Assembly: GCF_001307765.1 (NCBI RefSeq)
Contig: NZ_LKBA01000006.1
Location: forward strand, 124,001-188,000
Direction of reading: 5' to 3'
Origin: Aliiroseovarius crassostreae
GTDB lineage: Bacteria > Pseudomonadota > Alphaproteobacteria > Rhodobacterales > Rhodobacteraceae
DNA length: 64,000 nucleotides
Below the pieces are notes generated by a model. The model was not told the DNA's origin. It did not search any database and saw only the letters and a list, made by a program, of their open reading frames with translations. Below, piece by piece: positions 1-64,000 of the stretch. The position numbers were made by a program, and so were the translations under genes. The first letter of the stretch is position 1; every line of letters begins with the position of its first letter.

Positions 1-1409
1 AGGCGCAGATCCAGCAGATGATTGCCGAGGCAATTCTGTCCGGTCGCTTGCCACGTGGTGAAAAACTTCCGTCAACCCGCGCCCTTGCCAAACATTTGGG
101 GGTCAGCAGAATTACGGTGACCCTGTCCTATACCGAACTTCAGGCCTCGGATTACCTTTCCTCGAAAGGACGAAGCGGGTTCTATATATCTGAAAATGCT
201 CCAGAACCTCCGTCTTTCCAACCGCGACACCGAACCGAGGACAAGGTGGACTGGAACCGGGCCATCGGACATTCCTTCAGCGAAGTCAGCACCCCGCAAA
301 AGCCGCAGAACTGGAGGCAGAACCGATACCCCTTCACCTATGGCCAGTCTGACGAAACCCTGTTTGACCACAATTCCTGGCGTCTTTGTGCCTTGAAGGC
401 GCTTGGCCAGAAAGACCATGATTCCATGGTTCGGGATTATTATGACCAAGATGATCCAGAGCTGGTTGAATTCATCGCAAGACATATCCTTCCCCGCCGC
501 GGAATTCTGGCCCGTCCTGAAGAAATTCTGATCACGCTGGGGGCGCAGAACGCCCTTTGGCTTTCCGCCCAGATCCTGTTGACGCAGCGCCGGACAGCGG
601 CGATCGAAGATCCGTGCTATTATTCTCTGCGCGACATTCTTATGCAAAGTCGCTGCCATCTGGAACCCATTGCCGTAGATGCGGATGGATTGCCGCCAGA
701 GGCGCTTCCGGATGGGACGGACGTGATTTTTGCCACCCCCAGCCATCAAAGCCCGACAACTGCGACCATGCCACTGGAACGCCGGAAACGCCTGTTGGAT
801 CGCGCTCGTGAGCTGGATGCGCTGGTGGTTGAGGATGATTACGACTTCGAGATGTCGTTTTTGCAACCCCCTTCCCCTGCCCTCAAATCGCTGGATAAGG
901 AAGGGCGCGTGATCTATGTCGGCAGTTTCTCCAAATCCCTTTTTCCCGGCCTGCGCCTTGGTTATATGGTCGGGTCCGAACCGTTCATCCGCGAAGCCCG
1001 CGCCCTGCGCTCGACCGTTTTGCGCCACCCCCCCGGCCTGATCCAGCGCAGCGTCGCATATTTCCTCTCTCTCGGTCACTACGATGCCCTGATCCGGCGT
1101 ATTGGCAAAGCCTACGAATCGCGCCGAAACGTCATGGAGCAGGCCATCTCGGAACATGGCCTAACCGCTTCTGGCAGTGGTGTTTTTGGCGGATCCGCCT
1201 TTTGGATGAAAGCCCCTGTGTCCGTGGATACAACCGAGCTGGCCGAGCTGCTGAAAGCGCAATCGGTGCTGATCGAACCCGGGAAGCCCTTTTTCGCCGG
1301 CAGCGGCCGGCCAAGAAACTTCTATCGCCTCGCCTATAGTTCAATTCCGACCGACCGCATCCCAAAAGGGATTTCCCTGATCGCTCAGGAAATCGAGAAA
1401 CTGCGCTAA
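1..1409 (+). CDS. tauR: TauR-like MocR/GntR-type regulator (5' end outside window)
   Basis: Probable activator of taurine use. The reading frame is open to the left edge (codons precede the first ATG at 18), so the N-terminus is missing. What remains is the end of a GntR winged helix (residues ~1-60 from the ATG, with PSTRALAKHLGVSRITVT) joined to a fold-type I aminotransferase domain (~100-463). The PLP-binding lysine lies in the SFSKSLFPGLRLGY segment near residue 306. MocR-family proteins of this architecture sense an amine through PLP, and TauR is the member next to xsc in Rhodobacteraceae. The name is inferred from family plus context: xsc starts 112 bases downstream on the same strand. 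Another MocR regulator is possible but less likely. Confidence 0.88.
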   Translation, partial: AQIQQMIAEAILSGRLPRGEKLPSTRALAKHLGVSRITVTLSYTELQASDYLSSKGRSGFYISENAPEPPSFQPRHRTEDKVDWNRAIGHSFSEVSTPQKPQNWRQNRYPFTYGQSDETLFDHNSWRLCALKALGQKDHDSMVRDYYDQDDPELVEFIARHILPRRGILARPEEILITLGAQNALWLSAQILLTQRRTAAIEDPCYYSLRDILMQSRCHLEPIAVDADGLPPEALPDGTDVIFATPSHQSPTTATMPLERRKRLLDRARELDALVVEDDYDFEMSFLQPPSPALKSLDKEGRVIYVGSFSKSLFPGLRLGYMVGSEPFIREARALRSTVLRHPPGLIQRSVAYFLSLGHYDALIRRIGKAYESRRNVMEQAISEHGLTASGSGVFGGSAFWMKAPVSVDTTELAELLKAQSVLIEPGKPFFAGSGRPRNFYRLAYSSIPTDRIPKGISLIAQEIEKLR

Positions 1410-1521
1410 CTGGTTATATTTCAGATTTCCAACTGGCCCTATTTGCGCCTGTTCTCACGACCTATCATCAAGTCAGAAAACAGGCGCATTTGCCACCGCT
1501 TGCGAGAAGAGGAAATCCATC

Positions 1522-3297
1522 ATGAAAATGACGACGGAAGAAGCTTTTGTAAAAGTTCTGCAGATGCATGGGATTGAGCATGCCTTTGGGATTATTGGGT
1601 CGGCAATGATGCCGATTTCGGACATTTTTGAAGATGCGGGCATCACGTTCTGGGACTGTGCCCATGAAGGATCTGGCGGCTTTATGGCCGATGGTTACAC
1701 CCGTGCCACAGGCAAGATGTCGATGATGATTGCCCAGAACGGCCCCGGCATCACCAACTTCGTGACTGCGGTTAAAACGGCCTATTGGAACCACACCCCG
1801 CTGCTTCTGGTGACGCCGCAGGCGGCCAACAAGACCATGGGCCAGGGCGGTTTTCAGGAAATGGAGCAGATGCGCGCCTTTGCCGATTGCGTCTGCTATC
1901 AGGAGGAGGTCCGTGACCCATCGCGTATGGCCGAAGTCCTGAACCGGGTGATCATGCAGGCCAAGCGCAACTCGGCCCCCGCACAGATCAACGTGCCGCG
2001 CGACTATTTCACCCAGGTGATTGATATCGACCTGCCTGCCATTGTGGATTTCGAACTGCCGCAAGGGGGCGCTGAGGCGCTGGATCAGGCTGCTGCGCTG
2101 TTGTCAGAGGCCAAGTTCCCCGTCATTCTGAACGGCGCTGGTGTGGTCATCGGCGGAGCGATCGAAGCGTCCAAAGCTTTGGCCGAGCGTCTTTCCGCTC
2201 CGGTTTGCTGTGGCTATCAGCACAACGATGCCTTCCCCGGCAGCCACCCCCTGCATGCGGGCCCCCTTGGGTATAACGGGTCAAAAGCCGCGATGGAGCT
2301 GATTTCGAAGGCCGATGTGGTGCTGGCGCTCGGAACCCGCCTGAACCCGTTCTCAACCCTGCCCGGTTATGGGATCGACTACTGGCCGGCACAGGCCAAG
2401 ATCATTCAGGTCGACATCAACCCGGATCGAATTGGTCTGACCAAACCCGTCAATGTCGGGATCGTGGGGGATGCCAAACAAGTCGCCAACACCATCCTTG
2501 CAAAGCTTTCGGAGACCGCAGGGGATGCAGGACGCGACGAACGCCTGAACCTGATTGCCACGACCAAATCGGCCTGGGCACAGGAACTGAGCTCAATGGA
2601 TCATGAACAGGACGATCCGGGCACCACCTGGAACGAGCGCGCCCGCGCGGCCAAACCGGACTGGCTCTCGCCGCGCAAAGCCTGGCGGGCAATCCAACAG
2701 GCGCTGCCCAAAGAGGCCATCATCTCGTCCGACATCGGCAACAACTGCGCCATCGGCAACGCCTACCCATCGTTTGAAGAGGGTCGCAAATACCTTGCAC
2801 CGGGGCTGTTTGGTCCCTGCGGCTATGGTCTGCCCTCGGTGGTTGGCGCCAAGATCGGCTGTCCGGACGTGCCGGTCGTGGGCTTCTCGGGTGATGGCGC
2901 ATTTGGTATTGCCGTGACCGAATTGACGGCCATCGGTCGCGAGGAATGGCCTGCGGTCACCCAGATCGTCTTCCGCAACTATCAATGGGGTGCGGAGAAG
3001 CGCAACTCGACCCTGTGGTTTGACGATAATTTCGTCGGCACCGAGCTGGACACCCAGGTGTCTTATGCCGGGATCGCCCAGGCGTGTGGTCTGAAAGGCG
3101 TGGTTGCCCGCACTCAGGACGAGTTGACCGCGGCACTGGATCAGGCCATCAAGGATCAGAAAAACGGCATCACCACCCTGATCGAGGCCATGATCAACCA
3201 GGAACTTGGCGAGCCGTTCCGCCGCGACGCCATGAAAAATCCGGTCAAGGTCGCGGGCATTTCCAAGGATGATATGCGCCCGCAGCAGGCGAAGTAG
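1522..3297 (+). CDS. xsc: Sulfoacetaldehyde acetyltransferase
   Basis: Thiamine-diphosphate enzyme converting sulfoacetaldehyde plus phosphate to acetyl phosphate and sulfite, the desulfonating step of taurine degradation. The 591-residue protein has the usual three-part ThDP fold: N-terminal Pyr domain with GIIGSAMMPISDIFEDAG and the conserved glutamate in AHEGSGGFMADGYTR, a central domain (~190-340), and a C-terminal PP domain with the GFSGDGAFG magnesium/ThDP motif (~residue 455). The start follows AGAGGAAATCC. It lies between a TauR-like regulator and pta, whose product takes the acetyl phosphate. Length and motifs match Xsc better than acetolactate synthase. Confidence 0.95.
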   Translation: MKMTTEEAFVKVLQMHGIEHAFGIIGSAMMPISDIFEDAGITFWDCAHEGSGGFMADGYTRATGKMSMMIAQNGPGITNFVTAVKTAYWNHTPLLLVTPQAANKTMGQGGFQEMEQMRAFADCVCYQEEVRDPSRMAEVLNRVIMQAKRNSAPAQINVPRDYFTQVIDIDLPAIVDFELPQGGAEALDQAAALLSEAKFPVILNGAGVVIGGAIEASKALAERLSAPVCCGYQHNDAFPGSHPLHAGPLGYNGSKAAMELISKADVVLALGTRLNPFSTLPGYGIDYWPAQAKIIQVDINPDRIGLTKPVNVGIVGDAKQVANTILAKLSETAGDAGRDERLNLIATTKSAWAQELSSMDHEQDDPGTTWNERARAAKPDWLSPRKAWRAIQQALPKEAIISSDIGNNCAIGNAYPSFEEGRKYLAPGLFGPCGYGLPSVVGAKIGCPDVPVVGFSGDGAFGIAVTELTAIGREEWPAVTQIVFRNYQWGAEKRNSTLWFDDNFVGTELDTQVSYAGIAQACGLKGVVARTQDELTAALDQAIKDQKNGITTLIEAMINQELGEPFRRDAMKNPVKVAGISKDDMRPQQAK

Positions 3298-3346
3298 TCT
3301 CCTCTGGGGCTGCGCCACGATGGCGACGTGGCCCATTTTACGACTG

Positions 3347-3385
3347 AAGAGAGCGCCTCTCCTCCTCTTGGCGCTCTCTTATTTA
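3347..3385 (+). terminator. Hairpin between xsc and pta
   Basis: Arms AAGAGAGCGCC (3347-3357) and GGCGCTCTCTT (3370-3380) enclose a 12-base loop and are followed by an AT-rich stretch without a full U-tract. It may attenuate transcription from xsc into pta, or protect the xsc mRNA end, rather than stop transcription outright. Confidence 0.55.
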
Positions 3386-3401
3386 TCGGAAGGGCCACCC
3401 C

Positions 3402-4418
3402 ATGAAACCCCTTGAAACCCTTTTGAAAAACGCCGCCCGGTCCCGGTTTCGCATTGTGCTATCCGAAGGGACGGATCCTCGGGTGGTTGAGGCGGCCTTG
3501 ATTGCCGAGCGGGACGGGATTGCCCGTATGATCCTGATCGGCGCACAAGAAGATGTCGAGGCGGAGCTGTCCCAGCAAAATGCGCCCAAGGATCATGGCA
3601 TCACGGTGTTTGATCCTCAAACATCCTCCCTCCTGCCTGAGCTCGCCTCTCTGTATCACCGCCTGCGCGCCCATAAGGGCATAAGCGCAGAAGAGGCCAT
3701 GAGTATCGCGCAGGATCCCCATGTTTTTGCCGCCCTTCTGGTCAAATCCGGTCGCGCCGGCGGAACGGTTGGTGGCGCCGTCGCAACCACTGCGGATATC
3801 GTGCGCACGGCCATACAGGTGATTGGCCCGGCCCCCGGCTCCAAACTGGTTTCATCTTTCTTCCTGATGTTGTTCTGCGCAGATCATCACGCGAGGAAAG
3901 GGGCACATATTTTTGCCGATAGCGGTCTGGTCGTGGATCCGAATGCCGAAGAAATGGCGCAAATCGCGGCCGCATCCGCCGCCAGTTTCGAAGCTTTGAC
4001 CGGCGAGGTTGCACGGGTTGCGATGCTGTCTTTTTCGACCCATGGCAGTGCGCAACACAACTCGGTCAGCAAAGTGGTGACCGCAACAGAACTTGCCCGC
4101 AACGCCAACCCAAAATTGCTCATCGACGGTGAATTGCAGTTTGACGCAGCTTTTGATCCTGGCGTGGCAGAGAAAAAGGCCGGGCTTTCTCCGCTGAAGG
4201 GGGAGGCAAATGTGTTCATTTTCCCCAATCTCGAAAGCGGGAACATTGCCTATAAGATTGCGCAGAGGATCGGCGGAGCTATTGCGATTGGCCCGATTTT
4301 GCAAGGCCTCGCGAAACCGGCAAATGACCTGTCGCGCGGCTGTTCGGCCGAAGATGTCTTGCACATGATTGCAGTGACCGCGGCCCAGGCAACCGCGCAG
4401 CTGGGTGATGTCAGCTAA
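3402..4418 (+). CDS. pta: Phosphate acetyltransferase, taurine pathway type
   Basis: Transfers the acetyl group of acetyl phosphate (made by Xsc) to CoA, giving acetyl-CoA. The 338-residue protein is a single PTA_PTB domain with typical blocks VLSEGTDPRVVEAA, KSGRAGGTVGGAV, SKLVSSFFLM and FPNLESGNIAYKIAQR, and ends in GPILQGLAKPANDLSRG. It follows xsc by 104 bases on the same strand, so a shared taurine-catabolic transcript is likely. The RBS GGAAGGG precedes the ATG. Its last 8 bases overlap the 3' end of a convergent paralogue. Confidence 0.93.
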   Translation: MKPLETLLKNAARSRFRIVLSEGTDPRVVEAALIAERDGIARMILIGAQEDVEAELSQQNAPKDHGITVFDPQTSSLLPELASLYHRLRAHKGISAEEAMSIAQDPHVFAALLVKSGRAGGTVGGAVATTADIVRTAIQVIGPAPGSKLVSSFFLMLFCADHHARKGAHIFADSGLVVDPNAEEMAQIAAASAASFEALTGEVARVAMLSFSTHGSAQHNSVSKVVTATELARNANPKLLIDGELQFDAAFDPGVAEKKAGLSPLKGEANVFIFPNLESGNIAYKIAQRIGGAIAIGPILQGLAKPANDLSRGCSAEDVLHMIAVTAAQATAQLGDVS

Positions 4419-5280
4419 CAGCCCGCTCTGACAGGGAAATGGAAAGAAGGGTTGCGCCAACAATTTCGTCCACCGTGGCCCCTCTGCTCAGATCGCAGAC
4501 CGGCTTGCGAAACCCCTGTAATATTGGTCCATACGCATGGGCACCTGCGAGCTCCTGCAGCAGCTTATAGGCAATATTACCGGCGTTCAGATCCGGAAAA
4601 ATCAGCGTATTGGCGACCCCGGCCCCTCCCGCGCCTTTACGGGCAGCAATCACTGGGTTCAGCGCAGCATCCCCCTGAATTGGCCCAAGAAACCCAGTGG
4701 CTTCTGCCGCGGTCTTCACCTTCTCCACTGACGGGCCGATACCCGAACTTCCCGTAGAAAAAGACAAGAGCGCCACGTCAGCCCTGCCCAACAGAACACG
4801 TGCCGACCGGGCGGAAGCCCGCGCGATATCCGCAAGCTCAGCCGCACTTGGATCCGTGTTGACGGCACAATCGGCAAGAACCAATTGCCGCCCATTTGGC
4901 ATTTCCATCAGGAAAAACGAGGACGCCGTGCGAATACCGGGCGCATATCCGACCGCCAGGGCGGCAGCCTCAATCACGCGGCGGGTTGGCGCGATGGCCC
5001 CGGCGACCATGACATCTGCCTCACCACAGGCCAGCATTGCGGCCGCCCGGATCAGGGGGCGCGCCAACATGCGTTCTGCAATGACGGCCTTCATTGGGCG
5101 AGCTGCCATCAGGACATCAAGCTGCGCCTGACTTACATCCGACAAGCCCAGCGGTTCCGCCAGACCTTCTTTTTCAAGGCGGGCCATCGCCTGAGTGACA
5201 CGTTGATCATCGCTTTCTGGAAAGACGACCCGCAGCGCACGATTGCGCGCTACGTTTTTAGCTTTTTCCAGCATGTCCAT
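4411..5280 (-). CDS. Second phosphate acyltransferase (PTA_PTB family)
   Basis: A second protein of the phosphate acetyl/butyryltransferase family (289 residues), with VVFPESDDQRVTQA, the ASSFFLMEM block and FPDLNAGNIAYKLLQEL. It is shorter than the neighbouring Pta and only distantly similar. Whether it uses acetyl or a longer acyl phosphate cannot be told from sequence. AGGGG lies directly before an ATG at 5286 but six bases before the ATG at 5280, so I prefer the latter. It lies 33 bases downstream of the urate hydroxylase gene on the same strand, suggesting co-transcription, and converges on pta with an 8-base overlap of coding ends. Confidence 0.85.
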   Translation of the reverse strand: MDMLEKAKNVARNRALRVVFPESDDQRVTQAMARLEKEGLAEPLGLSDVSQAQLDVLMAARPMKAVIAERMLARPLIRAAAMLACGEADVMVAGAIAPTRRVIEAAALAVGYAPGIRTASSFFLMEMPNGRQLVLADCAVNTDPSAAELADIARASARSARVLLGRADVALLSFSTGSSGIGPSVEKVKTAAEATGFLGPIQGDAALNPVIAARKGAGGAGVANTLIFPDLNAGNIAYKLLQELAGAHAYGPILQGFRKPVCDLSRGATVDEIVGATLLSISLSERAVS

Positions 5281-5313
5281 CCACATCCCCTGCGCTGTCG
5301 CGCCAGCGGGGCA

Positions 5314-6546
5314 TCATCCCCCGTTGACCGATCTGTACCACGCAACAATTGCTGCCCGTTCGGCAGGTTCCATAAAGGACAGGTTTGCCGGGGGCATCGC
5401 GTTTGTCACGCCTGCCTGTAGATAAACCGCCTTTGCCTGCCGGGCAATCTGTTCAGGCGTGTCCAGCCGCACCCCTTTGGGGGCAGACGCAATTCCATCC
5501 CAGAACACTTCTTCTGCATGACACATGGAACAGCGCCCCAGCAGAATTTCATGCACCTCTTCAAACCCCTCAGCCTCAACAAATCTTTGTTGCGCCGAGG
5601 TAAGCGACACCGCCTCTGTCTCGGAATATGGGGCGTGAAACTGCGGTGCTGCCGAAAGATAAACAATTGCCGCAAACAAAAGCGCGGCCCCCCCCCATGT
5701 CCAGTTTGGACGCCCCTGTCTCGCATGCATCGTGTTGAAATAATGTCGTATCGACACCCCCATGAGGAAAACCAACGACGCGATGACCCAGTTCATCGAG
5801 CTGGCAAAGGCCATCGGATAATGATTTGACAGCATCAGAAAAATTACAGGGAGGGTCAGATAGTTGTTATGGGTGGACCGCTGTTTTGCGATCTTGCCGT
5901 ATTTTGCATCCGGTGTGCGATGCGCCAGAAGATCTGCCACGACAATCTTTTGATTGGGAATGATGATCAGAAACACATTGGCCGACATGATCGTCGCCGT
6001 GAATGCGCCCAGATGAAGCAACGCTGCCCGCCCAGTAAACACCTGAGTATACCCCCAGGCCATACCCACCAGGAGGATAAAAAGCAGGAGCATCAGTCTT
6101 GTATTGTCTTTTCCCAATGGGCTTTTGCACAAAAGATCGTAGACCAACCAGCCAAAGACCAGAGATCCACTGGAAATCAAAACCCCAGCCCAGGTTGGAA
6201 TATCCAGCCTGTTCGGATCAATCAGGTAAAGTTCTGCCCCAAGATAATAGACCAGCACCAACATGAAAAAACCGGAAAGCCAGGTCGCATAGCTTTCCCA
6301 TTTGAACCAGACAAGATCGTCAGGCATTTTTTCAGGTGCAACGAGATATTTCTGGATGTGGTAGAACCCGCCCCCGTGAACCTGCCACTCTTCCCCAAAC
6401 GCTCCATGAGGCAAATCTGCCTCCCTTCGCAGACCAAGATCCAGCGCGATAAAATAAAAAGACGAACCGATCCATGCGATCGCGGTGGTCACGTGCAACC
6501 ATCTGACCGCAAACTCGATCCATTCCATGACAATCACGCTGTCCAA
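5314..6546 (-). CDS. puuD: Urate hydroxylase PuuD (membrane, cytochrome c fused)
   Basis: Membrane-bound cytochrome-linked enzyme that oxidises urate to 5-hydroxyisourate without H2O2 production. The N-terminal ~300 residues are a polytopic urate-oxidase domain (HVTTAIAWIGSSFYFIALDLGLR, then about eight hydrophobic segments). The C-terminal ~100 residues are a cytochrome c domain with one heme c site, GRCSMCHAEE, and a likely axial Met near the end (NAMPPANLSFM). 410 residues is typical. The ATG at 6528 (MEWIEF) is an alternative start. No other purine genes are in the window; its partner here is a phosphotransacetylase homologue. Confidence 0.88.
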   Translation of the reverse strand: MDSVIVMEWIEFAVRWLHVTTAIAWIGSSFYFIALDLGLRREADLPHGAFGEEWQVHGGGFYHIQKYLVAPEKMPDDLVWFKWESYATWLSGFFMLVLVYYLGAELYLIDPNRLDIPTWAGVLISSGSLVFGWLVYDLLCKSPLGKDNTRLMLLLFILLVGMAWGYTQVFTGRAALLHLGAFTATIMSANVFLIIIPNQKIVVADLLAHRTPDAKYGKIAKQRSTHNNYLTLPVIFLMLSNHYPMAFASSMNWVIASLVFLMGVSIRHYFNTMHARQGRPNWTWGGAALLFAAIVYLSAAPQFHAPYSETEAVSLTSAQQRFVEAEGFEEVHEILLGRCSMCHAEEVFWDGIASAPKGVRLDTPEQIARQAKAVYLQAGVTNAMPPANLSFMEPAERAAIVAWYRSVNGG

Positions 6547-6743
6547 TGTTTTTCTCCTCTGGATAACTCTTAGGTGCCGGGCATTTTCAAAACCCGCCTC
6601 CCTTAGAAAGAAACATCGAACCTCAAATTGTCAACAATCTTGCGCGTGTGGCCCCCTTTGCCCGACCATCCACTCCTCGAAACAAGGCAGTTGCCGCCAA
6701 CCAGACAGGAGTAACTCGATCTCAAGCCTCCTCCTTCTTACTT

Positions 6744-9700
6744 TCAAAACTCATCCCAATCCTCATAGGTATGGTCTGCTTCGATCTGCTGTGCGATTGC
6801 TACGGAGCTTTTGGGGGCCGCGAGGGGGTGGGGATGGAGGGCGCTCTCTTCGGTTTGTAAAACGGGTTCGACAAAAACATCACTTTCAATGATTTGTGCC
6901 GCAGGTCGTTCCGCCTGATCAGTTTTGAAACGAGACATGGTGCTGGTCAGCGTTTGGGCCTCACATGTCAAAGAATGGCTGGCTGCGGTTGTTTGTTCAA
7001 ACATCGCCGCATTTTGCTGCGTCACCTGATCCAACTGGTTTACCGCCTCATTGATTTCCGCAAGACCTGCGCTCTGCTCTCGTGCAGATATGGCAATTTC
7101 ACCAACATTTCGGCTGATTTCACTAACACTTTCCACAATCCCGACCAGGGCTTCTCCCGCTTGGTCCACCAGATGCACGCCACGTTTCACCTGGCTGCCT
7201 GAGGCGGAAATCAGTTCATTGATTTCTCGTGCAGCGTCAGAAGAACGTTGCGCCAAGGCCCGAACTTCCGAGGCGACCACCGCAAAGCCCCGCCCCGCCT
7301 CACCGGCTCGTGCCGCTTCGACCCCGGCATTCAACGCCAACAGGTTGGTCTGGAACGCAATATCGTCAATCACGCCGGTAATTTTCGAGATTTGCAAGGA
7401 CGAGGTTTCAATCTCCCCCATGGCCTCCACGGCCTCCCGCACAACCTCGCCAGAAACTTCTGCATTTTTCCGTGCGCTTTCAACCACTTCATTAGCATGT
7501 GCGGCACCATCCGCTGCGGAACGCACCGATGATGTCAGCTCATCCAGCGCCGTGGCTGTCTCCTCCAGCGTGGCCGCCTGCCTTTCGGTTCTCTGCGACA
7601 GGTCATCCGCCGCATTCGAAATCTCGGACGCTTCCCCCTGGATCATCTCAGCATTCTCAACCACCCCACGCATCGCTGTAAGAAGGTTATCAACAGCCCG
7701 GTTGAAATCATGACGAAGCTGTTCGTAATTCTCGGAGAACGCATCCGTGATCTCGGTGGTCAGATCCCCATCCGACAAACGGCTCAACCCATCGCGCAGC
7801 GCGTCAACAACGCGGTTCTGCGCCGCCTCCATCTCGGCACGACGAACCTCCGATGCCTCTATCTCCCGCCGCGTCTCCGTAACATCCGTCGCTATCAAAA
7901 CGATATTCAGCAGATCACCCTTGTCACAAATGACAGGGGTGATGCCCCCTTCAAACGTGACCCTTCCCCCCTCTGAACTGGCCAGATCATATCGGCCAAA
8001 TACGCTTTCCCCCCGGTGAATGGACGCAAGGATATCATCGACTTTATCCTGTTCCATCTTTTGCTCCTTGAGCAGGCCCTCAAGTGTCAGGTCATCCAAT
8101 TTCGTTCCCGCACCCAAGATTTTTCTGAAGAGGTTGTTGCTTTTTGTTGCAACCCCATCAGGTGCGAACTCGATCTTCACCTGATTGCTGTCGATCGATG
8201 AGAGCAGCGCGGTGTTCATGAAATCTTCGGTGACATCCACCCATTCCACCACGTAACCGATCGGATTGCCGTCGGGACCATGCACCCGGTTGATATCCAG
8301 ATTCAGGCGCAGATTTGTCACCGAAATTGTCGCACGATACGGCAGGTTTTCTTCCTGCAACAAAAGGTTTCGGACACGCTCACGTAGCGCCGGGGGATGG
8401 AAAAGATCAGCGTTTTTCCCGATGATATCCTTGGCGGTAAAATCAGGAGCACACTCGCGCAGCCTTGCCTCATGCTTTTGCAGGAGCGCCATGCCTGCTT
8501 CATTCATGTGAAGGATATCCAGGTCATTGTTCACCATCATGATCGCCGCGGAAGAAGACGAGAATGCGGCGCCGCGAAATTCATTTTCTCTGGCGGTTTC
8601 TTCTGCCTCCAGCAATGACTGGCGAAACTGTTCAAGCGATTTGGAAATTTCACCTATTTCATCACCACGCTCGGTTCCATCCACCTTTACCTTGTAGTTT
8701 TTTTTCCCGATTTCGACCATTGAACGTGTCACTTTGGCGAGAGGGTTGACCAGACTTCGCGAGAACCAAAGTGCGACAACAGACACGAGAGCCGTGACAA
8801 TCAAGCCGTTCAGAACCAGCATGTTGAGCAGGTCACGAACCCCTGACATCACCTCAGACATATCCTGCTCAGCAATGACCGCCCAATTTTTTCCCAGCGC
8901 ATTCAGGGGGCCGAATGCCACAAGAACACGTTCCCCCCCATGCCCTTGAGTTTCCAAACTACCAGTTTCGCCAGCCAGGGCCATCTGCACAGCCAACGTT
9001 TCGATACGTTCCAGCCCATTGGGCCCACTGCCATCCCCTTGTGTGTCATCTACGCCGGATCGATTGAGATGATCTCCTCCTACAAAGTAAACTCGACCGG
9101 TCTGGCCAAGCCCTGTCGGTGCGTTGGCGATACCAGAAATCAGCGAGTCGGAAATCTGATAAACGAGGGCCCCGACACGTCCGCCTTGCCGGTCGAAAAT
9201 GGGATGGGCAATGAATGCGGCGGCGCCTCCGGCGCTTGGCGCATAGGGGGAGAAATCTTCAAACGCCGTCTCACCAGCCTCAAGCTTCATCACCTGCTGA
9301 TATACGCGGGCCAGGCCTGACTCCCGGAATTTTCCGGTCTGCAAATTGGTCGCGAAATCCTCTTCCTTCTTGACCGAGTAGATGACGTTCCCCTCCAGAT
9401 CGACCAGAAACACATCATGGTAGCCATAGGTTTCAAGCATGGCCCGGAACTCATCATGGGTCTGGGCATGGACCGTGGAATAGGTGCTGTTATCACCCGA
9501 CCATGACAGGTCAGCGCGCTTTCCCTGCGGGTGTGGATTGTCGGTTATAAAGGTTTTCTGAAGCTCCTGCTGCGGATCATCCAGCAAGCGCCATGACCTT
9601 GCAAAGCTGTTCATTGTACGAACGGTTGCATTCCTTGTCGCCGCCACAACGATTTCAGCAGAAACCGCTGTCAGATCACGCTCCAGTCGCTCTCGTCGTT

Positions 9701-9860
9701 CCGTTCGCAAGGCCTCTAGCGACTGAGTTGCCAATTTCATCAATTCCTGACTTTCAACCCGATAGGACACCCAGATTGAAACCCCGACGGACACCAGGAC
9801 CAGAGAAACCATTGCAACAGGCAACAGCACGGCAATTGAGAACTTGCTCAGAAAGCGCAT
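6744..9860 (-). CDS. Methyl-accepting chemotaxis protein with PAS domains
   Basis: Large chemoreceptor (1038 residues). Layout: membrane helix at ~5-30; extracytoplasmic Cache-like sensor to ~345; second membrane helix ~350-370; HAMP; two PAS-like regions (~430-560 and ~565-690); a second HAMP-like stretch; and the long signalling coiled coil with the tip DDIAFQTNLLALNAGVEAA. The C-terminus is DWDEF after an acidic linker, resembling the xWxxF docking pentapeptide bound by CheR/CheB. The ATG at 9860 follows GGAG by five bases and is preferred over GTG at 9866. The ligand cannot be inferred. No other chemotaxis genes are adjacent. Confidence 0.93.
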   Translation of the reverse strand: MRFLSKFSIAVLLPVAMVSLVLVSVGVSIWVSYRVESQELMKLATQSLEALRTERRERLERDLTAVSAEIVVAATRNATVRTMNSFARSWRLLDDPQQELQKTFITDNPHPQGKRADLSWSGDNSTYSTVHAQTHDEFRAMLETYGYHDVFLVDLEGNVIYSVKKEEDFATNLQTGKFRESGLARVYQQVMKLEAGETAFEDFSPYAPSAGGAAAFIAHPIFDRQGGRVGALVYQISDSLISGIANAPTGLGQTGRVYFVGGDHLNRSGVDDTQGDGSGPNGLERIETLAVQMALAGETGSLETQGHGGERVLVAFGPLNALGKNWAVIAEQDMSEVMSGVRDLLNMLVLNGLIVTALVSVVALWFSRSLVNPLAKVTRSMVEIGKKNYKVKVDGTERGDEIGEISKSLEQFRQSLLEAEETARENEFRGAAFSSSSAAIMMVNNDLDILHMNEAGMALLQKHEARLRECAPDFTAKDIIGKNADLFHPPALRERVRNLLLQEENLPYRATISVTNLRLNLDINRVHGPDGNPIGYVVEWVDVTEDFMNTALLSSIDSNQVKIEFAPDGVATKSNNLFRKILGAGTKLDDLTLEGLLKEQKMEQDKVDDILASIHRGESVFGRYDLASSEGGRVTFEGGITPVICDKGDLLNIVLIATDVTETRREIEASEVRRAEMEAAQNRVVDALRDGLSRLSDGDLTTEITDAFSENYEQLRHDFNRAVDNLLTAMRGVVENAEMIQGEASEISNAADDLSQRTERQAATLEETATALDELTSSVRSAADGAAHANEVVESARKNAEVSGEVVREAVEAMGEIETSSLQISKITGVIDDIAFQTNLLALNAGVEAARAGEAGRGFAVVASEVRALAQRSSDAAREINELISASGSQVKRGVHLVDQAGEALVGIVESVSEISRNVGEIAISAREQSAGLAEINEAVNQLDQVTQQNAAMFEQTTAASHSLTCEAQTLTSTMSRFKTDQAERPAAQIIESDVFVEPVLQTEESALHPHPLAAPKSSVAIAQQIEADHTYEDWDEF

Positions 9861-10041
9861 CAACACTCCATTCTTTCAACGAGGGGGCAGAGCTCTCCCG
9901 ACTGAACGTCTCGAAAGGCAGCTTCAACATCCCCTAAAAGCCGCTCATTTTGTGACAGACAGGCATGAAGAATTATTTAAACGACGCCCGACAGGAGGGC
10001 ACTGGCGCCCCCCCTGCTTCGCAATCCTGACCACAACACAA
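9861..10041. other. Intergenic region upstream of the chemoreceptor
   Basis: No gene is supported here. It must hold the chemoreceptor promoter; I see no clear -35/-10 pair or operator. Confidence 0.4.
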
Positions 10042-10067
10042 AAGGGCGACCAATGCAGGCCGCCCTT
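10042..10067 (-). terminator. Rho-independent terminator of the imelysin gene
   Basis: Read on the minus strand: AAGGGCGGCC, a short loop, then GGTCGCCCTT followed by TTG. It lies just 3' of the imelysin-type gene. Confidence 0.7.
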
Positions 10068-10088
10068 AGTACATTGAATTCACAGGCT

Positions 10089-11339
10089 TTACTGGAAAAC
10101 GGCGTTCGGGTTGTCCAGACTGTCAGAGCCTTCTACCTCCATCCCCTCAGCCCCAATGATGGTCACAGCACGTTCGATATTGCGGGTCTGGGCCACCAGT
10201 TTGTCGACCGCGTTTTGAACAAGTGCGCCACCGGGATGGTCAACCCCCAGCATCTGGTCATAAGACGTTCCACTTTCCGCTACGGTTCGAATATCACCCA
10301 ACGCCCTCATGGTGGCGTTCATATCCCCCAGCAAGGCACCTGCCAGTGCGGCATCTTTTTCCGACACGAGATCATGAAGCGAGGGCCCTTCGAGCACGGT
10401 TCCATCCACGCGCACATAGCGCCCCGTATAGACGTTTCGAATGCCCAGACCGTCGAAGTAATGCGAGTTATGAGTATTGTCCGAGAAGCAATCATGCTCT
10501 TCTTCCGGATCATTCAGCATCAGGCCAAGCTTCATCCGTTCGCCTGCCAGTTCCCCGTAAGACAAGCTGCCCAGACCGGTAAAGGCCATGACGATACCTT
10601 TCCCTGTATCGGTGGTGACATCGGTGCGACCCTGCCCGCCATCGGACCAGTTGGCCACAGCCTCTTCAAGATCACGGATCAGCAGATCGGTCGCCGCGAC
10701 CAGATACTGAGCCCGCCGATCGCAATTTCCCCCCGTGCAGTTCTCCTGGTCAAAATCCGTTGCAGGCCGGGTGCCTGCCCCGTGATCCGTTCCCGAAAGG
10801 TCCTGCCCCCAGAGCAGGAACTCGATCGCATGATATCCCGTGGTTACATTGGCTTCGATCCCCTCCACTTCATGCAGGCTTGCCAGAAGCTGCGGGGTGA
10901 TTGTGGTGGCATCAATCATCGCCCCCGCCACATTCAGCTTTGCATTTGCGATGAGGTTTGCAGTCGAGAAGGGGTTTTCTTCATTTTCTCCGTAATCTGC
11001 CGCGATATAGTCGATCAACCCTTCGTCAAGCGGCCAGGCGTTCACTTTGCCTTCCCAGGCATCCACCGTCGGGTTGCCGAACCGGAAAGCTTCGGTCTGC
11101 TGGTAAGGGACCCGGGCCCGCAACCAGGCGGTTTTGGCCGCAGTAAGCGTGGCGTCGCCCGGTGAGGCGACCAGCTCTCCCACGGCGGTTCTAAGATCTT
11201 TTGCCAGGCTCAGACTGTCTTCATACCCGGCCAGGGCAATATCGGCATAGGTTTCCAAAATGGCTGAAGGATCGGCAGCAAAGCCTGAAACGGTAGAGCC
11301 CATCAGGAACGGGAGGGCCAGGAAGGATGTACGGATCAT
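10089..11339 (-). CDS. Imelysin-family periplasmic iron-regulated protein
   Basis: Secreted imelysin-type (peptidase M75/IrpA-like) protein of 416 residues, implicated in iron acquisition in this family; proteolytic activity is doubtful for most members. Visible are a signal peptide at the start (MIRTSFLALPFLMGSTVSGFAADP, cleavage near AA-DP) and the GxHxxE motif in TTGYHAIEFLLWGQD (~residue 138). The start at 11339 follows GAGGA by about five bases; the longer reading to 11396 has no signal-like start. A TGA-N9-TCA palindrome lies 42 bases upstream. The gene ends at a hairpin terminator. Confidence 0.88.
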   Translation of the reverse strand: MIRTSFLALPFLMGSTVSGFAADPSAILETYADIALAGYEDSLSLAKDLRTAVGELVASPGDATLTAAKTAWLRARVPYQQTEAFRFGNPTVDAWEGKVNAWPLDEGLIDYIAADYGENEENPFSTANLIANAKLNVAGAMIDATTITPQLLASLHEVEGIEANVTTGYHAIEFLLWGQDLSGTDHGAGTRPATDFDQENCTGGNCDRRAQYLVAATDLLIRDLEEAVANWSDGGQGRTDVTTDTGKGIVMAFTGLGSLSYGELAGERMKLGLMLNDPEEEHDCFSDNTHNSHYFDGLGIRNVYTGRYVRVDGTVLEGPSLHDLVSEKDAALAGALLGDMNATMRALGDIRTVAESGTSYDQMLGVDHPGGALVQNAVDKLVAQTRNIERAVTIIGAEGMEVEGSDSLDNPNAVFQ

Positions 11340-11380
11340 GATTATCCTCATGTATTGAAAGTATTGGCACCGGCAATAGA

Positions 11381-11395
11381 TGAGTCTTTTAGTCA
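11381..11395 (-). promoter_or_regulatory. Candidate Iron-Rhodo box (iron-responsive operator)
   Basis: TGAGTCTTTTAGTCA fits the TGA-N9-TCA palindrome described for iron-starvation genes of Rhodobacterales. It lies 42 bases before the start of an imelysin-type iron protein, which supports the reading, but a six-base match can occur by chance. Confidence 0.5.
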
Positions 11396-11426
11396 AGTAA
11401 AGCTATTCCATAGTATTTTTGTCAGA

Positions 11427-11690
11427 TTAAACTTCCCTACCCTCCTCCCTCTTGATCAGATCAGCACATTTCTCAGCAATCACAATCGTGGGAGCATTGC
11501 TGTTGCCGCTGACCAGAAGCGGCATGACAGATGCATCCGCCACCCGCAGAGCCTCTAAACCGTGCACCCTCAATTGCGGATCCACCACCGCTCTGGCATC
11601 CTTCCCCATGGGACAGGTGCCAACCGGGTGGTAAATCGTGTCAGCCCGGGCGCGAATGTGTTCCTCCCTATACCCCGCCAGCCCAATGGG
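11427..11690 (-). pseudogene. GMC oxidoreductase, C-terminal remnant
   Basis: About 85 codons homologous to the end of choline/alcohol dehydrogenases of the GMC family: [19 protein letters not shown] (with the conserved active-site His), then [22 protein letters not shown] and [14 protein letters not shown]. The flavin-binding N-terminus and most of the substrate domain are missing. Similarity stops near 11690, close to IS3 material, and the lost part does not reappear beyond the insertion. The gene was therefore truncated by deletion at the insertion site rather than only interrupted. Confidence 0.85.
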
Positions 11691-11751
11691 ACAGATTGCA
11701 TTGATTGCGTAGCGGAGGATTTCAGGCTCATCGCAACAGCAAGGAGGGAAG

Positions 11752-11915
11752 ATGAGAATGAAATCCGGAAAGCAGAAAGCGACGGCTGAGAAGGTCGTCA
11801 CAGACATCCGCAGGAAGAGCAGGCAGCTACATTCGTCCGAAGAGAAGATCCGCATCGTGTTGAAAGGGCTGCATAGCGAGGACAGTATAGCTGAACTGTG
11901 TCGCCCCGAAGGGAT
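11752..11915 (+). pseudogene. IS3-family OrfA fragment
   Basis: The N-terminal ~55 codons of an IS3-family OrfA of the [23 protein letters not shown] type, a helix-turn-helix transposase subunit. The ATG follows AAGGAGGGAAG. The frame is cut at 11916 where the inverted end of a second, oppositely oriented IS3 element begins, so this is an older copy that took a nested insertion. Its remaining part is not found on the other side. Confidence 0.78.
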
Positions 11916-11957
11916 TGAACCGCGCCGGGTTTGCCGGAGGCTGATTACTCCGTTTCA

Positions 11958-12562
11958 CGCGACTTTACCGAACTCGTTGCAGTGTTCATAGAACTTCTCT
12001 TCGACCTCCGCTGGCGGGATGTTTCCGATGGGTTGCAGCAGGCGACAGTGTTGAACTAGTCGACCCATTTCAGGGTTTCCCATTCGACGGCATCAACGGT
12101 TTTCCATGGCCCCAGGCGGTGGATGACCTCTGCCTTGAACAGGCCGATGATGGTCTCGGCCAAGGCGTTCTGCGCTTTCAAATGATCCCCCGGATCATTT
12201 GATCCGCATACACGGACCAGCTTGAACTCATAACTGTCACCGACGCTGCCGACCGAGGGTTCGATCCCGGCCTCGGCCAGACGCTCGGTATAGCGGATCG
12301 ACACGTATTGGCTGCACCGGTCACTGTGATGAATGAGATCGCCATCTGGCCGCCGCTCATATAGCGCCTGTTCCAGGGCATCCAGAACGAACTGGGTCTG
12401 CGGCGACCGTGACGCCCGCCAGCCAACGATCCGGTTGACGAAGCTGTCGATCACGAAGGCAACGTAGCCCCCCAGCCAAGTCGAGACATAGGTGACGCCA
12501 CTGACCCAGAACGTATTCAGGGCTGTGCCTGGGCCTTCCGGTTCACCTTGTCGCGCGGGCAT
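11958..12562 (-). pseudogene. IS3-family OrfB (integrase core) remnant
   Basis: Parts of a DDE transposase: VAFVIDSFVNRIVGWR, LIHHSDRCSQYVSIRYTERL, then ALAETIIGLFKAEVIHRLGPWKTVDAVEWETLKWVD followed by a stop at 12056. The C-terminal tail continues in another frame to a TGA near 11958. A 19-codon stretch absent from relatives, containing a perfect inverted repeat, interrupts the GDSYxNALAET region. No intact start is present. Confidence 0.82.
12178..12202. repeat. Perfect inverted repeat inside the OrfB remnant
   Basis: TCAAATGATCC (12178-12188), three C residues, then GGATCATTTGA (12192-12202). It lies in a ~57-base in-frame insertion that splits the conserved GDSY/NALAET block of the transposase, so it probably marks a later small insertion. 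Confidence 0.7.
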
Positions 12563-12817
12563 GGCAGCGCCTTGTCAGGCCGCGTCGTTTTCTGTGCCTT
12601 GCCACGCACAACACCGCAACCTATCCCGGCCGCAGCCGATCTTCGGTGCAATCGCCTTGATCGCCGCCGCCTGACTCTCCTAGTTGCCCTGATTGTCGAA
12701 CACCATCCGCACGGCCCTTGCTCGTGTCTCCGGTGAATAGCGGTTCGCCCTGTTGTCCTTTTCCATGGCCCCAATCCTTCCTCGATTTGGAGCCTCCGGA
12801 AAACCCGGTGCGGTTCA

Positions 12818-13472
12818 GTGCGGTCGAACGGCGGCCAGCCGAAATCAAAGTTAGAGGTATGCACTTCAAAGATAGTGACCCGACCTATTGGTCCGTTCAG
12901 CCTGCCGTCTTACGCGACGACTTTGCAAAAAAGATCCAAGGGCGGTTCGAAAGCGGTGATATTTGTCATCTATCGGTGTTTGGCTTGGCTCCGCCCCCCT
13001 CCTGGTGGAATTGGGACGCCTCATCTCCGACATTTCGGAAGCTGATGTCTATGAACGGCACCGTGAACCCGCGCAGTGGGGCTGCCCCGAAGATGGCCAG
13101 GAGACTAACTTCTTCTCCTCGAAAGGCATCCAGGGGCCAAAACGCGTCGCCTTGAAGCTCTCAATCACTTCACACATTGCCGATGATCGGATCACTGCTG
13201 CCATTGGTGACGACGTTTTCATCTGGGAGATATGCAGCAATCCGCAACAGCACGGGGTTATCCATCACAAAGGCGACTTGAGCCGTTTCAGGACGATCGT
13301 TCGCTCGCCCCTTGATGAAATCAAAAACGAACATGGCATGAATATCGAACTGATGGTCTTCCCGGCAATCCCTGTATCTTGCGCGATTGAATTTGGCCGG
13401 GTTTGGCAGCCCGAAGCCCACCCCGACATGGAGATCTACGATCAAATCAAGGAAGGGGGGGGGCGTTCATAG
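12818..13472 (+). pseudogene. SAVED-domain protein remnant (CBASS-type effector), frameshifted
   Basis: The C-terminal SAVED sensor domain of a CBASS effector, lacking its N-terminal effector half. Visible are FESGDICHLSVFGLAP, then in the next frame LLVELGRLISDISEADVYERHREP, the long ITSHIADDRITAAIGDDVFIWEI strand region, and ELMVFPAIPVSCAIEFGRV ending in EIYDQ. SAVED domains bind cyclic oligonucleotides and switch on a fused nuclease or other effector. The frame breaks at a run of six C (12994-12999), where one extra base would restore it. The 5' side ends exactly at the IS3 end (12817). No cyclase gene remains nearby. Confidence 0.78.
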
Positions 13473-13863
13473 GCTTCATCTGACTGGCATGTGAATCCAA
13501 CTATGCCACTTTTGCAGTGTTAAATTCACAGTTTACTCTGTCGCTTTGAGCCATGTGGCCGCAAGTCGCCTGGAATTCCTGAAAACGGGATATTCAGGCG
13601 GACTTACCAGCATTTCAAAAATGGTCTGATCGAGTGTCGCAAATTCAAAAGGAAAGCCGTGAAACACTTTATGCACGAAGGTGTTCGGCGTTCCGCACTA
13701 AATATGGCCGCATCCCGTGTGGAAGCGGCCATATCTTAAGCATCATTGTTTACTGCGAAGTTTACTGCGAAGTTTGCGATTTTGTGTCCCACCGCACGGA
13801 ATGTGTCACGATCTTTCGGCGGGGCTTTTGCGTTTGCTTTGACCCTCTGGCCTCTTTGGCGCT
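13473..13863. other. Intergenic region with hairpin and short tandem repeat
   Basis: No gene is supported. A perfect 10-bp inverted repeat, ATATGGCCGC (13702-13711) and GCGGCCATAT (13725-13734), encloses 13 bases with no U-tract. A 12-base unit GTTTACTGCGAA occurs twice in tandem at 13748-13771. The rest is unassigned and may be further decayed accessory DNA. Confidence 0.55.
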
Positions 13864-15747
13864 TCAGAATACGACGTTCAACATGATCAGGGAAATCACT
13901 AAGAACAGCATGGTCATGATCCCCCCGGCCTTCACAAAGTCTTTCACCTTATAGCCAGCCGGCCCCATGATCAGCGCATTGACCTGATGGGTTGGGATGA
14001 TGAAGGAGTTCGAGGTCGAGATTGCCACGGTCAGCGCAAAAAGCGCGGGGCTGGCCCCGGCCGCCACCGCAATCGACACCGCTAGGGGCACCAGCAAAAC
14101 CGTAGCCCCCACATTGGACATCACCAGAGAAAACCCGGTGGCCAGAACCGCAATCCCGGCTTGAAGGGACCAGATTGGCCAACCATCCAGCGCGGTCAGG
14201 ATCTGTTGCGCAATCCATTCCGCCGTGCCTGTGTTTTGCACCGCCTGCCCCAGCGGGATCAGGCACGCAAGCAGGAACACGGTGTTCCAGCCCACCGCAT
14301 TATACGCCTCATCAATCGACAGGACGCGCGACAGCAGCATCCCCACCGCCCCGGTCAGCAGGCACAGCGACAGGCGCACATCGGTGAACAGGATCAGCGA
14401 CAGCGAGACCGCAAAGAACAGCATAGCCCAGCCCACCTTATGCGGGCGCAGCTCTTCTTGCGGGAAATCCGAGGTCATGATGACGAAGTTCTGATTGCCC
14501 TGCAGGCGGGTCAGGTTGTCCCAGCGGGTGTGCGCCACCAACATGTCGCCCAGTTCAAACTTCTCAAGACCGATCTGGGTCGGCACATGATCATCGGTTT
14601 CCACATGGCTCAGCGTTTCTTCGCGCCGGTGGATCGCCAGCAGCGACAGACCATAGGTTTTGCGCAGCAGCAGCTCACGCGGGGATTTGCCGATCAGGTC
14701 GCTTTCCGGCGGGATCACCAGTTCGGCAATGCCTGCATTGGTGGCGGCAAATTCTTCGGTAAACACATCCAGCTGCGGACACACGGTCAGCCCGTATTTC
14801 TCGGCAAAGCAGTCCACCTCTTCCTTTTTCCCGATAATGGCCAGCCGACAGGGCGCCGCAATCTCTGCGGTCAGAACCTGCACCATCGAGGTCTTGCCGC
14901 GATAGAAGGTCGAGATGATGTAAAGGTGGTTTTCCATATTCACATCCGCCAGGATCTCCCCCACCAGCGGGCTGTCCCCCGGCACTTCCACCTCATAGAC
15001 CGACGCGGTCAGACCATAGACACGTTTGAGGTAATCCGAGGTGCCCTGCCCGACCGAGCTGTCACTGACCGCACCGCTTTCCGGCAGCACCCAACGCCCC
15101 AGCAACAAGAAATAGAAGATCCCGCTGAGCACCAGAACCACCCCCACCGGGGCCACGGAAAACAGGCCGAAAAGCTCCATCTTCTGCCCCTCGGGCAGGC
15201 TTTCATTGGCGGTTTGCAGCAAATCATTGAGCAAGATCAGCGGGGACGACCCGACCATGGTCATGGTGCCGCCAAGGATCGCGCAAAATCCCATCGGCAT
15301 CGCCAGCCGATTGATCGGTATCCCCGACCGGGTCGAAATCCGGCTGATCACCGGCAAAAACAGCGCCGCCGCCCCCACGTTCTGCATGAAGCTGGAAATC
15401 ACCCCGACGGTGCCCGCGACAATCGGCTGGATCCGTGTCTCAGACGCCCCGCCGCGTTGCATGATCGTGGCCGCCACCTTGTTCATGATCCCGGTCTTGT
15501 CCAGCCCCGCCCCCACGATCATCACCGCGATGATTGAAATCACGGCGTTTGAGGCAAACCCGTTGAACAGCTGATTGACATCAGCCAGATCGGCAAGAGA
15601 CGGGTGATAGCTGAGGATGCCCAGGATGACGAGAACGAGGATGGCCGCCAGATCAATCCGGACAACCTCTGAGACAAACAGAAACACGGTGAAGCCCAAC
15701 ATCGCGCTGACAACACCCATCTCGAATGTGAATACCAGTTGCTCCAT
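13864..15747 (-). CDS. SLC13-family permease with two RCK_C (TrkA-C) domains
   Basis: Inner-membrane transporter of 627 residues, likely a sodium-coupled anion (sulfate or dicarboxylate) carrier. Two membrane halves flank a cytoplasmic insert (~205-385) with two TrkA-C-like folds (YEVEVPGDSPLVGEILADVNM and ELVIPPESDLIGKSPRELLLRK). The half-repeat motifs appear as SSFMQNVGAAALFLPV and SLVMSNVGATVLLVPLA, with ISTSNSFIIPTHQVNALIMGP near the end. The start at 15747 (MEQLVFTFEMG) follows GGAGGGGCA; longer readings upstream are not coding. It is divergent from scoAB. The substrate cannot be read from sequence. Confidence 0.9.
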   Translation of the reverse strand: MEQLVFTFEMGVVSAMLGFTVFLFVSEVVRIDLAAILVLVILGILSYHPSLADLADVNQLFNGFASNAVISIIAVMIVGAGLDKTGIMNKVAATIMQRGGASETRIQPIVAGTVGVISSFMQNVGAAALFLPVISRISTRSGIPINRLAMPMGFCAILGGTMTMVGSSPLILLNDLLQTANESLPEGQKMELFGLFSVAPVGVVLVLSGIFYFLLLGRWVLPESGAVSDSSVGQGTSDYLKRVYGLTASVYEVEVPGDSPLVGEILADVNMENHLYIISTFYRGKTSMVQVLTAEIAAPCRLAIIGKKEEVDCFAEKYGLTVCPQLDVFTEEFAATNAGIAELVIPPESDLIGKSPRELLLRKTYGLSLLAIHRREETLSHVETDDHVPTQIGLEKFELGDMLVAHTRWDNLTRLQGNQNFVIMTSDFPQEELRPHKVGWAMLFFAVSLSLILFTDVRLSLCLLTGAVGMLLSRVLSIDEAYNAVGWNTVFLLACLIPLGQAVQNTGTAEWIAQQILTALDGWPIWSLQAGIAVLATGFSLVMSNVGATVLLVPLAVSIAVAAGASPALFALTVAISTSNSFIIPTHQVNALIMGPAGYKVKDFVKAGGIMTMLFLVISLIMLNVVF

Positions 15748-15796
15748 TGCCCCTCCGTCAATTGTGGTTTTCCAATTGTGAGCAGAAAACGGATAG

Positions 15797-15813
15797 ACGC
15801 AATAAAATTGCGT
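15797..15813. promoter_or_regulatory. Inverted repeat in the SLC13 / scoA divergent promoter region
   Basis: ACGCAAT-AAA-ATTGCGT is a perfect 7-bp inverted repeat in the 186-base region between divergent genes. It is a plausible binding site for a dimeric regulator, which I cannot name. Confidence 0.4.
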
Positions 15814-15933
15814 AAAACGCTGCGAATTCGACAGGGTAGAAATACGCGAAACCATCATTTTCGCCCCAGCTTCGTTGACAGTGCCCCCTCGTCGCGCCAG
15901 AACATCTCTCAGAACTGACGAAAGGACACTTTC

Positions 15934-16647
15934 ATGAAAAAGGTATACGGCTCGGCGTCCGAAGCTCTTGACGGGCTTCTGTCTGACGACATGCTGATTG
16001 CCGCTGGCGGCTTTGGCCTGTGCGGCATCCCCGAGCTTCTGCTGGAAGCCATCAAGGAAAGCGGCGTGAAGGATCTGACCTTTGCGTCCAACAACGCGGG
16101 CGTTGATGATTTTGGCATCGGCATCCTGCTGCAGACCCGCCAGGTCCGCAAAATGATCTCGTCCTATGTGGGCGAAAACGCCGAGTTTATGCGCCAGTAC
16201 CTGTCGGGCGAGCTTGAACTGGAGTTCAACCCACAGGGCACTCTGGCCGAGCGCATGCGTGCCGCGGGCCACGGCATCCCCGGCTTCTACACCAAGACCG
16301 GCGTGGGCACCGTGATTGCCGAAGGCAAGGAACACAAAGACTTCCCCACCGGCCCGAATGGCGAGATGGAAACCTACATCATGGAAGAAGGCATCTTTGC
16401 CGATCTGTCCATCGTGAAGGCATGGAAAGCCGATGAAACCGGCAACCTTGTCTTCCGCAAGACCGCCCGCAACTTCAACCCGCCGGCTGCCATGTGTGGC
16501 AAGACCTGTGTGGTCGAGGTGGAAGAAATCGTGCCGACCGGCTCGCTCGATCCCGATGCGATCCATCTGCCGGGCATCTACGTGCATCGCATCATTCAAG
16601 GCGAGCATGAGAAGCGCATCGAACAACGCACCATCCGGGAGGCATAA
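15934..16647 (+). CDS. scoA: 3-oxoacid CoA-transferase subunit A
   Basis: Subunit A of a succinyl-CoA:3-oxoacid (acetoacetate) CoA-transferase, activating ketone bodies by CoA exchange. 237 residues with the diagnostic start MKKVYGSASEALDGLL, the glycine-rich GGFGLCGIPE, and EGKEHKDFPTGPNGE, and ending before the subunit B gene three bases later. It forms the first half of the heterotetramer. The RBS GAAAGGA precedes the ATG. The gene follows a divergent SLC13 permease, so uptake and activation of an organic acid may be linked, but that is inference. Confidence 0.93.
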   Translation: MKKVYGSASEALDGLLSDDMLIAAGGFGLCGIPELLLEAIKESGVKDLTFASNNAGVDDFGIGILLQTRQVRKMISSYVGENAEFMRQYLSGELELEFNPQGTLAERMRAAGHGIPGFYTKTGVGTVIAEGKEHKDFPTGPNGEMETYIMEEGIFADLSIVKAWKADETGNLVFRKTARNFNPPAAMCGKTCVVEVEEIVPTGSLDPDAIHLPGIYVHRIIQGEHEKRIEQRTIREA

Positions 16648-16650
16648 GAC

Positions 16651-17280
16651 ATGGCTTGGGACCGCAATCAAATGGCCGCCCGCGCGGCACAGGAACTGCA
16701 AGACGGTTGGTATGTGAACCTCGGCATCGGCATCCCGACGCTGGTGTCCAACTACATCCCCGAGGGCGTCACCGTGACGCTTCAGTCGGAAAACGGCATG
16801 CTGGGCATGGGCCCCTTCCCGACCGAGGATGAGATTGACGCCGACCTGATCAACGCAGGTAAGCAGACCATCACCGAACTGCCCCAAACGGCCTATTTCG
16901 ACAGCTCGATGAGCTTCGGCATGATCCGTGGCGGCAAGATCGCCATGGCCATTCTGGGCGCGATGGAAGTGGCTGAAAACGGCGATCTGGCCAACTGGAT
17001 GATCCCCGGCAAGCTGGTCAAAGGCATGGGCGGCGCGATGGATCTTGTGGCCGGTGTTGGCCGTGTGGTGGTGGTGATGGATCACACCAACAAACACGGC
17101 GACAGCAAAGTTCTCAAGGAATGCACCCTGCCCCTGACCGGCCAGAAAGTGGTCGACCGCATCATCACCAACTTGGGCGTGCTGGATGTGGTTGAAGGCG
17201 GGCTGAAGATCGTCGAGACCGCCGAAGGCGTCTCGGAAGACGAGCTGCGCGCCGCCACGCAGGCCACCATCATCAACTAA
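16651..17280 (+). CDS. scoB: 3-oxoacid CoA-transferase subunit B
   Basis: Catalytic subunit partner of ScoA (209 residues). The glutamate that forms the enzyme-CoA thioester lies in [13 protein letters not shown] (~residue 50), the SENG signature of family I CoA transferases. GLVAG-type features appear as [23 protein letters not shown]. It begins three bases after scoA with no internal promoter seen and ends just before a strong terminator, so the two form a two-gene operon. Confidence 0.94.
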
Positions 17281-17301
17281 GATACGACCCAGATGGATCA
17301 C

Positions 17302-17330
17302 GAAAGGCCTCCCATCGGGGGGCCTTTTGC
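17302..17330 (+). terminator. Rho-independent terminator after scoB
   Basis: AAAGGCCTCCC, a short ATC-containing loop, then GGGGGGCCTTTT. It ends the scoAB transcript. Confidence 0.82.
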
Positions 17331-17366
17331 GTTGCCCCTGCCCCTGTTCTCTCATAGATAGAACGC

Positions 17367-18095
17367 ATGACCGGACAAAATGATAATGGCTGGGTCAGTT
17401 CCGCCAAAGCTTGGATTGCTGATATGGGCAATCAGGGCGATCACGGACGGGGGCATGTGCTGGATGAGCCAATGCTGGCTCGGGTGAAACAGGCCGCCCC
17501 GCAGGACATGGTGGATATTGGCTGCGGCGAAGGCCGGTTTTGCCGGATGATACCCGCGTTGGGCGTGCCCCCCACAGGCATCGACCCAACTCCCGAACTC
17601 ATCTCGCATGCCCGCACCTGCGACCCAAAGGGGCGGTATGTTGAGGCCAGGGCCGAAGACCTGCCCTTTGCCGACGCCAGCTTTGAGCTCGCCGTTTTCT
17701 ACCTGAGCCTGATCGACATTCCCGATATCCGCGCAGCCATCCGCGAGGCCACCCGCGTTCTAAAGCCCGGCGGGCGCATTCTGGTCGCCAATCTCGCAGC
17801 TTTCCTCACCGCCGCCCGGCATGATGGCTGGACCCGTGCCGAAACGGGGGCGCAGGTCCATATCACCGGCTATCTGAAAGAAGAGGTCTACTGGACCCAG
17901 TGGCGTGGCATTCCCATTCAGAACTGGCACCGCCCGCCGCGCGACTATATGCAGGCCTTTCTGGACGAGGGGCTGCGCCTGACACATTACGACGAGCCTG
18001 CCTCCTCCCACCCGGATCCCGAGATCAAGGCGCGGTATGATGAAGCCGCTTATTTTGTCATTATGGAATGGCAAAAACCGGACCCGGAGTATTGA
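17367..18095 (+). CDS. Class I SAM-dependent methyltransferase
   Basis: 242-residue Methyltransf_11-type protein. Motif I, DMVDIGCGEGRFCRMI (~residue 48), binds SAM. The acidic residue of motif II is in TGIDPTPELI, motif post-I is EDLPFADASFELAVFYLSLIDI, and LKPGGRILVAN follows. The C-terminal half carries substrate-specific elements I cannot assign. It has no convincing Shine-Dalgarno and lies between the scoB terminator and the lipid-linked sugar cluster, so its pathway is unknown. Confidence 0.85.
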   Translation: MTGQNDNGWVSSAKAWIADMGNQGDHGRGHVLDEPMLARVKQAAPQDMVDIGCGEGRFCRMIPALGVPPTGIDPTPELISHARTCDPKGRYVEARAEDLPFADASFELAVFYLSLIDIPDIRAAIREATRVLKPGGRILVANLAAFLTAARHDGWTRAETGAQVHITGYLKEEVYWTQWRGIPIQNWHRPPRDYMQAFLDEGLRLTHYDEPASSHPDPEIKARYDEAAYFVIMEWQKPDPEY

Positions 18096-18174
18096 CGCAG
18101 ATTTCGGGAAAATCCCTCGCCTTTCCCTTTATTGTTTCATAATCTCGCCGCATTCTCCTGCCAGATAAGCGGCA

Positions 18175-19191
18175 ATGACCATGAGCAGCACCCATACCGT
18201 TTCTGCGGGGCGCACGCCCCCTTCGCGCAGGCTGCGCGACACCCTGATTTTGGCGGGGCTGTTTGGTCTTGTGCTGCTGGGCTTGATCGGACTGGCCGCT
18301 GCAACCGGCTGGGAGGAAACCCGGGCACAGATTGCCAAGCTGTCTGCCTGGCAGATTGGGGTCCTGCTTCTGCTGTCTCTCATGAACTACCTCTTTCGCG
18401 GCTTGCGCTGGCATGTGTTTGCGCGGCGCCTGGGCCTGCCCACCGGATTGATGCAGGATCTGCGTCATTTCCTGGGCGGCTTTGCCATGTCGGTCACTCC
18501 GGGCCGGGTCGGTGAACTGGTCCGTATGCGCTGGCTGAAACGTGAAACGGGGTGGAGTTTTGAACGCACCGCCCCCCTTGTGCTGGTGGATCGCGCCTCG
18601 GACCTGACCGCCATGGCGCTGATCCTTGCGCTGGCCCTCTCATTCTCGATGCATGGCATTGCCGGAGGAACCCCGGTGGTGATCCTTGCGCTGATTGCGG
18701 GGTTTGTCGCCACCCGCCCCAGGCTGCTTGGCTGGCTGGCCACCACGGGTCACCGCATCACCGGGCGATTTGCCCGGGTCTGGGTGCGGGTCCGCAGGGC
18801 CGCCACATCGCTTGCGGCATTCACATCCCCCCTGCTGATGACCACCGCCGCGCTGATTGGCATGATCGGCTGGATTGCCGAAGGCTATGCCTTTCATCTG
18901 CTCCTGGTCTGGCTTGGCTCTGATATCGGCCTTGCGGCTGCGGTTGCCATCTTTGTGTTCTCGACCCTGGCCGGTGGGTTGACCGGCGCGCCCGGTGGCG
19001 TGGGCGGGGCAGAAGCCGCCATGATTGCTCTCTTGGCGCTGGAGGGCGTCCCGCTGGAGGTCTCGGTGCCCGCCACCGCCATCATCCGCGTCACCACGCT
19101 TTGGTTTGCAATCGGCATCGGCCTGCTGATCTTTCCCGTCGCAGAACGCCATTCGCTGAAACATACCCGTCACGAAAGACCCGCCCAATGA
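18175..19191 (+). CDS. Lysylphosphatidylglycerol synthase-type TM protein (UPF0104)
   Basis: Inner-membrane protein of 338 residues with about eight hydrophobic segments, of the LPG_synthase_TM/YbhN-AglD family (NYLFRGLRWHVFARRLGLPTG, FAMSVTPGRVGELVRMRWLKR, GGLTGAPGGVGGAEAAMIALL). No aminoacyltransferase domain is attached, so it is not an MprF enzyme. Family members often sit beside polyprenyl-lipid glycan genes and may move or modify lipid-linked sugars. The stop overlaps the ATG of the next gene by four bases (ATGA), so the two are translationally coupled with a DprE1-like oxidase. Confidence 0.85.
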   Translation: MTMSSTHTVSAGRTPPSRRLRDTLILAGLFGLVLLGLIGLAAATGWEETRAQIAKLSAWQIGVLLLLSLMNYLFRGLRWHVFARRLGLPTGLMQDLRHFLGGFAMSVTPGRVGELVRMRWLKRETGWSFERTAPLVLVDRASDLTAMALILALALSFSMHGIAGGTPVVILALIAGFVATRPRLLGWLATTGHRITGRFARVWVRVRRAATSLAAFTSPLLMTTAALIGMIGWIAEGYAFHLLLVWLGSDIGLAAAVAIFVFSTLAGGLTGAPGGVGGAEAAMIALLALEGVPLEVSVPATAIIRVTTLWFAIGIGLLIFPVAERHSLKHTRHERPAQ

Positions 19192-20495
19192 GCTGGAAAA
19201 CAACTGAATATAGCGGCTGGGGCCGTGTGCTGAAAGCGGCGGGCGAACTGGCCCGACCGGAACGCGCCCATGCGCTGGAGGCCGCCAGCCGTGAAGGAGG
19301 CCCCGCGATTGGCAATTGCCGTTCCTACGGGGATGCGCCCCTGAACTCGGACGGCCGCGCCATCGACATGACCCGAATGAACCGGATCATCGCCTTTGAT
19401 GCCCAGACCGGACAGGTGACGGTTGAGGCCGGGATGACCATTGGAGATCTGGCCCATGTATTTGCCCCACAGGGCTGGATCCCGGCCGTTCTGCCCGGCA
19501 CCGGCTTTGCCACGATTGGCGGGTGCATCGCGCAGGATGTGCATGGCAAGAACCATCATAACAGCGGCAGCTTTGGTCAGCATGTGCTGTCGGTAACGCT
19601 GGTTCAGAACGGAACGCGGGTGGTCGCCACCCCCGAGATCAATACCGATCTGTTCCGCGCCACCATGGGCGGCATTGGCCAGACCGGGGTGATCGCCGAG
19701 GCGACGCTGCAACTGAAACCCTGCCCCGGTGACCTGATGATGGTGACCGAACAGCGCGCATCCGGGTGGGAACAGCATATTGGCCTGCTTGATGCCTCCA
19801 CCGCCAGCTACTGCGTGGGCTGGATTGACGCCACCGCAACAGGGGCGGCGCTGGGTCGGGGGATCGTAGAAGAGGCGGAGCTGGCCAAGGGGCTGCTGCC
19901 CCGGGCGAAATCCCCAAAATCCGTTCCGCGCGACGCCCCGCATTGGGCCCTGTCTGCCCCGGTTGTGCGCAGCTTCAACGCCGCCTATTTCCGCAGGGTG
20001 CCCAAATCCGGCAAAAGCTCGGTCAAGCGGATCGACGATTTCTTCTTCCCGCTCGACAAGATCCATGACTGGAACCGGCTTTACGGCAAACGGGGCTTTT
20101 ACCAGTTTCAGAACGTGGTCCCGCTGGATCAGGTCGACATCCTGAAAGAGATGCTGGCGCGCATTGCCGATGCCGGGCTGGCCTCTCCGCTCGCAGTGCT
20201 CAAACGCATGGGCACAGGGCGCGCGGGTCATCTGTCCTTCCCGATGGAAGGCTATACGCTGGCGGTGGATTTTCCGGCCCGTGACGGCGCGCGAGAGCTG
20301 ATTGCCCAGCTTGAGCGCATGACCGTTCAGGCCAAGGGGCGGCTCTACCTTGCCAAGGACTCCCTGGCCACGGGGGCCGCAATCAAGGCGATGTATCCCG
20401 AGCATGGTGACTGGGCCCAGATTGCCGATGCCGCCGACCCGGAGCGCCGGCTGGAAACCGACATGACCCGCCGACTGGATTTGAGGAACGCATGA
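19188..20495 (+). CDS. FAD-linked oxidase, DprE1-like
   Basis: Resembles decaprenylphosphoryl-beta-D-ribose 2'-oxidase (DprE1), which with DprE2 epimerises polyprenyl-phospho-ribose to the arabinose donor. 435 residues. The N-terminal FAD_binding_4 domain shows NCRSYGDAPLNSDG, LPGTGFATIGGCIAQDVHGK and NHHNSGSFGQHV. The C-terminal ALO-type domain has LSFPMEGYTLAVDFPARDG and GRLYLAKDSL. At the position of mycobacterial Cys387 (WNICVDFP) this protein has Ala (YTLAVDFP). The longer reading to 19101 overlaps the upstream gene; the ATG at 19188 gives the ATGA coupling. It also overlaps the next gene by four bases. Confidence 0.85.
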   Translation: MSWKTTEYSGWGRVLKAAGELARPERAHALEAASREGGPAIGNCRSYGDAPLNSDGRAIDMTRMNRIIAFDAQTGQVTVEAGMTIGDLAHVFAPQGWIPAVLPGTGFATIGGCIAQDVHGKNHHNSGSFGQHVLSVTLVQNGTRVVATPEINTDLFRATMGGIGQTGVIAEATLQLKPCPGDLMMVTEQRASGWEQHIGLLDASTASYCVGWIDATATGAALGRGIVEEAELAKGLLPRAKSPKSVPRDAPHWALSAPVVRSFNAAYFRRVPKSGKSSVKRIDDFFFPLDKIHDWNRLYGKRGFYQFQNVVPLDQVDILKEMLARIADAGLASPLAVLKRMGTGRAGHLSFPMEGYTLAVDFPARDGARELIAQLERMTVQAKGRLYLAKDSLATGAAIKAMYPEHGDWAQIADAADPERRLETDMTRRLDLRNA

Positions 20496-21238
20496 TGAGC
20501 GACGCAAACGACACCTGGATCATCCTCGGCGCAACCTCCTCCATGGCACGTGCCTTTGCCCGAAAGGTTGCAGATCAGGGCGCATTCGTGCTGCTTGTGG
20601 GACGGGACATGAATGATCTGGAGCGCAGCGCAACAGATCTGCGCACCCGTGGCCTGCACGCCGATGCCATTCATTTCGATGCCCGCGACCCCGAGAGTTT
20701 TGCGGCCATCATCTCTCGCGTGAGCCATGTCTCAGGCGTGATCAACGCAGCGGTTTTCGTGGGGTCGATGCCCCCGCAGGCGCAGATCGACGAAGACCCC
20801 TCTTTGATTGATGGAACGGTCACAGACAGTTTCACCGGCCCCGCCCGCTTTCTCCAGATGCTGGCCCCGCTGATTGAAACACGGGGCGCAGGCACCGTGG
20901 TTGGTGTGGGATCAGTTGCCGGGGATCGGGGGCGGATTGGCAATTATGTCTACGGCGCGGCAAAGGCGGGATTTGCCACGTATCTCTCGGGTCTCAGAAA
21001 CCGCCTGACCCGCGTGGGCGGGCACGTGGTCACGGTCAAGCCAGGTTTCGTCGACACGGCCATGACTTGGGATGTGGAGGGCATGTTCCTGGTGGCATCC
21101 CCTGACAAGGTTGCCGGGGATATCCTGAAAGCCGTCCAAAAGAAGCGCAATGTGATCTACACACCGTTTTTCTGGCGCTACATCATGCTGATCATCCGCC
21201 ATATCCCTGAAGCCATCTTCAAAAAGATGTCGATCTGA
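20492..21238 (+). CDS. Short-chain dehydrogenase, DprE2-like
   Basis: 248-residue NAD(P)-dependent SDR. The nucleotide-binding glycine motif is ILGATSSMARAFARKVA (GATSSMA), followed by the acidic/basic turn VGRDMNDLE. The active-site YxxxK lies in YVYGAAKAGFATYLSGL, with Ser in VGVGSVAGDRG. DprE2 reduces the keto-sugar made by DprE1. It starts inside the DprE1-like gene (ATGA overlap), matching the usual pair. It ends without a clear hairpin and is followed by the convergent HAD-UbiA gene. Confidence 0.85.
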   Translation: MMSDANDTWIILGATSSMARAFARKVADQGAFVLLVGRDMNDLERSATDLRTRGLHADAIHFDARDPESFAAIISRVSHVSGVINAAVFVGSMPPQAQIDEDPSLIDGTVTDSFTGPARFLQMLAPLIETRGAGTVVGVGSVAGDRGRIGNYVYGAAKAGFATYLSGLRNRLTRVGGHVVTVKPGFVDTAMTWDVEGMFLVASPDKVAGDILKAVQKKRNVIYTPFFWRYIMLIIRHIPEAIFKKMSI

Positions 21239-21499
21239 CCCCGCGTCTGGAGCAGGAGGGTAAGGGGCTCTGCCCCTCTCCTCTTTGAGGCTCACCCCGA
21301 GGTATTTTCAGCAAGAAAAAGGGCGCGCGGCTGAGGCGAGTGGGATTTCGGCCGTGGAAGAGCTGCCATTTTCTGGTTCAAAATATCCTCGCCGAAGGCA
21401 AGAAAACCATCAAGGAAGCCAGTATGCGCCGCGAGGCCATCTGTACAGACAGGCAGGCCCCGCAACGGGCGGGCTTGGGAGCTGCTGATACGGTCCGGG
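21239..21499. repeat. Intergenic region with two copies of a short dispersed repeat
   Basis: Between convergent genes. An inverted copy at 21292-21321 (ACCCCGAGGTATTTT then CAGCAAGAAAAAGG) and a direct copy at 21368-21406 (CAAAATATCCTCGCCGAAGG then CAAGAAAA) resemble the element at 59186-59227. They may act as convergent-gene end signals. No gene is supported. Confidence 0.5.
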
Positions 21500-22933
21500 T
21501 TAGCCCAGCCCCATCCACCTGTGCCACAGCCCGGCTGCATAAAACATGATCGAGATTGAGATCAGCATCAGGCCCACGCCACGTTTGTCGCGCATTGCAA
21601 AGACAATCGGATCGTAATCCATCTTGCCCAGCCACCCGAACCGCACCATGCGGATCATCCACCACGCCATTGGCACCTCGGCCACCCAGATCAGCCATTG
21701 GGTTTTATAAAGCCCAAGCGCCTGATCGGTGAAGGAGTAAAGGAAGAAAGCCAGCAGGGCGGCGACCACTCCCAGTCCGGCCACATTCAGCAGGTCGGAA
21801 CGATCCGGACGGCCATAGCCCCGGCCCGGCAACCGCTCATCATTGGTGGCAAGTGTCAGCTCGGTCAGGCGCTTGACGCACCCCAATGCCAGAAAGACCG
21901 GGAAGATGAAGACAAGCAGATAGCCTGACACATAGATCCCGGTGGCTGCCGCTCCGGCCACGACACGCAAGGTGTAAAGGCTTGCCAGCACGGCAATATC
22001 CACCCACCGCATCTGCTTGAGCTTCAGCGAATAGGCCAGGGAGAGAATCATGTAGAAGGCCACCACACCCAGAAAGGCCGTCGACAACAACGCGGCCAGC
22101 ACCAGTGCGAATAAGGCAAGCGCAGCAAATGCCACCATGCCCACCTGGATTGGCACAGTGCCGGCGGCAAAGGGGCGTTTGCATTTTTTCACATGCAGGC
22201 GATCCGCCTCCAGATCCAACAGGTCATTGACCAGATAGATCGACGAGGCTGCCGCAGAAAAGCTGAGGATCCCAAGAAGGGCGAGAAGGATCGTATGGGC
22301 AGAGAAATCATGGGCCGCAATCAAGGGCAGGAACAGCAACACATTCTTGACCCATTGATGTGGGCGGAAGCTTTTGAACAGCGCACGTGCAGTCCAGCCA
22401 CCGGGCAATTCGCGCACCTCTTTGCCCAAAGCGCGCATCACTTCGGCTGATCCGGCATCCCCCACCACATAGGCCACATCGCCCCGTTTCCAGATCGCAC
22501 TGTCCACGGAGGCATTGCCTGCATAGTCAAATCCTTCCTCGCCAAAAAGCTCCACCAGGGCGTCGGCTTTGGCGCGCCCTTTCAGGTTGTTATGCCCCTG
22601 CGTGGCCAGCACCCTTTCCGACAACCCATGCTGTTCGGCCAGCGGTTTGACCAAAGAGATATGCGAGGCAGAGGCAAGCACCACTTCGCGCCCCTCCTCC
22701 AGGGCCCGTCTGGCCAGCTCCAGCACCGGTTCGGAAACCGGCATCAGGTCCATCCGCAGCGGCGCGATCTCGGCCAGGGCCTGCTTCAACGCAGCCGGGT
22801 TGGTAAAATTGGCAAAACTTGCGCGCAGCGTGGCAAACGGATCACGCCCCAGCCCGGCCCAGAACCCTTCAAACAACAGATCGGTGCGCAGGAAGGTTCC
22901 GTCCACGTCCAGAACAAGAGGCTTCACGGTCAT
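21500..22933 (-). CDS. HAD phosphatase-UbiA prenyltransferase fusion (DPPR synthase-like)
   Basis: A 477-residue fusion. The N-terminal ~190 residues are a HAD hydrolase (LVLDVDGTFLRTD; ASASHISLV; YVVGDAGSAEVMR). The C-terminal ~285 residues are a UbiA-type prenyltransferase with ~8 helices, the first Asp motif NDLLDLEADRLHVKKCKRP and LAYSLKLKQMRWVD. UbiA proteins of this type transfer phosphoribose from PRPP to polyprenyl phosphate, and the HAD part can remove the 5-phosphate, giving the substrate of DprE1/E2. It faces the DprE1/E2 genes tail to tail and is followed upstream by a lytic transglycosylase gene one base away. Confidence 0.85.
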   Translation of the reverse strand: MTVKPLVLDVDGTFLRTDLLFEGFWAGLGRDPFATLRASFANFTNPAALKQALAEIAPLRMDLMPVSEPVLELARRALEEGREVVLASASHISLVKPLAEQHGLSERVLATQGHNNLKGRAKADALVELFGEEGFDYAGNASVDSAIWKRGDVAYVVGDAGSAEVMRALGKEVRELPGGWTARALFKSFRPHQWVKNVLLFLPLIAAHDFSAHTILLALLGILSFSAAASSIYLVNDLLDLEADRLHVKKCKRPFAAGTVPIQVGMVAFAALALFALVLAALLSTAFLGVVAFYMILSLAYSLKLKQMRWVDIAVLASLYTLRVVAGAAATGIYVSGYLLVFIFPVFLALGCVKRLTELTLATNDERLPGRGYGRPDRSDLLNVAGLGVVAALLAFFLYSFTDQALGLYKTQWLIWVAEVPMAWWMIRMVRFGWLGKMDYDPIVFAMRDKRGVGLMLISISIMFYAAGLWHRWMGLG

Positions 22934-22934
22934 C

Positions 22935-23822
22935 TCACGATCCTTTCACGGCAAACACACAGCCATCGGTCAGAAGGTCCGGCGGGGTCATGCAAAGCCC
23001 CCGCGCCACGCGCCACGCGCTCAGCACCTTGGGAATATAGGCGCGGGTTTCGGCAAATGGGGGCACACCGCCATTCTCCGTCACCGCGTTTTCGCCTGCA
23101 TTATACCCGGCCATCGCCAGGATGGGGTCCCCGTCGAAATGTTCCATCAGCCAGTTCAGATAGGCCACCCCGCCCTTGATATTCTCCTCCGGGTTGTCCG
23201 GCTCTTCGACACCAAAGCGGGCGGCGGTCGCCGGGATCAACTGCATGATCCCCTGCGCGCCGGCGGAACTGACCGCATCTGCGCGCCCGGCACTTTCCAC
23301 CGAGATCAGCGCCAGCACCCAGGCCGGAGAGACATGGGTGCCGATCGTAGCCTTCAGAATATCAACACCATGGGCGGTCGCAATCTTCTGCAAATCCTCA
23401 AGACGCGGCCCGCTCAGGGCACCCTGCCCCGCCTGCCGCTCCAACACCGCAAGCGCCTGCTGCAGATTGGCAGCCCCCCCATGATCCCGTTTTGGCGACA
23501 CCTCTGCCCAGAACCACTCATACCCATGCGCCGAAAGCGCGCCATCCGTCGACGCATCGGTGTCAGGGGTCGCGGCCTGTGGCTGTGTGTTGGCAGGGGC
23601 AAGGCGGCGTGCCTGTTCAGCGGGATCAATCTGCACCCGGATCCGTTTGCCGGAACCGGTTGGGATGGTTTCTCGTTTGAACGTAAACTCCGGGAAAGGC
23701 GGCGGCGTGCTCTCTGCCTGAACAGCCCCCCCATGAAAGGACAGGGGCAATACGGACAAGGTCACCGCCAACAGGGTGACCCTGATCCCGCGTCGCGGAA
23801 TATCATGGGGAGGATGCAACAC
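22935..23822 (-). CDS. Lytic transglycosylase, SLT family
   Basis: Periplasmic peptidoglycan lyase. GTG start; hydrophobic signal at ~12-36 ending in AVQAES; a linker; then the SLT domain (~150-265) with the catalytic Glu in LALISVESAGRADAV, GAQGIMQLIPATA, and the AMAGYNAGENAV motif. 295 residues. The stop lies one base before the start of the HAD-UbiA gene, so both are probably on one transcript led by this gene. Substrate preference within the family is not visible. Confidence 0.9.
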   Translation of the reverse strand: MLHPPHDIPRRGIRVTLLAVTLSVLPLSFHGGAVQAESTPPPFPEFTFKRETIPTGSGKRIRVQIDPAEQARRLAPANTQPQAATPDTDASTDGALSAHGYEWFWAEVSPKRDHGGAANLQQALAVLERQAGQGALSGPRLEDLQKIATAHGVDILKATIGTHVSPAWVLALISVESAGRADAVSSAGAQGIMQLIPATAARFGVEEPDNPEENIKGGVAYLNWLMEHFDGDPILAMAGYNAGENAVTENGGVPPFAETRAYIPKVLSAWRVARGLCMTPPDLLTDGCVFAVKGS

Positions 23823-24224
23823 TGCTCTTGCCGCCTTATGTGACCGCCCGTGGCCGGACGAGGTTTGGTCAGGATTTTCCCTGATTTCTTGTCTTGTTTT
23901 GTGCCAAATCCTAATGAAATTATCCAGAATTTCCTTTCTATTTGATATAAAATTTAAGCAATACGCGCGGCAAAAAACAGAAATATTAATTTTTCCTAAT
24001 TTTTATTTCCTTTATTTTCAGTGGTTTACATCGGCTCTCCCGAAAAAAGTTAAGATCCTCAAAAACGAACGAAACCTGCCCAACTCTCGCCCCAATCCGA
24101 AGGCTTATTACTAGCCATACCGAGCGGCACAAAGGGTCACCCACCAAGGATCACACAAGATCTGGGGATCACAGGGCCGGTTCGAAAGTAACACTGAACA
24201 ACCTACCTTTCGGAGGGACAACCT
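23823..24224 (+). promoter_or_regulatory. AT-rich leader upstream of the pilin genes
   Basis: About 400 bases, of which 23880-24060 is clearly AT-rich compared with the surroundings, with several T and A tracts and no coding frame I support. It probably carries the divergent promoters of the transglycosylase and the first flp gene. The flp leader ends with a strong RBS, CGGAGGGACAACCT. GGATCACA occurs twice (near 24150 and 24167). A specific regulator site was not identified. Confidence 0.45.
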
Positions 24225-24422
24225 ATGAAACTCTTCAACCTGATCAACCGCTTCAAAGCTGACGAAGATGGCGCCGTGACCGTGGACTGGGTCGTTCTGA
24301 CCGCTGCTATCGTGGGCCTCGGCGTGGCCGTGCTGACTTCGGTCTCCGCCAGCACCGACGCACTGGCCACCAAAGTGTCGAACAAAATCAACACCATGAG
24401 CGTCAAGCTCCTGACCAAGTAA
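24225..24422 (+). CDS. flp: Flp-type pilin, copy 1
   Basis: Major pilin precursor of the Tad pilus (65 residues). The basic leader MKLFNLINRFKADEDG is followed by AVTVDWVVLTAAIVGLGVAV. Cleavage is expected after the Gly, leaving Asp (family position usually Glu) at +5 of a hydrophobic assembly helix. It is shorter at the C-terminus than many type IV pilins, as usual for Flp. This copy has its own strong RBS, unlike copies 2 and 3, and carries Ala in SVSAST where the others have Ser. Confidence 0.92.
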   Translation: MKLFNLINRFKADEDGAVTVDWVVLTAAIVGLGVAVLTSVSASTDALATKVSNKINTMSVKLLTK

Positions 24423-24490
24423 TCTCTGGATTTCGGGCCTGAGGACCTCCAACGGCCCCTTCCAAAACTCTCGTATCAAGGATTATCGCA

Positions 24491-24688
24491 ATGAAACTCT
24501 TCAACCTGATCAACCGCTTCAAAGCTGACGAAGATGGCGCCGTGACCGTGGACTGGGTCGTTCTGACCGCTGCTATCGTGGGCCTCGGCGTGGCCGTGCT
24601 GACTTCGGTCTCCTCCAGCACCGACGCACTGGCCACCAAAGTGTCGAACAAAATCAACACCATGAGCGTCAAGCTCCTGACCAAGTAA
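24491..24688 (+). CDS. flp: Flp-type pilin, copy 2
   Basis: Same 65-residue prepilin as copy 1, with the G/AVTVDW processing site, differing only by Ser for Ala in SVSSST. It is preceded by CAAGGATTATCGCA, a weaker RBS than that of copy 1, so translation levels may differ. It lies in the middle of the tandem array. Confidence 0.92.
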   Translation: MKLFNLINRFKADEDGAVTVDWVVLTAAIVGLGVAVLTSVSSSTDALATKVSNKINTMSVKLLTK

Positions 24689-24756
24689 TCTCTGGATTTC
24701 GGGCCTAAGGACCTCCAACGGCCCCTTCCAAAACTCTCGTATCAAGGATTATCGCA

Positions 24757-24954
24757 ATGAAACTCTTCAACCTGATCAACCGCTTCAAAGCTGACGAAGA
24801 TGGCGCCGTGACCGTGGACTGGGTCGTTCTGACCGCTGCTATCGTGGGCCTCGGCGTGGCCGTGCTGACTTCGGTCTCCTCCAGCACCGACGCACTGGCC
24901 ACCAAAGTGTCGAGCAAAATCAACACCATGAGCGTCAAGCTCCTGACCAAGTAA
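24757..24954 (+). CDS. flp: Flp-type pilin, copy 3
   Basis: Third 65-residue prepilin, with Ser for Asn in KVSSKINTMS and otherwise equal to copy 2. It ends the array and is followed by a hairpin terminator before cpaB, so the pilins may be expressed apart from the assembly genes. The leader and TVDW processing site are intact. Confidence 0.92.
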   Translation: MKLFNLINRFKADEDGAVTVDWVVLTAAIVGLGVAVLTSVSSSTDALATKVSSKINTMSVKLLTK

Positions 24955-24991
24955 TGGTCGCTCTGGCACAGCCAGATGTGAAATTTGGATC

Positions 24992-25022
24992 AGCCGCGCC
25001 CTTTCTTTGGTGCGGCTTTTCC
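24992..25022 (+). terminator. Terminator after the flp array
   Basis: AGCCGCGCC, loop CTTTCTTT, GGTGCGGCT, then TTTCCCGTTTT. It separates the abundant pilin transcript from cpaB. Confidence 0.75.
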
Positions 25023-25202
25023 CGTTTTAAGTAAACTGTGCCTCGCTTTACGGGGATTGTTGAAATATTAACGGTTAATCCGGCTATTATTCACGATCTG
25101 TCCACAATATTGCCCCAATCATCCGGCAGGTTGTTGGTGTGTTCGTTCCCAGCCGCCCAGATTGGCCGGTCAAACCATTCCAAAGTTGTGAAAGGAAATT
25201 AC

Positions 25203-26057
25203 ATGCGAGCCGTATTCGGATTGGTATTGGTCCTCGGCGTGGCCCTGGCCGGCTTCGCGGTTTACCTTGCCCGCGACTATATCAGTGCCTATCAAGCCCA
25301 GCTTGATGCGGAACGCGCAGCGGCTGCGTCCATTGTGCCCACGGTTGAGGTTTTCGTCTCCGACAAACCCCTGACCTATGGTGAGCGGATCACCAAGGAA
25401 GACGTGCGCGCCGTCAGATGGCCGGAAGATGCGATCCCGGAAGGCACGTTCACCAGCCTCGAAGACTTGTTCCCAACCGAACAGGCCCCCTATCGGACCG
25501 TCACACGCGCGATGGAAAAAGATGAAGCCTTGATGGTTGTGAAGCTGACAGACCCGGGCCAGGATGCCGGGGTACGGTCGCGCCTTTCATCGGGAATGCG
25601 CGCCTTTGCCATTCGGGTGGATGTGTCATCCGGCGTGTCAGGTTTCCTGCGTCCGGGCGACCGCGTGGACGTGTATTGGAGCGGCCAGACACCAAGCTCT
25701 GAAGGTGGATCGCGCAATGTCACCAAGCTGATCGAAGCCTCAATCCAGTTGATTGCTATTGACCAGACGGCTGATAGCGATCGCGCCTCTCCGACGATTG
25801 CCCGCACCGTCACGGTTCAGGCTACCCCCCGCCAGGTTGCGGCCCTCGCCCAGGCACAATCGACAGGCAAACTTTCTCTTTCTCTTGTCGGCCTGCTCGA
25901 CAATACCGTCTCGGGCACCGTCGAGATCGGCCAGCGAGAGCTTTTGGGGCTGACCGAGGAAGAAGCACCACAACCGGTTTTTGAAAAATCCTGCTCGATC
26001 CGCACACGACGTGGCAACGAATTTGTCGAAGTGCCCATCCCCTGCCCGACACAATAA
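25203..26057 (+). CDS. cpaB: Flp pilus assembly protein CpaB/RcpC
   Basis: Periplasmic or inner-membrane component linked to the secretin of the Tad machine. 284 residues: N-terminal membrane anchor MRAVFGLVLVLGVALAGFAV, then an SAF domain (~45-115, VEVFVSDKPLTYGERITKEDVRAVRWPEDAIPEG) and the RcpC/CpaB domain with RVDVSSGVSGFLRPGDRVDVYW. The start at 25203 follows GAAAGGAAATTAC; longer readings include noncoding leader. It opens the assembly part of the locus. Confidence 0.92.
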   Translation: MRAVFGLVLVLGVALAGFAVYLARDYISAYQAQLDAERAAAASIVPTVEVFVSDKPLTYGERITKEDVRAVRWPEDAIPEGTFTSLEDLFPTEQAPYRTVTRAMEKDEALMVVKLTDPGQDAGVRSRLSSGMRAFAIRVDVSSGVSGFLRPGDRVDVYWSGQTPSSEGGSRNVTKLIEASIQLIAIDQTADSDRASPTIARTVTVQATPRQVAALAQAQSTGKLSLSLVGLLDNTVSGTVEIGQRELLGLTEEEAPQPVFEKSCSIRTRRGNEFVEVPIPCPTQ

Positions 26058-26190
26058 GCGGCACCGATGACAAACAGCCCCCTGCGACCATGACAAGCAG
26101 GCGATCGGGAGCGTTACGAAACAAGATCAGACGGGGCCAGACTGGCCCTGTTTTGTTGCGGTGGCGCAACATGCATTCTTTCGACCAAAT
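26058..26190. other. cpaB-cpaC spacer, 5' part
   Basis: No gene is seen in the 433 bases between cpaB and cpaC. This part contains GGGGCCAGACTGGCCCTGTT, a partly palindromic stretch near 26134 that may end the cpaB transcript. Confidence 0.35.
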
Positions 26191-26310
26191 GAAAGCGTTT
26201 CGGGATAAACTTGACACACATGCTTATTCCGAAACGCTCACAACAATGAGATCTCTTACTGCGTTTCGCCTTTTCCCTGTCTCAGGCTAAAGCCGAAACG
26301 CTTTAATGAT
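26191..26310 (+). repeat. Two-hairpin dispersed element, copy A
   Basis: Begins GAAAGCGTTTCGG and ends CCGAAACGCTTTAATGAT. Hairpin 1: GCGTTTCGGGATAA pairs with TTATTCCGAAACGC (one G-T). Hairpin 2: GCGTTTCG...CGAAACGC with a partly paired interior. The outermost arms (AAAGCGTTTCGG and CCGAAACGCTTT) are also perfectly complementary, so a single large cruciform is an alternative fold. Tip complementarity is weak here (GACA at 26213, TGTC at 26278). Confidence 0.75.
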
Positions 26311-26490
26311 TCTTGCAAAAAAACAAAAACTGTCGCATGCTCGCAGACAAGTGGGCGAAATACACCGGACCAACCGGACCTTCAGCCGCGAACGGAACCG
26401 TGTAACAGCATGAGATTTCGTTCTACAGGCAACGCGGATTGAAGATAAGCAAAGCCCGAAACCGAGGCGTGATCGAAAAGGCAGGATCAC
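26311..26490. other. cpaC leader region
   Basis: 180 bases without a gene between repeat copy A and cpaC. It should contain the cpaC promoter; I see no clear motif. The cpaC RBS is AGGCAGGATCAC. Confidence 0.35.
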
Positions 26491-27906
26491 ATGAAAATTG
26501 ATAAATGGATGAAAGCGGCCCTTTTGGGAGCCGCAATCGGATTTACAAGCATTCCCACAGGTGCTTCTGCGGAAACTCTGAGGGTCATGAAAGGGGCTGC
26601 CTCTTCGGCACTGAACGTCCCGATGAACCGTGCGGTGGTTGTGGAAAGCGAGGTGCCCTTCGCTGAGCTCTCAATCGCAAACCCCGGCATCGCTGATTTT
26701 TCGACCCTGTCGGATCGCACCATTTACGTGCTTGGCAAGGCGCCTGGTCGCACCACCTTGACCCTTCTGGGCGGCGACGGTCGCCTGATCACCAATGTCG
26801 AGATCCACGTGGCCCCCGATATCGCCGAATTCAAGGAGCGCCTGCGTCAGATCCTGCCCGGCGAGCCGATTGAAGTGCGAACTGCCAATGACGGGATTGT
26901 CCTGTCCGGCACGGTCAGCTCGATCGGGCGCATGGACCGCGCCCTGGATCTTGCCAGCCGTTATGCACCGGACCGGGTCTCCAACCTGATGACCGTTGGC
27001 GGCACCCAGCAGGTGATGCTGAAAGTCCGCTTTGCCGAAATGCAGCGTTCCGTGCGCAAGGCCCTGTCCGGGTCGCTTGCCATCAAAGGCGGCACCAACC
27101 TGGGTGTAGTCAGCGAAACTGGCACCTGGCTGGATGGGGCCAATGATCTGGGCAATTCCACGATCACCCCCAGCAGCGGCACCGAGGGCGCCTTTGCCCT
27201 TGGCTTCAACGCGGGTGCCTTTGAAATTGGTATTCTTCTGGAAGCCCTTGAAAGCAAAGGTGTTGTCCGCACCCTGTCCGAACCGAACCTGACCGCACTC
27301 TCCGGGCAGGAAGCCAGTTTCCTGGCGGGTGGGGAATATCCGGTGCCTGTGGCCAACGGCGACAATGGCATCTCGATCGACTATAAACCGTTCGGCATTG
27401 AGATGACCTTTACCCCGCGCGTTCTGGCCGATGACGTGATCAATCTGGATCTTAAGGCCGCAGTGTCCGGTCTGGACAGCACGGTGAGCTTCAACAATGG
27501 CGGCTTCAACGTGAACGCCTTCCGCCGCCGCGAAACCTCCACCGTGGTTGAACTGCGCGATGGTGAAAGCTTTGCCATTGCCGGCCTGATCGAAGATGAT
27601 TTCCGCGACCTGTCGGGACAGGTGCCCTGGCTGGGCGATATTCCGGTGCTTGGATCGCTGTTCCGCTCGGCCGAATATGAACGCCGCCAGTCTGAACTTG
27701 TGGTCATCATCACCGCCCATCTGGTCACCCCCACACGGGGCGACGCGCTGGCACTGCCAACCGACCGGATCAAACCCCCGTCCGAGCAAGAGCTGTTCCT
27801 CTTTGGCAAAACCGCCTCCCCGAATCGTCCCACCAAAGGGGCTGCGGGAGAAGTGGCAAAACAGGATTTCTCCGGCTCCTACGGCTATGTGATGGAGGAC
27901 AATTGA
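26491..27906 (+). CDS. cpaC: Tad pilus secretin CpaC/RcpA
   Basis: Outer-membrane channel for the Flp pilus. 471 residues: signal peptide (residues 1-27, ending GASAET), an N-terminal pilus-assembly domain (~30-105), a BON-like stretch (IEVRTANDGIVLSGTVSSIGRMDRAL), and the secretin domain (~240-410) with LSEPNLTALSGQEASFLAGGEYPVP, the diagnostic VPWLGDIPVLGSLFRS and ELVVIITAHLV. The gene for an OmpA-type lipoprotein follows three bases after the stop. Confidence 0.94.
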   Translation: MKIDKWMKAALLGAAIGFTSIPTGASAETLRVMKGAASSALNVPMNRAVVVESEVPFAELSIANPGIADFSTLSDRTIYVLGKAPGRTTLTLLGGDGRLITNVEIHVAPDIAEFKERLRQILPGEPIEVRTANDGIVLSGTVSSIGRMDRALDLASRYAPDRVSNLMTVGGTQQVMLKVRFAEMQRSVRKALSGSLAIKGGTNLGVVSETGTWLDGANDLGNSTITPSSGTEGAFALGFNAGAFEIGILLEALESKGVVRTLSEPNLTALSGQEASFLAGGEYPVPVANGDNGISIDYKPFGIEMTFTPRVLADDVINLDLKAAVSGLDSTVSFNNGGFNVNAFRRRETSTVVELRDGESFAIAGLIEDDFRDLSGQVPWLGDIPVLGSLFRSAEYERRQSELVVIITAHLVTPTRGDALALPTDRIKPPSEQELFLFGKTASPNRPTKGAAGEVAKQDFSGSYGYVMEDN

Positions 27907-27909
27907 TCC

Positions 27910-28575
27910 ATGAAAACCGTGATGATCAAACCCCTTCTGGCCACAACCGCCCTGCTGACCCTGCTGGGGGCCTGTGGGGACGGACAGCGTGGCGTGTTTT
28001 TCGGTGAAGCCGGGTCTTTCCTGAATGAAGGCTATTTCGGCTCCGCGACCGTGCACAATACCGGCGTTCAGAATGGCGATATCCAGTATGTGATTGGCAT
28101 GGCCAACCGCTTTGCTCAGGAAGTGCCCGATACCGTGAACTTTGCCTTCAACAGCGCCCAGCTTGATCAGCAGGCCCTGGCAATCATTGCCCGTCAGGCC
28201 GACTGGATCAAACAATTCCCCGAAGTCCGGTTCCGCGTCTTCGGATATACCGACAAGGTCGGATCCGAGGCCTATAACAAACGTCTGGGGATGCGCCGCG
28301 CCAATACCGTGGTCAACGCCCTTGTTGCCCATGGCATCAGCCGCTCACGTCTGGAAGCGGTGGTCAGCTATGGCGAAACCAAACCTCTGATCGACGTGCC
28401 AGGCCGCGAACGGGCCAACCGCCGTGCCCTGACCGAAGTGTCGGGCTTTGTCGGCCGCCATCCCACGGTGATGAACGGAAAATACGCCGAAATCATCTTC
28501 CGCGAATATGTTCAGAGCGCCTATAGCGAACCGGCCCTGACACGCGCGGGGCTGGATGGCAGCGCCACACAATAA
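27910..28575 (+). CDS. OmpA-family lipoprotein in the tad locus
   Basis: 221-residue lipoprotein: signal MKTVMIKPLLATTALLTLLGAC with the lipobox Cys at residue 22. The OmpA-type peptidoglycan-binding domain (~75-180) shows VNFAFNSAQLDQQALAIIARQADWI, RFRVFGYTDKVGSEAYNKRLGMRRA and ERANRRALTEV. It occupies the place usually held by CpaD/RcpB and probably tethers the secretin to the wall. It is translationally close to cpaC and ends before a strong terminator. Confidence 0.88.
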   Translation: MKTVMIKPLLATTALLTLLGACGDGQRGVFFGEAGSFLNEGYFGSATVHNTGVQNGDIQYVIGMANRFAQEVPDTVNFAFNSAQLDQQALAIIARQADWIKQFPEVRFRVFGYTDKVGSEAYNKRLGMRRANTVVNALVAHGISRSRLEAVVSYGETKPLIDVPGRERANRRALTEVSGFVGRHPTVMNGKYAEIIFREYVQSAYSEPALTRAGLDGSATQ

Positions 28576-28597
28576 ACGCATCACTTTTGTGATCAGG

Positions 28598-28627
28598 AAA
28601 GGGCGCGGTGCAAACCGCGCCCTTTTT
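28598..28627 (+). terminator. Terminator after the OmpA-type lipoprotein gene
   Basis: AAAGGGCGCGG, loop TGCAAA, CCGCGCCCTTTTTGG: a strong rho-independent terminator closing the cpaC-lipoprotein unit. Confidence 0.88.
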
Positions 28628-28633
28628 GGTCCT

Positions 28634-28749
28634 AAAGTGTTTCGACTTATTATTGAGACACAATAATGAGGCGAAACGCTCGAAACCTACTGATGTTGCG
28701 GGCGTTTCGAAATCAACTTGTGTCTCAAGTTCATCTCGAAACGCTTTAA
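28634..28749 (+). repeat. Two-hairpin dispersed element, copy B
   Basis: Starts AAAGTGTTTCG, ends CGAAACGCTTTAA. Hairpin 1: ATTATTG/CAATAAT tip stem on GTGTTTCG/CGAAACGC. Hairpin 2: AACTTG/CAAGTT tip stem on GCGTTTCGA/TCGAAACGC. The two tips, TTGAGACACAA (28653-28663) and TTGTGTCTCAA (28718-28728), are exact reverse complements over 11 bases. Each 48-base half aligns with the complement of the other. It lies directly after a terminator. Confidence 0.8.
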
Positions 28750-29173
28750 CCGTCCGGGTTAGCCCGTGACAAACCCTGCCCCCGCCCTCCGGCAACATGG
28801 ACATTTCCTGTCACGTTTCGGGTTTCCCCTGCCCCTGTTAGACGTCAAACCCCGTCCGAAGGGTCGAAAACAGTTGACGGGCCCTGCAGCCCCAAAAGCC
28901 TTCAGACAACACATTGAAACCTTGGGGAATTTTCAGAAAATCACCCAATTTTCTCTTGTTACTGAATTCGAAACAGCCCGACACAAGCGCGCTGATCGTC
29001 CTGAAATGACGAATAATTACGATCTTTTGGCCCCAATCTTGCCCCTTTTGCCTGCCACAACTTCTGAGAATTGGAGCAGTGCGCACTCAATACGAGTCGC
29101 GCGTGATCCGGATGATTATCCGACAGGCCCGCAAGAGGCTGTGCATCCGGGGTGAATGAGAAGGAATGAACGC
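28750..29173. other. Region upstream of cpaE
   Basis: About 420 bases with no supported gene, including an AT-richer part (28920-29040). It probably holds the promoter for the cpaE-tadV operon. No operator was recognised. The cpaE RBS is GAAGGA. Confidence 0.4.
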
Positions 29174-30415
29174 ATGAGTGGGAACGTAGCGATACAAGCG
29201 GACGCCGCGCCGATCGTCGCCTGCACGATTTCGAGGGATGTGCAGAATTTCGACCTGCTGATTGAAGATATGGAAACCGAGCTGGGCGAAGCCTGGGGAG
29301 ACCTCTCCATTGACGACGCCGTGGCCTTTTTCGGCCAGCCCGAAGCGGACACGCTGGAGTTTGTGGCACTTGCCATTGATGATGGCGACGAGGAGAACCT
29401 GGCAAAGGTGGCCCACACGGTGAAATCGGCCGTGGAAAAAGGTATCAAGGTTGTTGTGATCGCAGAGGAGGTCAGCCCGATCGCCCTGCACCAGCTCCTG
29501 AAGCTTGGGGCAGCCGAATTTGTCCCCTACCCGCTTCCCGAAGGGTCCTTGCATGACGTGATCGAACGGCTGCGCCGTCCGCCCCCCGCAATGCCTGCCC
29601 CCGGTGATGCAACCGCCGCAGTGAAGCCCAAGGGCGACCGGGATGGTGTGCTGTTTGCCGTGCATGGCCTGGCCGGCGGCACCGGGGCCACAACGCTTGC
29701 CACCAATCTGGCATGGGAACTGACACAGGTGGACAAGGACCGCGCGCCCCAGGTCTGCCTGCTGGATCTTGACCTGCAATTCGGATCGGTCTCGACCTTT
29801 CTGGACCTGCCCCGCCGCGACGCCGTATACGAGCTTTTGTCCGACACGGAGGCCATGGACCGCGACAGTTTCATGCAGGCGCTTTTGAGCTATCAGGACA
29901 ACCTCAAGGTTCTGACCGCCCCAAATGACATTCTGCCGCTGGATCTGATCGCGAACGAAGATGTGGAGCGGCTGATTGAAATGGCGCGCTACAATTTCGA
30001 TTACGTGGTGATCGACATGCCGTCGACGGTGGTTCAATGGACCGAAACCGTGCTGCAGGAGGCGGAAGTCTATTTCACCACGCTCGAACTGGACATGCGC
30101 TCGGCGCAGAATGCGCTGCGTATGATCAAGGCGCTGAAATCCGAAGACCTGCCGGTTGCCAAATTGCGCCATGTGCTGAACAGGGCACCGAAATTCACCG
30201 ATCTCTCCGGCAAATCCCGGGTCAAGCGACTGGCGGAAAGCCTTGATATTTCGATCGAACTTCAGATGCCTGACGGGTTGAAACCGGTGGCACAGGCCGG
30301 CGATCACGGTGTGCCACTGGCTGATGCTGCCCCGAAAAACGCGTTGCGCAGGGAGATCCAGAAACTGGCCAAATCGCTGCATGAAATCAACCTCAGCGAA
30401 GCCGTCGCACATTAA
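29174..30415 (+). CDS. cpaE: Tad pilus localisation ATPase CpaE/TadZ
   Basis: MinD/ParA-like protein that places the Tad machine in the cell. 413 residues: a receiver-like N-terminal domain (~15-140) and an AAA_31-type domain starting GVLFAVHGLAGGTGATTLATNLAWEL, a deviant Walker A (GGTGATT) with LLDLDLQFGSVSTFLDL as the next motif and DYVVIDMPSTVV as Walker B. The ATG at 29174 (MSGNVAIQ) is best placed behind GAAGGA. It is followed by cpaF after 12 bases. Confidence 0.92.
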   Translation: MSGNVAIQADAAPIVACTISRDVQNFDLLIEDMETELGEAWGDLSIDDAVAFFGQPEADTLEFVALAIDDGDEENLAKVAHTVKSAVEKGIKVVVIAEEVSPIALHQLLKLGAAEFVPYPLPEGSLHDVIERLRRPPPAMPAPGDATAAVKPKGDRDGVLFAVHGLAGGTGATTLATNLAWELTQVDKDRAPQVCLLDLDLQFGSVSTFLDLPRRDAVYELLSDTEAMDRDSFMQALLSYQDNLKVLTAPNDILPLDLIANEDVERLIEMARYNFDYVVIDMPSTVVQWTETVLQEAEVYFTTLELDMRSAQNALRMIKALKSEDLPVAKLRHVLNRAPKFTDLSGKSRVKRLAESLDISIELQMPDGLKPVAQAGDHGVPLADAAPKNALRREIQKLAKSLHEINLSEAVAH

Positions 30416-30427
30416 TCGGAGGTCAGG

Positions 30428-31885
30428 ATGTTTTCCCGTTACAAAAAACAGAACCCGCGCCCATCCCAACCACAGGGGACCCCCAATCTTCAGGCGCTGG
30501 CCGGGGGGAAAAATGGCGCCCCTGCTGCGACTGCACCGGAAAAACCCCGCGTGCAGCGCCGCCCGACCGAACAGAAGGTCGCAGCCCGCACAGCACCGCT
30601 GGACAAGGAACGCAAACGCAAGGAACGCCTGTCCGAGCTTAAGGTCGAACTGCACAAAGAGCTTCTGGACAGTCTGAACCTTTCGGCTCTGGAATCCGCC
30701 TCCGAAAAAGAACTGCGCGAAGAAATCACCGCGATCACATCGGAATTCCTGCAAGACAAGGCCGTGGTTCTGAACCGTGACGAACGGATGAGCCTGAACC
30801 AGGAGCTTTATGACGAGGTGACCGGGCTTGGCCCGCTGGAAACCCTGCTGAAAGATGACAGTATCAACGATATTCTGGTCAATGGACCGCAGCAGATTTT
30901 CGTGGAACGTGCCGGCAAGCTGGAACTGACCGACATCACCTTCAAAGATGAGCGGCACCTGATGCGGATCATCGACAAGATCGTATCTGCGGTGGGGCGT
31001 CGTGTGGACGAGTCAAACCCCCATGTGGACGCCCGTCTGGCGGACGGGTCGCGCTTCAACGCCATGGTGCCACCGATTGCGGTGGATGGCTCGCTCGTGT
31101 CGATCCGGAAATTCAAAAAGGACAAGCTGGGCATTGACGAGTTGGTGAATTTCGGGGCGTTTTCGGAAGAGATGGCCGCCTATCTTCAGGCCGCCGTGGC
31201 CTGCCGCCTGAACATCATCGTGTCCGGCGGGACCGGCTCTGGTAAGACCACAACCCTCAACGCGCTGTCTTCGTTCATCGACAACTCGGAACGGATCCTG
31301 ACGATTGAGGATACGGCGGAACTTCAGCTGCAACAGACCCATGTGGGCCGGATGGAAAGCCGCCCGGCCAATGTCGAGGGCAAGGGGGCGGTGAGCCAGC
31401 GCGACTGTCTGAAAAACGCCCTGCGGATGCGCCCGGACCGGATCATCGTGGGGGAAACCCGCGGTGAAGAGGTGATCGACATGTTGCAGGCCATGAACAC
31501 CGGCCATGACGGATCCATGACCACAATCCACGCCAACTCGGCCCGGGACGGGATTTCGCGCCTTGAAAACATGGTGGCGATGGCCGGGATCGAAATGCCG
31601 CTGAAAGCGGTGCGCTCACAGATCGCGTCCGCTGTGCATCTGATTGTGCAGGCCTCACGGCTGCAGGACGGGTCGCGCCGCATGGTCTCGATCACCGAAA
31701 TCACCGGCATGGAAGGGGAAGTGATCTCGATGCAGGAGGTGTTCCGTTATGAGCGCCTCGGCCTTGAACCCGATGGCAAGATCATCGGCCGCTTCAACGC
31801 CACCGGCGTGCGGTCACATTTCTCGGACCGTTTCCGCCAGTGGGGCTATGACCTGCCCTCAACCATTTTCGAACCGATCATCTAA
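30428..31885 (+). CDS. cpaF: Tad pilus assembly ATPase CpaF/TadA
   Basis: Hexameric secretion ATPase powering Flp assembly. 485 residues: a basic, Pro-rich N-terminus (1-65), an N-terminal domain, then the catalytic core with Walker [22 protein letters not shown] (~residue 265), the Asp box [12 protein letters not shown], Walker [20 protein letters not shown], and the His box [16 protein letters not shown]. The RBS GGAGGT precedes the ATG. tadB begins 11 bases after the stop. Confidence 0.95.
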
Positions 31886-31896
31886 CGGAGGATCCC

Positions 31897-32865
31897 ATGT
31901 CCATTTCACCAGAACTTCTGATATATGGCCTGATCTTCGGCGCGGTGATCTTGCTGGTCGAAAGTATCTATCTGGCGGTTTTTGGCAAATCCATCAGCCT
32001 GAACAGCCGGGTGAACCGCCGCCTTGACCTGCTTGACAAGGGCGCACGGCGCGAAGAGGTGCTGGAACAGCTGCGCAAGGAAATGACCCAGCACATGAGG
32101 GCCAGGGGCTTTCCGCTGTTTTCAATCCTCGCGCTGAAGGCCCAGAAAGCGGCCATTGCCTTTTCGCCGTCACAACTGATCATGGTGATGGGTGCCCTGT
32201 CCGCGATGGCCTTTGTCGGTCTGACCGTGGGCACCGAGGCCGCCCCGGCCGTGCGTCTGGTCGTGTCGATTGCGATGGGGGTTGGTGGCGTCTATCTCTG
32301 GGTCGACCAGAAAGCCAAGAAACGCATGTCGATGCTGGAAGAACAACTGCCCGATGCGGTCGAGCTGATGGTGCGTTCCTTGCGCGTCGGCCACCCGTTC
32401 ACATCGGCCATCCAGATCGTCGCCAAGGAAGTGCCCGACCCGCTGGGCACCGAGATCGGGATGATCGCGGATGAAAGCTCTTATGGGCGCGATGTGGGTG
32501 AAAGCCTCAAGGCCATGGCAGAACGCCTCGACATGCAGGATTTGCGCTTCCTCGCGGTGGCCGTGTCGATCCAGCAGCAATCAGGCGGCAACCTGGCCGA
32601 GATCCTGGACGGTCTGGCCAAGGTGATCCGTTCGCGGTTCAAACTGTTTCGCCGGGTCAAAGCCATCACCGCAGAAAGCAAATGGTCAGGCATGTTCCTG
32701 TCCGGTTTCCCGATCGTGGCCCTGATCATGCTGCAGGTGATCCAGCCGAATTATTATGACGAGGTGAAAGAGACCGTCTATTTCATCCCCGCCGCGCTGA
32801 TCGTGGCTGCGTTCCTCGTCGCCAATATCTTCGTGATGAAGATGCTTGTGAACATCAAGGTATAA
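31897..32865 (+). CDS. tadB: Tad pilus inner-membrane platform protein TadB
   Basis: One of two GspF-like platform proteins. 322 residues: N-terminal membrane segment, two central helices (~90-145), and the T2SSF domain LPDAVELMVRSLRVGHPFTSAIQ through SGGNLAEILDGLAKVIRSRFKLFRRVKAITAESKWSG, then two C-terminal membrane helices. It probably pairs with TadC under CpaF. Preceded by CGGAGGATCCC; tadC starts four bases after the stop. Confidence 0.93.
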   Translation: MSISPELLIYGLIFGAVILLVESIYLAVFGKSISLNSRVNRRLDLLDKGARREEVLEQLRKEMTQHMRARGFPLFSILALKAQKAAIAFSPSQLIMVMGALSAMAFVGLTVGTEAAPAVRLVVSIAMGVGGVYLWVDQKAKKRMSMLEEQLPDAVELMVRSLRVGHPFTSAIQIVAKEVPDPLGTEIGMIADESSYGRDVGESLKAMAERLDMQDLRFLAVAVSIQQQSGGNLAEILDGLAKVIRSRFKLFRRVKAITAESKWSGMFLSGFPIVALIMLQVIQPNYYDEVKETVYFIPAALIVAAFLVANIFVMKMLVNIKV

Positions 32866-32869
32866 GCCC

Positions 32870-33844
32870 ATGGACCTTCTGAACCAAATCCTGATCGACA
32901 AGCTTGGCCCGATGGGACCGCTGATGGCGGTGGGCGGACTTGGCTTTGTGCTGATGCTGGTCGCCGTGCCGATCCTGTTTCAAAAAAAGGAAGACCCGCT
33001 CGACAAGCTGCGCAAAGGTCAGCGCAACCTCCCGCAAAATGACCGAAAGGCCCTTCGGGTGCAGGGGGGCAATGACAAGCTCGAGAAATATTCGGCCTTC
33101 CTCGAACCGCAGAACGAAGAGGAATATTCGGCCATCCAGCTGCGCCTGTTGCAGGCCGGCTATTCCGGGAAAGACGCTGTGCGCACCTATCACTTTGCGC
33201 AGTTTGCCCTGGGGATTGGCCTGCTGCTGTTCGGCGTTCTGATCGTGTTCCTGAAATCCCAAAACCCGACGATCCAGCTCAGCTCAACCGCCAAGGTCTT
33301 GTGGATCCTGGGCCCCGGTATCGCGGGGTATATGCTGCCCAAATACTGGATCACCCGCCGGGTGGAGGCTCGCAAGGAAGAGATCACCAATGGCTTTCCC
33401 GACGCCCTGGACATGATGCTTGTCTGCGTCGAGGCTGGCCAGTCGCTTGATCAGTCCATCATCCGCGTGTCGCAGGAAATTCGCGCAGGCTACCCCTCAT
33501 TGGCGGACGAGTTCGAGATTGTCAGCTATGAGGTCAAGGCCGGTAAAGACCGCGTGCAGGTTCTGCGCGACATGTCGGAACGATGCGGCGTTCAGGACGT
33601 GGGAAGCTTTGTGACCGTGCTGATCCAATCTGCCACGTTCGGCACCTCGATCGCCGAAGCCCTGCGTGTCTTTTCTGCCGAAATGCGGGACAAACGCGTG
33701 ATGCGGGCCGAAGAAAAGGCAAATACCTTGCCCACCAAGATGACACTTGCCACAATGATGCTGACCGTGCCGCCCCTGCTGATCATTCTGCTTGGGCCGT
33801 CGGTTTACAGTATCGCCCAGACCCTTCAGAACACCGGGTTCTGA
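32870..33844 (+). CDS. tadC: Tad pilus inner-membrane platform protein TadC
   Basis: 324 residues, second GspF-like platform protein: N-terminal membrane helix, paired helices at ~105-160, and the T2SSF domain GFPDALDMMLVCVEAGQSLDQSI, FVTVLIQSATFGTSIAEALRVFSAEMRDKRVMRAEEKA, ending in a hydrophobic TMMLTVPPLLIILLGPSVYSI. No separate strong RBS is seen, in line with coupling to tadB. Confidence 0.93.
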   Translation: MDLLNQILIDKLGPMGPLMAVGGLGFVLMLVAVPILFQKKEDPLDKLRKGQRNLPQNDRKALRVQGGNDKLEKYSAFLEPQNEEEYSAIQLRLLQAGYSGKDAVRTYHFAQFALGIGLLLFGVLIVFLKSQNPTIQLSSTAKVLWILGPGIAGYMLPKYWITRRVEARKEEITNGFPDALDMMLVCVEAGQSLDQSIIRVSQEIRAGYPSLADEFEIVSYEVKAGKDRVQVLRDMSERCGVQDVGSFVTVLIQSATFGTSIAEALRVFSAEMRDKRVMRAEEKANTLPTKMTLATMMLTVPPLLIILLGPSVYSIAQTLQNTGF

Positions 33845-33877
33845 TCCCAGCGGTCTGGTGCCCGCAAGGAGTTCAGG

Positions 33878-34453
33878 GTGACCCGTTTCCACCCCTTCAT
33901 CGTGATCCTGCCCCTGATGGCCGCACTTGTCGGCTGTCAGGGGTCTTCACTTGGCACCACCCGTACCGACGACAATCCCTATGCCCCGAGCGGCCTGAAA
34001 CGGGGGGAGGCAAGCGTGGATGGCCTGCTGGTCGGGCACCGGCTGATGGCTGCGGAAGAATATGAACTCGCCCTCAAGGCCTATCTGCGGTCGGCGGCGG
34101 ATCATGGGCTGACCGTCGATGTGCTCTCTGCGGTCGGCTCAGCCAACCTCAAGCTTGGTCGCCTGGGACAGGCAGAAACCCTGCTGCGCCAGGCTGTCAA
34201 AAAGGACGAAAACTTTGTCCCGGCCTGGAACAACCTGGGCGTGGTGCTGATGGAAAAAGGCGAAATCCCCGAAGCCGCACGTATATTCCGCATCGCTTTC
34301 GGGCTGGATAGTGGCCAATCTGCCGATATTCGCGAGAATTTGCGTCTGGCCCTCGCCAGATTGAAAAACCCGGATTATGATCCGGTTAATGAAAACAACT
34401 TCGCGCTGATGCGTCGGGGGCAAGGGAACTATCTTCTGCTGTCGACGCTCTAG
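33878..34453 (+). CDS. tadD: TPR lipoprotein, TadD-like (first copy)
   Basis: 191 residues, GTG start behind AAGGAGTTCAGG. Lipoprotein signal with lipobox LVGC (Cys ~20) and tetratricopeptide-like repeats (LLVGHRLMAAEEYELALKAYLRSA; VLSAVGSANLKLGRLGQAETLLRQA; PAWNNLGVVLMEKGEIPEAARIF). TadD-type lipoproteins assist secretin assembly. A second TPR lipoprotein follows, so which is functionally TadD is uncertain. Confidence 0.85.
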   Translation: MTRFHPFIVILPLMAALVGCQGSSLGTTRTDDNPYAPSGLKRGEASVDGLLVGHRLMAAEEYELALKAYLRSAADHGLTVDVLSAVGSANLKLGRLGQAETLLRQAVKKDENFVPAWNNLGVVLMEKGEIPEAARIFRIAFGLDSGQSADIRENLRLALARLKNPDYDPVNENNFALMRRGQGNYLLLSTL

Positions 34454-34503
34454 AGTTCATAAGGGCCATGCGCGAGTGAAATTGAGCAGCAGAGGACGCA
34501 GAC

Positions 34504-35367
34504 ATGCGCCATTCTATCCTTATGACCTTGTGTCTGGGCAGCGCCCTTGCGCTGACCGCCTGTCAGAAACCCGGCACCTCGGAAGATGTGGAACGGGCGC
34601 TGGCCGATGTGAATGTCATCGACGAAAACAACCTCAATGACATCATGCTGACCGTGGGCGACCCCGAAGAGGCCGTGGCCTACTTTCTGCGCGCCACCAA
34701 AGGCCAACCCAAACGGGTTGACCTGCAGCGCGGGCTGGCCAAATCACTGATCCGTGCCAAACAACCCGCCCGTGCGGTCGCAGCATGGGAAACCGTGATG
34801 TCCCTGCCCGGGGCCACCGATGAAGATCGTGTCGGGCTGGCCGATGCGCTGATCCGCTCTGGCAATTGGGGACGCGCCGAGATTGAGCTCGACAAGGTGC
34901 CCCCCACATTCGAGACCTATAAACGCTATCGGCTTGAGGCCATGGTCGCTGACAGCAAGAAGGAATGGAAAAAGGCCGACAGTTTCTATGAAACCGCCGT
35001 GGGTCTGTCGACCAAACCTTCCTCGGTCCTGAACAACTGGGGCTATTCGAAACTGACCCGTGCCGATTACAAAGGCGCCGAGAAACTGTTTGCCGAGGCC
35101 CTGAGTTTTGACCCCACCCTGTTCACGGCCAAGAACAATCTTGTTCTGGCCCGGGGGGCGCAGCGCAAATATGACCTGCCGATCCTGAAAACCACCCAGG
35201 CCGAGCGGGCGCAGCTGTTGCACACGCTGGCGCTGTCAGCGATCAAACAGGGGGATATCACCATCGGCAAGGGGCTTTTGGAAGACGCAATCAACACCCA
35301 CCCGCAGTATTTCGAGGCCGCCGTGCGGGCGTTGGAAGCACTGGAAAACAACGTCTCCAATGGCTGA
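34504..35367 (+). CDS. TPR lipoprotein, TadD-like (second copy)
   Basis: 287 residues: lipoprotein signal MRHSILMTLCLGSALALTAC (Cys 20), then about five TPR units (EEAVAYFLRATKGQPKRVDLQRGLAKSLIRAKQPARAVAAWETV; SVLNNWGYSKLTRADYKGAEKLFAEALSFDP). RBS GAGGACGCAGAC. Related in design but not close in sequence to the preceding TPR lipoprotein. The last eight bases overlap the prepilin peptidase gene. Confidence 0.85.
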   Translation: MRHSILMTLCLGSALALTACQKPGTSEDVERALADVNVIDENNLNDIMLTVGDPEEAVAYFLRATKGQPKRVDLQRGLAKSLIRAKQPARAVAAWETVMSLPGATDEDRVGLADALIRSGNWGRAEIELDKVPPTFETYKRYRLEAMVADSKKEWKKADSFYETAVGLSTKPSSVLNNWGYSKLTRADYKGAEKLFAEALSFDPTLFTAKNNLVLARGAQRKYDLPILKTTQAERAQLLHTLALSAIKQGDITIGKGLLEDAINTHPQYFEAAVRALEALENNVSNG

Positions 35368-35869
35368 CCTGACCATGGCGCAAGGCGCCAGCGCCGCCCT
35401 GTGGTTCTTGCCCTTCGCGGCACCGATCTGCGTCTGGGCGGCGGTAAGTGATCTGAAGCGGATGAAAATCCCCAACAAGGCTGTCATCGCCTTGTTGGCG
35501 GTCTATGCGGTGGTTGGTCTGATCGCCCTGCCGCTTGAGGACTATGCCTGGCGTTACCTGCATCTTCTGGTGGTTCTGGTTCTGGGCTTTGTGTTCAATC
35601 TTGCCGGCGCATTTGGCGCAGGGGATGCCAAATTTGCCGCCGCAATGGCGCCGTTCATCGCCCTGCCGGACATTGCCGATTTCCTGTTCCTGTTCAGCGC
35701 CACGCTGCTGGTGGGCTTTGCCCTGCACCGTCTGGCCCGAGCAATCCCGGCGGTGCGTCGCAAAACACCCGATTGGGAAAGCTGGCAGCGCAAGGATTTT
35801 CCGATGGGATTATGCCTGGGGGCCAGCCTGACCCTTCACCTCGCCCTCAGCGCCTCAACCGGGATGTGA
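35360..35869 (+). CDS. tadV: Prepilin peptidase (TadV/CpaA, A24 family)
   Basis: 169-residue aspartic membrane peptidase that removes the leader of Flp. Catalytic Asp residues are in AAVSDLKRMKIPN (~residue 31) and the GxGD-type motif GAFGAGDAKFAAAMAPF (~residue 88). It has about five membrane helices and no N-methylase domain, as normal for TadV. It overlaps the upstream TPR gene and ends the tad transcript at a clear terminator. Confidence 0.92.
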   Translation: MADLTMAQGASAALWFLPFAAPICVWAAVSDLKRMKIPNKAVIALLAVYAVVGLIALPLEDYAWRYLHLLVVLVLGFVFNLAGAFGAGDAKFAAAMAPFIALPDIADFLFLFSATLLVGFALHRLARAIPAVRRKTPDWESWQRKDFPMGLCLGASLTLHLALSASTGM

Positions 35870-35902
35870 CCCCAATCTGGACCATGAAAATATGGGCCCC
35901 GA

Positions 35903-35930
35903 AAACCCGCCGTGATCCGGCGGGTTTTTT
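35903..35930. terminator. Terminator between tadV and the convergent membrane protein
   Basis: AAAACCCGCCG, loop TGAT, CGGCGGGTTTTTT. The A-tract on the opposite strand lets it serve the convergent gene as well. Confidence 0.88.
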
Positions 35931-35937
35931 ATGTATT

Positions 35938-37581
35938 TCAATTCTTTAAATCTGGAAGCTGATAAAGAACATAGTCCCCCGTACGGCGAAGTTCCGTCAC
36001 ATCCTGCACCCATTCCGTCTCGCTGATTTCTTCCAGAACCAGCTTGCGCAATTCCCCTGACTGGGGGCAGCTCGGCACAAGCAGCAGATCCGCGTTTTCA
36101 ATCCCCGTCAGCCCGCCATAATACCACGGCGCCCCGCGCTGCAGCGGCTCTCCGGCCCCGAACAACCAATAGCTGGCAAGGATATCCGCGACAAAAATGG
36201 ACTTGCCCTGCACCAGGCCCGCCGCGTTCAGATCATCCGCCACCCCCCGGAACCACGCCATCATGCCGCTTTCCAGCACGCAGGAGGGGAACTCTTCGCC
36301 TTTGAACACCAGCTTTTCATCCTCACGGTCCTTGGCCAGATAGGACGCCGCAAAAATGGTATCCGGCCCGTCAAATGGCCGGGAGACATTGATCAGGTTG
36401 GCCCGCACCCGTCTGGCCTGCAGATCCTCGCTTTGGGCCACATCCGGCAGGAACGGCACGAAATCCTCCACATCCGTCATCAGGTGGCGAAACGGGCTTT
36501 GCGCGATATTGAGAAATGACGGCGTGGCCAGCACAAAGGCGCAGCTTGCCGCAATCACCATTCCCCGGCCAAGGTCCCAGCCAAGCCCGTTGGTCACCGG
36601 TTGCGCCGGCAGAAGAGAGATCAGCAAAAGCCCGACAAGTCCGATCCATTGCGGATCATTTCCATAATTCTGATAGGTCACATAGACAAAGCCCGGCAGA
36701 AGCAAAAGAAGCACCAGCCCCTCACGCATCCGCCCGGCCTGACGTAGCAAGATCACCGCCACCAGCGCAAGCGCCGTGCCGGGCAGGTAGGCAGGGGCAC
36801 TGATCACCTTGCCCAGCGGCAGGCCCGGGGAGGAGCGGAACTCACTGCCCGCAACATTCAGAAGATCGGCAAGATAAAGCAGCCAGTAAACCGGAGTGCC
36901 CGCGTAAAGCGTGATCAGCCCAACACCAACAAGCCCCATAACCAGCGCCCACAGGACGGTCCGCCCCGCCCCACGGGTCAGCAGCGCCACCAGAACCGGT
37001 GGGGAAAAGGCCGCGAAATAGGTGACCTTGATCATCGCCATGACCACGAAAGCCGCGCCAATCAGAATGCCATCCAGCACCGGGCTGTCGGCAAAGCGAC
37101 TGGGCAGAAGCGCGGTCAGGATCGCCACAAAAGCCGCCACCCAGGCCCACCGGTTGTAATGCATCGACACGGAGAGAAGCTGGTCTGCCTCGCCATGGAT
37201 CAACCCAAGGCACAGCACGATCATCGCAATGGCAAAGACATGGCGCCAGATCCCCGCCAGTCGCGTCATCGACACCCACCAGATGGCCGGCAGGAACGCC
37301 GCCCCGACCAGCACCTGACCATAGAGAAAACTGTGACCAAAGCCGATGCCCATCTTGGAAAACAGCACAATCGGCAGAAATGCCATCGCCCCGATCGGGG
37401 TCACGAAATCCAGATGCGGCACCTGCCCTGCGCTCATCCGTGTCAGGATCTGCAACAGATGCAGCGTATCCCCTTCATGCTGCCCGACAAAAAGCCCCCC
37501 CTTTGCCAGTAACACCCCGGAAAAAAGGGCAAAAAATGCGATCTGCACCGCCGCCAAAATGATGCCTTTTTCTTTGCTCAT
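35938..37581 (-). CDS. Polytopic membrane protein, unknown
   Basis: 547 residues with about 11-12 hydrophobic segments up to residue ~400 and a soluble C-terminal part (~400-547). Layout (early loop with DTLHLLQILTRMSAGQVPHLDFVTP, many helices, C-terminal domain) recalls GT-C glycosyltransferases, but no DxD/ExD catalytic motif is secure; HLDFVTP could be one. Start at 37581 (MSKEKG) behind AGGGCAGGC; the frame to 37950 runs through the promoter of the neighbour and is rejected. It is divergent from an AAA ATPase gene. A role in surface polysaccharide is only a guess. Confidence 0.7.
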   Translation of the reverse strand: MSKEKGIILAAVQIAFFALFSGVLLAKGGLFVGQHEGDTLHLLQILTRMSAGQVPHLDFVTPIGAMAFLPIVLFSKMGIGFGHSFLYGQVLVGAAFLPAIWWVSMTRLAGIWRHVFAIAMIVLCLGLIHGEADQLLSVSMHYNRWAWVAAFVAILTALLPSRFADSPVLDGILIGAAFVVMAMIKVTYFAAFSPPVLVALLTRGAGRTVLWALVMGLVGVGLITLYAGTPVYWLLYLADLLNVAGSEFRSSPGLPLGKVISAPAYLPGTALALVAVILLRQAGRMREGLVLLLLLPGFVYVTYQNYGNDPQWIGLVGLLLISLLPAQPVTNGLGWDLGRGMVIAASCAFVLATPSFLNIAQSPFRHLMTDVEDFVPFLPDVAQSEDLQARRVRANLINVSRPFDGPDTIFAASYLAKDREDEKLVFKGEEFPSCVLESGMMAWFRGVADDLNAAGLVQGKSIFVADILASYWLFGAGEPLQRGAPWYYGGLTGIENADLLLVPSCPQSGELRKLVLEEISETEWVQDVTELRRTGDYVLYQLPDLKN

Positions 37582-37707
37582 GCCTGCCCTCTTTCCCCTG
37601 TACCAAATGATGAAGCGCCCTTTATCGGGCGTGTGTTCATTGTGATTTTGGCCTTGTTTCTGGCGGAAAAGAGCAAGAATCGCAAGATTTGGGTGAGGAT
37701 GACAGGC

Positions 37708-39021
37708 ATGAATATTCACGCAAACGAAATGATTGCACCCCCTCCTCTGCGCAGGCTGGAGGAGACCGGGCTGACCATGGTGATGATGCGGGACGTCCTG
37801 CTCAAGACCATGTTCCGCACCAACCTGGAACGCGTCAGCGACCTGGAACGCACCCTCGCCCTGCCCGGCCGCGTGGTGCAGGAACTGATTGATATCTGCC
37901 GCGAGCAATCGCTGATCCAGGCCATGGGCACGATGCATGCCGGTGCGCAAAGCTCGGAAATGGGGTATCGCCTGTCCGATGCCGGCAAGGCGCGGGCGCT
38001 GGATGCGCTGGCCCAGTCGGAATATTACGGCGCCATGCCGGTGCCGATGGAGGTCTATGCCCAGCAGATGAAACGCCAGTCGATCCGCAACATCCAGATG
38101 ACCCGCGAACAGCTGACCTCAGCCATGGGGCACCTGATCCTGCCGCCCAACCTGCTGGACCAGCTTGGCCCCGCAGTGGGCTCAGGCCGTTCGATCCTGA
38201 TGTATGGCCCGCCGGGCAACGGGAAGTCCTCGATTTCCAACGGGATCCGCGACGCCCTTGGTGACAAGATCTATGTGCCGCGCGCGATTGTCTATTCGGG
38301 GCAGATCATCACCGTCTACGATCCGATTGTGCATGCCGCGGCCGAAGATCACCTGGATGACCCCAACAGCCTGCGGCGCTCCTCCTCGAAATTTGATCGC
38401 CGCTATGTGCTGTGCGACCGGCCGACCGTGATCACCGGGGGGGAACTCACCCTCGACATGCTGGATCTGAAATACAACCCCACCGCGCGCACCTATACCG
38501 CACCTTTGCAATTGAAGTCCTCAGGCGGCGTGTTCATCGTCGACGACCTTGGCCGCCAGTCCGAACCACCGCAGGCGCTGATCAACCGTTGGATTGTGCC
38601 GCTTGAAGAGAACAAGGATATTCTGGCCCTGCAATCGGGTGAGAAGTTCGAGGTGCCGTTTGACACGCTGGTCATTTTCTCGACCAACTTCCACCCGAAC
38701 GAAATCTTCGACAAGGCGGCCCTGCGGCGGATCTTTTACAAGATCATCATCGACGGGCCGGACCAGGAAGGGTTCCTGAAAATCTTTGCGCTTGTGGCGC
38801 GCAAGAAAAAGATGCCGCTGAACGAAGAGGCACTGGTCTATCTGCTGCGGGAAAAATACCCGACCATCGACAATGTCTATGCCAATTATCAGCCGGTTTT
38901 CCTGATCGACCAGATGATTTCGATCTGTGAATTCGAGGGCATCCCCTACCAGATGTCCCCGGAACTGATCGACCGCGCCTGGGAAAACATGTTCGTCAGC
39001 GACCGCGAGATCATTCACTAA
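37708..39021 (+). CDS. AAA-family ATPase, unknown role
   Basis: 437 residues. The N-terminal ~125 residues look like a winged-helix or adaptor part (TGLTMVMMRDVLLKTMFRTN; LPGRVVQELIDICREQSLIQ). The ATPase domain has Walker A LMYGPPGNGKSSISN (~residue 170), Walker B GVFIVDDLGRQSEPPQALINRW, sensor-1 VIFSTNFHP and an arginine-finger candidate AALRRIFYKI. The gene follows the tad locus after one divergent gene and is often found near tad genes in relatives, but I cannot name the substrate. The ATG at 37708 sits nine bases after GAGG; an earlier ATG at 37699 has no spacing. Confidence 0.8.
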   Translation: MNIHANEMIAPPPLRRLEETGLTMVMMRDVLLKTMFRTNLERVSDLERTLALPGRVVQELIDICREQSLIQAMGTMHAGAQSSEMGYRLSDAGKARALDALAQSEYYGAMPVPMEVYAQQMKRQSIRNIQMTREQLTSAMGHLILPPNLLDQLGPAVGSGRSILMYGPPGNGKSSISNGIRDALGDKIYVPRAIVYSGQIITVYDPIVHAAAEDHLDDPNSLRRSSSKFDRRYVLCDRPTVITGGELTLDMLDLKYNPTARTYTAPLQLKSSGGVFIVDDLGRQSEPPQALINRWIVPLEENKDILALQSGEKFEVPFDTLVIFSTNFHPNEIFDKAALRRIFYKIIIDGPDQEGFLKIFALVARKKKMPLNEEALVYLLREKYPTIDNVYANYQPVFLIDQMISICEFEGIPYQMSPELIDRAWENMFVSDREIIH

Positions 39022-39037
39022 GCGAATGACGATTAAC

Positions 39038-39075
39038 CGGGCGGGCACTGCATGTCAGATCCCGCCCGATTTTTA
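39038..39075 (+). terminator. Terminator after the AAA ATPase gene
   Basis: CGGGCGGG (39038-39045), 15-base loop, CCCGCCCG (39061-39068), then ATTTTTAT. Confidence 0.82.
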
Positions 39076-39110
39076 TGCCGGTCAGGGACGGAACCGGCGA
39101 ATTCTGAGAT

Positions 39111-39230
39111 GAAAGCGTTCCGCCCAAAACCTGAAATGCTGATTTGTGGCGGATCGCGCGAAACGCTCGTATGTTGCGCTACGCCCCGCCTTATCCCTGC
39201 TTCAGGTATAAGGCGGGGCGCTTTAATGAT
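39111..39230 (+). repeat. Two-hairpin dispersed element, copy C
   Basis: Starts GAAAGCGTTCCG and ends GGCGCTTTAATGAT like copy A. Hairpin 2 is a perfect 12-bp stem, GCCCCGCCTTAT/ATAAGGCGGGGC. Hairpin 1 has CCGCC/GGCGG with mismatches above. Tips ACCTGAA (39129-39135) and TTCAGGT (39201-39207) are exact complements, although different in sequence from those of copy B. Its last eight bases supply the stop codon and last residues of the convergent DUF4405 gene. Confidence 0.78.
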
Positions 39231-39717
39231 CATCACCGGATGCGAAGAGCGCGGACAGGGCTGCGGACTGCAGGCCGAAATCGCCGTCTGTCGCGTCTGC
39301 AAGGCTTTGGCCCGGCTGCAGATCTACGCCTGCTTCGGACAGAAGGGTGCGGCCCTCTTGCAGATCATGCCCGGACAGGGCCATCAACGTTGCCTCATCT
39401 GCCTGCGCAACCGCCATCACCACACTGCGAATGGGGGGCCCGTTTGTGCCACCGACCGGAAGCAGAGTTGCCAACGTCAACGCGGCCCCAACACTCATGA
39501 TCCACATCGCCAGTGGGCGCTTGAAATAGGTGGTCAGGGCGCGCCAGTTCAGCAGTATATGCGCCCCGACACCAATCAGCATCATCCAGCCCGCCCACTC
39601 ATGGATCACCTTCCCCAGAAAGGTGTTCATGCGGAAAAACATCAGCATCCCTGTCACGCCCATCACAAGAAAGGATCCTACCGTCAGCGGCGTGGCCCAT
39701 TGGCGCAGTGTCAACAT
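39223..39717 (-). CDS. DUF4405 membrane protein
   Basis: 164-residue protein with four hydrophobic helices (LRQWATPLTVGSFLVMGVTG; VIHEWAGWMMLIGVGAHILLNW; MWIMSVGAALTLATLLP) and a soluble C-terminus. Conserved His in HEW and HILLNW resemble b-type heme ligands, as in the cytochrome-b-like members of DUF4405. RBS AAAGGAG. The final codons and stop lie inside dispersed repeat copy C, so the native end may have been altered by its insertion. Confidence 0.8.
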   Translation of the reverse strand: MLTLRQWATPLTVGSFLVMGVTGMLMFFRMNTFLGKVIHEWAGWMMLIGVGAHILLNWRALTTYFKRPLAMWIMSVGAALTLATLLPVGGTNGPPIRSVVMAVAQADEATLMALSGHDLQEGRTLLSEAGVDLQPGQSLADATDGDFGLQSAALSALFASGDDH

Positions 39718-40074
39718 CGCTCTACTCCTTTAGTCGTCCTGCCTAATACGATTGCCCAGCGATTTTCCGGCGCGTCGAAATGAGCAATTTCACCTTATCC
39801 TGGAATTTTCTATCCTGCCCTCATGGCCCCCCTTCCCGCCGATTTCACATGCTGGTTTCGGCACGTTTACCGGCGGACTGTTCAGTCATGACCCGGTTTT
39901 TCGCAGATTGCTCTCCGCCCACGCCCTCGCTGTTTTGCTCGGCCAACCACCCCGTCCAATCCCGATGCCCCGTTGAGCCTCCTTCGTCGGGGCGGATCGC
40001 AATCCGTATGACGCCACGTTTCGGTTGGGGGCACCCTGCGGCGTGTTAGCCTTGCCGGATCAGGAGAGCCCGAC
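39718..40074. other. Intergenic region, no gene recognised
   Basis: Some 350 bases between divergent genes. Short open frames show no signal, motif or RBS. The thioesterase RBS AGGAGAG is at its right end. Confidence 0.4.
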
Positions 40075-40515
40075 ATGACCCCCGAACGCACCACCCAAAT
40101 CCAGCAAAGCTTCGCCGCCCAGAACATGATGAAAAGTTTCGGGGCCAGTCTCGATCACCTCGAAGACGGAAGCTGCCACCTGTCCGCCCCGATCCTGGAG
40201 GGCAACCGCCAGCAGCACGGGTTTGGCCATGCGGCCCTGACGTTCGGCCTTGGCGACACCGCCGCGGGCTATGCGGCAATGACGCTGATGCCACCGGATC
40301 ACGATGTGCTGACCGCTGAGATCAAGATCAACCTCCTGTCCCCTGCCAAGGCTGATCGGCTGGTCGCCCAAGGGCAGGTTCTGCGGGTCGGGCGCCGGCT
40401 GATCACGGTCGAAGCCAAGGTCTGGGGCATCACCGGCACGCAGCGCAAACTGGTTGCGGCCCTGTTGGGCACAATGGTGCCGGTCCCGATTTCCATCGCC
40501 CCTGCCGCGACGTGA
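40075..40515 (+). CDS. PaaI-family hotdog thioesterase
   Basis: 146-residue acyl-CoA thioesterase-like protein. Hotdog features: central helix with FGLGDTAAGYAAMTLMPPDHDVLTAEIKINLLSPAKADRLVAQGQVLRVGRRL. The usual PaaI catalytic Asp/Glu position is occupied by GDTAAG, plausible for activity. It precedes a crotonase-family gene by 52 bases on the same strand, suggesting action on a common acyl-CoA. Confidence 0.85.
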   Translation: MTPERTTQIQQSFAAQNMMKSFGASLDHLEDGSCHLSAPILEGNRQQHGFGHAALTFGLGDTAAGYAAMTLMPPDHDVLTAEIKINLLSPAKADRLVAQGQVLRVGRRLITVEAKVWGITGTQRKLVAALLGTMVPVPISIAPAAT

Positions 40516-40566
40516 TCCCTTGCTCCGTCTTTCTCATTGTCCATGATGCCCCAAAGGGAGCCCCAT

Positions 40567-41361
40567 ATGTCAGACCGCGTTACCATCACCGAAGCCAATC
40601 AAATTGCCACCGTCACCCTGACCCGCGCGGACAAGCGCAATGCGCTGGATCTGGATATGATCCGCGCCATCGTGGATGCAGGCGAGAGTTTGGCCGCACG
40701 CAAGGACATTCGCGCGGTGGTGCTGACCGGCGACGGGCCCGCGTTTTCCGCAGGTCTCGACCTGAACGCCATGCCGCAAATCGCGCAATACGCGATGCAG
40801 GGCGGCGTGTTTCTGGAACGCACCCATGGGAACTCCAACCTGTTCCAAGCCGCCAGCATGGTCTGGGCCGAGATGCCCCAACCAGTGATTGCTGCGGTGC
40901 ATGGCTATGCGTTCGGCGGCGCGTTCCAGATCATACTGGGCGCGGATATGCGCATTGCTGCGCCTGAAGCGCGGTTTTCGATCATGGAGGGCCGCTGGGG
41001 CATCATCCCCGACATGGGCGGCATGGTCCTGATGCGCCGCTTGGCGCGGGGCGACGTGATCCGCAAACTGACCTATTCGGCCGAACAATTCGAGGCCCCC
41101 GCCGCACTCGATTGGGGTTTTGTGACCGAGATCTCTGACACGCCGCTGGAGCGCGCCCACGCCATCGCCACCGAGATCGCTTCAAAATCCCCCGACGCCA
41201 TCCGCGCCGCCAAAGCCCTGATCCGCGACACCGAGCTGATGGGCACCCGCGAGACGCTGATTGCTGAGAGCAAAGCGCAAGAGGGTCTGATGGGCACGCC
41301 AAATCAGATGGAGGCGGTGATGGCAGGGATGCAGAAACGGAAGGCGGAGTTTAAGGATTGA
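40567..41361 (+). CDS. Enoyl-CoA hydratase/isomerase (crotonase) family protein
   Basis: 264 residues. The oxyanion-hole elements are NALDLDMIRAIVDAG followed by SAGLDLNAMPQ, and GYAFGGAFQIILGADMRIAAPEARFSIMEGRWGIIPDMGG. The Glu of RFSIMEG may act as base, but the second Glu typical of true hydratases is not certain, so the reaction could be another crotonase chemistry. Start at 40567 behind AGGGAG; the frame from 40537 lacks an RBS. Confidence 0.87.
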   Translation: MSDRVTITEANQIATVTLTRADKRNALDLDMIRAIVDAGESLAARKDIRAVVLTGDGPAFSAGLDLNAMPQIAQYAMQGGVFLERTHGNSNLFQAASMVWAEMPQPVIAAVHGYAFGGAFQIILGADMRIAAPEARFSIMEGRWGIIPDMGGMVLMRRLARGDVIRKLTYSAEQFEAPAALDWGFVTEISDTPLERAHAIATEIASKSPDAIRAAKALIRDTELMGTRETLIAESKAQEGLMGTPNQMEAVMAGMQKRKAEFKD

Positions 41362-41434
41362 GGGAGGGGCGGCCAGTTAATGGCCACCATGTGCTCTAAG
41401 TCCATCAACGGACCGTAGGTGTTCAGGAGACCAG

Positions 41435-41809
41435 ATGACTAAGAAAACAGAATACTTAATCACTCAGTATGCAAGTAACGGCGCTATCATTCGACAAATA
41501 CGTGCACCCAAAGGTGTTAACCTTCGTCTTTTCCTTGAACGATTGATTTGTCAGAGCTTAGATCAAGATGATTTGCTCAGATCGTGCCTTCGATCAAATG
41601 CAAAGCGATTCTATGATCCTTTTGCCATAATGGACATGCGCGACGAGCATCGCAGAGATCAGGCCCGTGCGGCGATAGACGCTACTCTTAGTTCAAATGA
41701 GATTGTCGAAATCTACAACTCTGCAAGGGAAGCGCAAATTCCTCTAGAAAAGACATTACTAGTTGCTGGGATACATCATGATTATCATGTCAAAGAGGTG
41801 GTGGTGTAA
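41435..41809 (+). CDS. Hypothetical protein, low-GC orphan
   Basis: 124 residues, not recognised. Mostly helical, charged, no signal or membrane segment (MTKKTEYLITQYASNGAIIR at the start). The RBS GGAG lies eight bases before the ATG. Codon use and base composition are clearly richer in AT than the flanking genes, suggesting lateral origin. Confidence 0.6.
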   Translation: MTKKTEYLITQYASNGAIIRQIRAPKGVNLRLFLERLICQSLDQDDLLRSCLRSNAKRFYDPFAIMDMRDEHRRDQARAAIDATLSSNEIVEIYNSAREAQIPLEKTLLVAGIHHDYHVKEVVV

Positions 41810-41873
41810 CACGCCCCTTTAATTGAGAAATGTAACTTCAAGAGTTTCACTCCAAGCGCATCGATCGACAAAC

Positions 41874-41903
41874 AAAAAAACGGCGCCAGGTTCCCCTGAC
41901 GCC
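41874..41903 (-). terminator. Terminator of the folD unit
   Basis: On the minus strand GGCGTCAGG, loop, CCTGGCGCC followed by GTTTTTTT. It ends transcription after folD. Confidence 0.88.
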
Positions 41904-41928
41904 ATCTCAATTCTCTTAAGCCCTCAGC

Positions 41929-42819
41929 TTACGCCGTCAGCCCATCCGGCTCGGCCAGGCCGTTGGCGCGGCAACAGGCGGTCAGGGTGTTGGCCAGCAG
42001 GCAGGCGATGGTCATCGGGCCGACGCCGCCCGGCACCGGGGTGATCGCGCCTGCCACTTTGGACGCGCTCTCAAAATCCACGTCGCCGACCAGCTTGTTC
42101 TTGCCATCACGTTCGATCCGGTTGATGCCCACATCGATCACGGTGGCACCTTCGCGGATCCAGTCGCCGGGCACCATTTCCGGGCGGCCCACGGCGGCAA
42201 CCACGATGTCGGCGCGACGGACAACATCCGGCAGGTCTTTGGTGCGCGAATGCGCGATGGTGACGGTGCAGCTATCGCCAAGCAGCAGTTGCGCCATCGG
42301 CTTGCCCACGATGTTCGAGCGGCCGATCACAACGGCGTTCAGACCGGACAGCGATCCGTGGTGGTCGCGCAGCATCATCAGGCAGCCCAGCGGCGTGCAG
42401 GGCACCATCGACTTCTGACCGGTGCCCAGCAGGCCCACATTCGAGATATGGAACCCGTCCACATCCTTGGCCGGGTCGATCGAGTTGATCACAAGGTCTT
42501 CGTTCAGGTGACCGGGCAGCGGCAGCTGAACCAGAATGCCATGCACGGCGGGATCATTGTTCAGCTTGTCGATCAGCGCCAGCAGATCCTCTTCCGAGGT
42601 GTCAGCGTCGAGCTTGTGCTCATAAGAGTTCATGCCCACTTCGACAGTCTGCTTGCCCTTCGAGCGGACATAGACCTGCGACGCGGGATCTTCGCCCACC
42701 AGCACAACGGCCAGACCCGGGGTGATGCCGTTCTCTTCTTTCAGACGCGCCACATGGGCGGCCACTTTTTCACGCACACCAGCCGCAAAGGCTTTGCCGT
42801 CGATGATCTGAGCACTCAT
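41929..42819 (-). CDS. folD: Methylene-THF dehydrogenase/methenyl-THF cyclohydrolase
   Basis: Bifunctional FolD, interconverting methylene-THF and formyl-THF. 296 residues with both catalytic elements intact: Y50-V-R-S-K54 (YxxxK; Lys is the cyclohydrolase residue), [21 protein letters not shown], the NADP-binding [17 protein letters not shown], and the C-terminal [19 protein letters not shown]. It follows a folD paralogue and fhs on the same strand, making a THF-based one-carbon oxidation block as used in roseobacters for methyl-group catabolism. Confidence 0.95.
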
Positions 42820-42831
42820 TCCCGCTCTCCC

Positions 42832-43713
42832 TTAATAGTCCGTCCGGGCATAGGCATCCCGGTAGTGATTCATTTGCATTTCGGTGGCATGTACCGCGTT
42901 GGACATCAGCATCGCAACCGTCACCGGGCCAACACCGCCCGGCACAGGGGTGATCCAGCCGGCCACCTCCTTGCAGCTTTCCATATCCGCATCCCCCACG
43001 GTTTTGCCATCCACGCGGTTGATGCCGATATCAATCACCGCGCAGCCCGGTTTCAGCATGTCCCCCGTCACCAGACCGGGTTTGCCAACGGCCACGAACA
43101 CCGCATCTGCGGCGCGCGAATGCATCGCAACTGAGCGGGTCATGTGGTGACAGACAGTCACGGTTGCCCCCAGCCCCATCAGCAGGAAGGCAATCGGTTT
43201 GCCAACGATTTCCGAGTGACCAATCACGGTCACGTTCAGACCCTCGATATCAATCGGCAGGGTTTTCAGGATTTCCACGGCTGCCACAGCGGTACAGGGC
43301 CCAAGGGCCAGATCATTATAAACGATATTGCCGATCGAGGCCGGGTGCATCCCTTCCACGTCTTTCAGCGGGTGGACCAGTTTCTGGAAGGTCTTGACCG
43401 GGATGTGATCCGGCAGCGGGCGCTGGATAATAATGCCGTTCACGCGCGGATCCGCGTTCAGACCCTGAATGATGCCGGTCAGCTGTTCGAGCGAGGTTTC
43501 CGCCGGATAGTTGCGTGCCTCAAACTCAACCCCCGCACTTTCCGCCGTGCGTTGCTGGTTGCGCACATAAAGCTCTGCCGCGGCCACATCCCCCACAGAG
43601 AGCGATACGAGTTTCGGTTGCCAGCCTTTTGCAGCCAGCTTTGCGGCCTTCGTGGCCACCTCTTCACGGATGTTTGCGGCAATGGACTTGCCGTCAATGA
43701 TTGTTGCGCTCAT
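42832..43713 (-). CDS. FolD paralogue with altered cyclohydrolase site
   Basis: 293 residues, clearly a FolD-fold protein ([67 protein letters not shown]). The catalytic Lys of the YxxxK motif is Gln (Y49-V-R-N-Q53), and KDVDG is KDVEG. In FolD the Lys is required for the cyclohydrolase step, so this copy may act only as a dehydrogenase, or on another pterin. Start at 43713 (MSATIIDGK). It lies 12 bases upstream of folD. Confidence 0.88.
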   Translation of the reverse strand: MSATIIDGKSIAANIREEVATKAAKLAAKGWQPKLVSLSVGDVAAAELYVRNQQRTAESAGVEFEARNYPAETSLEQLTGIIQGLNADPRVNGIIIQRPLPDHIPVKTFQKLVHPLKDVEGMHPASIGNIVYNDLALGPCTAVAAVEILKTLPIDIEGLNVTVIGHSEIVGKPIAFLLMGLGATVTVCHHMTRSVAMHSRAADAVFVAVGKPGLVTGDMLKPGCAVIDIGINRVDGKTVGDADMESCKEVAGWITPVPGGVGPVTVAMLMSNAVHATEMQMNHYRDAYARTDY

Positions 43714-43771
43714 GTATCTTGGTCCTTTGTCTGGATGTGACAGAATCACTCAGACAGGTTTTTGATAGAGG

Positions 43772-43794
43772 AAGGGGGGCGTGTCGCCCCCCTT
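43772..43794 (-). terminator. Hairpin between fhs and the folD paralogue
   Basis: AAGGGGGGCG, loop TGT, CGCCCCCCTT. There is no long T-run on either side, so it may be an attenuator or processing site rather than a full stop. Confidence 0.6.
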
Positions 43795-43805
43795 GGTCAA
43801 GTGTC

Positions 43806-45482
43806 TTAGAAAAGACCCTCGATTTCGCCTTCCGCGTTGAGGCCGATGCTCATCGCGGCCGGGGTGCGGGGCAGCCCCGGCATGGTCATGATCTCGCCGC
43901 AGACAACCACGATGAACCCAGCCCCTGCCGACAGGCGCACTTCGCGCACCGGAACCGAGTGGCCGGTGGGCGCACCGCGCAGGTTCGGATCGGTCGAGAA
44001 GCTGTACTGGGTTTTCGCCATGCAGACCGGCAGGTTGCCATAACCGGCATCTTCCCAGGCTTTCAGCTGATCACGGATCTTCTTGTCGGCCAGAACCTCG
44101 TCCGCGCGGTAGATGCGCTTGGCGATGGTGTCGATCTTATCGAAGAGCGACATGTCATCGGGGTAGATCGGGGAGAAGCTGGCAACATCGGCGTCGGCAA
44201 TTTCAGCCACGCGGCGCGCCAGGTCTTCGGAACCTTCCGACCCCAGTTCCCAGTGACGCGACAGGATCGCCTCAGAACCGTGGCCTTCAACGTAATCCTT
44301 CACGGCCTGAACTTCGGTCTCGGTGTCGGTGACGAAGTGGTTGATGGCAACCACAACCGGCACGCCGAACGATTTCAGGTTCTCGATGTGACGGCCCAGG
44401 TTGGCGCAGCCGTTCTTCACCGCATCCACGTTTTCGGCACCCAGGTCAGCCTTGGCCACGCCGCCGTTCATTTTCATCGCCCGCACGGTGGCAACCAGAA
44501 CCACAACCGACGGGGCGATCCCTGCCTTGCGGCATTTGATGTTCATGAACTTCTCGGCGCCAAGGTCAGCACCGAAACCGGCTTCGGTCACAACATAGTC
44601 GGTCAGTTTCAGCGCGGTCTTGGTGGCAATCACCGAGTTACAGCCATGCGCGATGTTGGCGAACGGGCCGCCATGCACGAAGGCCGGGTTGTTTTCCAGA
44701 GTCTGCACCAGGTTCGGCTGCATCGCGTCCTTGAGCAGAACGGTCATTGCGCCGTCTGCACCGATGTCACGGCAGTAGATCGGGGTGCGTTCGCGGGTAT
44801 AGGCCACGATGATGTCGCCCAGACGCTTTTGCAGGTCCTGCAGGTCGCTGGCGAGACACAGGATCGCCATCACTTCCGAAGCCACGGTGATGTCAAAGCC
44901 GCCCTGACGCGGGAAACCGTTCGACACGCCACCCAGCGACACGACAATGTCACGCAGCGCGCGGTCGTTCATGTCAACCACACGGCGCCATGCCACACGA
45001 CGCTCGTCGACTTCCAGCTCGTTGCCCCAGTAGATGTGGTTGTCGATCATGGCCGACAGAAGCGAGTGGGCCGAGGTGATGGCGTGGAAGTCACCGGTGA
45101 AGTGCAGGTTCATCTCTTCCATCGGCACAACTTGCGCATAACCGCCACCAGCAGCCCCACCTTTCATGCCGAAGTTCGGCCCAAGGGAAGCTTCGCGGAT
45201 ACAGATCATCGCGTTCTTACCGATGCGGTTCAGGCCATCGCCCAGACCAACGGTGGTGGTGGTTTTGCCTTCACCGGCCGGGGTCGGGTTGATCGCGGTC
45301 ACCAGGATCAGCTTGCCGTCTTCACGGTCCTGAACCGAGTTGATGAACTCCTGCGAAACTTTGGCCTTGTCGTGGCCATAGGGCATCAGGTGCTCGTAAG
45401 CGATGCCGATCTTTTCGCCGATCTCCTTGATCGGACGTTTCTTTGCCTCGCGGGCGATTTCGATGTCGGTTTTGTAAGCCAT
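43806..45482 (-). CDS. fhs: Formate-tetrahydrofolate ligase
   Basis: ATP-dependent synthesis of 10-formyl-THF from formate and THF, or the reverse to recover ATP during methyl-group oxidation. 558 residues, normal length. Signatures: ATP-binding [64 protein letters not shown]. Start at 45482 ([15 protein letters not shown]) behind AAGGGAACC; the long frame upstream is not coding. It leads the fhs-folD-type block. Confidence 0.95.
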
Positions 45483-45877
45483 CTGCTGGTTCCCTTGGTA
45501 AATGGGGTGCGAATTTTGTCTGCACCTTGCATATCGGGGGAATGGGAAGCGCATAGGATGGATTGCGACATAATGCCCGCCAAATTCGTCGAAATGGGAT
45601 GCGATGGTATTCAGCATTGCCCATGGGCCACCCTCGCAATCGCAGCAATTTTTATGCTGCATTGCCGCATGATGCGCACGCCCCTCAGGAAAGATACGCC
45701 TTTATCCGTTTCACGGGGTGTCATCGCATCTGACCCGCCCCAAGGTTGCAAACACTCCGCGTGGGCGGCGTCTTTCATCCCCACGGAGGGCCGATATCCG
45801 CTTTTCGACCGCATTTGCTTTGCAAGAGGCTGTGAATAGTCTATCCGAACCGGGCATAGACAGGACATGACAGGCAG
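45483..45877. other. Intergenic region between fhs and the desaturase
   Basis: Some 395 bases between divergent genes. No frame on either strand has a recognisable product. It should hold both promoters. Confidence 0.4.
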
Positions 45878-46936
45878 ATGGCAGCAAACAGTTCCCCCCG
45901 GACACAGACAAAAACACAGGCAAAAACAGAAACGCAACCTGGCACACGCTCGGCGCGTGAATGGGTTTCGACCCTGGCGGAATACCGCGATCCGGACACC
46001 CTGCGCAGCAGCATCGAGCTTGCCATCAGCCTCCTGCCCTTCCTCGCCCTCTGGGCGCTGGCCTGGTGGGCACTGTCCGTCAGCTATGTGCTGGCATTTG
46101 CGCTGTCCGTTTTGAATGCGGCCTTCCTGCTGCGACTTTTTGCGATCCAGCATGATTGTGGCCACGGGGCCTATTACAAGAACCGACAGCTTAGCGACTG
46201 GATCGGCCGCGGGCTGGGGGTTCTGACCCTCACCCCTTATGACGTGTGGCGGCGCACCCATTCCGTGCACCACTCAACCGCCGGCAATCTGGATAAGCGC
46301 GGGATGGGGGATGTCCATACTCTGACCGTGGCGGAATATAACGCGCTGTCGCGCTGGGGGCAGCTGCATTACCGCCTTTACCGCCACCCGGTGACCCTGT
46401 TCGGCCTTGGCCCCAGCTATCTCTTTTATCTGCAGAACCGCCTGCCGATCGGGTTGATGAACAGCGCCCGCTACTGGATCAGCGCGATGCTGACCAACCT
46501 CGCGATCATCGCAGCACTTGGCGCGATCTACTGGTTTGGCGGGCTGATGCCGCTTCTGTTGATCTTTGTTCCCACCACGCTGGTCGCGGCCACCGCTGGT
46601 GTGTGGCTGTTTTACGTGCAGCACCAGTTCGAAACCACCCAATGGGATATGAACGAGAACTGGAACCTGCACGAAGCCGCCCTGCATGGCTCGTCCTATT
46701 ACCGCCTGCCGAAACTGCTGCAATGGTTCAGCGCCAATATCGGCATCCACCATGTGCATCACCTTTACAGCCGCATCCCGTTCTACCGCCTGCCCGACGT
46801 GCTGCGCGATCATGCTGAACTTGCCGAAGAAGCCTATACGATGACGATCCGCGAAAGCTTTGCCAATGCGCGGCTGCACCTGTGGGATGAGAACAGCAAG
46901 TGCCTTCTTTCATTTGCCCAGGCGCGGGCGCTGTAA
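45878..46936 (+). CDS. Membrane fatty acid desaturase
   Basis: 352-residue di-iron membrane desaturase. Three His boxes: HDCGHG (~residue 89), HSVHH (~residue 129) and HHVHH (~residue 290), between pairs of hydrophobic helices. The N-terminal ~30 residues are Thr/Gln-rich and possibly not part of the native start. Position of the double bond cannot be told. From codon ~295 to beyond the stop the sequence is duplicated 1177 bases downstream. Confidence 0.9.
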   Translation: MAANSSPRTQTKTQAKTETQPGTRSAREWVSTLAEYRDPDTLRSSIELAISLLPFLALWALAWWALSVSYVLAFALSVLNAAFLLRLFAIQHDCGHGAYYKNRQLSDWIGRGLGVLTLTPYDVWRRTHSVHHSTAGNLDKRGMGDVHTLTVAEYNALSRWGQLHYRLYRHPVTLFGLGPSYLFYLQNRLPIGLMNSARYWISAMLTNLAIIAALGAIYWFGGLMPLLLIFVPTTLVAATAGVWLFYVQHQFETTQWDMNENWNLHEAALHGSSYYRLPKLLQWFSANIGIHHVHHLYSRIPFYRLPDVLRDHAELAEEAYTMTIRESFANARLHLWDENSKCLLSFAQARAL

Positions 46937-46993
46937 GGTCAAGATATCCTCCAGCCCGTCAGGCGGGCTGGACGGGACAGGCAGGGAACAGGT
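46762..46993 (+). repeat. Direct repeat, copy 1 (3' end of the desaturase and flank)
   Basis: About 232 bases covering the last ~58 codons, stop and 57 bases of 3' flank. They recur at 47939-48170 with no visible differences in the coding part and a few near the end. Includes a CCAGCCCG/CGGGCTGG hairpin after the stop. Confidence 0.92.
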
Positions 46994-47101
46994 GGGGGGC
47001 CCGCCAGCCAGATTGTTTTCCCCTGCCCTGCGGGCATGCCTCGCGCGGCAAAAAAATTCTAGCTGTCGCCCTTGCTCTTGCTACCCCTACGTTCGCCACG
47101 T

Positions 47102-47131
47102 GGCAGTTTCCAAAATCATTTGGAAACTGCC
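47102..47131. repeat. Perfect 13-bp hairpin
   Basis: GGCAGTTTCCAAA, loop ATCA, TTTGGAAACTGCC. It has no terminator T-run and lies near the left side of the island. It could be a recombination or protein-binding site. Confidence 0.7.
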
Positions 47132-47205
47132 TTCGATTGGGTGGCAGAGCATCGACGTGGGACGCCTAGTGGTGAGGTGTTGGGAAGCTACCCGAAATTA
47201 GCGGG

Positions 47206-47616
47206 TCATTTAGGAGCACATGTGAAAGTTGCGATTTGCCGGTTCTCTATACCATCTATTGGGACAGTGGAGAATACGACGAAAGACTGAGCGGCTTCGT
47301 CGCCATTGGTAATGGCGGAGTTGGGTAAATCTGCCCATTCTAAATAGTCGACAAAATCACCATAAAGCAATGATGGTACGGTATACATAGCTGAGATGTA
47401 ATGTTCTGCCGCCCTCAAGCAATTATCTTTGCTGTTAAACTCGGCTGTGAAAATGTGGTATCCTTGATTTGCAGGCCTAAAGTCTAAAAGCATCAAAAGT
47501 ACAAATTCCATAGTTTGAATCCCTATAATTTTTTTCACCTGAAACATTGCAAAACCAGAGCAATATTTGAATGGATAAATACGCAGTGTTTGTTTGTTAT
47601 CCAATAGCATTCGCAT
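47206..47616 (-). CDS. Hypothetical protein of the island
   Basis: Up to 136 residues, not recognised; a start at MFQVKK or MEFVLLM is possible. No membrane or signal segment is convincing. The base composition is AT-rich compared with the chromosomal genes around it, in keeping with the island. There is no clear RBS at the first ATG, so the call is tentative. Confidence 0.45.
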   Translation of the reverse strand: MRMLLDNKQTLRIYPFKYCSGFAMFQVKKIIGIQTMEFVLLMLLDFRPANQGYHIFTAEFNSKDNCLRAAEHYISAMYTVPSLLYGDFVDYLEWADLPNSAITNGDEAAQSFVVFSTVPIDGIENRQIATFTCAPK

Positions 47617-47654
47617 TTAGCAGGTTGCGTTCGTAATGCGCTGATATTTTGGTG

Positions 47655-47736
47655 TTGCAAATGTCAGAACTTTTGCAACACTCCCCTGCCCTCTTTATTT
47701 CCAATAACTTGGATGTTGCATAAGTCTGTTGCATAA
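47655..47736. repeat. Short repeats resembling a resolvase res site
   Basis: GTGTTGCAAA/TTTTGCAACAC form an inverted repeat (~47652-47683), and TGTTGCATAA occurs twice (near 47714 and 47727) immediately before the resolvase frame. Serine resolvase genes of Tn3-like elements are often preceded by such sites. Confidence 0.5.
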
Positions 47737-47940
47737 ACTGGATATGCCCGCGTCAGCACACCGCAACAGAATATCGACCGACAGCTTGCCGCCCTGAAGG
47801 CAGAGGGCTGTGAACTCATTTTCAGCGAAAAGGCGAGCGGGAAAACCATGACCGCGCGACCTGAATTGAAGAGGGCTATTGCTGCTCTCAATCCCGATGA
47901 TGTGTTTATTGTGCCTGAATGGGACAGAGCCACACGCTCC
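47737..47940 (+). pseudogene. Serine resolvase N-terminal fragment
   Basis: 68 codons of a resolvase/invertase catalytic domain: YARVSTPQQNIDRQLAALKA with the nucleophilic Ser in the ARVS motif, then EKASGKTMTARPELKRAI and EWDRATRS. There is no start codon (a TAA precedes it in frame) and the rest, including the catalytic Arg region and HTH, is replaced by the duplicated desaturase end. Confidence 0.85.
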
Positions 47941-48170
47941 TTTACAGCCGCATCCCGTTCTACCGCCTGCCCGACGTGCTGCGCGATCATGCTGAACTTG
48001 CCGAAGAAGCCTATACGATGACGATCCGCGAAAGCTTTGCCAATGCGCGGCTGCACCTGTGGGATGAGAACAGCAAGTGCCTTCTTTCATTTGCCCAGGC
48101 GCGGGCGCTGTAAGGTCAAGATATCCTCCAGCCCGTCAGGCGGGCTGGACAGGACAGGCAAGGGGCAGGC
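47939..48170 (+). repeat. Direct repeat, copy 2 (3' end of the desaturase and flank)
   Basis: Second copy of the desaturase end, offset 1177 bases from copy 1. It encodes the last ~58 residues (PFYRLPDVLRDHAELAEEA) without the rest of the gene, so it is non-functional. Divergence appears in the last ~25 bases. Confidence 0.92.
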
Positions 48171-48232
48171 CGGGGGCTGAAGCCCTGCCCGGCCAAACAC
48201 AGCGGCCCACCCCATCTGCAAAGCGCATCCCC

Positions 48233-48928
48233 TCAGGGATAAAGAATTTCAGAAACCCGACCAAGCGTGCCTGTGTCGGGATCATATTGGGCCGAGAACC
48301 GCGCGCCGTCCTTTTCGTAAAACAGCACAACCGCGCCCCCTTCCAATCCCCAGATCTGAGGGGCCGCCGTCAGGTCAGACAAGATCACCGTGCCGCCCTG
48401 CCCGTCCGGGCCAAGCGCCATCACCGATTTCCGGTCGGAATGCGACAGGCGCCTGTCGCCGGAGCTGTCCTGATCCACAAATGTCAGCAGATATCCCCGC
48501 ACGGGCCGGTCCTTCACGCGCTGTTCCCCCGGCGTTTCACCATAGAGCCCTTCGACATTGGTGATCAGCTGCTCGTTGCCGGAAAAGACCCAACGGGTCA
48601 CGCCCGTCGATGGATCATAGAACCCCGTGTTCAACACCGAATCATAAGTATCTTTTGAGGCATAACCGCTGTCATATCCCTGTTCGGCCACCAGGCTCAC
48701 CCGAAACAGCCCCTGCCCGGCCACCGGCCCGTTCACGCGGATCACACGGGTTTCAACAAGGGTCGTATCCTCCGGATCAATATTGACCACTTCCCGCGCG
48801 CTGCGATCGCGCAGCACATCTTTAAGCACAACCTGCCAGGTAAAAACCCCCGCAACCAGAACCAATATGCCGGCAAGCGCCAGCGCATTGAACCGCCAGA
48901 TGAATTTGAAAAACCCGAGATCGTCCAT
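48233..48928 (-). CDS. Membrane-anchored protein, unknown
   Basis: 231 residues: a single N-terminal membrane helix (FNALALAGILVLVAGVFTWQVVL), then a probably periplasmic beta-rich region (GFYDPSTGVTRWVFSGNEQLI; AVVLFYEKDGARFSAQYDPDTG). The family is not recognised. It is transcribed in the same direction as ftsH but lies downstream of the ftsH terminator, so it has its own promoter in the 49-kb gap. Confidence 0.75.
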   Translation of the reverse strand: MDDLGFFKFIWRFNALALAGILVLVAGVFTWQVVLKDVLRDRSAREVVNIDPEDTTLVETRVIRVNGPVAGQGLFRVSLVAEQGYDSGYASKDTYDSVLNTGFYDPSTGVTRWVFSGNEQLITNVEGLYGETPGEQRVKDRPVRGYLLTFVDQDSSGDRRLSHSDRKSVMALGPDGQGGTVILSDLTAAPQIWGLEGGAVVLFYEKDGARFSAQYDPDTGTLGRVSEILYP

Positions 48929-49076
48929 CTTTTACTCCTAACCCATCTCTCCAAGGCAGGCCTTCTCTCTTAAGGGCTGCCCAGCGCACCCTCATTGCTA
49001 CAGGCAACACCCTGTATTGAAATCTCTTTTACCCGGATCGGCGGCATGTCGCTTTCGTATGCAGACCGGACAAATG

Positions 49077-49107
49077 AAAACCGCCCCAAGGGTTCCCTCG
49101 GGGCGGT
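49077..49107 (-). terminator. Terminator of ftsH
   Basis: Minus strand: CCGCCCCGAGGG, loop AA, CCCTTGGGGCGG, then TTTTC. Confidence 0.88.
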
Positions 49108-49128
49108 GTCTTTTATCTTTGTTGTGGC

Positions 49129-51045
<1,917 letters not shown>

Positions 51046-51121
51046 GAGGGATCTCCTTTGATTTCCGTGACACGATGGTCAGAGAGCGTCTTACCTTAAA
51101 ATAGGGCGGAAGTCGCCATGT

Positions 51122-52417
51122 TCAATGCGATAAAACGGATGCAAGGAAATCCGTCAAGCTTGGGGCGGTCAGAATGCGGCAATTCGCGCCCGCCACACCG
51201 GGTTTATCCAGCAATGGCGCGGCAATCACACGGTAATTTGACCACAGCGCCGGGCTTGCCATCACTGTGGGGCGCGGCAGGCCTGCATCCCGCCAGTGCT
51301 TGACCTGGGAAATCCCCTCCCCCAAGGCACGAATCTCTCCGCCCTGATCCGACGCCAGCCGCCAGCGCCCATCCCAAAGCTGCCCCGGCGCCACAGAATG
51401 ATCCGCGATTGCCGCCAGTTCGCGCGTGATCCGCAGGCCAGAGCGGTGCGGATGGATCAGGCAGCCCTGAAGCGTGGTTTTCTGCCGGTCCCATGCGGCT
51501 TCCTGAGAGCGCAACAGCGCCTCCAGCCGTGGCCGGTAAGGGGTTGAAGACACAAACCGGACGGCCTCCGCCAACAGCCGCAGGCGGATCTCTTCCGGCA
51601 ATTCGCGAAACGGCTCGGTGTCAAACACCACATCCCCTGCCTCGACCCGGCAAAGGGCACAGGCCGCGTCATGCGCCATCCGGGTCAGGGCGGAGCGCGC
51701 CCGTGTCATCCCCTGCGCGGTGGCCACAAGCCGGTCCACATCCAGCCCCAGCTCTGCCAGATCCCGCATCGCATGGCGCATTTTCACCCGGTCAAACCGC
51801 GGATTGTCATTGGAGGGGTCATCGCTCCACGACACCCCGCGCGCCTCAAGCATTTCCCGCAACGCCGCCCGCCGGTCGGACAGGAGGGGCCGCAGCCAAC
51901 GCATTCCATCTGCGCTCCAGTCGTCACGCATCGCGGCCAGCCCATCGACGCCGGACCCGCGCGCCAGACGCATCAGGAAGGTTTCCGCCTGATCCTCTTT
52001 GGTGTGCCCCAGGGCCACGGCCGCACAGCCTGCCTTACGGGCAGCTTTGGACAGAAGGTGATAACGCGCCTGCCGGGCCGCATTCTGCAGGTTCCCCTGC
52101 CCATCCCAGCCCTGCCTGTCCGAGCCCTGCCCATCCAAGCCCCGCCAGGTCAGGATCTCATGATCGACGCCGAGCCGCTGACACAGCCTTGCCACCGCCG
52201 CCGCTTCATCGGCAGAGCCATCACGCAACGCATGATCCACGGTAAATGCGGTGATCGCGGCCCCGGTCAGCCGCGCCCAGTCATGGCACAACAGAAGAAG
52301 GGCCGTGCTGTCACTGCCGCCGGAAACCGCCACGCCGAGATGCAAAAACGGGCCATCCGGCCCGTTTCGAGAGGTAAGAAAATCTGCGACCCGCCTGTTC
52401 ATCCCTGACATCATCAC
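51122..52417 (-). CDS. tilS: tRNA(Ile)-lysidine synthase
   Basis: Modifies C34 of tRNA-Ile2 to lysidine so it reads AUA. The PP-loop ATP site VAVSGGSDSTALLLL is near residue 29, with FTVDHALRDGS and the CAAVALGHTKEDQAETFLMRLARGSG helix. Then come the TilS substrate domains. About 430 residues; GTG at 52417 or the ATG at 52414, 52411 or 52402 could start it. It lies between cpoB and ftsH, the common rhodobacterial order. Confidence 0.92.
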   Translation of the reverse strand: MMMSGMNRRVADFLTSRNGPDGPFLHLGVAVSGGSDSTALLLLCHDWARLTGAAITAFTVDHALRDGSADEAAAVARLCQRLGVDHEILTWRGLDGQGSDRQGWDGQGNLQNAARQARYHLLSKAARKAGCAAVALGHTKEDQAETFLMRLARGSGVDGLAAMRDDWSADGMRWLRPLLSDRRAALREMLEARGVSWSDDPSNDNPRFDRVKMRHAMRDLAELGLDVDRLVATAQGMTRARSALTRMAHDAACALCRVEAGDVVFDTEPFRELPEEIRLRLLAEAVRFVSSTPYRPRLEALLRSQEAAWDRQKTTLQGCLIHPHRSGLRITRELAAIADHSVAPGQLWDGRWRLASDQGGEIRALGEGISQVKHWRDAGLPRPTVMASPALWSNYRVIAAPLLDKPGVAGANCRILTAPSLTDFLASVLSH

Positions 52418-52429
52418 TGGCTGCCCAAA

Positions 52430-53254
52430 TCACTGGCAGCCCAAGGCCGCCCGTTCTGCTTCGGCATCTGATACGGTCGGATTGCCGGGGAAGCGGTTGC
52501 CCACTTCCGAAAGCGTCACGCAGGCCTCGGTCAACTGCCCCAGCCGGCCCAGAGATTGGCCAAGTCGAAACAGCGCATCCGGTGCGTGGGCCCCGTTGGG
52601 AGCCCCGGAAAAGGCATTCAGATAGGCGCGGGCCGCGTTTTTCACATCCCCCGCCCCGGTCAGCGCCTCGCCCCGTTGGAACTGGGCCTGTGCGGCCAGC
52701 GGTCCGGCGGGATAGGTATCAAGGAAAGTGGCAAACAGGGCCGCGGCCTCGTCAAACTGTTCCGCCTCAAGCGCCGCAGAGGCCGCATCGAAATCGGCCT
52801 GCTCTCCGATCGCAAGCTGTTCACCGCCCGCAGGCGGCGGGGGGGCCACCGCAACCGGCGCAGGCAGATCGCCACCCAGCGTGGTGGTTTCGCCCAACTG
52901 GCTGATATCGCCCCCTTCGAGTTCCACCAGGCGAAACTCAAGATTGGAAATCCGGTTGGTGCCGTCTTTCACGATCTGGTTGATCCTGAATTCCAGCTGT
53001 TCGATCTTATCGGTGAGCCGCGCCATTTCACCTTCGATGGTGGACAGGCGTTGCGAGGGGGATCCAAAAGCGGGGGCCACATTCGGGGCACCGGTGGTGG
53101 AAAGCTCGGTCTTGAGCGACTGAACCTCGACATACAGAAGCGACAGTTCCTGACGCACATCAGCGAGGGACTGCGCCCTGTCCTGCGCCACGGCAGGCAA
53201 CACCGAGAGACCGCCCAGCAGGGCAAGCGTCGCTGCCATCAATTGTGCTCGCAT
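52430..53254 (-). CDS. cpoB: Tol-Pal system protein CpoB (YbgF)
   Basis: Periplasmic protein coordinating wall synthesis with Tol. 274 residues: signal MRAQLMAATLALLGGLSVLPAVAQD, an N-terminal coiled-coil (SLADVRQELSLLYVEVQSLKTEL; MARLTDKIEQLEFRINQIVKDG), then TPR repeats (EQFDEAAALFATFLDTYPAGPLAAQAQFQRGEAL; ...DALFRLGQSLGRLGQ). Start at 53254 behind GGTGG. Its upstream region holds sixteen CTAGTTTT units. Confidence 0.92.
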   Translation of the reverse strand: MRAQLMAATLALLGGLSVLPAVAQDRAQSLADVRQELSLLYVEVQSLKTELSTTGAPNVAPAFGSPSQRLSTIEGEMARLTDKIEQLEFRINQIVKDGTNRISNLEFRLVELEGGDISQLGETTTLGGDLPAPVAVAPPPPAGGEQLAIGEQADFDAASAALEAEQFDEAAALFATFLDTYPAGPLAAQAQFQRGEALTGAGDVKNAARAYLNAFSGAPNGAHAPDALFRLGQSLGRLGQLTEACVTLSEVGNRFPGNPTVSDAEAERAALGCQ

Positions 53255-53288
53255 CTGAACCACCTTTCCTCTTTGCAAAACCAGAAAA

Positions 53289-53416
53289 CTAGTTTTCTAG
53301 TTTTCTAGTTTTCTAGTTTTCTAGTTTTCTAGTTTTCTAGTTTTCTAGTTTTCTAGTTTTCTAGTTTTCTAGTTTTCTAGTTTTCTAGTTTTCTAGTTTT
53401 CTAGTTTTCTAGTTTT
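53289..53416. repeat. Sixteen tandem CTAGTTTT units
   Basis: An exact array of 16 copies of the 8-base unit CTAGTTTT (128 bases), without sequence variation, in the 224-base gap between pal and cpoB. Flanks carry short complementary GAAAAC/GTTTTC pieces. CTAG is usually rare in bacterial DNA. Copy number is expected to vary by slippage and could set promoter spacing for cpoB. Confidence 0.97.
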
Positions 53417-53478
53417 CTCAGAAAACCAAAGCTCTCTCCCGGCCAATGTCAAGATGCAGACACCAACCGGGGCTTCCC

Positions 53479-53982
53479 TCAGCTGGTCAGGCCACCTGCC
53501 GCCAGCACCGTCACCGCGCGGCGGTTCTTGGCATAGCAGCTCTCGTCTGAACAGATCTCGATCGGACGTTCCTTGCCATAGCTTACCGTGCGCAGGCGGT
53601 TCGGGGCCACACCGCGATCAATCAGGAAATTCTGAACGGCAGACGCGCGGCGGGCGCCCAGCGCAAGGTTGTATTCCCGTGTGCCCTGTTCATCCGCATG
53701 CCCCTCGATCACAGCGGTAAAGGCCGGGTTTTCCGAAAGCCACGCCGCCTGTTTCATCAGCACATCCACCCCTTCCGGGCTGATCGAGGACTGATCCACC
53801 GCAAACAAAACGCGATCCCCGATGGTCTGCTGGAAATAGGCCGCGGAACGCGGGTCCGAGGCGCTGCCCGGCACAATCTGGTTCGCCCCAGCCCCATAGC
53901 CATCCACGGCAGCCGGGCTTTTCGAACAGCCCGCCAATGCCAGCGCGCCAATCACAATTGCGGTCAGTCTCATAGTTTTCAT
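53479..53982 (-). CDS. pal: Peptidoglycan-associated lipoprotein Pal
   Basis: Outer-membrane lipoprotein anchoring to peptidoglycan in the Tol-Pal complex. 167 residues: signal with lipobox LALAGC (Cys ~19), then an OmpA-like domain with VLFAVDQSSISPEGVDVLMKQAAWL, FTAVIEGHADEQGTREYNLALGARRA and the NRLRTVSYGKERP block. Start at 53982 behind AGGAACA. It follows tolB by 141 bases. Confidence 0.95.
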   Translation of the reverse strand: MKTMRLTAIVIGALALAGCSKSPAAVDGYGAGANQIVPGSASDPRSAAYFQQTIGDRVLFAVDQSSISPEGVDVLMKQAAWLSENPAFTAVIEGHADEQGTREYNLALGARRASAVQNFLIDRGVAPNRLRTVSYGKERPIEICSDESCYAKNRRAVTVLAAGGLTS

Positions 53983-54123
53983 GATGTGTTCCTGTATCCT
54001 GTCCGACGTGTCCACGTCCGGTGATAAATTCTTTGCTCTTGTTTAGCGATAAGCCTAGCAGATCCGGGGCGAAAGGGGAAACCTGCCCCAGCGTCACCGG
54101 CCAAGCCCTGCCCATCTCCACCT

Positions 54124-55473
54124 CTATTTCAAAAGCGGCGACCAGGCCGGATCCGACGCGGGGCCATCCGTGACCACCCGACGCAGGTTCCGCCCGGAAA
54201 TATCCACCGAGTAAAGCGCCGGGGCCCCGCCAGCCCCCTGGCTTTCGCGGGTAAACATGATCACCCGCCCATTGGGGGCCCAGCTCGGCCCCTCATCCAG
54301 GAACGATGCGGTCAGCAGGCGCTCTTCGCTGCCATCCGTGCGCATCACGCCAATGTGGAACCGGCCGGAGTTTTGCTTGGTAAAGGCGATCATATCTCCA
54401 CGCGGCGACCAGACCGGGGTCCCGTAACGGCCCGGGCCAAAGGAAATCCGCTTGGCCTCCCCCCCTGCGGCGGGCATGATATAAAGCTGCTGGGTCCCCG
54501 ACCGGTCGCTTTCAAACACGATATACTGGCCATCCGGCGAATAGCTCGGCGCAGTTTCGATTGAGGGCGCCGAGGTCAGACGCCGCTCGCCCCCCCCGTT
54601 AACATTCATCACGTAAAGATCGGTATTGCCCCCGGCAGACAGCGAATAGACCACACGCGTCCCATCGGGTGAGAAACGCGGTGCAAAGGTCATCGTCCCC
54701 TCTTTCGAGGACAGAACCCGCCGCGAGACCGAGGTCACATCCAGCACATTCACCTGCGGAAAACCGGTCTCATAGCTGGTATAAAGCACCTTGTCGCCGG
54801 CGGGCGAAAAGCGTGGGGCAAGCACCAGAGACGAACTGTCGGTCAGGTATTGCACATTCGCGCCGTCATAATCCATCACGCCCAGCCGCTTGCGCCGGGC
54901 ATTCTTTGGCCCGCTTTCAGCCACGAACACCACGCGACTGTCGAAATAGCCGCTTTCACCGGTGATGCGCGAATAAACCGTATCCGCCACCTTATGGGCA
55001 ATACGTCGCCACGAACTGACCGGGCCGCCAAGTTGCAACCCTTCCCCCAGCGGCTGGCCCGAGAACACGTCGAAGACCCGGAACTTGACGGTCAGGTTGC
55101 CACCGCTTTCGCTGACGGCCCCGGTGATCAGCGCCTGCGCATTGATCGCGCGCCAATCCTCATAGGCCACCGGGCTTGCAAAACTGGTGATGCGCGAAAT
55201 ATGCGCCGAGGCGGGGATTTCCCGAAACAGCCCGGTTCCCGAAAGATCCGCCGCCACCAGGCGCGAGATATTGGCTGCATACTCCCCAGCCCCCGCGTTT
55301 TCAGCCTGAAAACTGGGTGCCGCGAAAGGCAGGGGTTCGATGATCCCGTCATCAATAACAATGCGCAGAGGTTCCGCTTGGGCCGCCCCGATGCCCACGG
55401 GCCCGCCCAGCGCACTCAACCCGGCCAGAATGGCCGCAGACATCAGCTTTGCAATACGATGTTTCTGTCTCAT
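54124..55473 (-). CDS. tolB: Tol-Pal protein TolB
   Basis: Periplasmic beta-propeller that contacts Pal and TolA. 449 residues: signal ending [10 protein letters not shown], an N-terminal domain (~30-150), then six WD/PD40-type repeats ([80 protein letters not shown]). The start at 55473 overlaps the tolA stop (ATGA). Confidence 0.95.
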
Positions 55474-56513
55474 TTGATCCTCATCTTGTCCGGGTTGAAG
55501 GTCATCTCGATCTGGCGCCATTGGCCATATTTTTCCTGCGGCAGGTCAAACCCGGACCGGCCACAGATCAGAACTGCCCTGCGGGCCGCCTGATATGCGA
55601 TATCAGCGGCGGATTGGCTGGGTCCGTCCCAACTGGCAAGGCGCACAGCCTTGGGTTTTCCATCGCGGTCCATATCCACCATCACCACCACCGTGGTGCG
55701 CAGGGCATCCGACGAAGAGGACCCGATATTCCAGCACTGTTTCACCGCCAGACGAAGCCCCTCTTTTTCGCCACGGGTGAGTGGCGGGCCTTCGGGGGCG
55801 TCCTGCTGGGGCACGTCACGCTCTCCGCCGGCAATGGCGTCACTCACGGCGCTGGCCACCGCGTTGGCGGCGGAACTGGCGGGCGCTTGCGGTTCCGGCT
55901 GGGGTGGTTTTGGCGGGGTTGGTTTGTCCAGGTTCTGCGGGCGCACGCGCGGGCGGGCCGAGCTGGTGGGCGCGGCGGTCTTCGCCTCGGTCACGATCTC
56001 GGTTGTCGCTTCCTGCGGGGCGGCTGGGACAACCTCGGGCGTGGGCGTCGCATCTGCATCTTCCCGCGGGCTGGGCGCGTCAACCCGCTCGGGTGCCACC
56101 TCGGCCTCGGGCGCGGGTTTGGGCGCCGGTGTCGGGGCCACGCGCAGCGCATCCTGCAAGGCGGGTTCCGGTGCAGGTGGTTCCGGCACGGGATCAGGGA
56201 TCGGCTCCGGCTCTGGGGTCGGCTCCGGTTCTGGTTCCGGGCGCGGCTGAGGCGCCGGTTCCGGCGCAGGAGCGGGCTCAGGTTCGGGTGCCGGGGTCGG
56301 TTCAGGTTCCGGCGCAGGTGCAGGCGGCGTGTCCGCCACAGCCGCTTCGGGCCTTGGCGCCGTCATCGCCGCGAACTCGTCCTCGGAAATGAACGACACA
56401 TCAGACACGCGCAGCTTTACCTCGTCGTCCCGCCAGCCAATCAGCGATCCGAACAAGAGCCACAGGATCAGGAGCACATGGCCTGCCCCCGAAATATAAA
56501 GCCCGATGCGCAT
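55470..56513 (-). CDS. tolA: Tol-Pal protein TolA, Pro/Glu-rich spacer type
   Basis: Links inner-membrane TolQR to TolB/Pal. 347 residues: N-terminal anchor ([25 protein letters not shown]), a central ~200-residue spacer rich in Pro, Glu and Ala (repeated [10 protein letters not shown] units), and a C-terminal TolA domain (~255-340) with [28 protein letters not shown] and [11 protein letters not shown]. The spacer replaces the Lys/Ala-rich helix of enteric TolA. The stop overlaps the tolB start. Confidence 0.92.
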
Positions 56514-56519
56514 GAGGGA

Positions 56520-56999
56520 TCAGCCTCCCTGCCCATCCAGGGTCGGCCCACCCCCATCGGTCACCATGCCGATGCTGGTAAAGCCCGCAGCGTTCAAAGC
56601 GCCCATCACGGTGGCAATCTCGGACCAGTTCACCGCACCATCTGCGCGCAGGAACACCTTGTCATCAGACCGTTCTGCGGCCACGGCACGCAGCTTGCCA
56701 ATCAGGTCCTCCCGGGCAATCTCGGTCTTTTGCAGCATCACCCGACCATCTGCGTCAATGGTCACGGTCAGCGGCTCTTCCTCTACCGCAGGCAAGGCTG
56801 TGGCGGCGGTTTTCGGCAATTCCACCGGCACCCCCACCACCATCAGTGGCGCGGCCACCATGAAGATGATCAAAAGCACCAGCATCACATCCACGAAGGG
56901 CGTGATGTTGATCTCGGCCATCATCCGGCGATGTTTGCCCCGGCGGCGGCCCCGGCGGGCGCGGCGATCAGCGCCGCCCTGATTTACAGCGGCCCCCAT
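56520..56999 (-). CDS. tolR: Tol-Pal protein TolR
   Basis: ExbD/TolR-type partner of TolQ in the proton-driven motor. 159 residues: basic N-terminus (RRARRGRRRGKHRRM), then MAEINITPFVDVMLVLLIIFMV with the conserved membrane Asp (D of PFVD), and a periplasmic domain. Start at 56999 (MGAAVNQGG), one base after the tolQ stop. tolA begins seven bases beyond its stop. Confidence 0.94.
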   Translation of the reverse strand: MGAAVNQGGADRRARRGRRRGKHRRMMAEINITPFVDVMLVLLIIFMVAAPLMVVGVPVELPKTAATALPAVEEEPLTVTIDADGRVMLQKTEIAREDLIGKLRAVAAERSDDKVFLRADGAVNWSEIATVMGALNAAGFTSIGMVTDGGGPTLDGQGG

Positions 57000-57000
57000 A

Positions 57001-57696
57001 TCAACTGTCCAACTGACGGCTGAGGATGGTGGCGAACTCGTCTGCAAATGCCTCGTAACCTGCGAGGATATTGTCACTGTCCACCGACAGTTTGTTGTAA
57101 AAGACCGCAGCCGGGATCGCAGCCAGAAGGCCCAGGCCGGTCGCGAGCAGCGCCTCGGCGATGCCCGGCGCCACAACGGCCAGGTTGGTGTTCTGTTGCT
57201 GGGCGATTTCGATAAAGGCGTTCATGATGCCCCAGACCGTGCCGAACAGCCCGACAAACGGCGCGGTCGATGCGGTGGTGGCGAGGAAACTCAGTCCCTG
57301 ATTGAGTTTTTCGCCTTCCTTGGCAATCGCCACATCCATCGACCGGTCGATGCGGGACTGCGCCCCGGCAATCAGCCCCCCGTCAGAACGATGCGAGCGG
57401 CGCCATTCGATCATGCCGGCGGCAAACACCTTTTCCGGTGCGGCGTTGGGCGCAGCCCCCACCTGTTCGAACAATTCGTCCAGCGGCTCTCCCGACCAGA
57501 ACATGCGGTCAAATTCCGCCGCCTCGGCTTGTGATTTCCGGTAAGCAATCAGTTTGGTCACAATGATGGCCCAGGACCAGAAGGAGGCGACAATCAGCAG
57601 GATCATAACCAGTTTCACGGTCAGGGTTGCACGAAGGAATAGGGCCAGAAAGGAGAAATCAATCTCCGCAGCCGCTGCAAGCGTTTCGGTTTCCAT
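57001..57696 (-). CDS. tolQ: Tol-Pal protein TolQ
   Basis: MotA/ExbB/TolQ-type channel subunit. 231 residues with three membrane helices (VKLVMILLIVASFWSWAIIVTKL; TAPFVGLFGTVWGIMNAFIEIA; ALLATGLGLLAAIPAAVFYN). TVWGIMNAF carries the polar Thr near the proton path. First of the tolQRAB-pal row after ybgC, with 111 bases between. Confidence 0.94.
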   Translation of the reverse strand: METETLAAAAEIDFSFLALFLRATLTVKLVMILLIVASFWSWAIIVTKLIAYRKSQAEAAEFDRMFWSGEPLDELFEQVGAAPNAAPEKVFAAGMIEWRRSHRSDGGLIAGAQSRIDRSMDVAIAKEGEKLNQGLSFLATTASTAPFVGLFGTVWGIMNAFIEIAQQQNTNLAVVAPGIAEALLATGLGLLAAIPAAVFYNKLSVDSDNILAGYEAFADEFATILSRQLDS

Positions 57697-57807
57697 AGCT
57701 CTGTCTCTGCCTCACATCGCCCTCTTTGGGGCTGTTTTGCCGCCAAATTAGCGCAAAGGCACGGGGAAAGCTATCAAAACCGCGTCATCTGGCAGGATTT
57801 CGCAGCC

Positions 57808-58188
57808 TCAGTTGACACTCTGGCGAAAATTTGCCGGCAGGCGGGTCGGATGCCCATCCGCGAGACAGACAATGGTGACCTGCGCCTCGAACAGCACCTC
57901 TTCCCCCCGCCTGACCTTCTGATCCAGCACCAGCCGCGCGCCGGTCACGGTGTTGGTGGCGGTTTCCACCGACAGTTCATCGTCAAACCGCGCCGATCCA
58001 AAGTAATCCGCCTCAACCCGTCGCACCGCAAGAACCACGCCTTCGTCACGCATCGCGTTCTGATCCACGCCAATCTCACGCACCCAGTCAGAACGGGCCC
58101 GCTCAATATAGCGCAGGTAATTAGCGTAATAAACTATACCCGCCATATCGGTGTCTTCGTAGTAAACGCGGATCGGAAACTGGTGCAT
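57808..58188 (-). CDS. ybgC: Tol-Pal-linked acyl-CoA thioesterase YbgC
   Basis: 126-residue 4HBT hotdog thioesterase. The signature YYEDTDMAGIVYYANYLRYIERARSDW includes the catalytic Asp of the DTDxxGxVYYxNY pattern. It is the usual first gene of the tol cluster; family members act on acyl-CoA or acyl-ACP in phospholipid metabolism. It ends 111 bases before tolQ. Confidence 0.93.
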   Translation of the reverse strand: MHQFPIRVYYEDTDMAGIVYYANYLRYIERARSDWVREIGVDQNAMRDEGVVLAVRRVEADYFGSARFDDELSVETATNTVTGARLVLDQKVRRGEEVLFEAQVTIVCLADGHPTRLPANFRQSVN

Positions 58189-58217
58189 CGGGGCCTCTTA
58201 CTGCCTTGCTCTGCAAC

Positions 58218-58361
58218 TTAAAGCGCAAGCTTGTATTCCGCCAGCATTTCGTGACGCGCCCCATCCGGGTGCAGGTCGGAGCGGCATAACGCAAATCGGT
58301 CGAGCGTCAGCGGGGGCAGCTCCAGACCGCCAAATGCCTCCAGCGTCCGCCCCAGCGCCAC
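58218..58361 (-). pseudogene. Possible 2'-5' RNA ligase (ThpR) C-terminal remnant
   Basis: 47 codons ending at TAA read LGRTLEAFGGLELPPLTLDRFALCRSDLHPDGARHEMLAEYKL, which resembles the end of LigT/ThpR proteins (F-x-L-x-x-S-x-L-x-x-x-G-x-x-Y/H-x-x-x-x-x-Y-x-L). A TAG precedes it and the catalytic HxT motifs are absent. It lies between ybgC and the next gene as a likely decayed leftover. The family call is tentative. Confidence 0.45.
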
Positions 58362-58450
58362 CTAAATAAAGCACCCGGCCTGTTACCTGCATCACATATG
58401 GCGCAAATGCCCCGAGAATGCAAAGCAGGGACAGGCAACAAAGCTGCGCA

Positions 58451-59116
58451 TCAGTGTCTGGTGTCATCCCCGGCGGCGACAGGCGCAGCAGGGGTCGCCT
58501 GCAATCTTGCAAAAAGCCGCAGCGCATGGCTCGCATCCTCCGCCGCCACCGGCATCACCGGATCATAGGCGGCAGCAATGATCCCCGCCACATCCGGACG
58601 CAGGATCACCTGACCGGTTTCCGACAACACAGCCAGCGGGCTTTTCGTCGAAAACGCCCCGTCCCCCCACAACAGTACCACCTGCACGGCCTGGGTCAGG
58701 GCAATCGTCTCGGCAGGCTGCTGGCCCATCTCACCCGCCATGCAGACAAAGACAAAACAGGCTTGAATGGCGCCCTGATCGTCAAACCGAAACGCGCGAT
58801 ACTGGCTGGCCCCACCCCCTTTCAGGCGCGCCACCAGCGGCTCAAGATCCGGCACCATCTTTTCCAGATTGGGCACCCCCAGCAGCTCATCCCAGTCACG
58901 AAAGAAAAACAGCATCAGGTTCGCGCCCAGCTCCGGGTCGGTCTCGGCCATCTTGTGACCGGCCAGCGCCACCACCGCCTCAACCGCACCTTTCACAACC
59001 TGAAGCGTCTCTTCCTCGACCCCGAACACCACGGGCACAATCGGCCGCCCCCAGCGGGCAAAAGCATAAGCCCCGTTCTTGTTGGTGAAATAGCTCTGAA
59101 TCTCGTCAGGTGTCAT
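58451..59116 (-). CDS. Conserved protein of unknown function near ruv/tol
   Basis: 221 residues, no membrane or signal segment. Mixed alpha/beta with MTPDEIQSYFTNKNGAYAFARWGRPIVPVVFGVEEET, LMLFFFRDWDELLGVPNLEKMVPDLEPLV and SPLAVLSETGQVILRPDVAGIIAAAYDPV. Start at 59116; GAGAGGG lies upstream. I do not recognise the family. It is 126 bases downstream of ruvB and separated from it by a short dispersed repeat. Confidence 0.75.
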   Translation of the reverse strand: MTPDEIQSYFTNKNGAYAFARWGRPIVPVVFGVEEETLQVVKGAVEAVVALAGHKMAETDPELGANLMLFFFRDWDELLGVPNLEKMVPDLEPLVARLKGGGASQYRAFRFDDQGAIQACFVFVCMAGEMGQQPAETIALTQAVQVVLLWGDGAFSTKSPLAVLSETGQVILRPDVAGIIAAAYDPVMPVAAEDASHALRLFARLQATPAAPVAAGDDTRH

Positions 59117-59185
59117 GGCGCGGCCCTCTCGTCTTATCCCCAAAAGCCATAATTTCTCGCGCCGAAGGGGGCAATCGCAATTGTC

Positions 59186-59227
59186 TTTTTTTCTTGCTCC
59201 AAATACCTCCGCCGGAGGCAAGAAAAT
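59186..59227. repeat. Short dispersed repeat after ruvB
   Basis: TTTTTTCTTGC, CCAAATACCTCCG, CCGGAGG, GCAAGAAAA: nested inverted arms (TTTTCTTGC/GCAAGAAAA and CCTCCG/CGGAGG). Similar sequence occurs twice at 21292-21406. It could act as a two-way terminator. Confidence 0.6.
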
Positions 59228-59242
59228 CAAATCACACGAACG

Positions 59243-60289
59243 TCACTTTCCAAAGAGGTCGGTCTGCGTCTTCTCCACCACCTCGGGCGCCTCCAGCCCA
59301 AGGTGACGCCACGCCTTTTGACCCAGCATCCGCCCACGAGGGGTGCGCTGAATGAGGCCCTGCTGCAAAAGGAAGGGTTCAATCACCTCTTCCAGCGCAT
59401 CACGGCTTTCAGACAGCGCCGCAGCAAGGGTTTCGATCCCCACCGGGCCACCGCCGTAATGCTCTGCCATCAGGCCAAGATACCGCCGGTCGGCGCCATC
59501 CAGCCCCAGATGGTCAACCCCAAGCCGCGTAAGGGCCCCATCGGCAATCTCACGCGCGATGCGCCCATCGCCTTCGACCACGGCAAAATCCACCACACGG
59601 CGCAAAAGCCGCCCGGCAATCCGCGGCGTGCCGCGGGCGCGTTTGGCAATCTCTCGCGCGCCGTCATCATCAGCGGGCGTGCCCAGCTTGATGGCATTGC
59701 GGGTCACGATCTCATGCAGCTCATCCACGGAGTAGAATTGCAGTCGCGTCGGGATGCCAAACCGGTCGCGCAAAGGGGTGGTCAGCAGGCCCAGCCGCGT
59801 GGTTGCCCCCACCAGCGTGAAGGGCTGCAATTCAATCCGCACCGTGCGCGCCGCGGGGCCTTCACCGATCACCAGATCCAGCTCGAAATCTTCCATCGCC
59901 GGGTAAAGCACCTCTTCGACAACCGGGTTCAGCCGGTGGATTTCGTCAATGAACAACACGTCATTGGTTTCGAGATTGGTCAGGATCGCCGCCAGATCCC
60001 CCGCTTTTGCCAGCACCGGACCGCTTGTCATGCGAAAATTCACCCCAAGCTCGCGCGCCATGATCTGCGCCAGAGTGGTTTTGCCCAGGCCGGGGGGGCC
60101 GTGAAAGAGCACATGATCCATGGCCTCCCCACGACGCCGGGCACTTTCGATGAAAATGCGCAGGTTGGCGCGAGCCTCGGCCTGACCGATGAAATCGGTC
60201 AGCCGCTCGGGCCGCAAGGCGCGATCCTGTTCGATCGCGCGATCTTCGGGGCGCGGGGCGGCGCGCAGGGTGGGATCCGGGTCTGTCAT
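59243..60289 (-). CDS. ruvB: Holliday junction ATPase RuvB
   Basis: Branch-migration motor. 348 residues: [23 protein letters not shown], Walker [20 protein letters not shown], Walker [33 protein letters not shown]-like sensor [18 protein letters not shown] and the C-terminal winged helix ([19 protein letters not shown]). It follows ruvA after 17 bases. Confidence 0.96.
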
Positions 60290-60306
60290 ATGTCTGTTCT
60301 ACCTGA

Positions 60307-60990
60307 TCAGCCCTTCGGCGCCAGCAGTTTCAGCGCCGCGCGGATAAGCGTTGCGGTATCTGCCTGCGGGATGTCCGCCATCGCCTGCGCCACGGCGGAG
60401 GCCGCATCACCCGGACCATATCCCAGATTGCCCAGCGCCGAGAGCGCCTCGCTTTGCGCGGCCGCATTGGCGGGCGGGGCTTTCGGTGTGGTTTTGCGGG
60501 GTTTGGGCGCGGCGGCCTCCCCTCCCTCATCCTCGACCACGTCCATGACCTCAGAGAGCGATCCGCCCCGCCCGGCCATTGCCATGACCGACGCGGCCTT
60601 GTCCTTGAGTTCATTCACGACGCGCTGAGCGGTTTTCGGGCCAACACCTTTTGCCGCTTTCACCGCGTTCCAGTCGCCCAGCGCAATTGCACGGCTGACC
60701 CCGTCCGGGCCCAAGGCCGACAGGATCGCCATCGACGCCTTGGCGCCAATCCCCTGCACCGAGATCAGCAGCCGGTGCCATTCCTTTTCAAGAAGCGAGG
60801 TAAAGCCGAAAAGCTGCAAGATATCCTCACGCACCAGCAACTCGGTATAAAGCGCCACCGCCTCCCCCGGGCCGGGCAAGGCGGACATGGTGCGGTCCGA
60901 GACATAGACCAGATAGCCCACGCCGCGCACATCAATCAGAACATGGTCTTCAGCGCGATATTCCAGCACCCCGGAAATTTTACCAATCAT
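60307..60990 (-). CDS. ruvA: Holliday junction-binding protein RuvA
   Basis: 227 residues: N-terminal OB fold ([31 protein letters not shown]), tandem HhH motifs ([35 protein letters not shown]), an acidic/Pro-rich linker and a C-terminal domain that contacts RuvB ([21 protein letters not shown]). Its start overlaps the ruvC stop by four bases. Confidence 0.95.
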
Positions 60991-61493
60991 GCATTTGCCC
61001 TTTTCAATACGTCCGAAAGCCTGCCCGCGCTTTGTGCGTGAAAGGCATGGCAGATGGCAATGGCCAGCGCGTCAGAGGCATCCGCCCCGGCCAGCTTCAC
61101 CCCTGGAAGCTGCATCCTGACCATATGTTCCACCTGCTGTTTGTCGGCATGCCCCACCCCGACCACGGCCTTTTTCACCGCGTTCGGCGCGTATTCCCCG
61201 ATCTGCAGACCGAACCGGGCCGGCACCAGCATGGCAATCCCGCGCGCCTGCCCGAGTTTCAGCGTGCCAACCGCATCCTTGTTGACGAAAGTATGCTCAA
61301 CCGCGGCCGTGTCCGGTTGATGCATCTGGAAAACATCGCAAAGCTGATCGAACAGCGACAGGAGCCGTGGGCCAAGATCGGTGCCGCTCGAATGGCAGAT
61401 CCCGTTTGCCACATGGCGCATCTTCACGCCTTCGGTGTCAATCACCCCCCAGCCAAGGTTGCGAAGCCCCGGGTCAATTCCTATGACGCGCAT
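60987..61493 (-). CDS. ruvC: Crossover junction endodeoxyribonuclease RuvC
   Basis: Resolves Holliday junctions. 168 residues: [16 protein letters not shown] with the first catalytic Asp (D7), the Glu in [12 protein letters not shown], and [17 protein letters not shown] with the last acidic pair. First gene of the ruvCAB operon. Confidence 0.95.
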
Positions 61494-62041
61494 CCTGCAG
61501 TCCTGCTCTTTAGTTATCGTTGCGGTTTGTTGTCGTTGCCGTCGCGTTGCGGTTTTTCCGCTGCTTCCGAATTAGCACGAAACAAGAACATGCGCCAGAA
61601 CAATCCGCCTCTCCCGGCAGGTCTGCGGCGCGGCGGTGGCGCAGACCTGCCCGCGCACGGTGCAGGATCTGGGTCCGGCGGCGGCTGGTCGCAGGGCTGA
61701 CGGCACAGGGCGTGCGAGGGCCGGGATGACGAGGACGGAGAGGGAATGATCTGACCGGCAGGTGAGTCGCAAACCCCGCATTTGCGACAAGGATCATTTG
61801 GCACTCATCTGGCAAGCCACACCGCAACAGCCAAAGCTTTTTTCTAAAAATCAGTTAATTCCGCCACGCCCCTTCATTCCCAGACCGATTTCGACCTCGT
61901 GAAACACGAATGCGACCCGTTGCAAAAAACGCATAGGGGACATGCAATTTGCGGCCTTGCTCGGGCCGGACAACGCCCCTAAGTGGCGCTGAGTGAGCAA
62001 TGGTGCTCCCCCTTCGTTTTCTTGATCTAAGGACATGAACA
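61494..62041. other. ruvC/DUF1127 divergent region with large hairpin
   Basis: About 550 bases without a supported gene. A perfect 12-bp inverted repeat GGCAGGTCTGCG (61616-61627) and CGCAGACCTGCC (61640-61651) encloses 12 bases. The right third is AT-richer and should hold the DUF1127 promoter, with RBS AAGGAC. An SOS box was looked for near ruvC and not found. Confidence 0.5.
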
Positions 62042-62239
62042 ATGGCTGTCTTCGAACCCACCCTGTTGAACCACGCTGGTTCTTCCTTCGGGGGCCGTCT
62101 GTCCATCGCAGTTCAGCGTGCCGTTGCCGCTGTAACCGCTTGGAATGACGCGCGCTCGACCCGTATTGCGCTGTCGAAACTGACCGACCGCGAACTTGCG
62201 GATATCGGTCTGACCCGAGCGGATATCAACGCCATCTGA
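62042..62239 (+). CDS. DUF1127 small protein
   Basis: 65 residues. The C-terminal DUF1127 (YjiS-like) motif is STRIALSKLTDRELADIGLTRADI. Small DUF1127 proteins of alphaproteobacteria are Arg-rich regulators linked to phosphate/carbon metabolism and RNA; this copy has a non-basic N-terminal half (VQRAVAAVTAWNDARS). A terminator follows 72 bases after the stop, so it is a monocistronic unit. Confidence 0.87.
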   Translation: MAVFEPTLLNHAGSSFGGRLSIAVQRAVAAVTAWNDARSTRIALSKLTDRELADIGLTRADINAI

Positions 62240-62310
62240 GCGTTGCGATCCCGATCACAGTGGTTTCCAGGCGGCATCCTCTCTCTCCCAAAGATGCCCC
62301 ACCACTCAAG

Positions 62311-62342
62311 AAAACCCGCAGCCTGCCTGCGGGTTTTTCTTT
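62311..62342 (+). terminator. Terminator after the DUF1127 gene
   Basis: AAACCCGCAG, loop CCTGC, CTGCGGGTTTTTCTTTT. Confidence 0.88.
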
Positions 62343-62409
62343 TCTCCGCTCCCCCGTTGAAATGCGCCGCCAGGCGGTCCATCTCAGGTTGAGAAAGAGG
62401 AGCGCCGTC

Positions 62410-63045
62410 ATGTCTGCCATTCAAACCGCGAGCCTGCTGGTGCTCGCCCTTTATCTGCTGGCCTTTTTTGCAGGCTCGGCGCTGGCCGCCAGATCCGCAG
62501 GGCGGTCGATCTGGCTGTTTGGCAAGGCGCGCGGGCTGGATCGCCTTGCCGCAATCGGGTTTCGGGCAAGTTTTGGGCTCGCGCTGGTTGCACCTCCCCT
62601 TTATCTGATCGCGCCTGACGTCGCCAATATCGACCCGCTCTGGTGGCCCGGTCTTGGCGCGGCGGCCGTGCCCGGGCATCTGATCGCGGTGGGCGGGGCC
62701 ATGCTGGCCTTTGCCGCTCAGATGGCGATGGGCGCCTCCTGGCGGGTCGGGGTGCTGGCCGAGGCAACCGGCGCGCTGGTCTCGGACGGGCTTTACACAT
62801 TTTCGCGCAACCCCACCTTTCTTGGCCAGGCGATGCTGTTGGCCGGAGTCGCCCTGGCGCTTCCGTCCCTTCCGGGGGGCCTTGCCGTGTTGCTGTTTGT
62901 CGGGTCCGCGCAGATCCAGATCCGCTCGGAAGAGGCAGCACTTCTGGCCCATCATGGCGATGCGTTCAAAGCCTTCTGCGCCCGCACCCCGCGCTGGGTT
63001 GGACGGGCCCGGAATGGGGCTGGAACAGGTAAGTCATCGGGGTAA
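62410..63045 (+). CDS. ICMT/PEMT-like membrane methyltransferase
   Basis: 211 residues with four to five hydrophobic helices. The C-terminal signature of isoprenylcysteine carboxyl methyltransferase-like enzymes is present: GASWRVGVLAEATGALVSDGLYTFSRNPTFLGQ and, near the end, SEEAALLAHHGDAFKAFCARTPRWVG (EE...HG..F..F). Start at 62410 (MSAIQTAS) behind GAGGAG. The acceptor is unknown; bacterial members methylate small hydrophobic molecules or lipids. Confidence 0.82.
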   Translation: MSAIQTASLLVLALYLLAFFAGSALAARSAGRSIWLFGKARGLDRLAAIGFRASFGLALVAPPLYLIAPDVANIDPLWWPGLGAAAVPGHLIAVGGAMLAFAAQMAMGASWRVGVLAEATGALVSDGLYTFSRNPTFLGQAMLLAGVALALPSLPGGLAVLLFVGSAQIQIRSEEAALLAHHGDAFKAFCARTPRWVGRARNGAGTGKSSG

Positions 63046-63059
63046 GCCGAGCACAATAG

Positions 63060-63093
63060 AAAAGCCCCGCCGAGAACCCGGCGGGGCTTTGTG
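63060..63093. terminator. Shared terminator between convergent genes
   Basis: AAAAGCCCCGCCG, loop, CGGCGGGGCTTTG. It serves the ICMT-like gene and the convergent protease gene. Confidence 0.88.
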
Positions 63094-63136
63094 TCTTTGA
63101 TCGGATTGTCTGAAACGCGTCCGGAATATGCCGCGC

Positions 63137-64000
63137 TTACTCCTCCAGCGACAGTGCCAGGAAACGCGGCTCGCCATTGCGGCGGATCAGCAGCAGCATG
63201 GATTTGCGTCCGGCGTCACGACCATCCTCGATCATGGCCTCGAACCTGCTCAGGCTGGTGACCCCGGTCTGTCCGGCCTCGGCGATCACATCGCCCCGAC
63301 GCAGACCTTTTTCAAAGGCTTCCGAGCTTTCATCCACATCAACCACAACAAGACCAGAGGCTCCGGGATTGAGACCCAGCTCTTCACGAAGCGTGTCATT
63401 CAGCTCTGTCAGCGTCATGCCAAGCAGCGTCTTTTCGACGGGGCTTCTCTGGCCCGGTGTCTGGCTGCCGTCATTTGAGGCCACAGCCTCTTCCCGACGG
63501 CCAAGCGTCACCTTCAGCGTTTCGGTCTGGCCACCGCGTTTCACGACAACGCGCACGGCCTTGCCCACCGGCGCATCGCCCACGATCTTGACCAGTTCAC
63601 GGGTATTGGCCACATCAATCCCGTCAAAGGACAGGATCACGTCACCGGCCATAATACCCGCCTCTTTTGACGGCCCATCCGGCACATCATTGACCAGCAC
63701 GCCATTGGTTGAACTCAGACCCAGCCCTTCGAGCATGTCCTCCGTGATGTCCTGAATGCGCACACCAAGCCAGCCACGACGGGTCTCGCCAAACTCCTGC
63801 AGCTGGCCGATCACTTTCTCAACCACATTGGAGGACATCGAGAAGCCGATCCCGATCGAGCCGCCATTGGGGCTGAGGATCGCAGTATTCACGCCGATCA
63901 CTTCCCCATCCATGCTAAAGAGCGGTCCACCCGAGTTGCCCCGGTTGATCGCCGCGTCGGTCTGGATGTAATCGTCATAGACGCCGCCAAGGCCACGGTT
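63137..64000 (-). CDS. Do-family serine protease DegP/DegQ (5' end outside window)
   Basis: Periplasmic HtrA-type protease/chaperone; only the last 287 codons are present. The catalytic Ser is in [23 protein letters not shown] near 63930; the preceding [11 protein letters not shown] matches the family. Two PDZ domains follow (~[20 protein letters not shown]..., and ...[45 protein letters not shown]). The His and Asp of the triad lie beyond the window. The gene ends 43 bases from a shared terminator. Confidence 0.93.

Follow-up and report, generated by a model that had tools for sequence, protein, structure and literature searches.

Three copies in the window

The window (the whole stretch of 64,000 nucleotides of Aliiroseovarius crassostreae DNA that was analysed) contains three copies of a two-hairpin element on the + strand, at 26192-26304 (copy A), 28634-28747 (copy B), and 39112-39225 (copy C), which is where an earlier note on this DNA had placed them. 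The two-hairpin makeup that it described also holds: copies A and B consist of paired hairpin sequences of 41-43 nt separated by a linker of 23 or 22 nt, and copy C is a diverged member. Copy A (delimited as 26193-26303, +) belongs to class I and has a 43-nt hairpin (26195-26237, +, tip CTTGACACACATG), a 23-nt linker (26238-26260, +), and a 41-nt hairpin (26261-26301, +, tip CCTGTCTCAGG), with the core AAGCG..CGCTT. It is followed by TA at 26304-26305, and the dinucleotide on its left is GA instead of TA. Copy B (28635-28746, +) belongs to class II, with two 43-nt hairpins (28637-28679, + and 28702-28744, +) around a 22-nt linker (28680-28701, +), and is flanked by TA on both sides (28633-28634 and 28747-28748). 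Copy C (39113-39223, +) reads AAAGCGTTCCG..GGGGCGCTTTA and has TA on its right (39224-39225) and GA on its left; the tip of its second hairpin (39182-39220, +) includes TTCAGGT. As first reported, the tips of the two hairpins are exact complements in copy B (TTGAGACACAA and TTGTGTCTCAA, respectively) and in copy C (ACCTGAA and TTCAGGT).

All three copies fold better than dinucleotide shuffles of themselves (z of −7.1, −9.3, and −5.4 on the + strand for A, B, and C; 0 of 200 shuffles were as good). The minimum-energy fold of copy A is two hairpins. For copy B, on both strands, it is a single long end-to-end hairpin, not two, in which hairpins 1 and 2 pair with each other. The gaps that correspond to those of copies A and B in three congeners contain no such element.

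A dispersed family and its insertion sites

The two-hairpin element is a dispersed repeat family without genes of its own, found across several marine genera of the Roseobacter group. A search with the hairpin pattern gave 127 matches in the source genome (with a few mutual overlaps) and none in a reversed control, so the resemblance among the three copies is not due to chance, and the expectation of more copies in the genome is confirmed. Copy B by itself has 40 matches in the genome, its own place among them, that span 101-131 bases and are 91-100% identical; scoring covered 40 of the 159 candidates, and the scored class II copies have 91-98% identity to copy B. Among 21 genomes of the genus, the source genome has by far the highest copy number. 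Relatives occur in congeners and in further Roseobacter-group genera, and there are many copies in Roseovarius OFTM168. Our counts for other genomes (tips, GANTC, and strand bias) start from 80 of 97 loci, less 11 of the 80 that were dropped by eye as unrelated (Burkholderia, Bifidobacterium, and others). For comparison with rhizobial repeats, we searched 250 kb of pSymB and obtained four loose double-hairpin candidates, but no clear case of the same kind, and copy B had no match in phages. The family appears to be undescribed so far and to have been moving recently; among the matches listed in the openly licensed literature, which was the scope of our search, no description of it was found.

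The unit is about 112 bp long and consists of two inverted halves, each with a hairpin of 40-45 nt, around a linker of 22-23 nt. Its sequence, AAGCGTTTCG...CGAAACGCTT, has the terminal inverted repeats of a miniature inverted-repeat element (MITE) at both ends, and a TA stands on either side of it. Of 151 elements, 108 are flanked by TA left and right, and in the other 43 it is absent from one or both ends. (In this count, the GCGTTTCG arms were part of the search pattern, and the outer AA/TT and the TA were outside of it.) In each half, the foot and arm (TAAA-GCGTTTCG) are conserved, and the upper stem is variable yet base-paired. Seen from the outer end, the tip core TGRNNCAC runs in the same direction in both halves, and TGNNNCAC is found in the outer orientation in 54 of the 65 43-nt halves of the source genome (4 of the 54 carry both orientations). 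Solo copies of 43 nt, located at C7:271029 and 322961, resemble deletions between tip TTG repeats.

Across 61 class I and class II copies, the element has a sharp boundary and a YTAR target. At putA, the whole query is present in two of eight plasmid records, and about 113 bases are missing from the other six. The four empty strains that we read (S128, S137, S202, and S212) have GAGCTAAA(C/G)CG with a single TA, and the filled strains have GAGCTA-AAGCG...CGCTT-TAAACGG with two. Thus, the comparison of empty and filled strains at putA reveals the target-site duplication of TA that is expected of a MITE. At a class II site, the element is present in five of eight plasmids and in the source genome, but the junction is different in each of the three empty strains, which limits clean TA duplication to putA, a nested copy, and one paralogous motif. 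The nested copy is a class I element within a hairpin of a class II element; TA flanks it left and right, and its right end carries one additional C. For one class II copy, the empty state is represented by a paralogous motif that has TTAA only once. Counting against the MITE reading, a partial match to the element overlaps a gene annotated as gspG in two plasmids. Overall, the element is mobile, inserts at YTAR, and varies among strains, and TA is duplicated at the site that was read both empty and filled. With halves that are inverted relatives and whose tip cores face the same way, this bears out the earlier description of a mobile palindrome with mirroring halves.

Folding, tip pairing, and genomic context

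The stem pairs of the element covary, and mismatches that are read from the outer end are more often G.T than A.C (STATISTICALLY). In 28 hand-picked halves (25 from other genomes and 3 from the window), both sides were changed in 82 cells, versus 31.9 in shuffled data, and pairing was 90.2%, versus 76.0%. The number of pairs with both sides changed was within the shuffling range (10 versus 8.4; 63 of 500 shuffles). Across 265 halves, the ratio of G.T to A.C mismatches from the outer end was 290:152. After clustering at 70% identity it was 69:35 (sign test, p = 0.016); the excess is modest, and at 60% clustering it is not significant (p = 0.13). Given this reading from the outer end, the fold that is selected seems to involve one strand per half, which hints at selection for a strand-specific fold.

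Complementary tips could instead point to a structured RNA whose two hairpins kiss through their loops. The folds are highly stable, the tips of copies B and C are complementary, and a complementary tip run of at least 7 bases is found in 23 of the 35 class II pairs of the source genome, whose linker is 22 nt long, versus 0 of the 30 others. However, the tips are no more complementary within pairs than when they are re-paired (5.59 versus 5.97 matches for class I and 10.55 versus 10.56 for class II). The same holds in other genomes for the longest tip run (3.76 versus 3.75, n = 86), and only 3 of those 86 pairs have a run of at least 7, so the complementarity that the earlier note stressed is not a general property of further copies. 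Also, because the two halves have their G.T bias on opposite strands, one transcript cannot favour both of them, and Rfam had no match for the element at the gathering threshold. We consider kissing loops scarcely credible. The complementary tips are more probably a by-product of having the same core in inverted orientation, and their complementarity in class II of the source genome is accounted for by the copying of one ancestor.

The element might also be retained for an RNA or regulatory role near genes, as a stabiliser or processing site, with its hairpins selected after insertion. The first hairpin on any transcript would be the G.U-tolerant one, as judged from the strand bias, and ERIC and Correia elements have been reported to act on mRNA. 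To examine genomic context, we used 74 copies from the source genome, of which 12 were at locus edges, and we called genes by in-house ORF scoring. None of the 62 remaining copies is inside a called gene, which suits such a role. But these copies show no excess at gene 3' ends or in any single arrangement: 33 are in tandem, 18 in convergent, and 11 in divergent gaps, roughly as expected from how the intergenic bases are divided among such gaps. In the tandem gaps, the upstream stop is the nearer one in 19 of 33 cases. So the statement that each copy follows the end of a gene does not extend beyond the window's copies, and we rejected a preferred position at gene ends. Presence of the element also differs at the strain level, and overall a retained RNA or regulatory role is improbable.

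Mobilization and known systems

We propose that the element is very probably a non-autonomous MITE of about 112 bp that is moved in trans. A transposase supplied in trans would recognise each end, perhaps partly via the folded hairpin, and would cut at TA. The best candidate is perhaps a transposase of the IS5/IS427 type. IS711 belongs to the IS5/IS427 group. We favour this type because IS711 of Brucella duplicates TA at a YTAR target (PMC2266754), with which the YTAR target and TA duplication of our element agree. Also, among the IS427-group elements listed for Paracoccus, 10 of 11 have 2-bp duplications (PMC3281130). No autonomous relative with matching ends was found in the sequences that we scanned, and no longer element with the same ends was seen by eye among the listed solo hairpins of 80 loci of named genomes (11 of them judged unrelated), 400 kb of contig C7, and 77 further loci. 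The IS5-like ends that could be read in the source genome (one set: one type, two copies) are GGGCGTAGAC and do not match AAGCGTTTCG; at four other IS5-like places no ends could be read. An IS200-type gene whose start lies some 15 nt outside a class I element, and a second IS200-type element within a class II linker, were read as IS200 insertions rather than as mobilisers.

The MITE could be of the IS630/Tc1-mariner type instead, which we consider possible but doubtful. IS630 elements generally duplicate TA, and the pneumococcal RUP element inserts at TA and is thought to be mobilised by IS630-Spn1. However, an IS630 model gave just 10 weak matches in the genome, none of them above the cut-off of 100 (the best had 75.7 bits), and YTAR is the published target of IS711.

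The conservation of the hairpins counts against the MITE reading, as a transposase that acts purely on double-stranded DNA, of the DDE type, should need none. A speculative and rather improbable alternative is that the transposase recognises the ends in folded, single-stranded form (the foot TAAA plus a hairpin whose tip is strand-polar), as RAYT does with REP, yet duplicates TA by making its cuts in the two strands two bases apart. REP-type hairpin recognition would then be combined with DDE-type insertion in a hybrid that occurs across the Roseobacter group.

Finally, the element could be a REP/BIME or REPIN, that is, an inverted pair of palindromes mobilised by a RAYT (a Y1 tyrosine transposase) via single-stranded DNA. 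Like REPINs and BIMEs, it is an inverted doublet of palindromic units with foot-plus-hairpin halves, and it is extragenic and of high copy number; the polarity of its halves would be compatible with a folded single strand. The copy-richest of the 21 genus genomes contains Y1 genes, and a protein search with one of these found a match in only 1 of 20 congeners. In contrast to REPINs, the foot is TAAA, without GTAG or CGTC, TA is duplicated upon insertion, and no RAYT was found above the cut-off in any of the 21 genus genomes. Y1 matches were absent from 17 of 19 element-bearing genomes, including Roseovarius OFTM168 (some of these assemblies are incomplete). In the source genome, six of eight Y1 places were scanned and scored best as IS200/IS605, and none of the eight reached the RAYT cut-off. 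The linked RAYT that the earlier note suggested is therefore not supported, and we find a REP-type origin very improbable.

The preferred reading, a MITE moved in trans, places the element beside several known systems. It shares a YTAR target and duplication of TA with IS711 of the IS427 group (IS5 family), but IS711 is an autonomous IS of 842 bp. ERIC, Correia/NEMIS, and RUP are TA-bounded MITEs of 107-155 bp with terminal TA and target duplication, and the TA-bounded elements other than CIR are described as end-to-end folds without arms and a linker (PMC2229807). In contrast, each end of our element can fold on itself, although the lowest-energy fold of copy B is also end to end. The CIR element of Caulobacter, which we compared by description, is also about 110 bp, with two long hairpin arms, a linker, and TA termini, and is intergenic and alphaproteobacterial, but it has a conserved GANTC in its terminal loop (PMC2229807 and PMC10969869). 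The tips of our element show no clear enrichment of GANTC over column shuffles (3 of 97 versus 2.6 in the source genome and 16 of 101 versus 12.2 in others).

The family occurs in an abundant marine group, and its copies could act as strain markers. The covariation within hairpins, together with the strand bias, raises the testable question of whether such ends work in the form of a folded single strand. The mechanism of CIR mobility has been called open (PMC2229807), and our element, with its CIR-like plan of two arms, adds a case in which both a target duplication and polymorphism among strains are seen.

The family and its spread

The earlier note had described three copies of a two-hairpin element in the window, and all three lie where it placed them (element bounds: A, 26193..26303; B, 28635..28746; and C, 39113..39223, all + strand). 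A and B consist of paired hairpin sequences of 41–43 nt with a linker of 23 nt or 22 nt, respectively, and C is a diverged copy of the family. The fold z-scores on the + strand are −7.1 (A), −9.3 (B), and −5.4 (C). The lowest-energy fold of A is two hairpins; that of B, on either strand, is a single long end-to-end hairpin.

Further genomic copies, which the earlier note had set as its test, are abundant: the pattern GCGTTTCG-N15-45-CGAAACGC has 127 matches, a few overlapping, in the 3.72-Mb source genome of A. crassostreae (0 for the reversed control). BLAST gave 40 matches of 101–131 bases at 91–100% identity with B (best 40 of 159 candidates, B included) and 40 mostly full-length matches at 79–100% identity with A (best 40 of 175 candidates, A included). 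The 63 full-length copies in this genome comprise 30 of class I (like A), 31 of class II (like B), and 2 others.

In a set of 41 genomes (the source plus 40), the pattern is present in 17: the source, 15 of 20 other Aliiroseovarius genomes (2–20 matches each), and one genome of another genus (one match). The reversed control matched once in each of three congeners. With the family sampled at one genome per genus, a stricter paired pattern matched 2 of 198 genomes. A scan of named genomes found at least 97 stretches with the element pattern; of the 80 among the matches listed, 11 were excluded by eye as unrelated, and most belong to Roseovarius, Aliiroseovarius, Pelagivirga, Celeribacter, Shimia, Yoonia, Maritimibacter, Lentibacter, and kin. 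In Roseovarius OFTM168, the pattern hits 20 times forward and 24 times in reverse, and many of these hits are identical across the matched stretch. All 19 genomes picked for holding the element have it in paired form with a TAAA terminus. A regular copy is also present on a contig labelled Planctomycetota (locus L187, JAQWJQ010000228.1), through either transfer or mis-binning.

Insertion at TA

The element is bounded by (C/T)TA-AAGCG...CGCTT-TA(A/G), and flank similarity vanishes just beyond. Among 151 distinct elements, TA is at both ends of 108, the left only of 19, the right only of 17, and neither end of 7. A pyrimidine precedes the left TA in 113 of 127 cases, and a purine follows the right TA in 114 of 125.

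Two of eight A. crassostreae plasmid records hold a complete class I copy following putA; in the other six, the alignment is 113 or 114 bases shorter. In four of these six empty sites (S128, S137, S202, and S212), the junction reads GAGCTAAA(C/G)CG. The filled site in two strains reads GAGCTA-AAGCG...CGCTT-TAAACGG, so one TA became two. Five of eight plasmids and the source genome carry a class II copy close to an arsenic gene cluster; three plasmids lack it, but their junctions at this site are not alike. (A plasmid of A. crassostreae S204 matches the source genome at 96.3% over 3112 bases, in line with that species.) One class I copy is nested within a hairpin of class II, where TA flanks it on each side and a single C is added. 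One class II copy interrupts a motif; uninterrupted, this motif carries a single TTAA elsewhere in the genome (one instance in 400 kb). Finally, gaps in three congeners that match those of A and B hold no such element. Together, these sites show that the element moves and that TA is duplicated, in keeping with the mobile palindrome first suggested.

Two solo 43-nt copies in the source genome (contig C7, 271029 and 322961) join the left half of hairpin 1 to the right half of its partner, hairpin 2, and look like products of deletion between TTG repeats at the tips. Aliiroseovarius genomes also carry a dispersed motif, CTTTTTTCTTGTNNNAAATATCC(T/C)CGCCG(A/G)AGGC (locus L059:1491-1530, with matches in L303, L304, L308, L310, and L318).

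No copy lies inside a gene among the 62 classed by our own ORF scoring (12 more were at locus edges): 33 are between tandem, 18 between convergent, and 11 between divergent genes, where intergenic bases divide 55:24:21%. In annotated plasmids, the gspG annotation covers a partial match in two records, and the final bases of putA extend into one copy. The genes around A and B match RcpC/CpaB, secretin, OmpA, and ParA-like families, and by these matches the surroundings resemble a tad/flp pilus cluster. Beside the pilus genes, a 266-bp unit starting ATGAAACTCTTCAACCTG occupies 24225-24955 in 2.7 repeats at 99% identity; our guess is a tandemly multiplied pilin gene. At 53289-53418, CTAGTTTT is repeated 16.2 times at 100% match, an array possibly variable in length.

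Tips and stems

From the outer end inward, each half begins with TAAA-GCGTTTCG, runs through a variable stem, the tip, and the other side of the stem, and closes with CGAAACGC. Within the tip, the core TGNNNCAC is in the outer-end orientation in 54 of 65 43-nt halves of the source genome (4 of the 54 readable in either direction) and in 33 of 74 halves from other genomes; none of these halves has it in the reverse orientation only.

The second reading of the earlier note was a kissing-loop fold under selection. The tips of B are indeed exact complements, and in the source genome, complementarity of at least 7 bases occurs in 23 of the 35 pairs whose linker is 22 nt and in none of the 30 others. 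Under selection for pairing, tips of the same element should outmatch randomly re-paired tips. They do not in class I (5.59 matches versus 5.97 re-paired), in class II (10.55 versus 10.56), or in 86 tip pairs from other genomes (longest run 3.76 versus 3.75, with 7 bases reached in 3), which argues against this reading. As class II copies are close relatives, their complementary tips represent one ancestral state copied many times.

The stems do covary. Across 28 halves picked by hand, pairing holds in 90.2% of cells (76.0% shuffled), and 82 cells have both sides changed (31.9 shuffled); neither value was reached in 500 shuffles, and shifting the pairing partner by one base abolishes the signal. 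The number of pairs with two-sided changes was not beyond shuffling (10 versus 8.4, 63/500), and eight arm pairs are uninformative, being set by the search pattern in most rows. Template-switch correction of palindromes could generate such covariation. As far as we can see, it would not yield a bias towards G.T: read outer to inner, the upper stems of 265 halves have 290 G.T and 152 A.C mismatches. Clustered (means of 20 random orders), the ratio is 190:118 at 90% identity (sign p 0.002), 115:69 at 80% (p 0.018), 69:35 at 70% (p 0.016; 64:29 with the source genome excluded, p 0.009), and a non-significant 32:17 at 60% (p 0.13); a smaller earlier set gave p 0.073 at 70% and p 1 at 50%. In an extruded cruciform both strands fold, so that no bias of this kind is predicted, and one transcript cannot favour both halves because their favoured strands are opposite. 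Folding of one strand per half should yield it, which is suggestive, not decisive.

Candidate mobiliser and known systems

The linked RAYT that the earlier note raised did not appear: none scored over the cut-off in 21 genus genomes. The source genome has eight Y1 matches, and the six scanned all score as IS200/IS605; Y1 matches are absent from 17 of 19 other element-bearing genomes. (An element of IS200/IS605 type is inserted in the linker of one class II copy, at locus L027:1832-1900.) None of 10 IS630 matches in the source genome is over the cut-off.

IS711 is a member of IS5/IS427. The element shares its target with IS711 of Brucella, for which a passage of PMC2266754 reports YTAR with TA duplicated, and in Paracoccus, 10 of 11 IS427-group elements listed in part of PMC3281130 have 2-bp duplications. 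By target only, IS5/IS427 would be a candidate mobiliser. An element on C7, flanked by TA dinucleotides, is ~30% similar to an IS5-type fragment (its plasmid relatives are annotated IS5 family). Its ends, GGGCGTAGAC, however, are unlike those of the two-hairpin element.

The inverted doublet is common to REPINs, as a passage of PMC3116915 describes them, but those are linked to a RAYT; likewise, part of PMC3733652 ties REPs to a GTAG foot, whereas our element ends in TAAA. In its anatomy (~110 bp, intergenic, TA ends, two arms joined by a linker), the element agrees with the description of CIR from Caulobacter and Brucella in a passage of PMC2229807; CIR has a conserved GANTC, which lacks clear enrichment in our element. 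We file the element as a TA-duplicating MITE with CIR-like anatomy, rather than as a CIR, a REP, or an RNA family.
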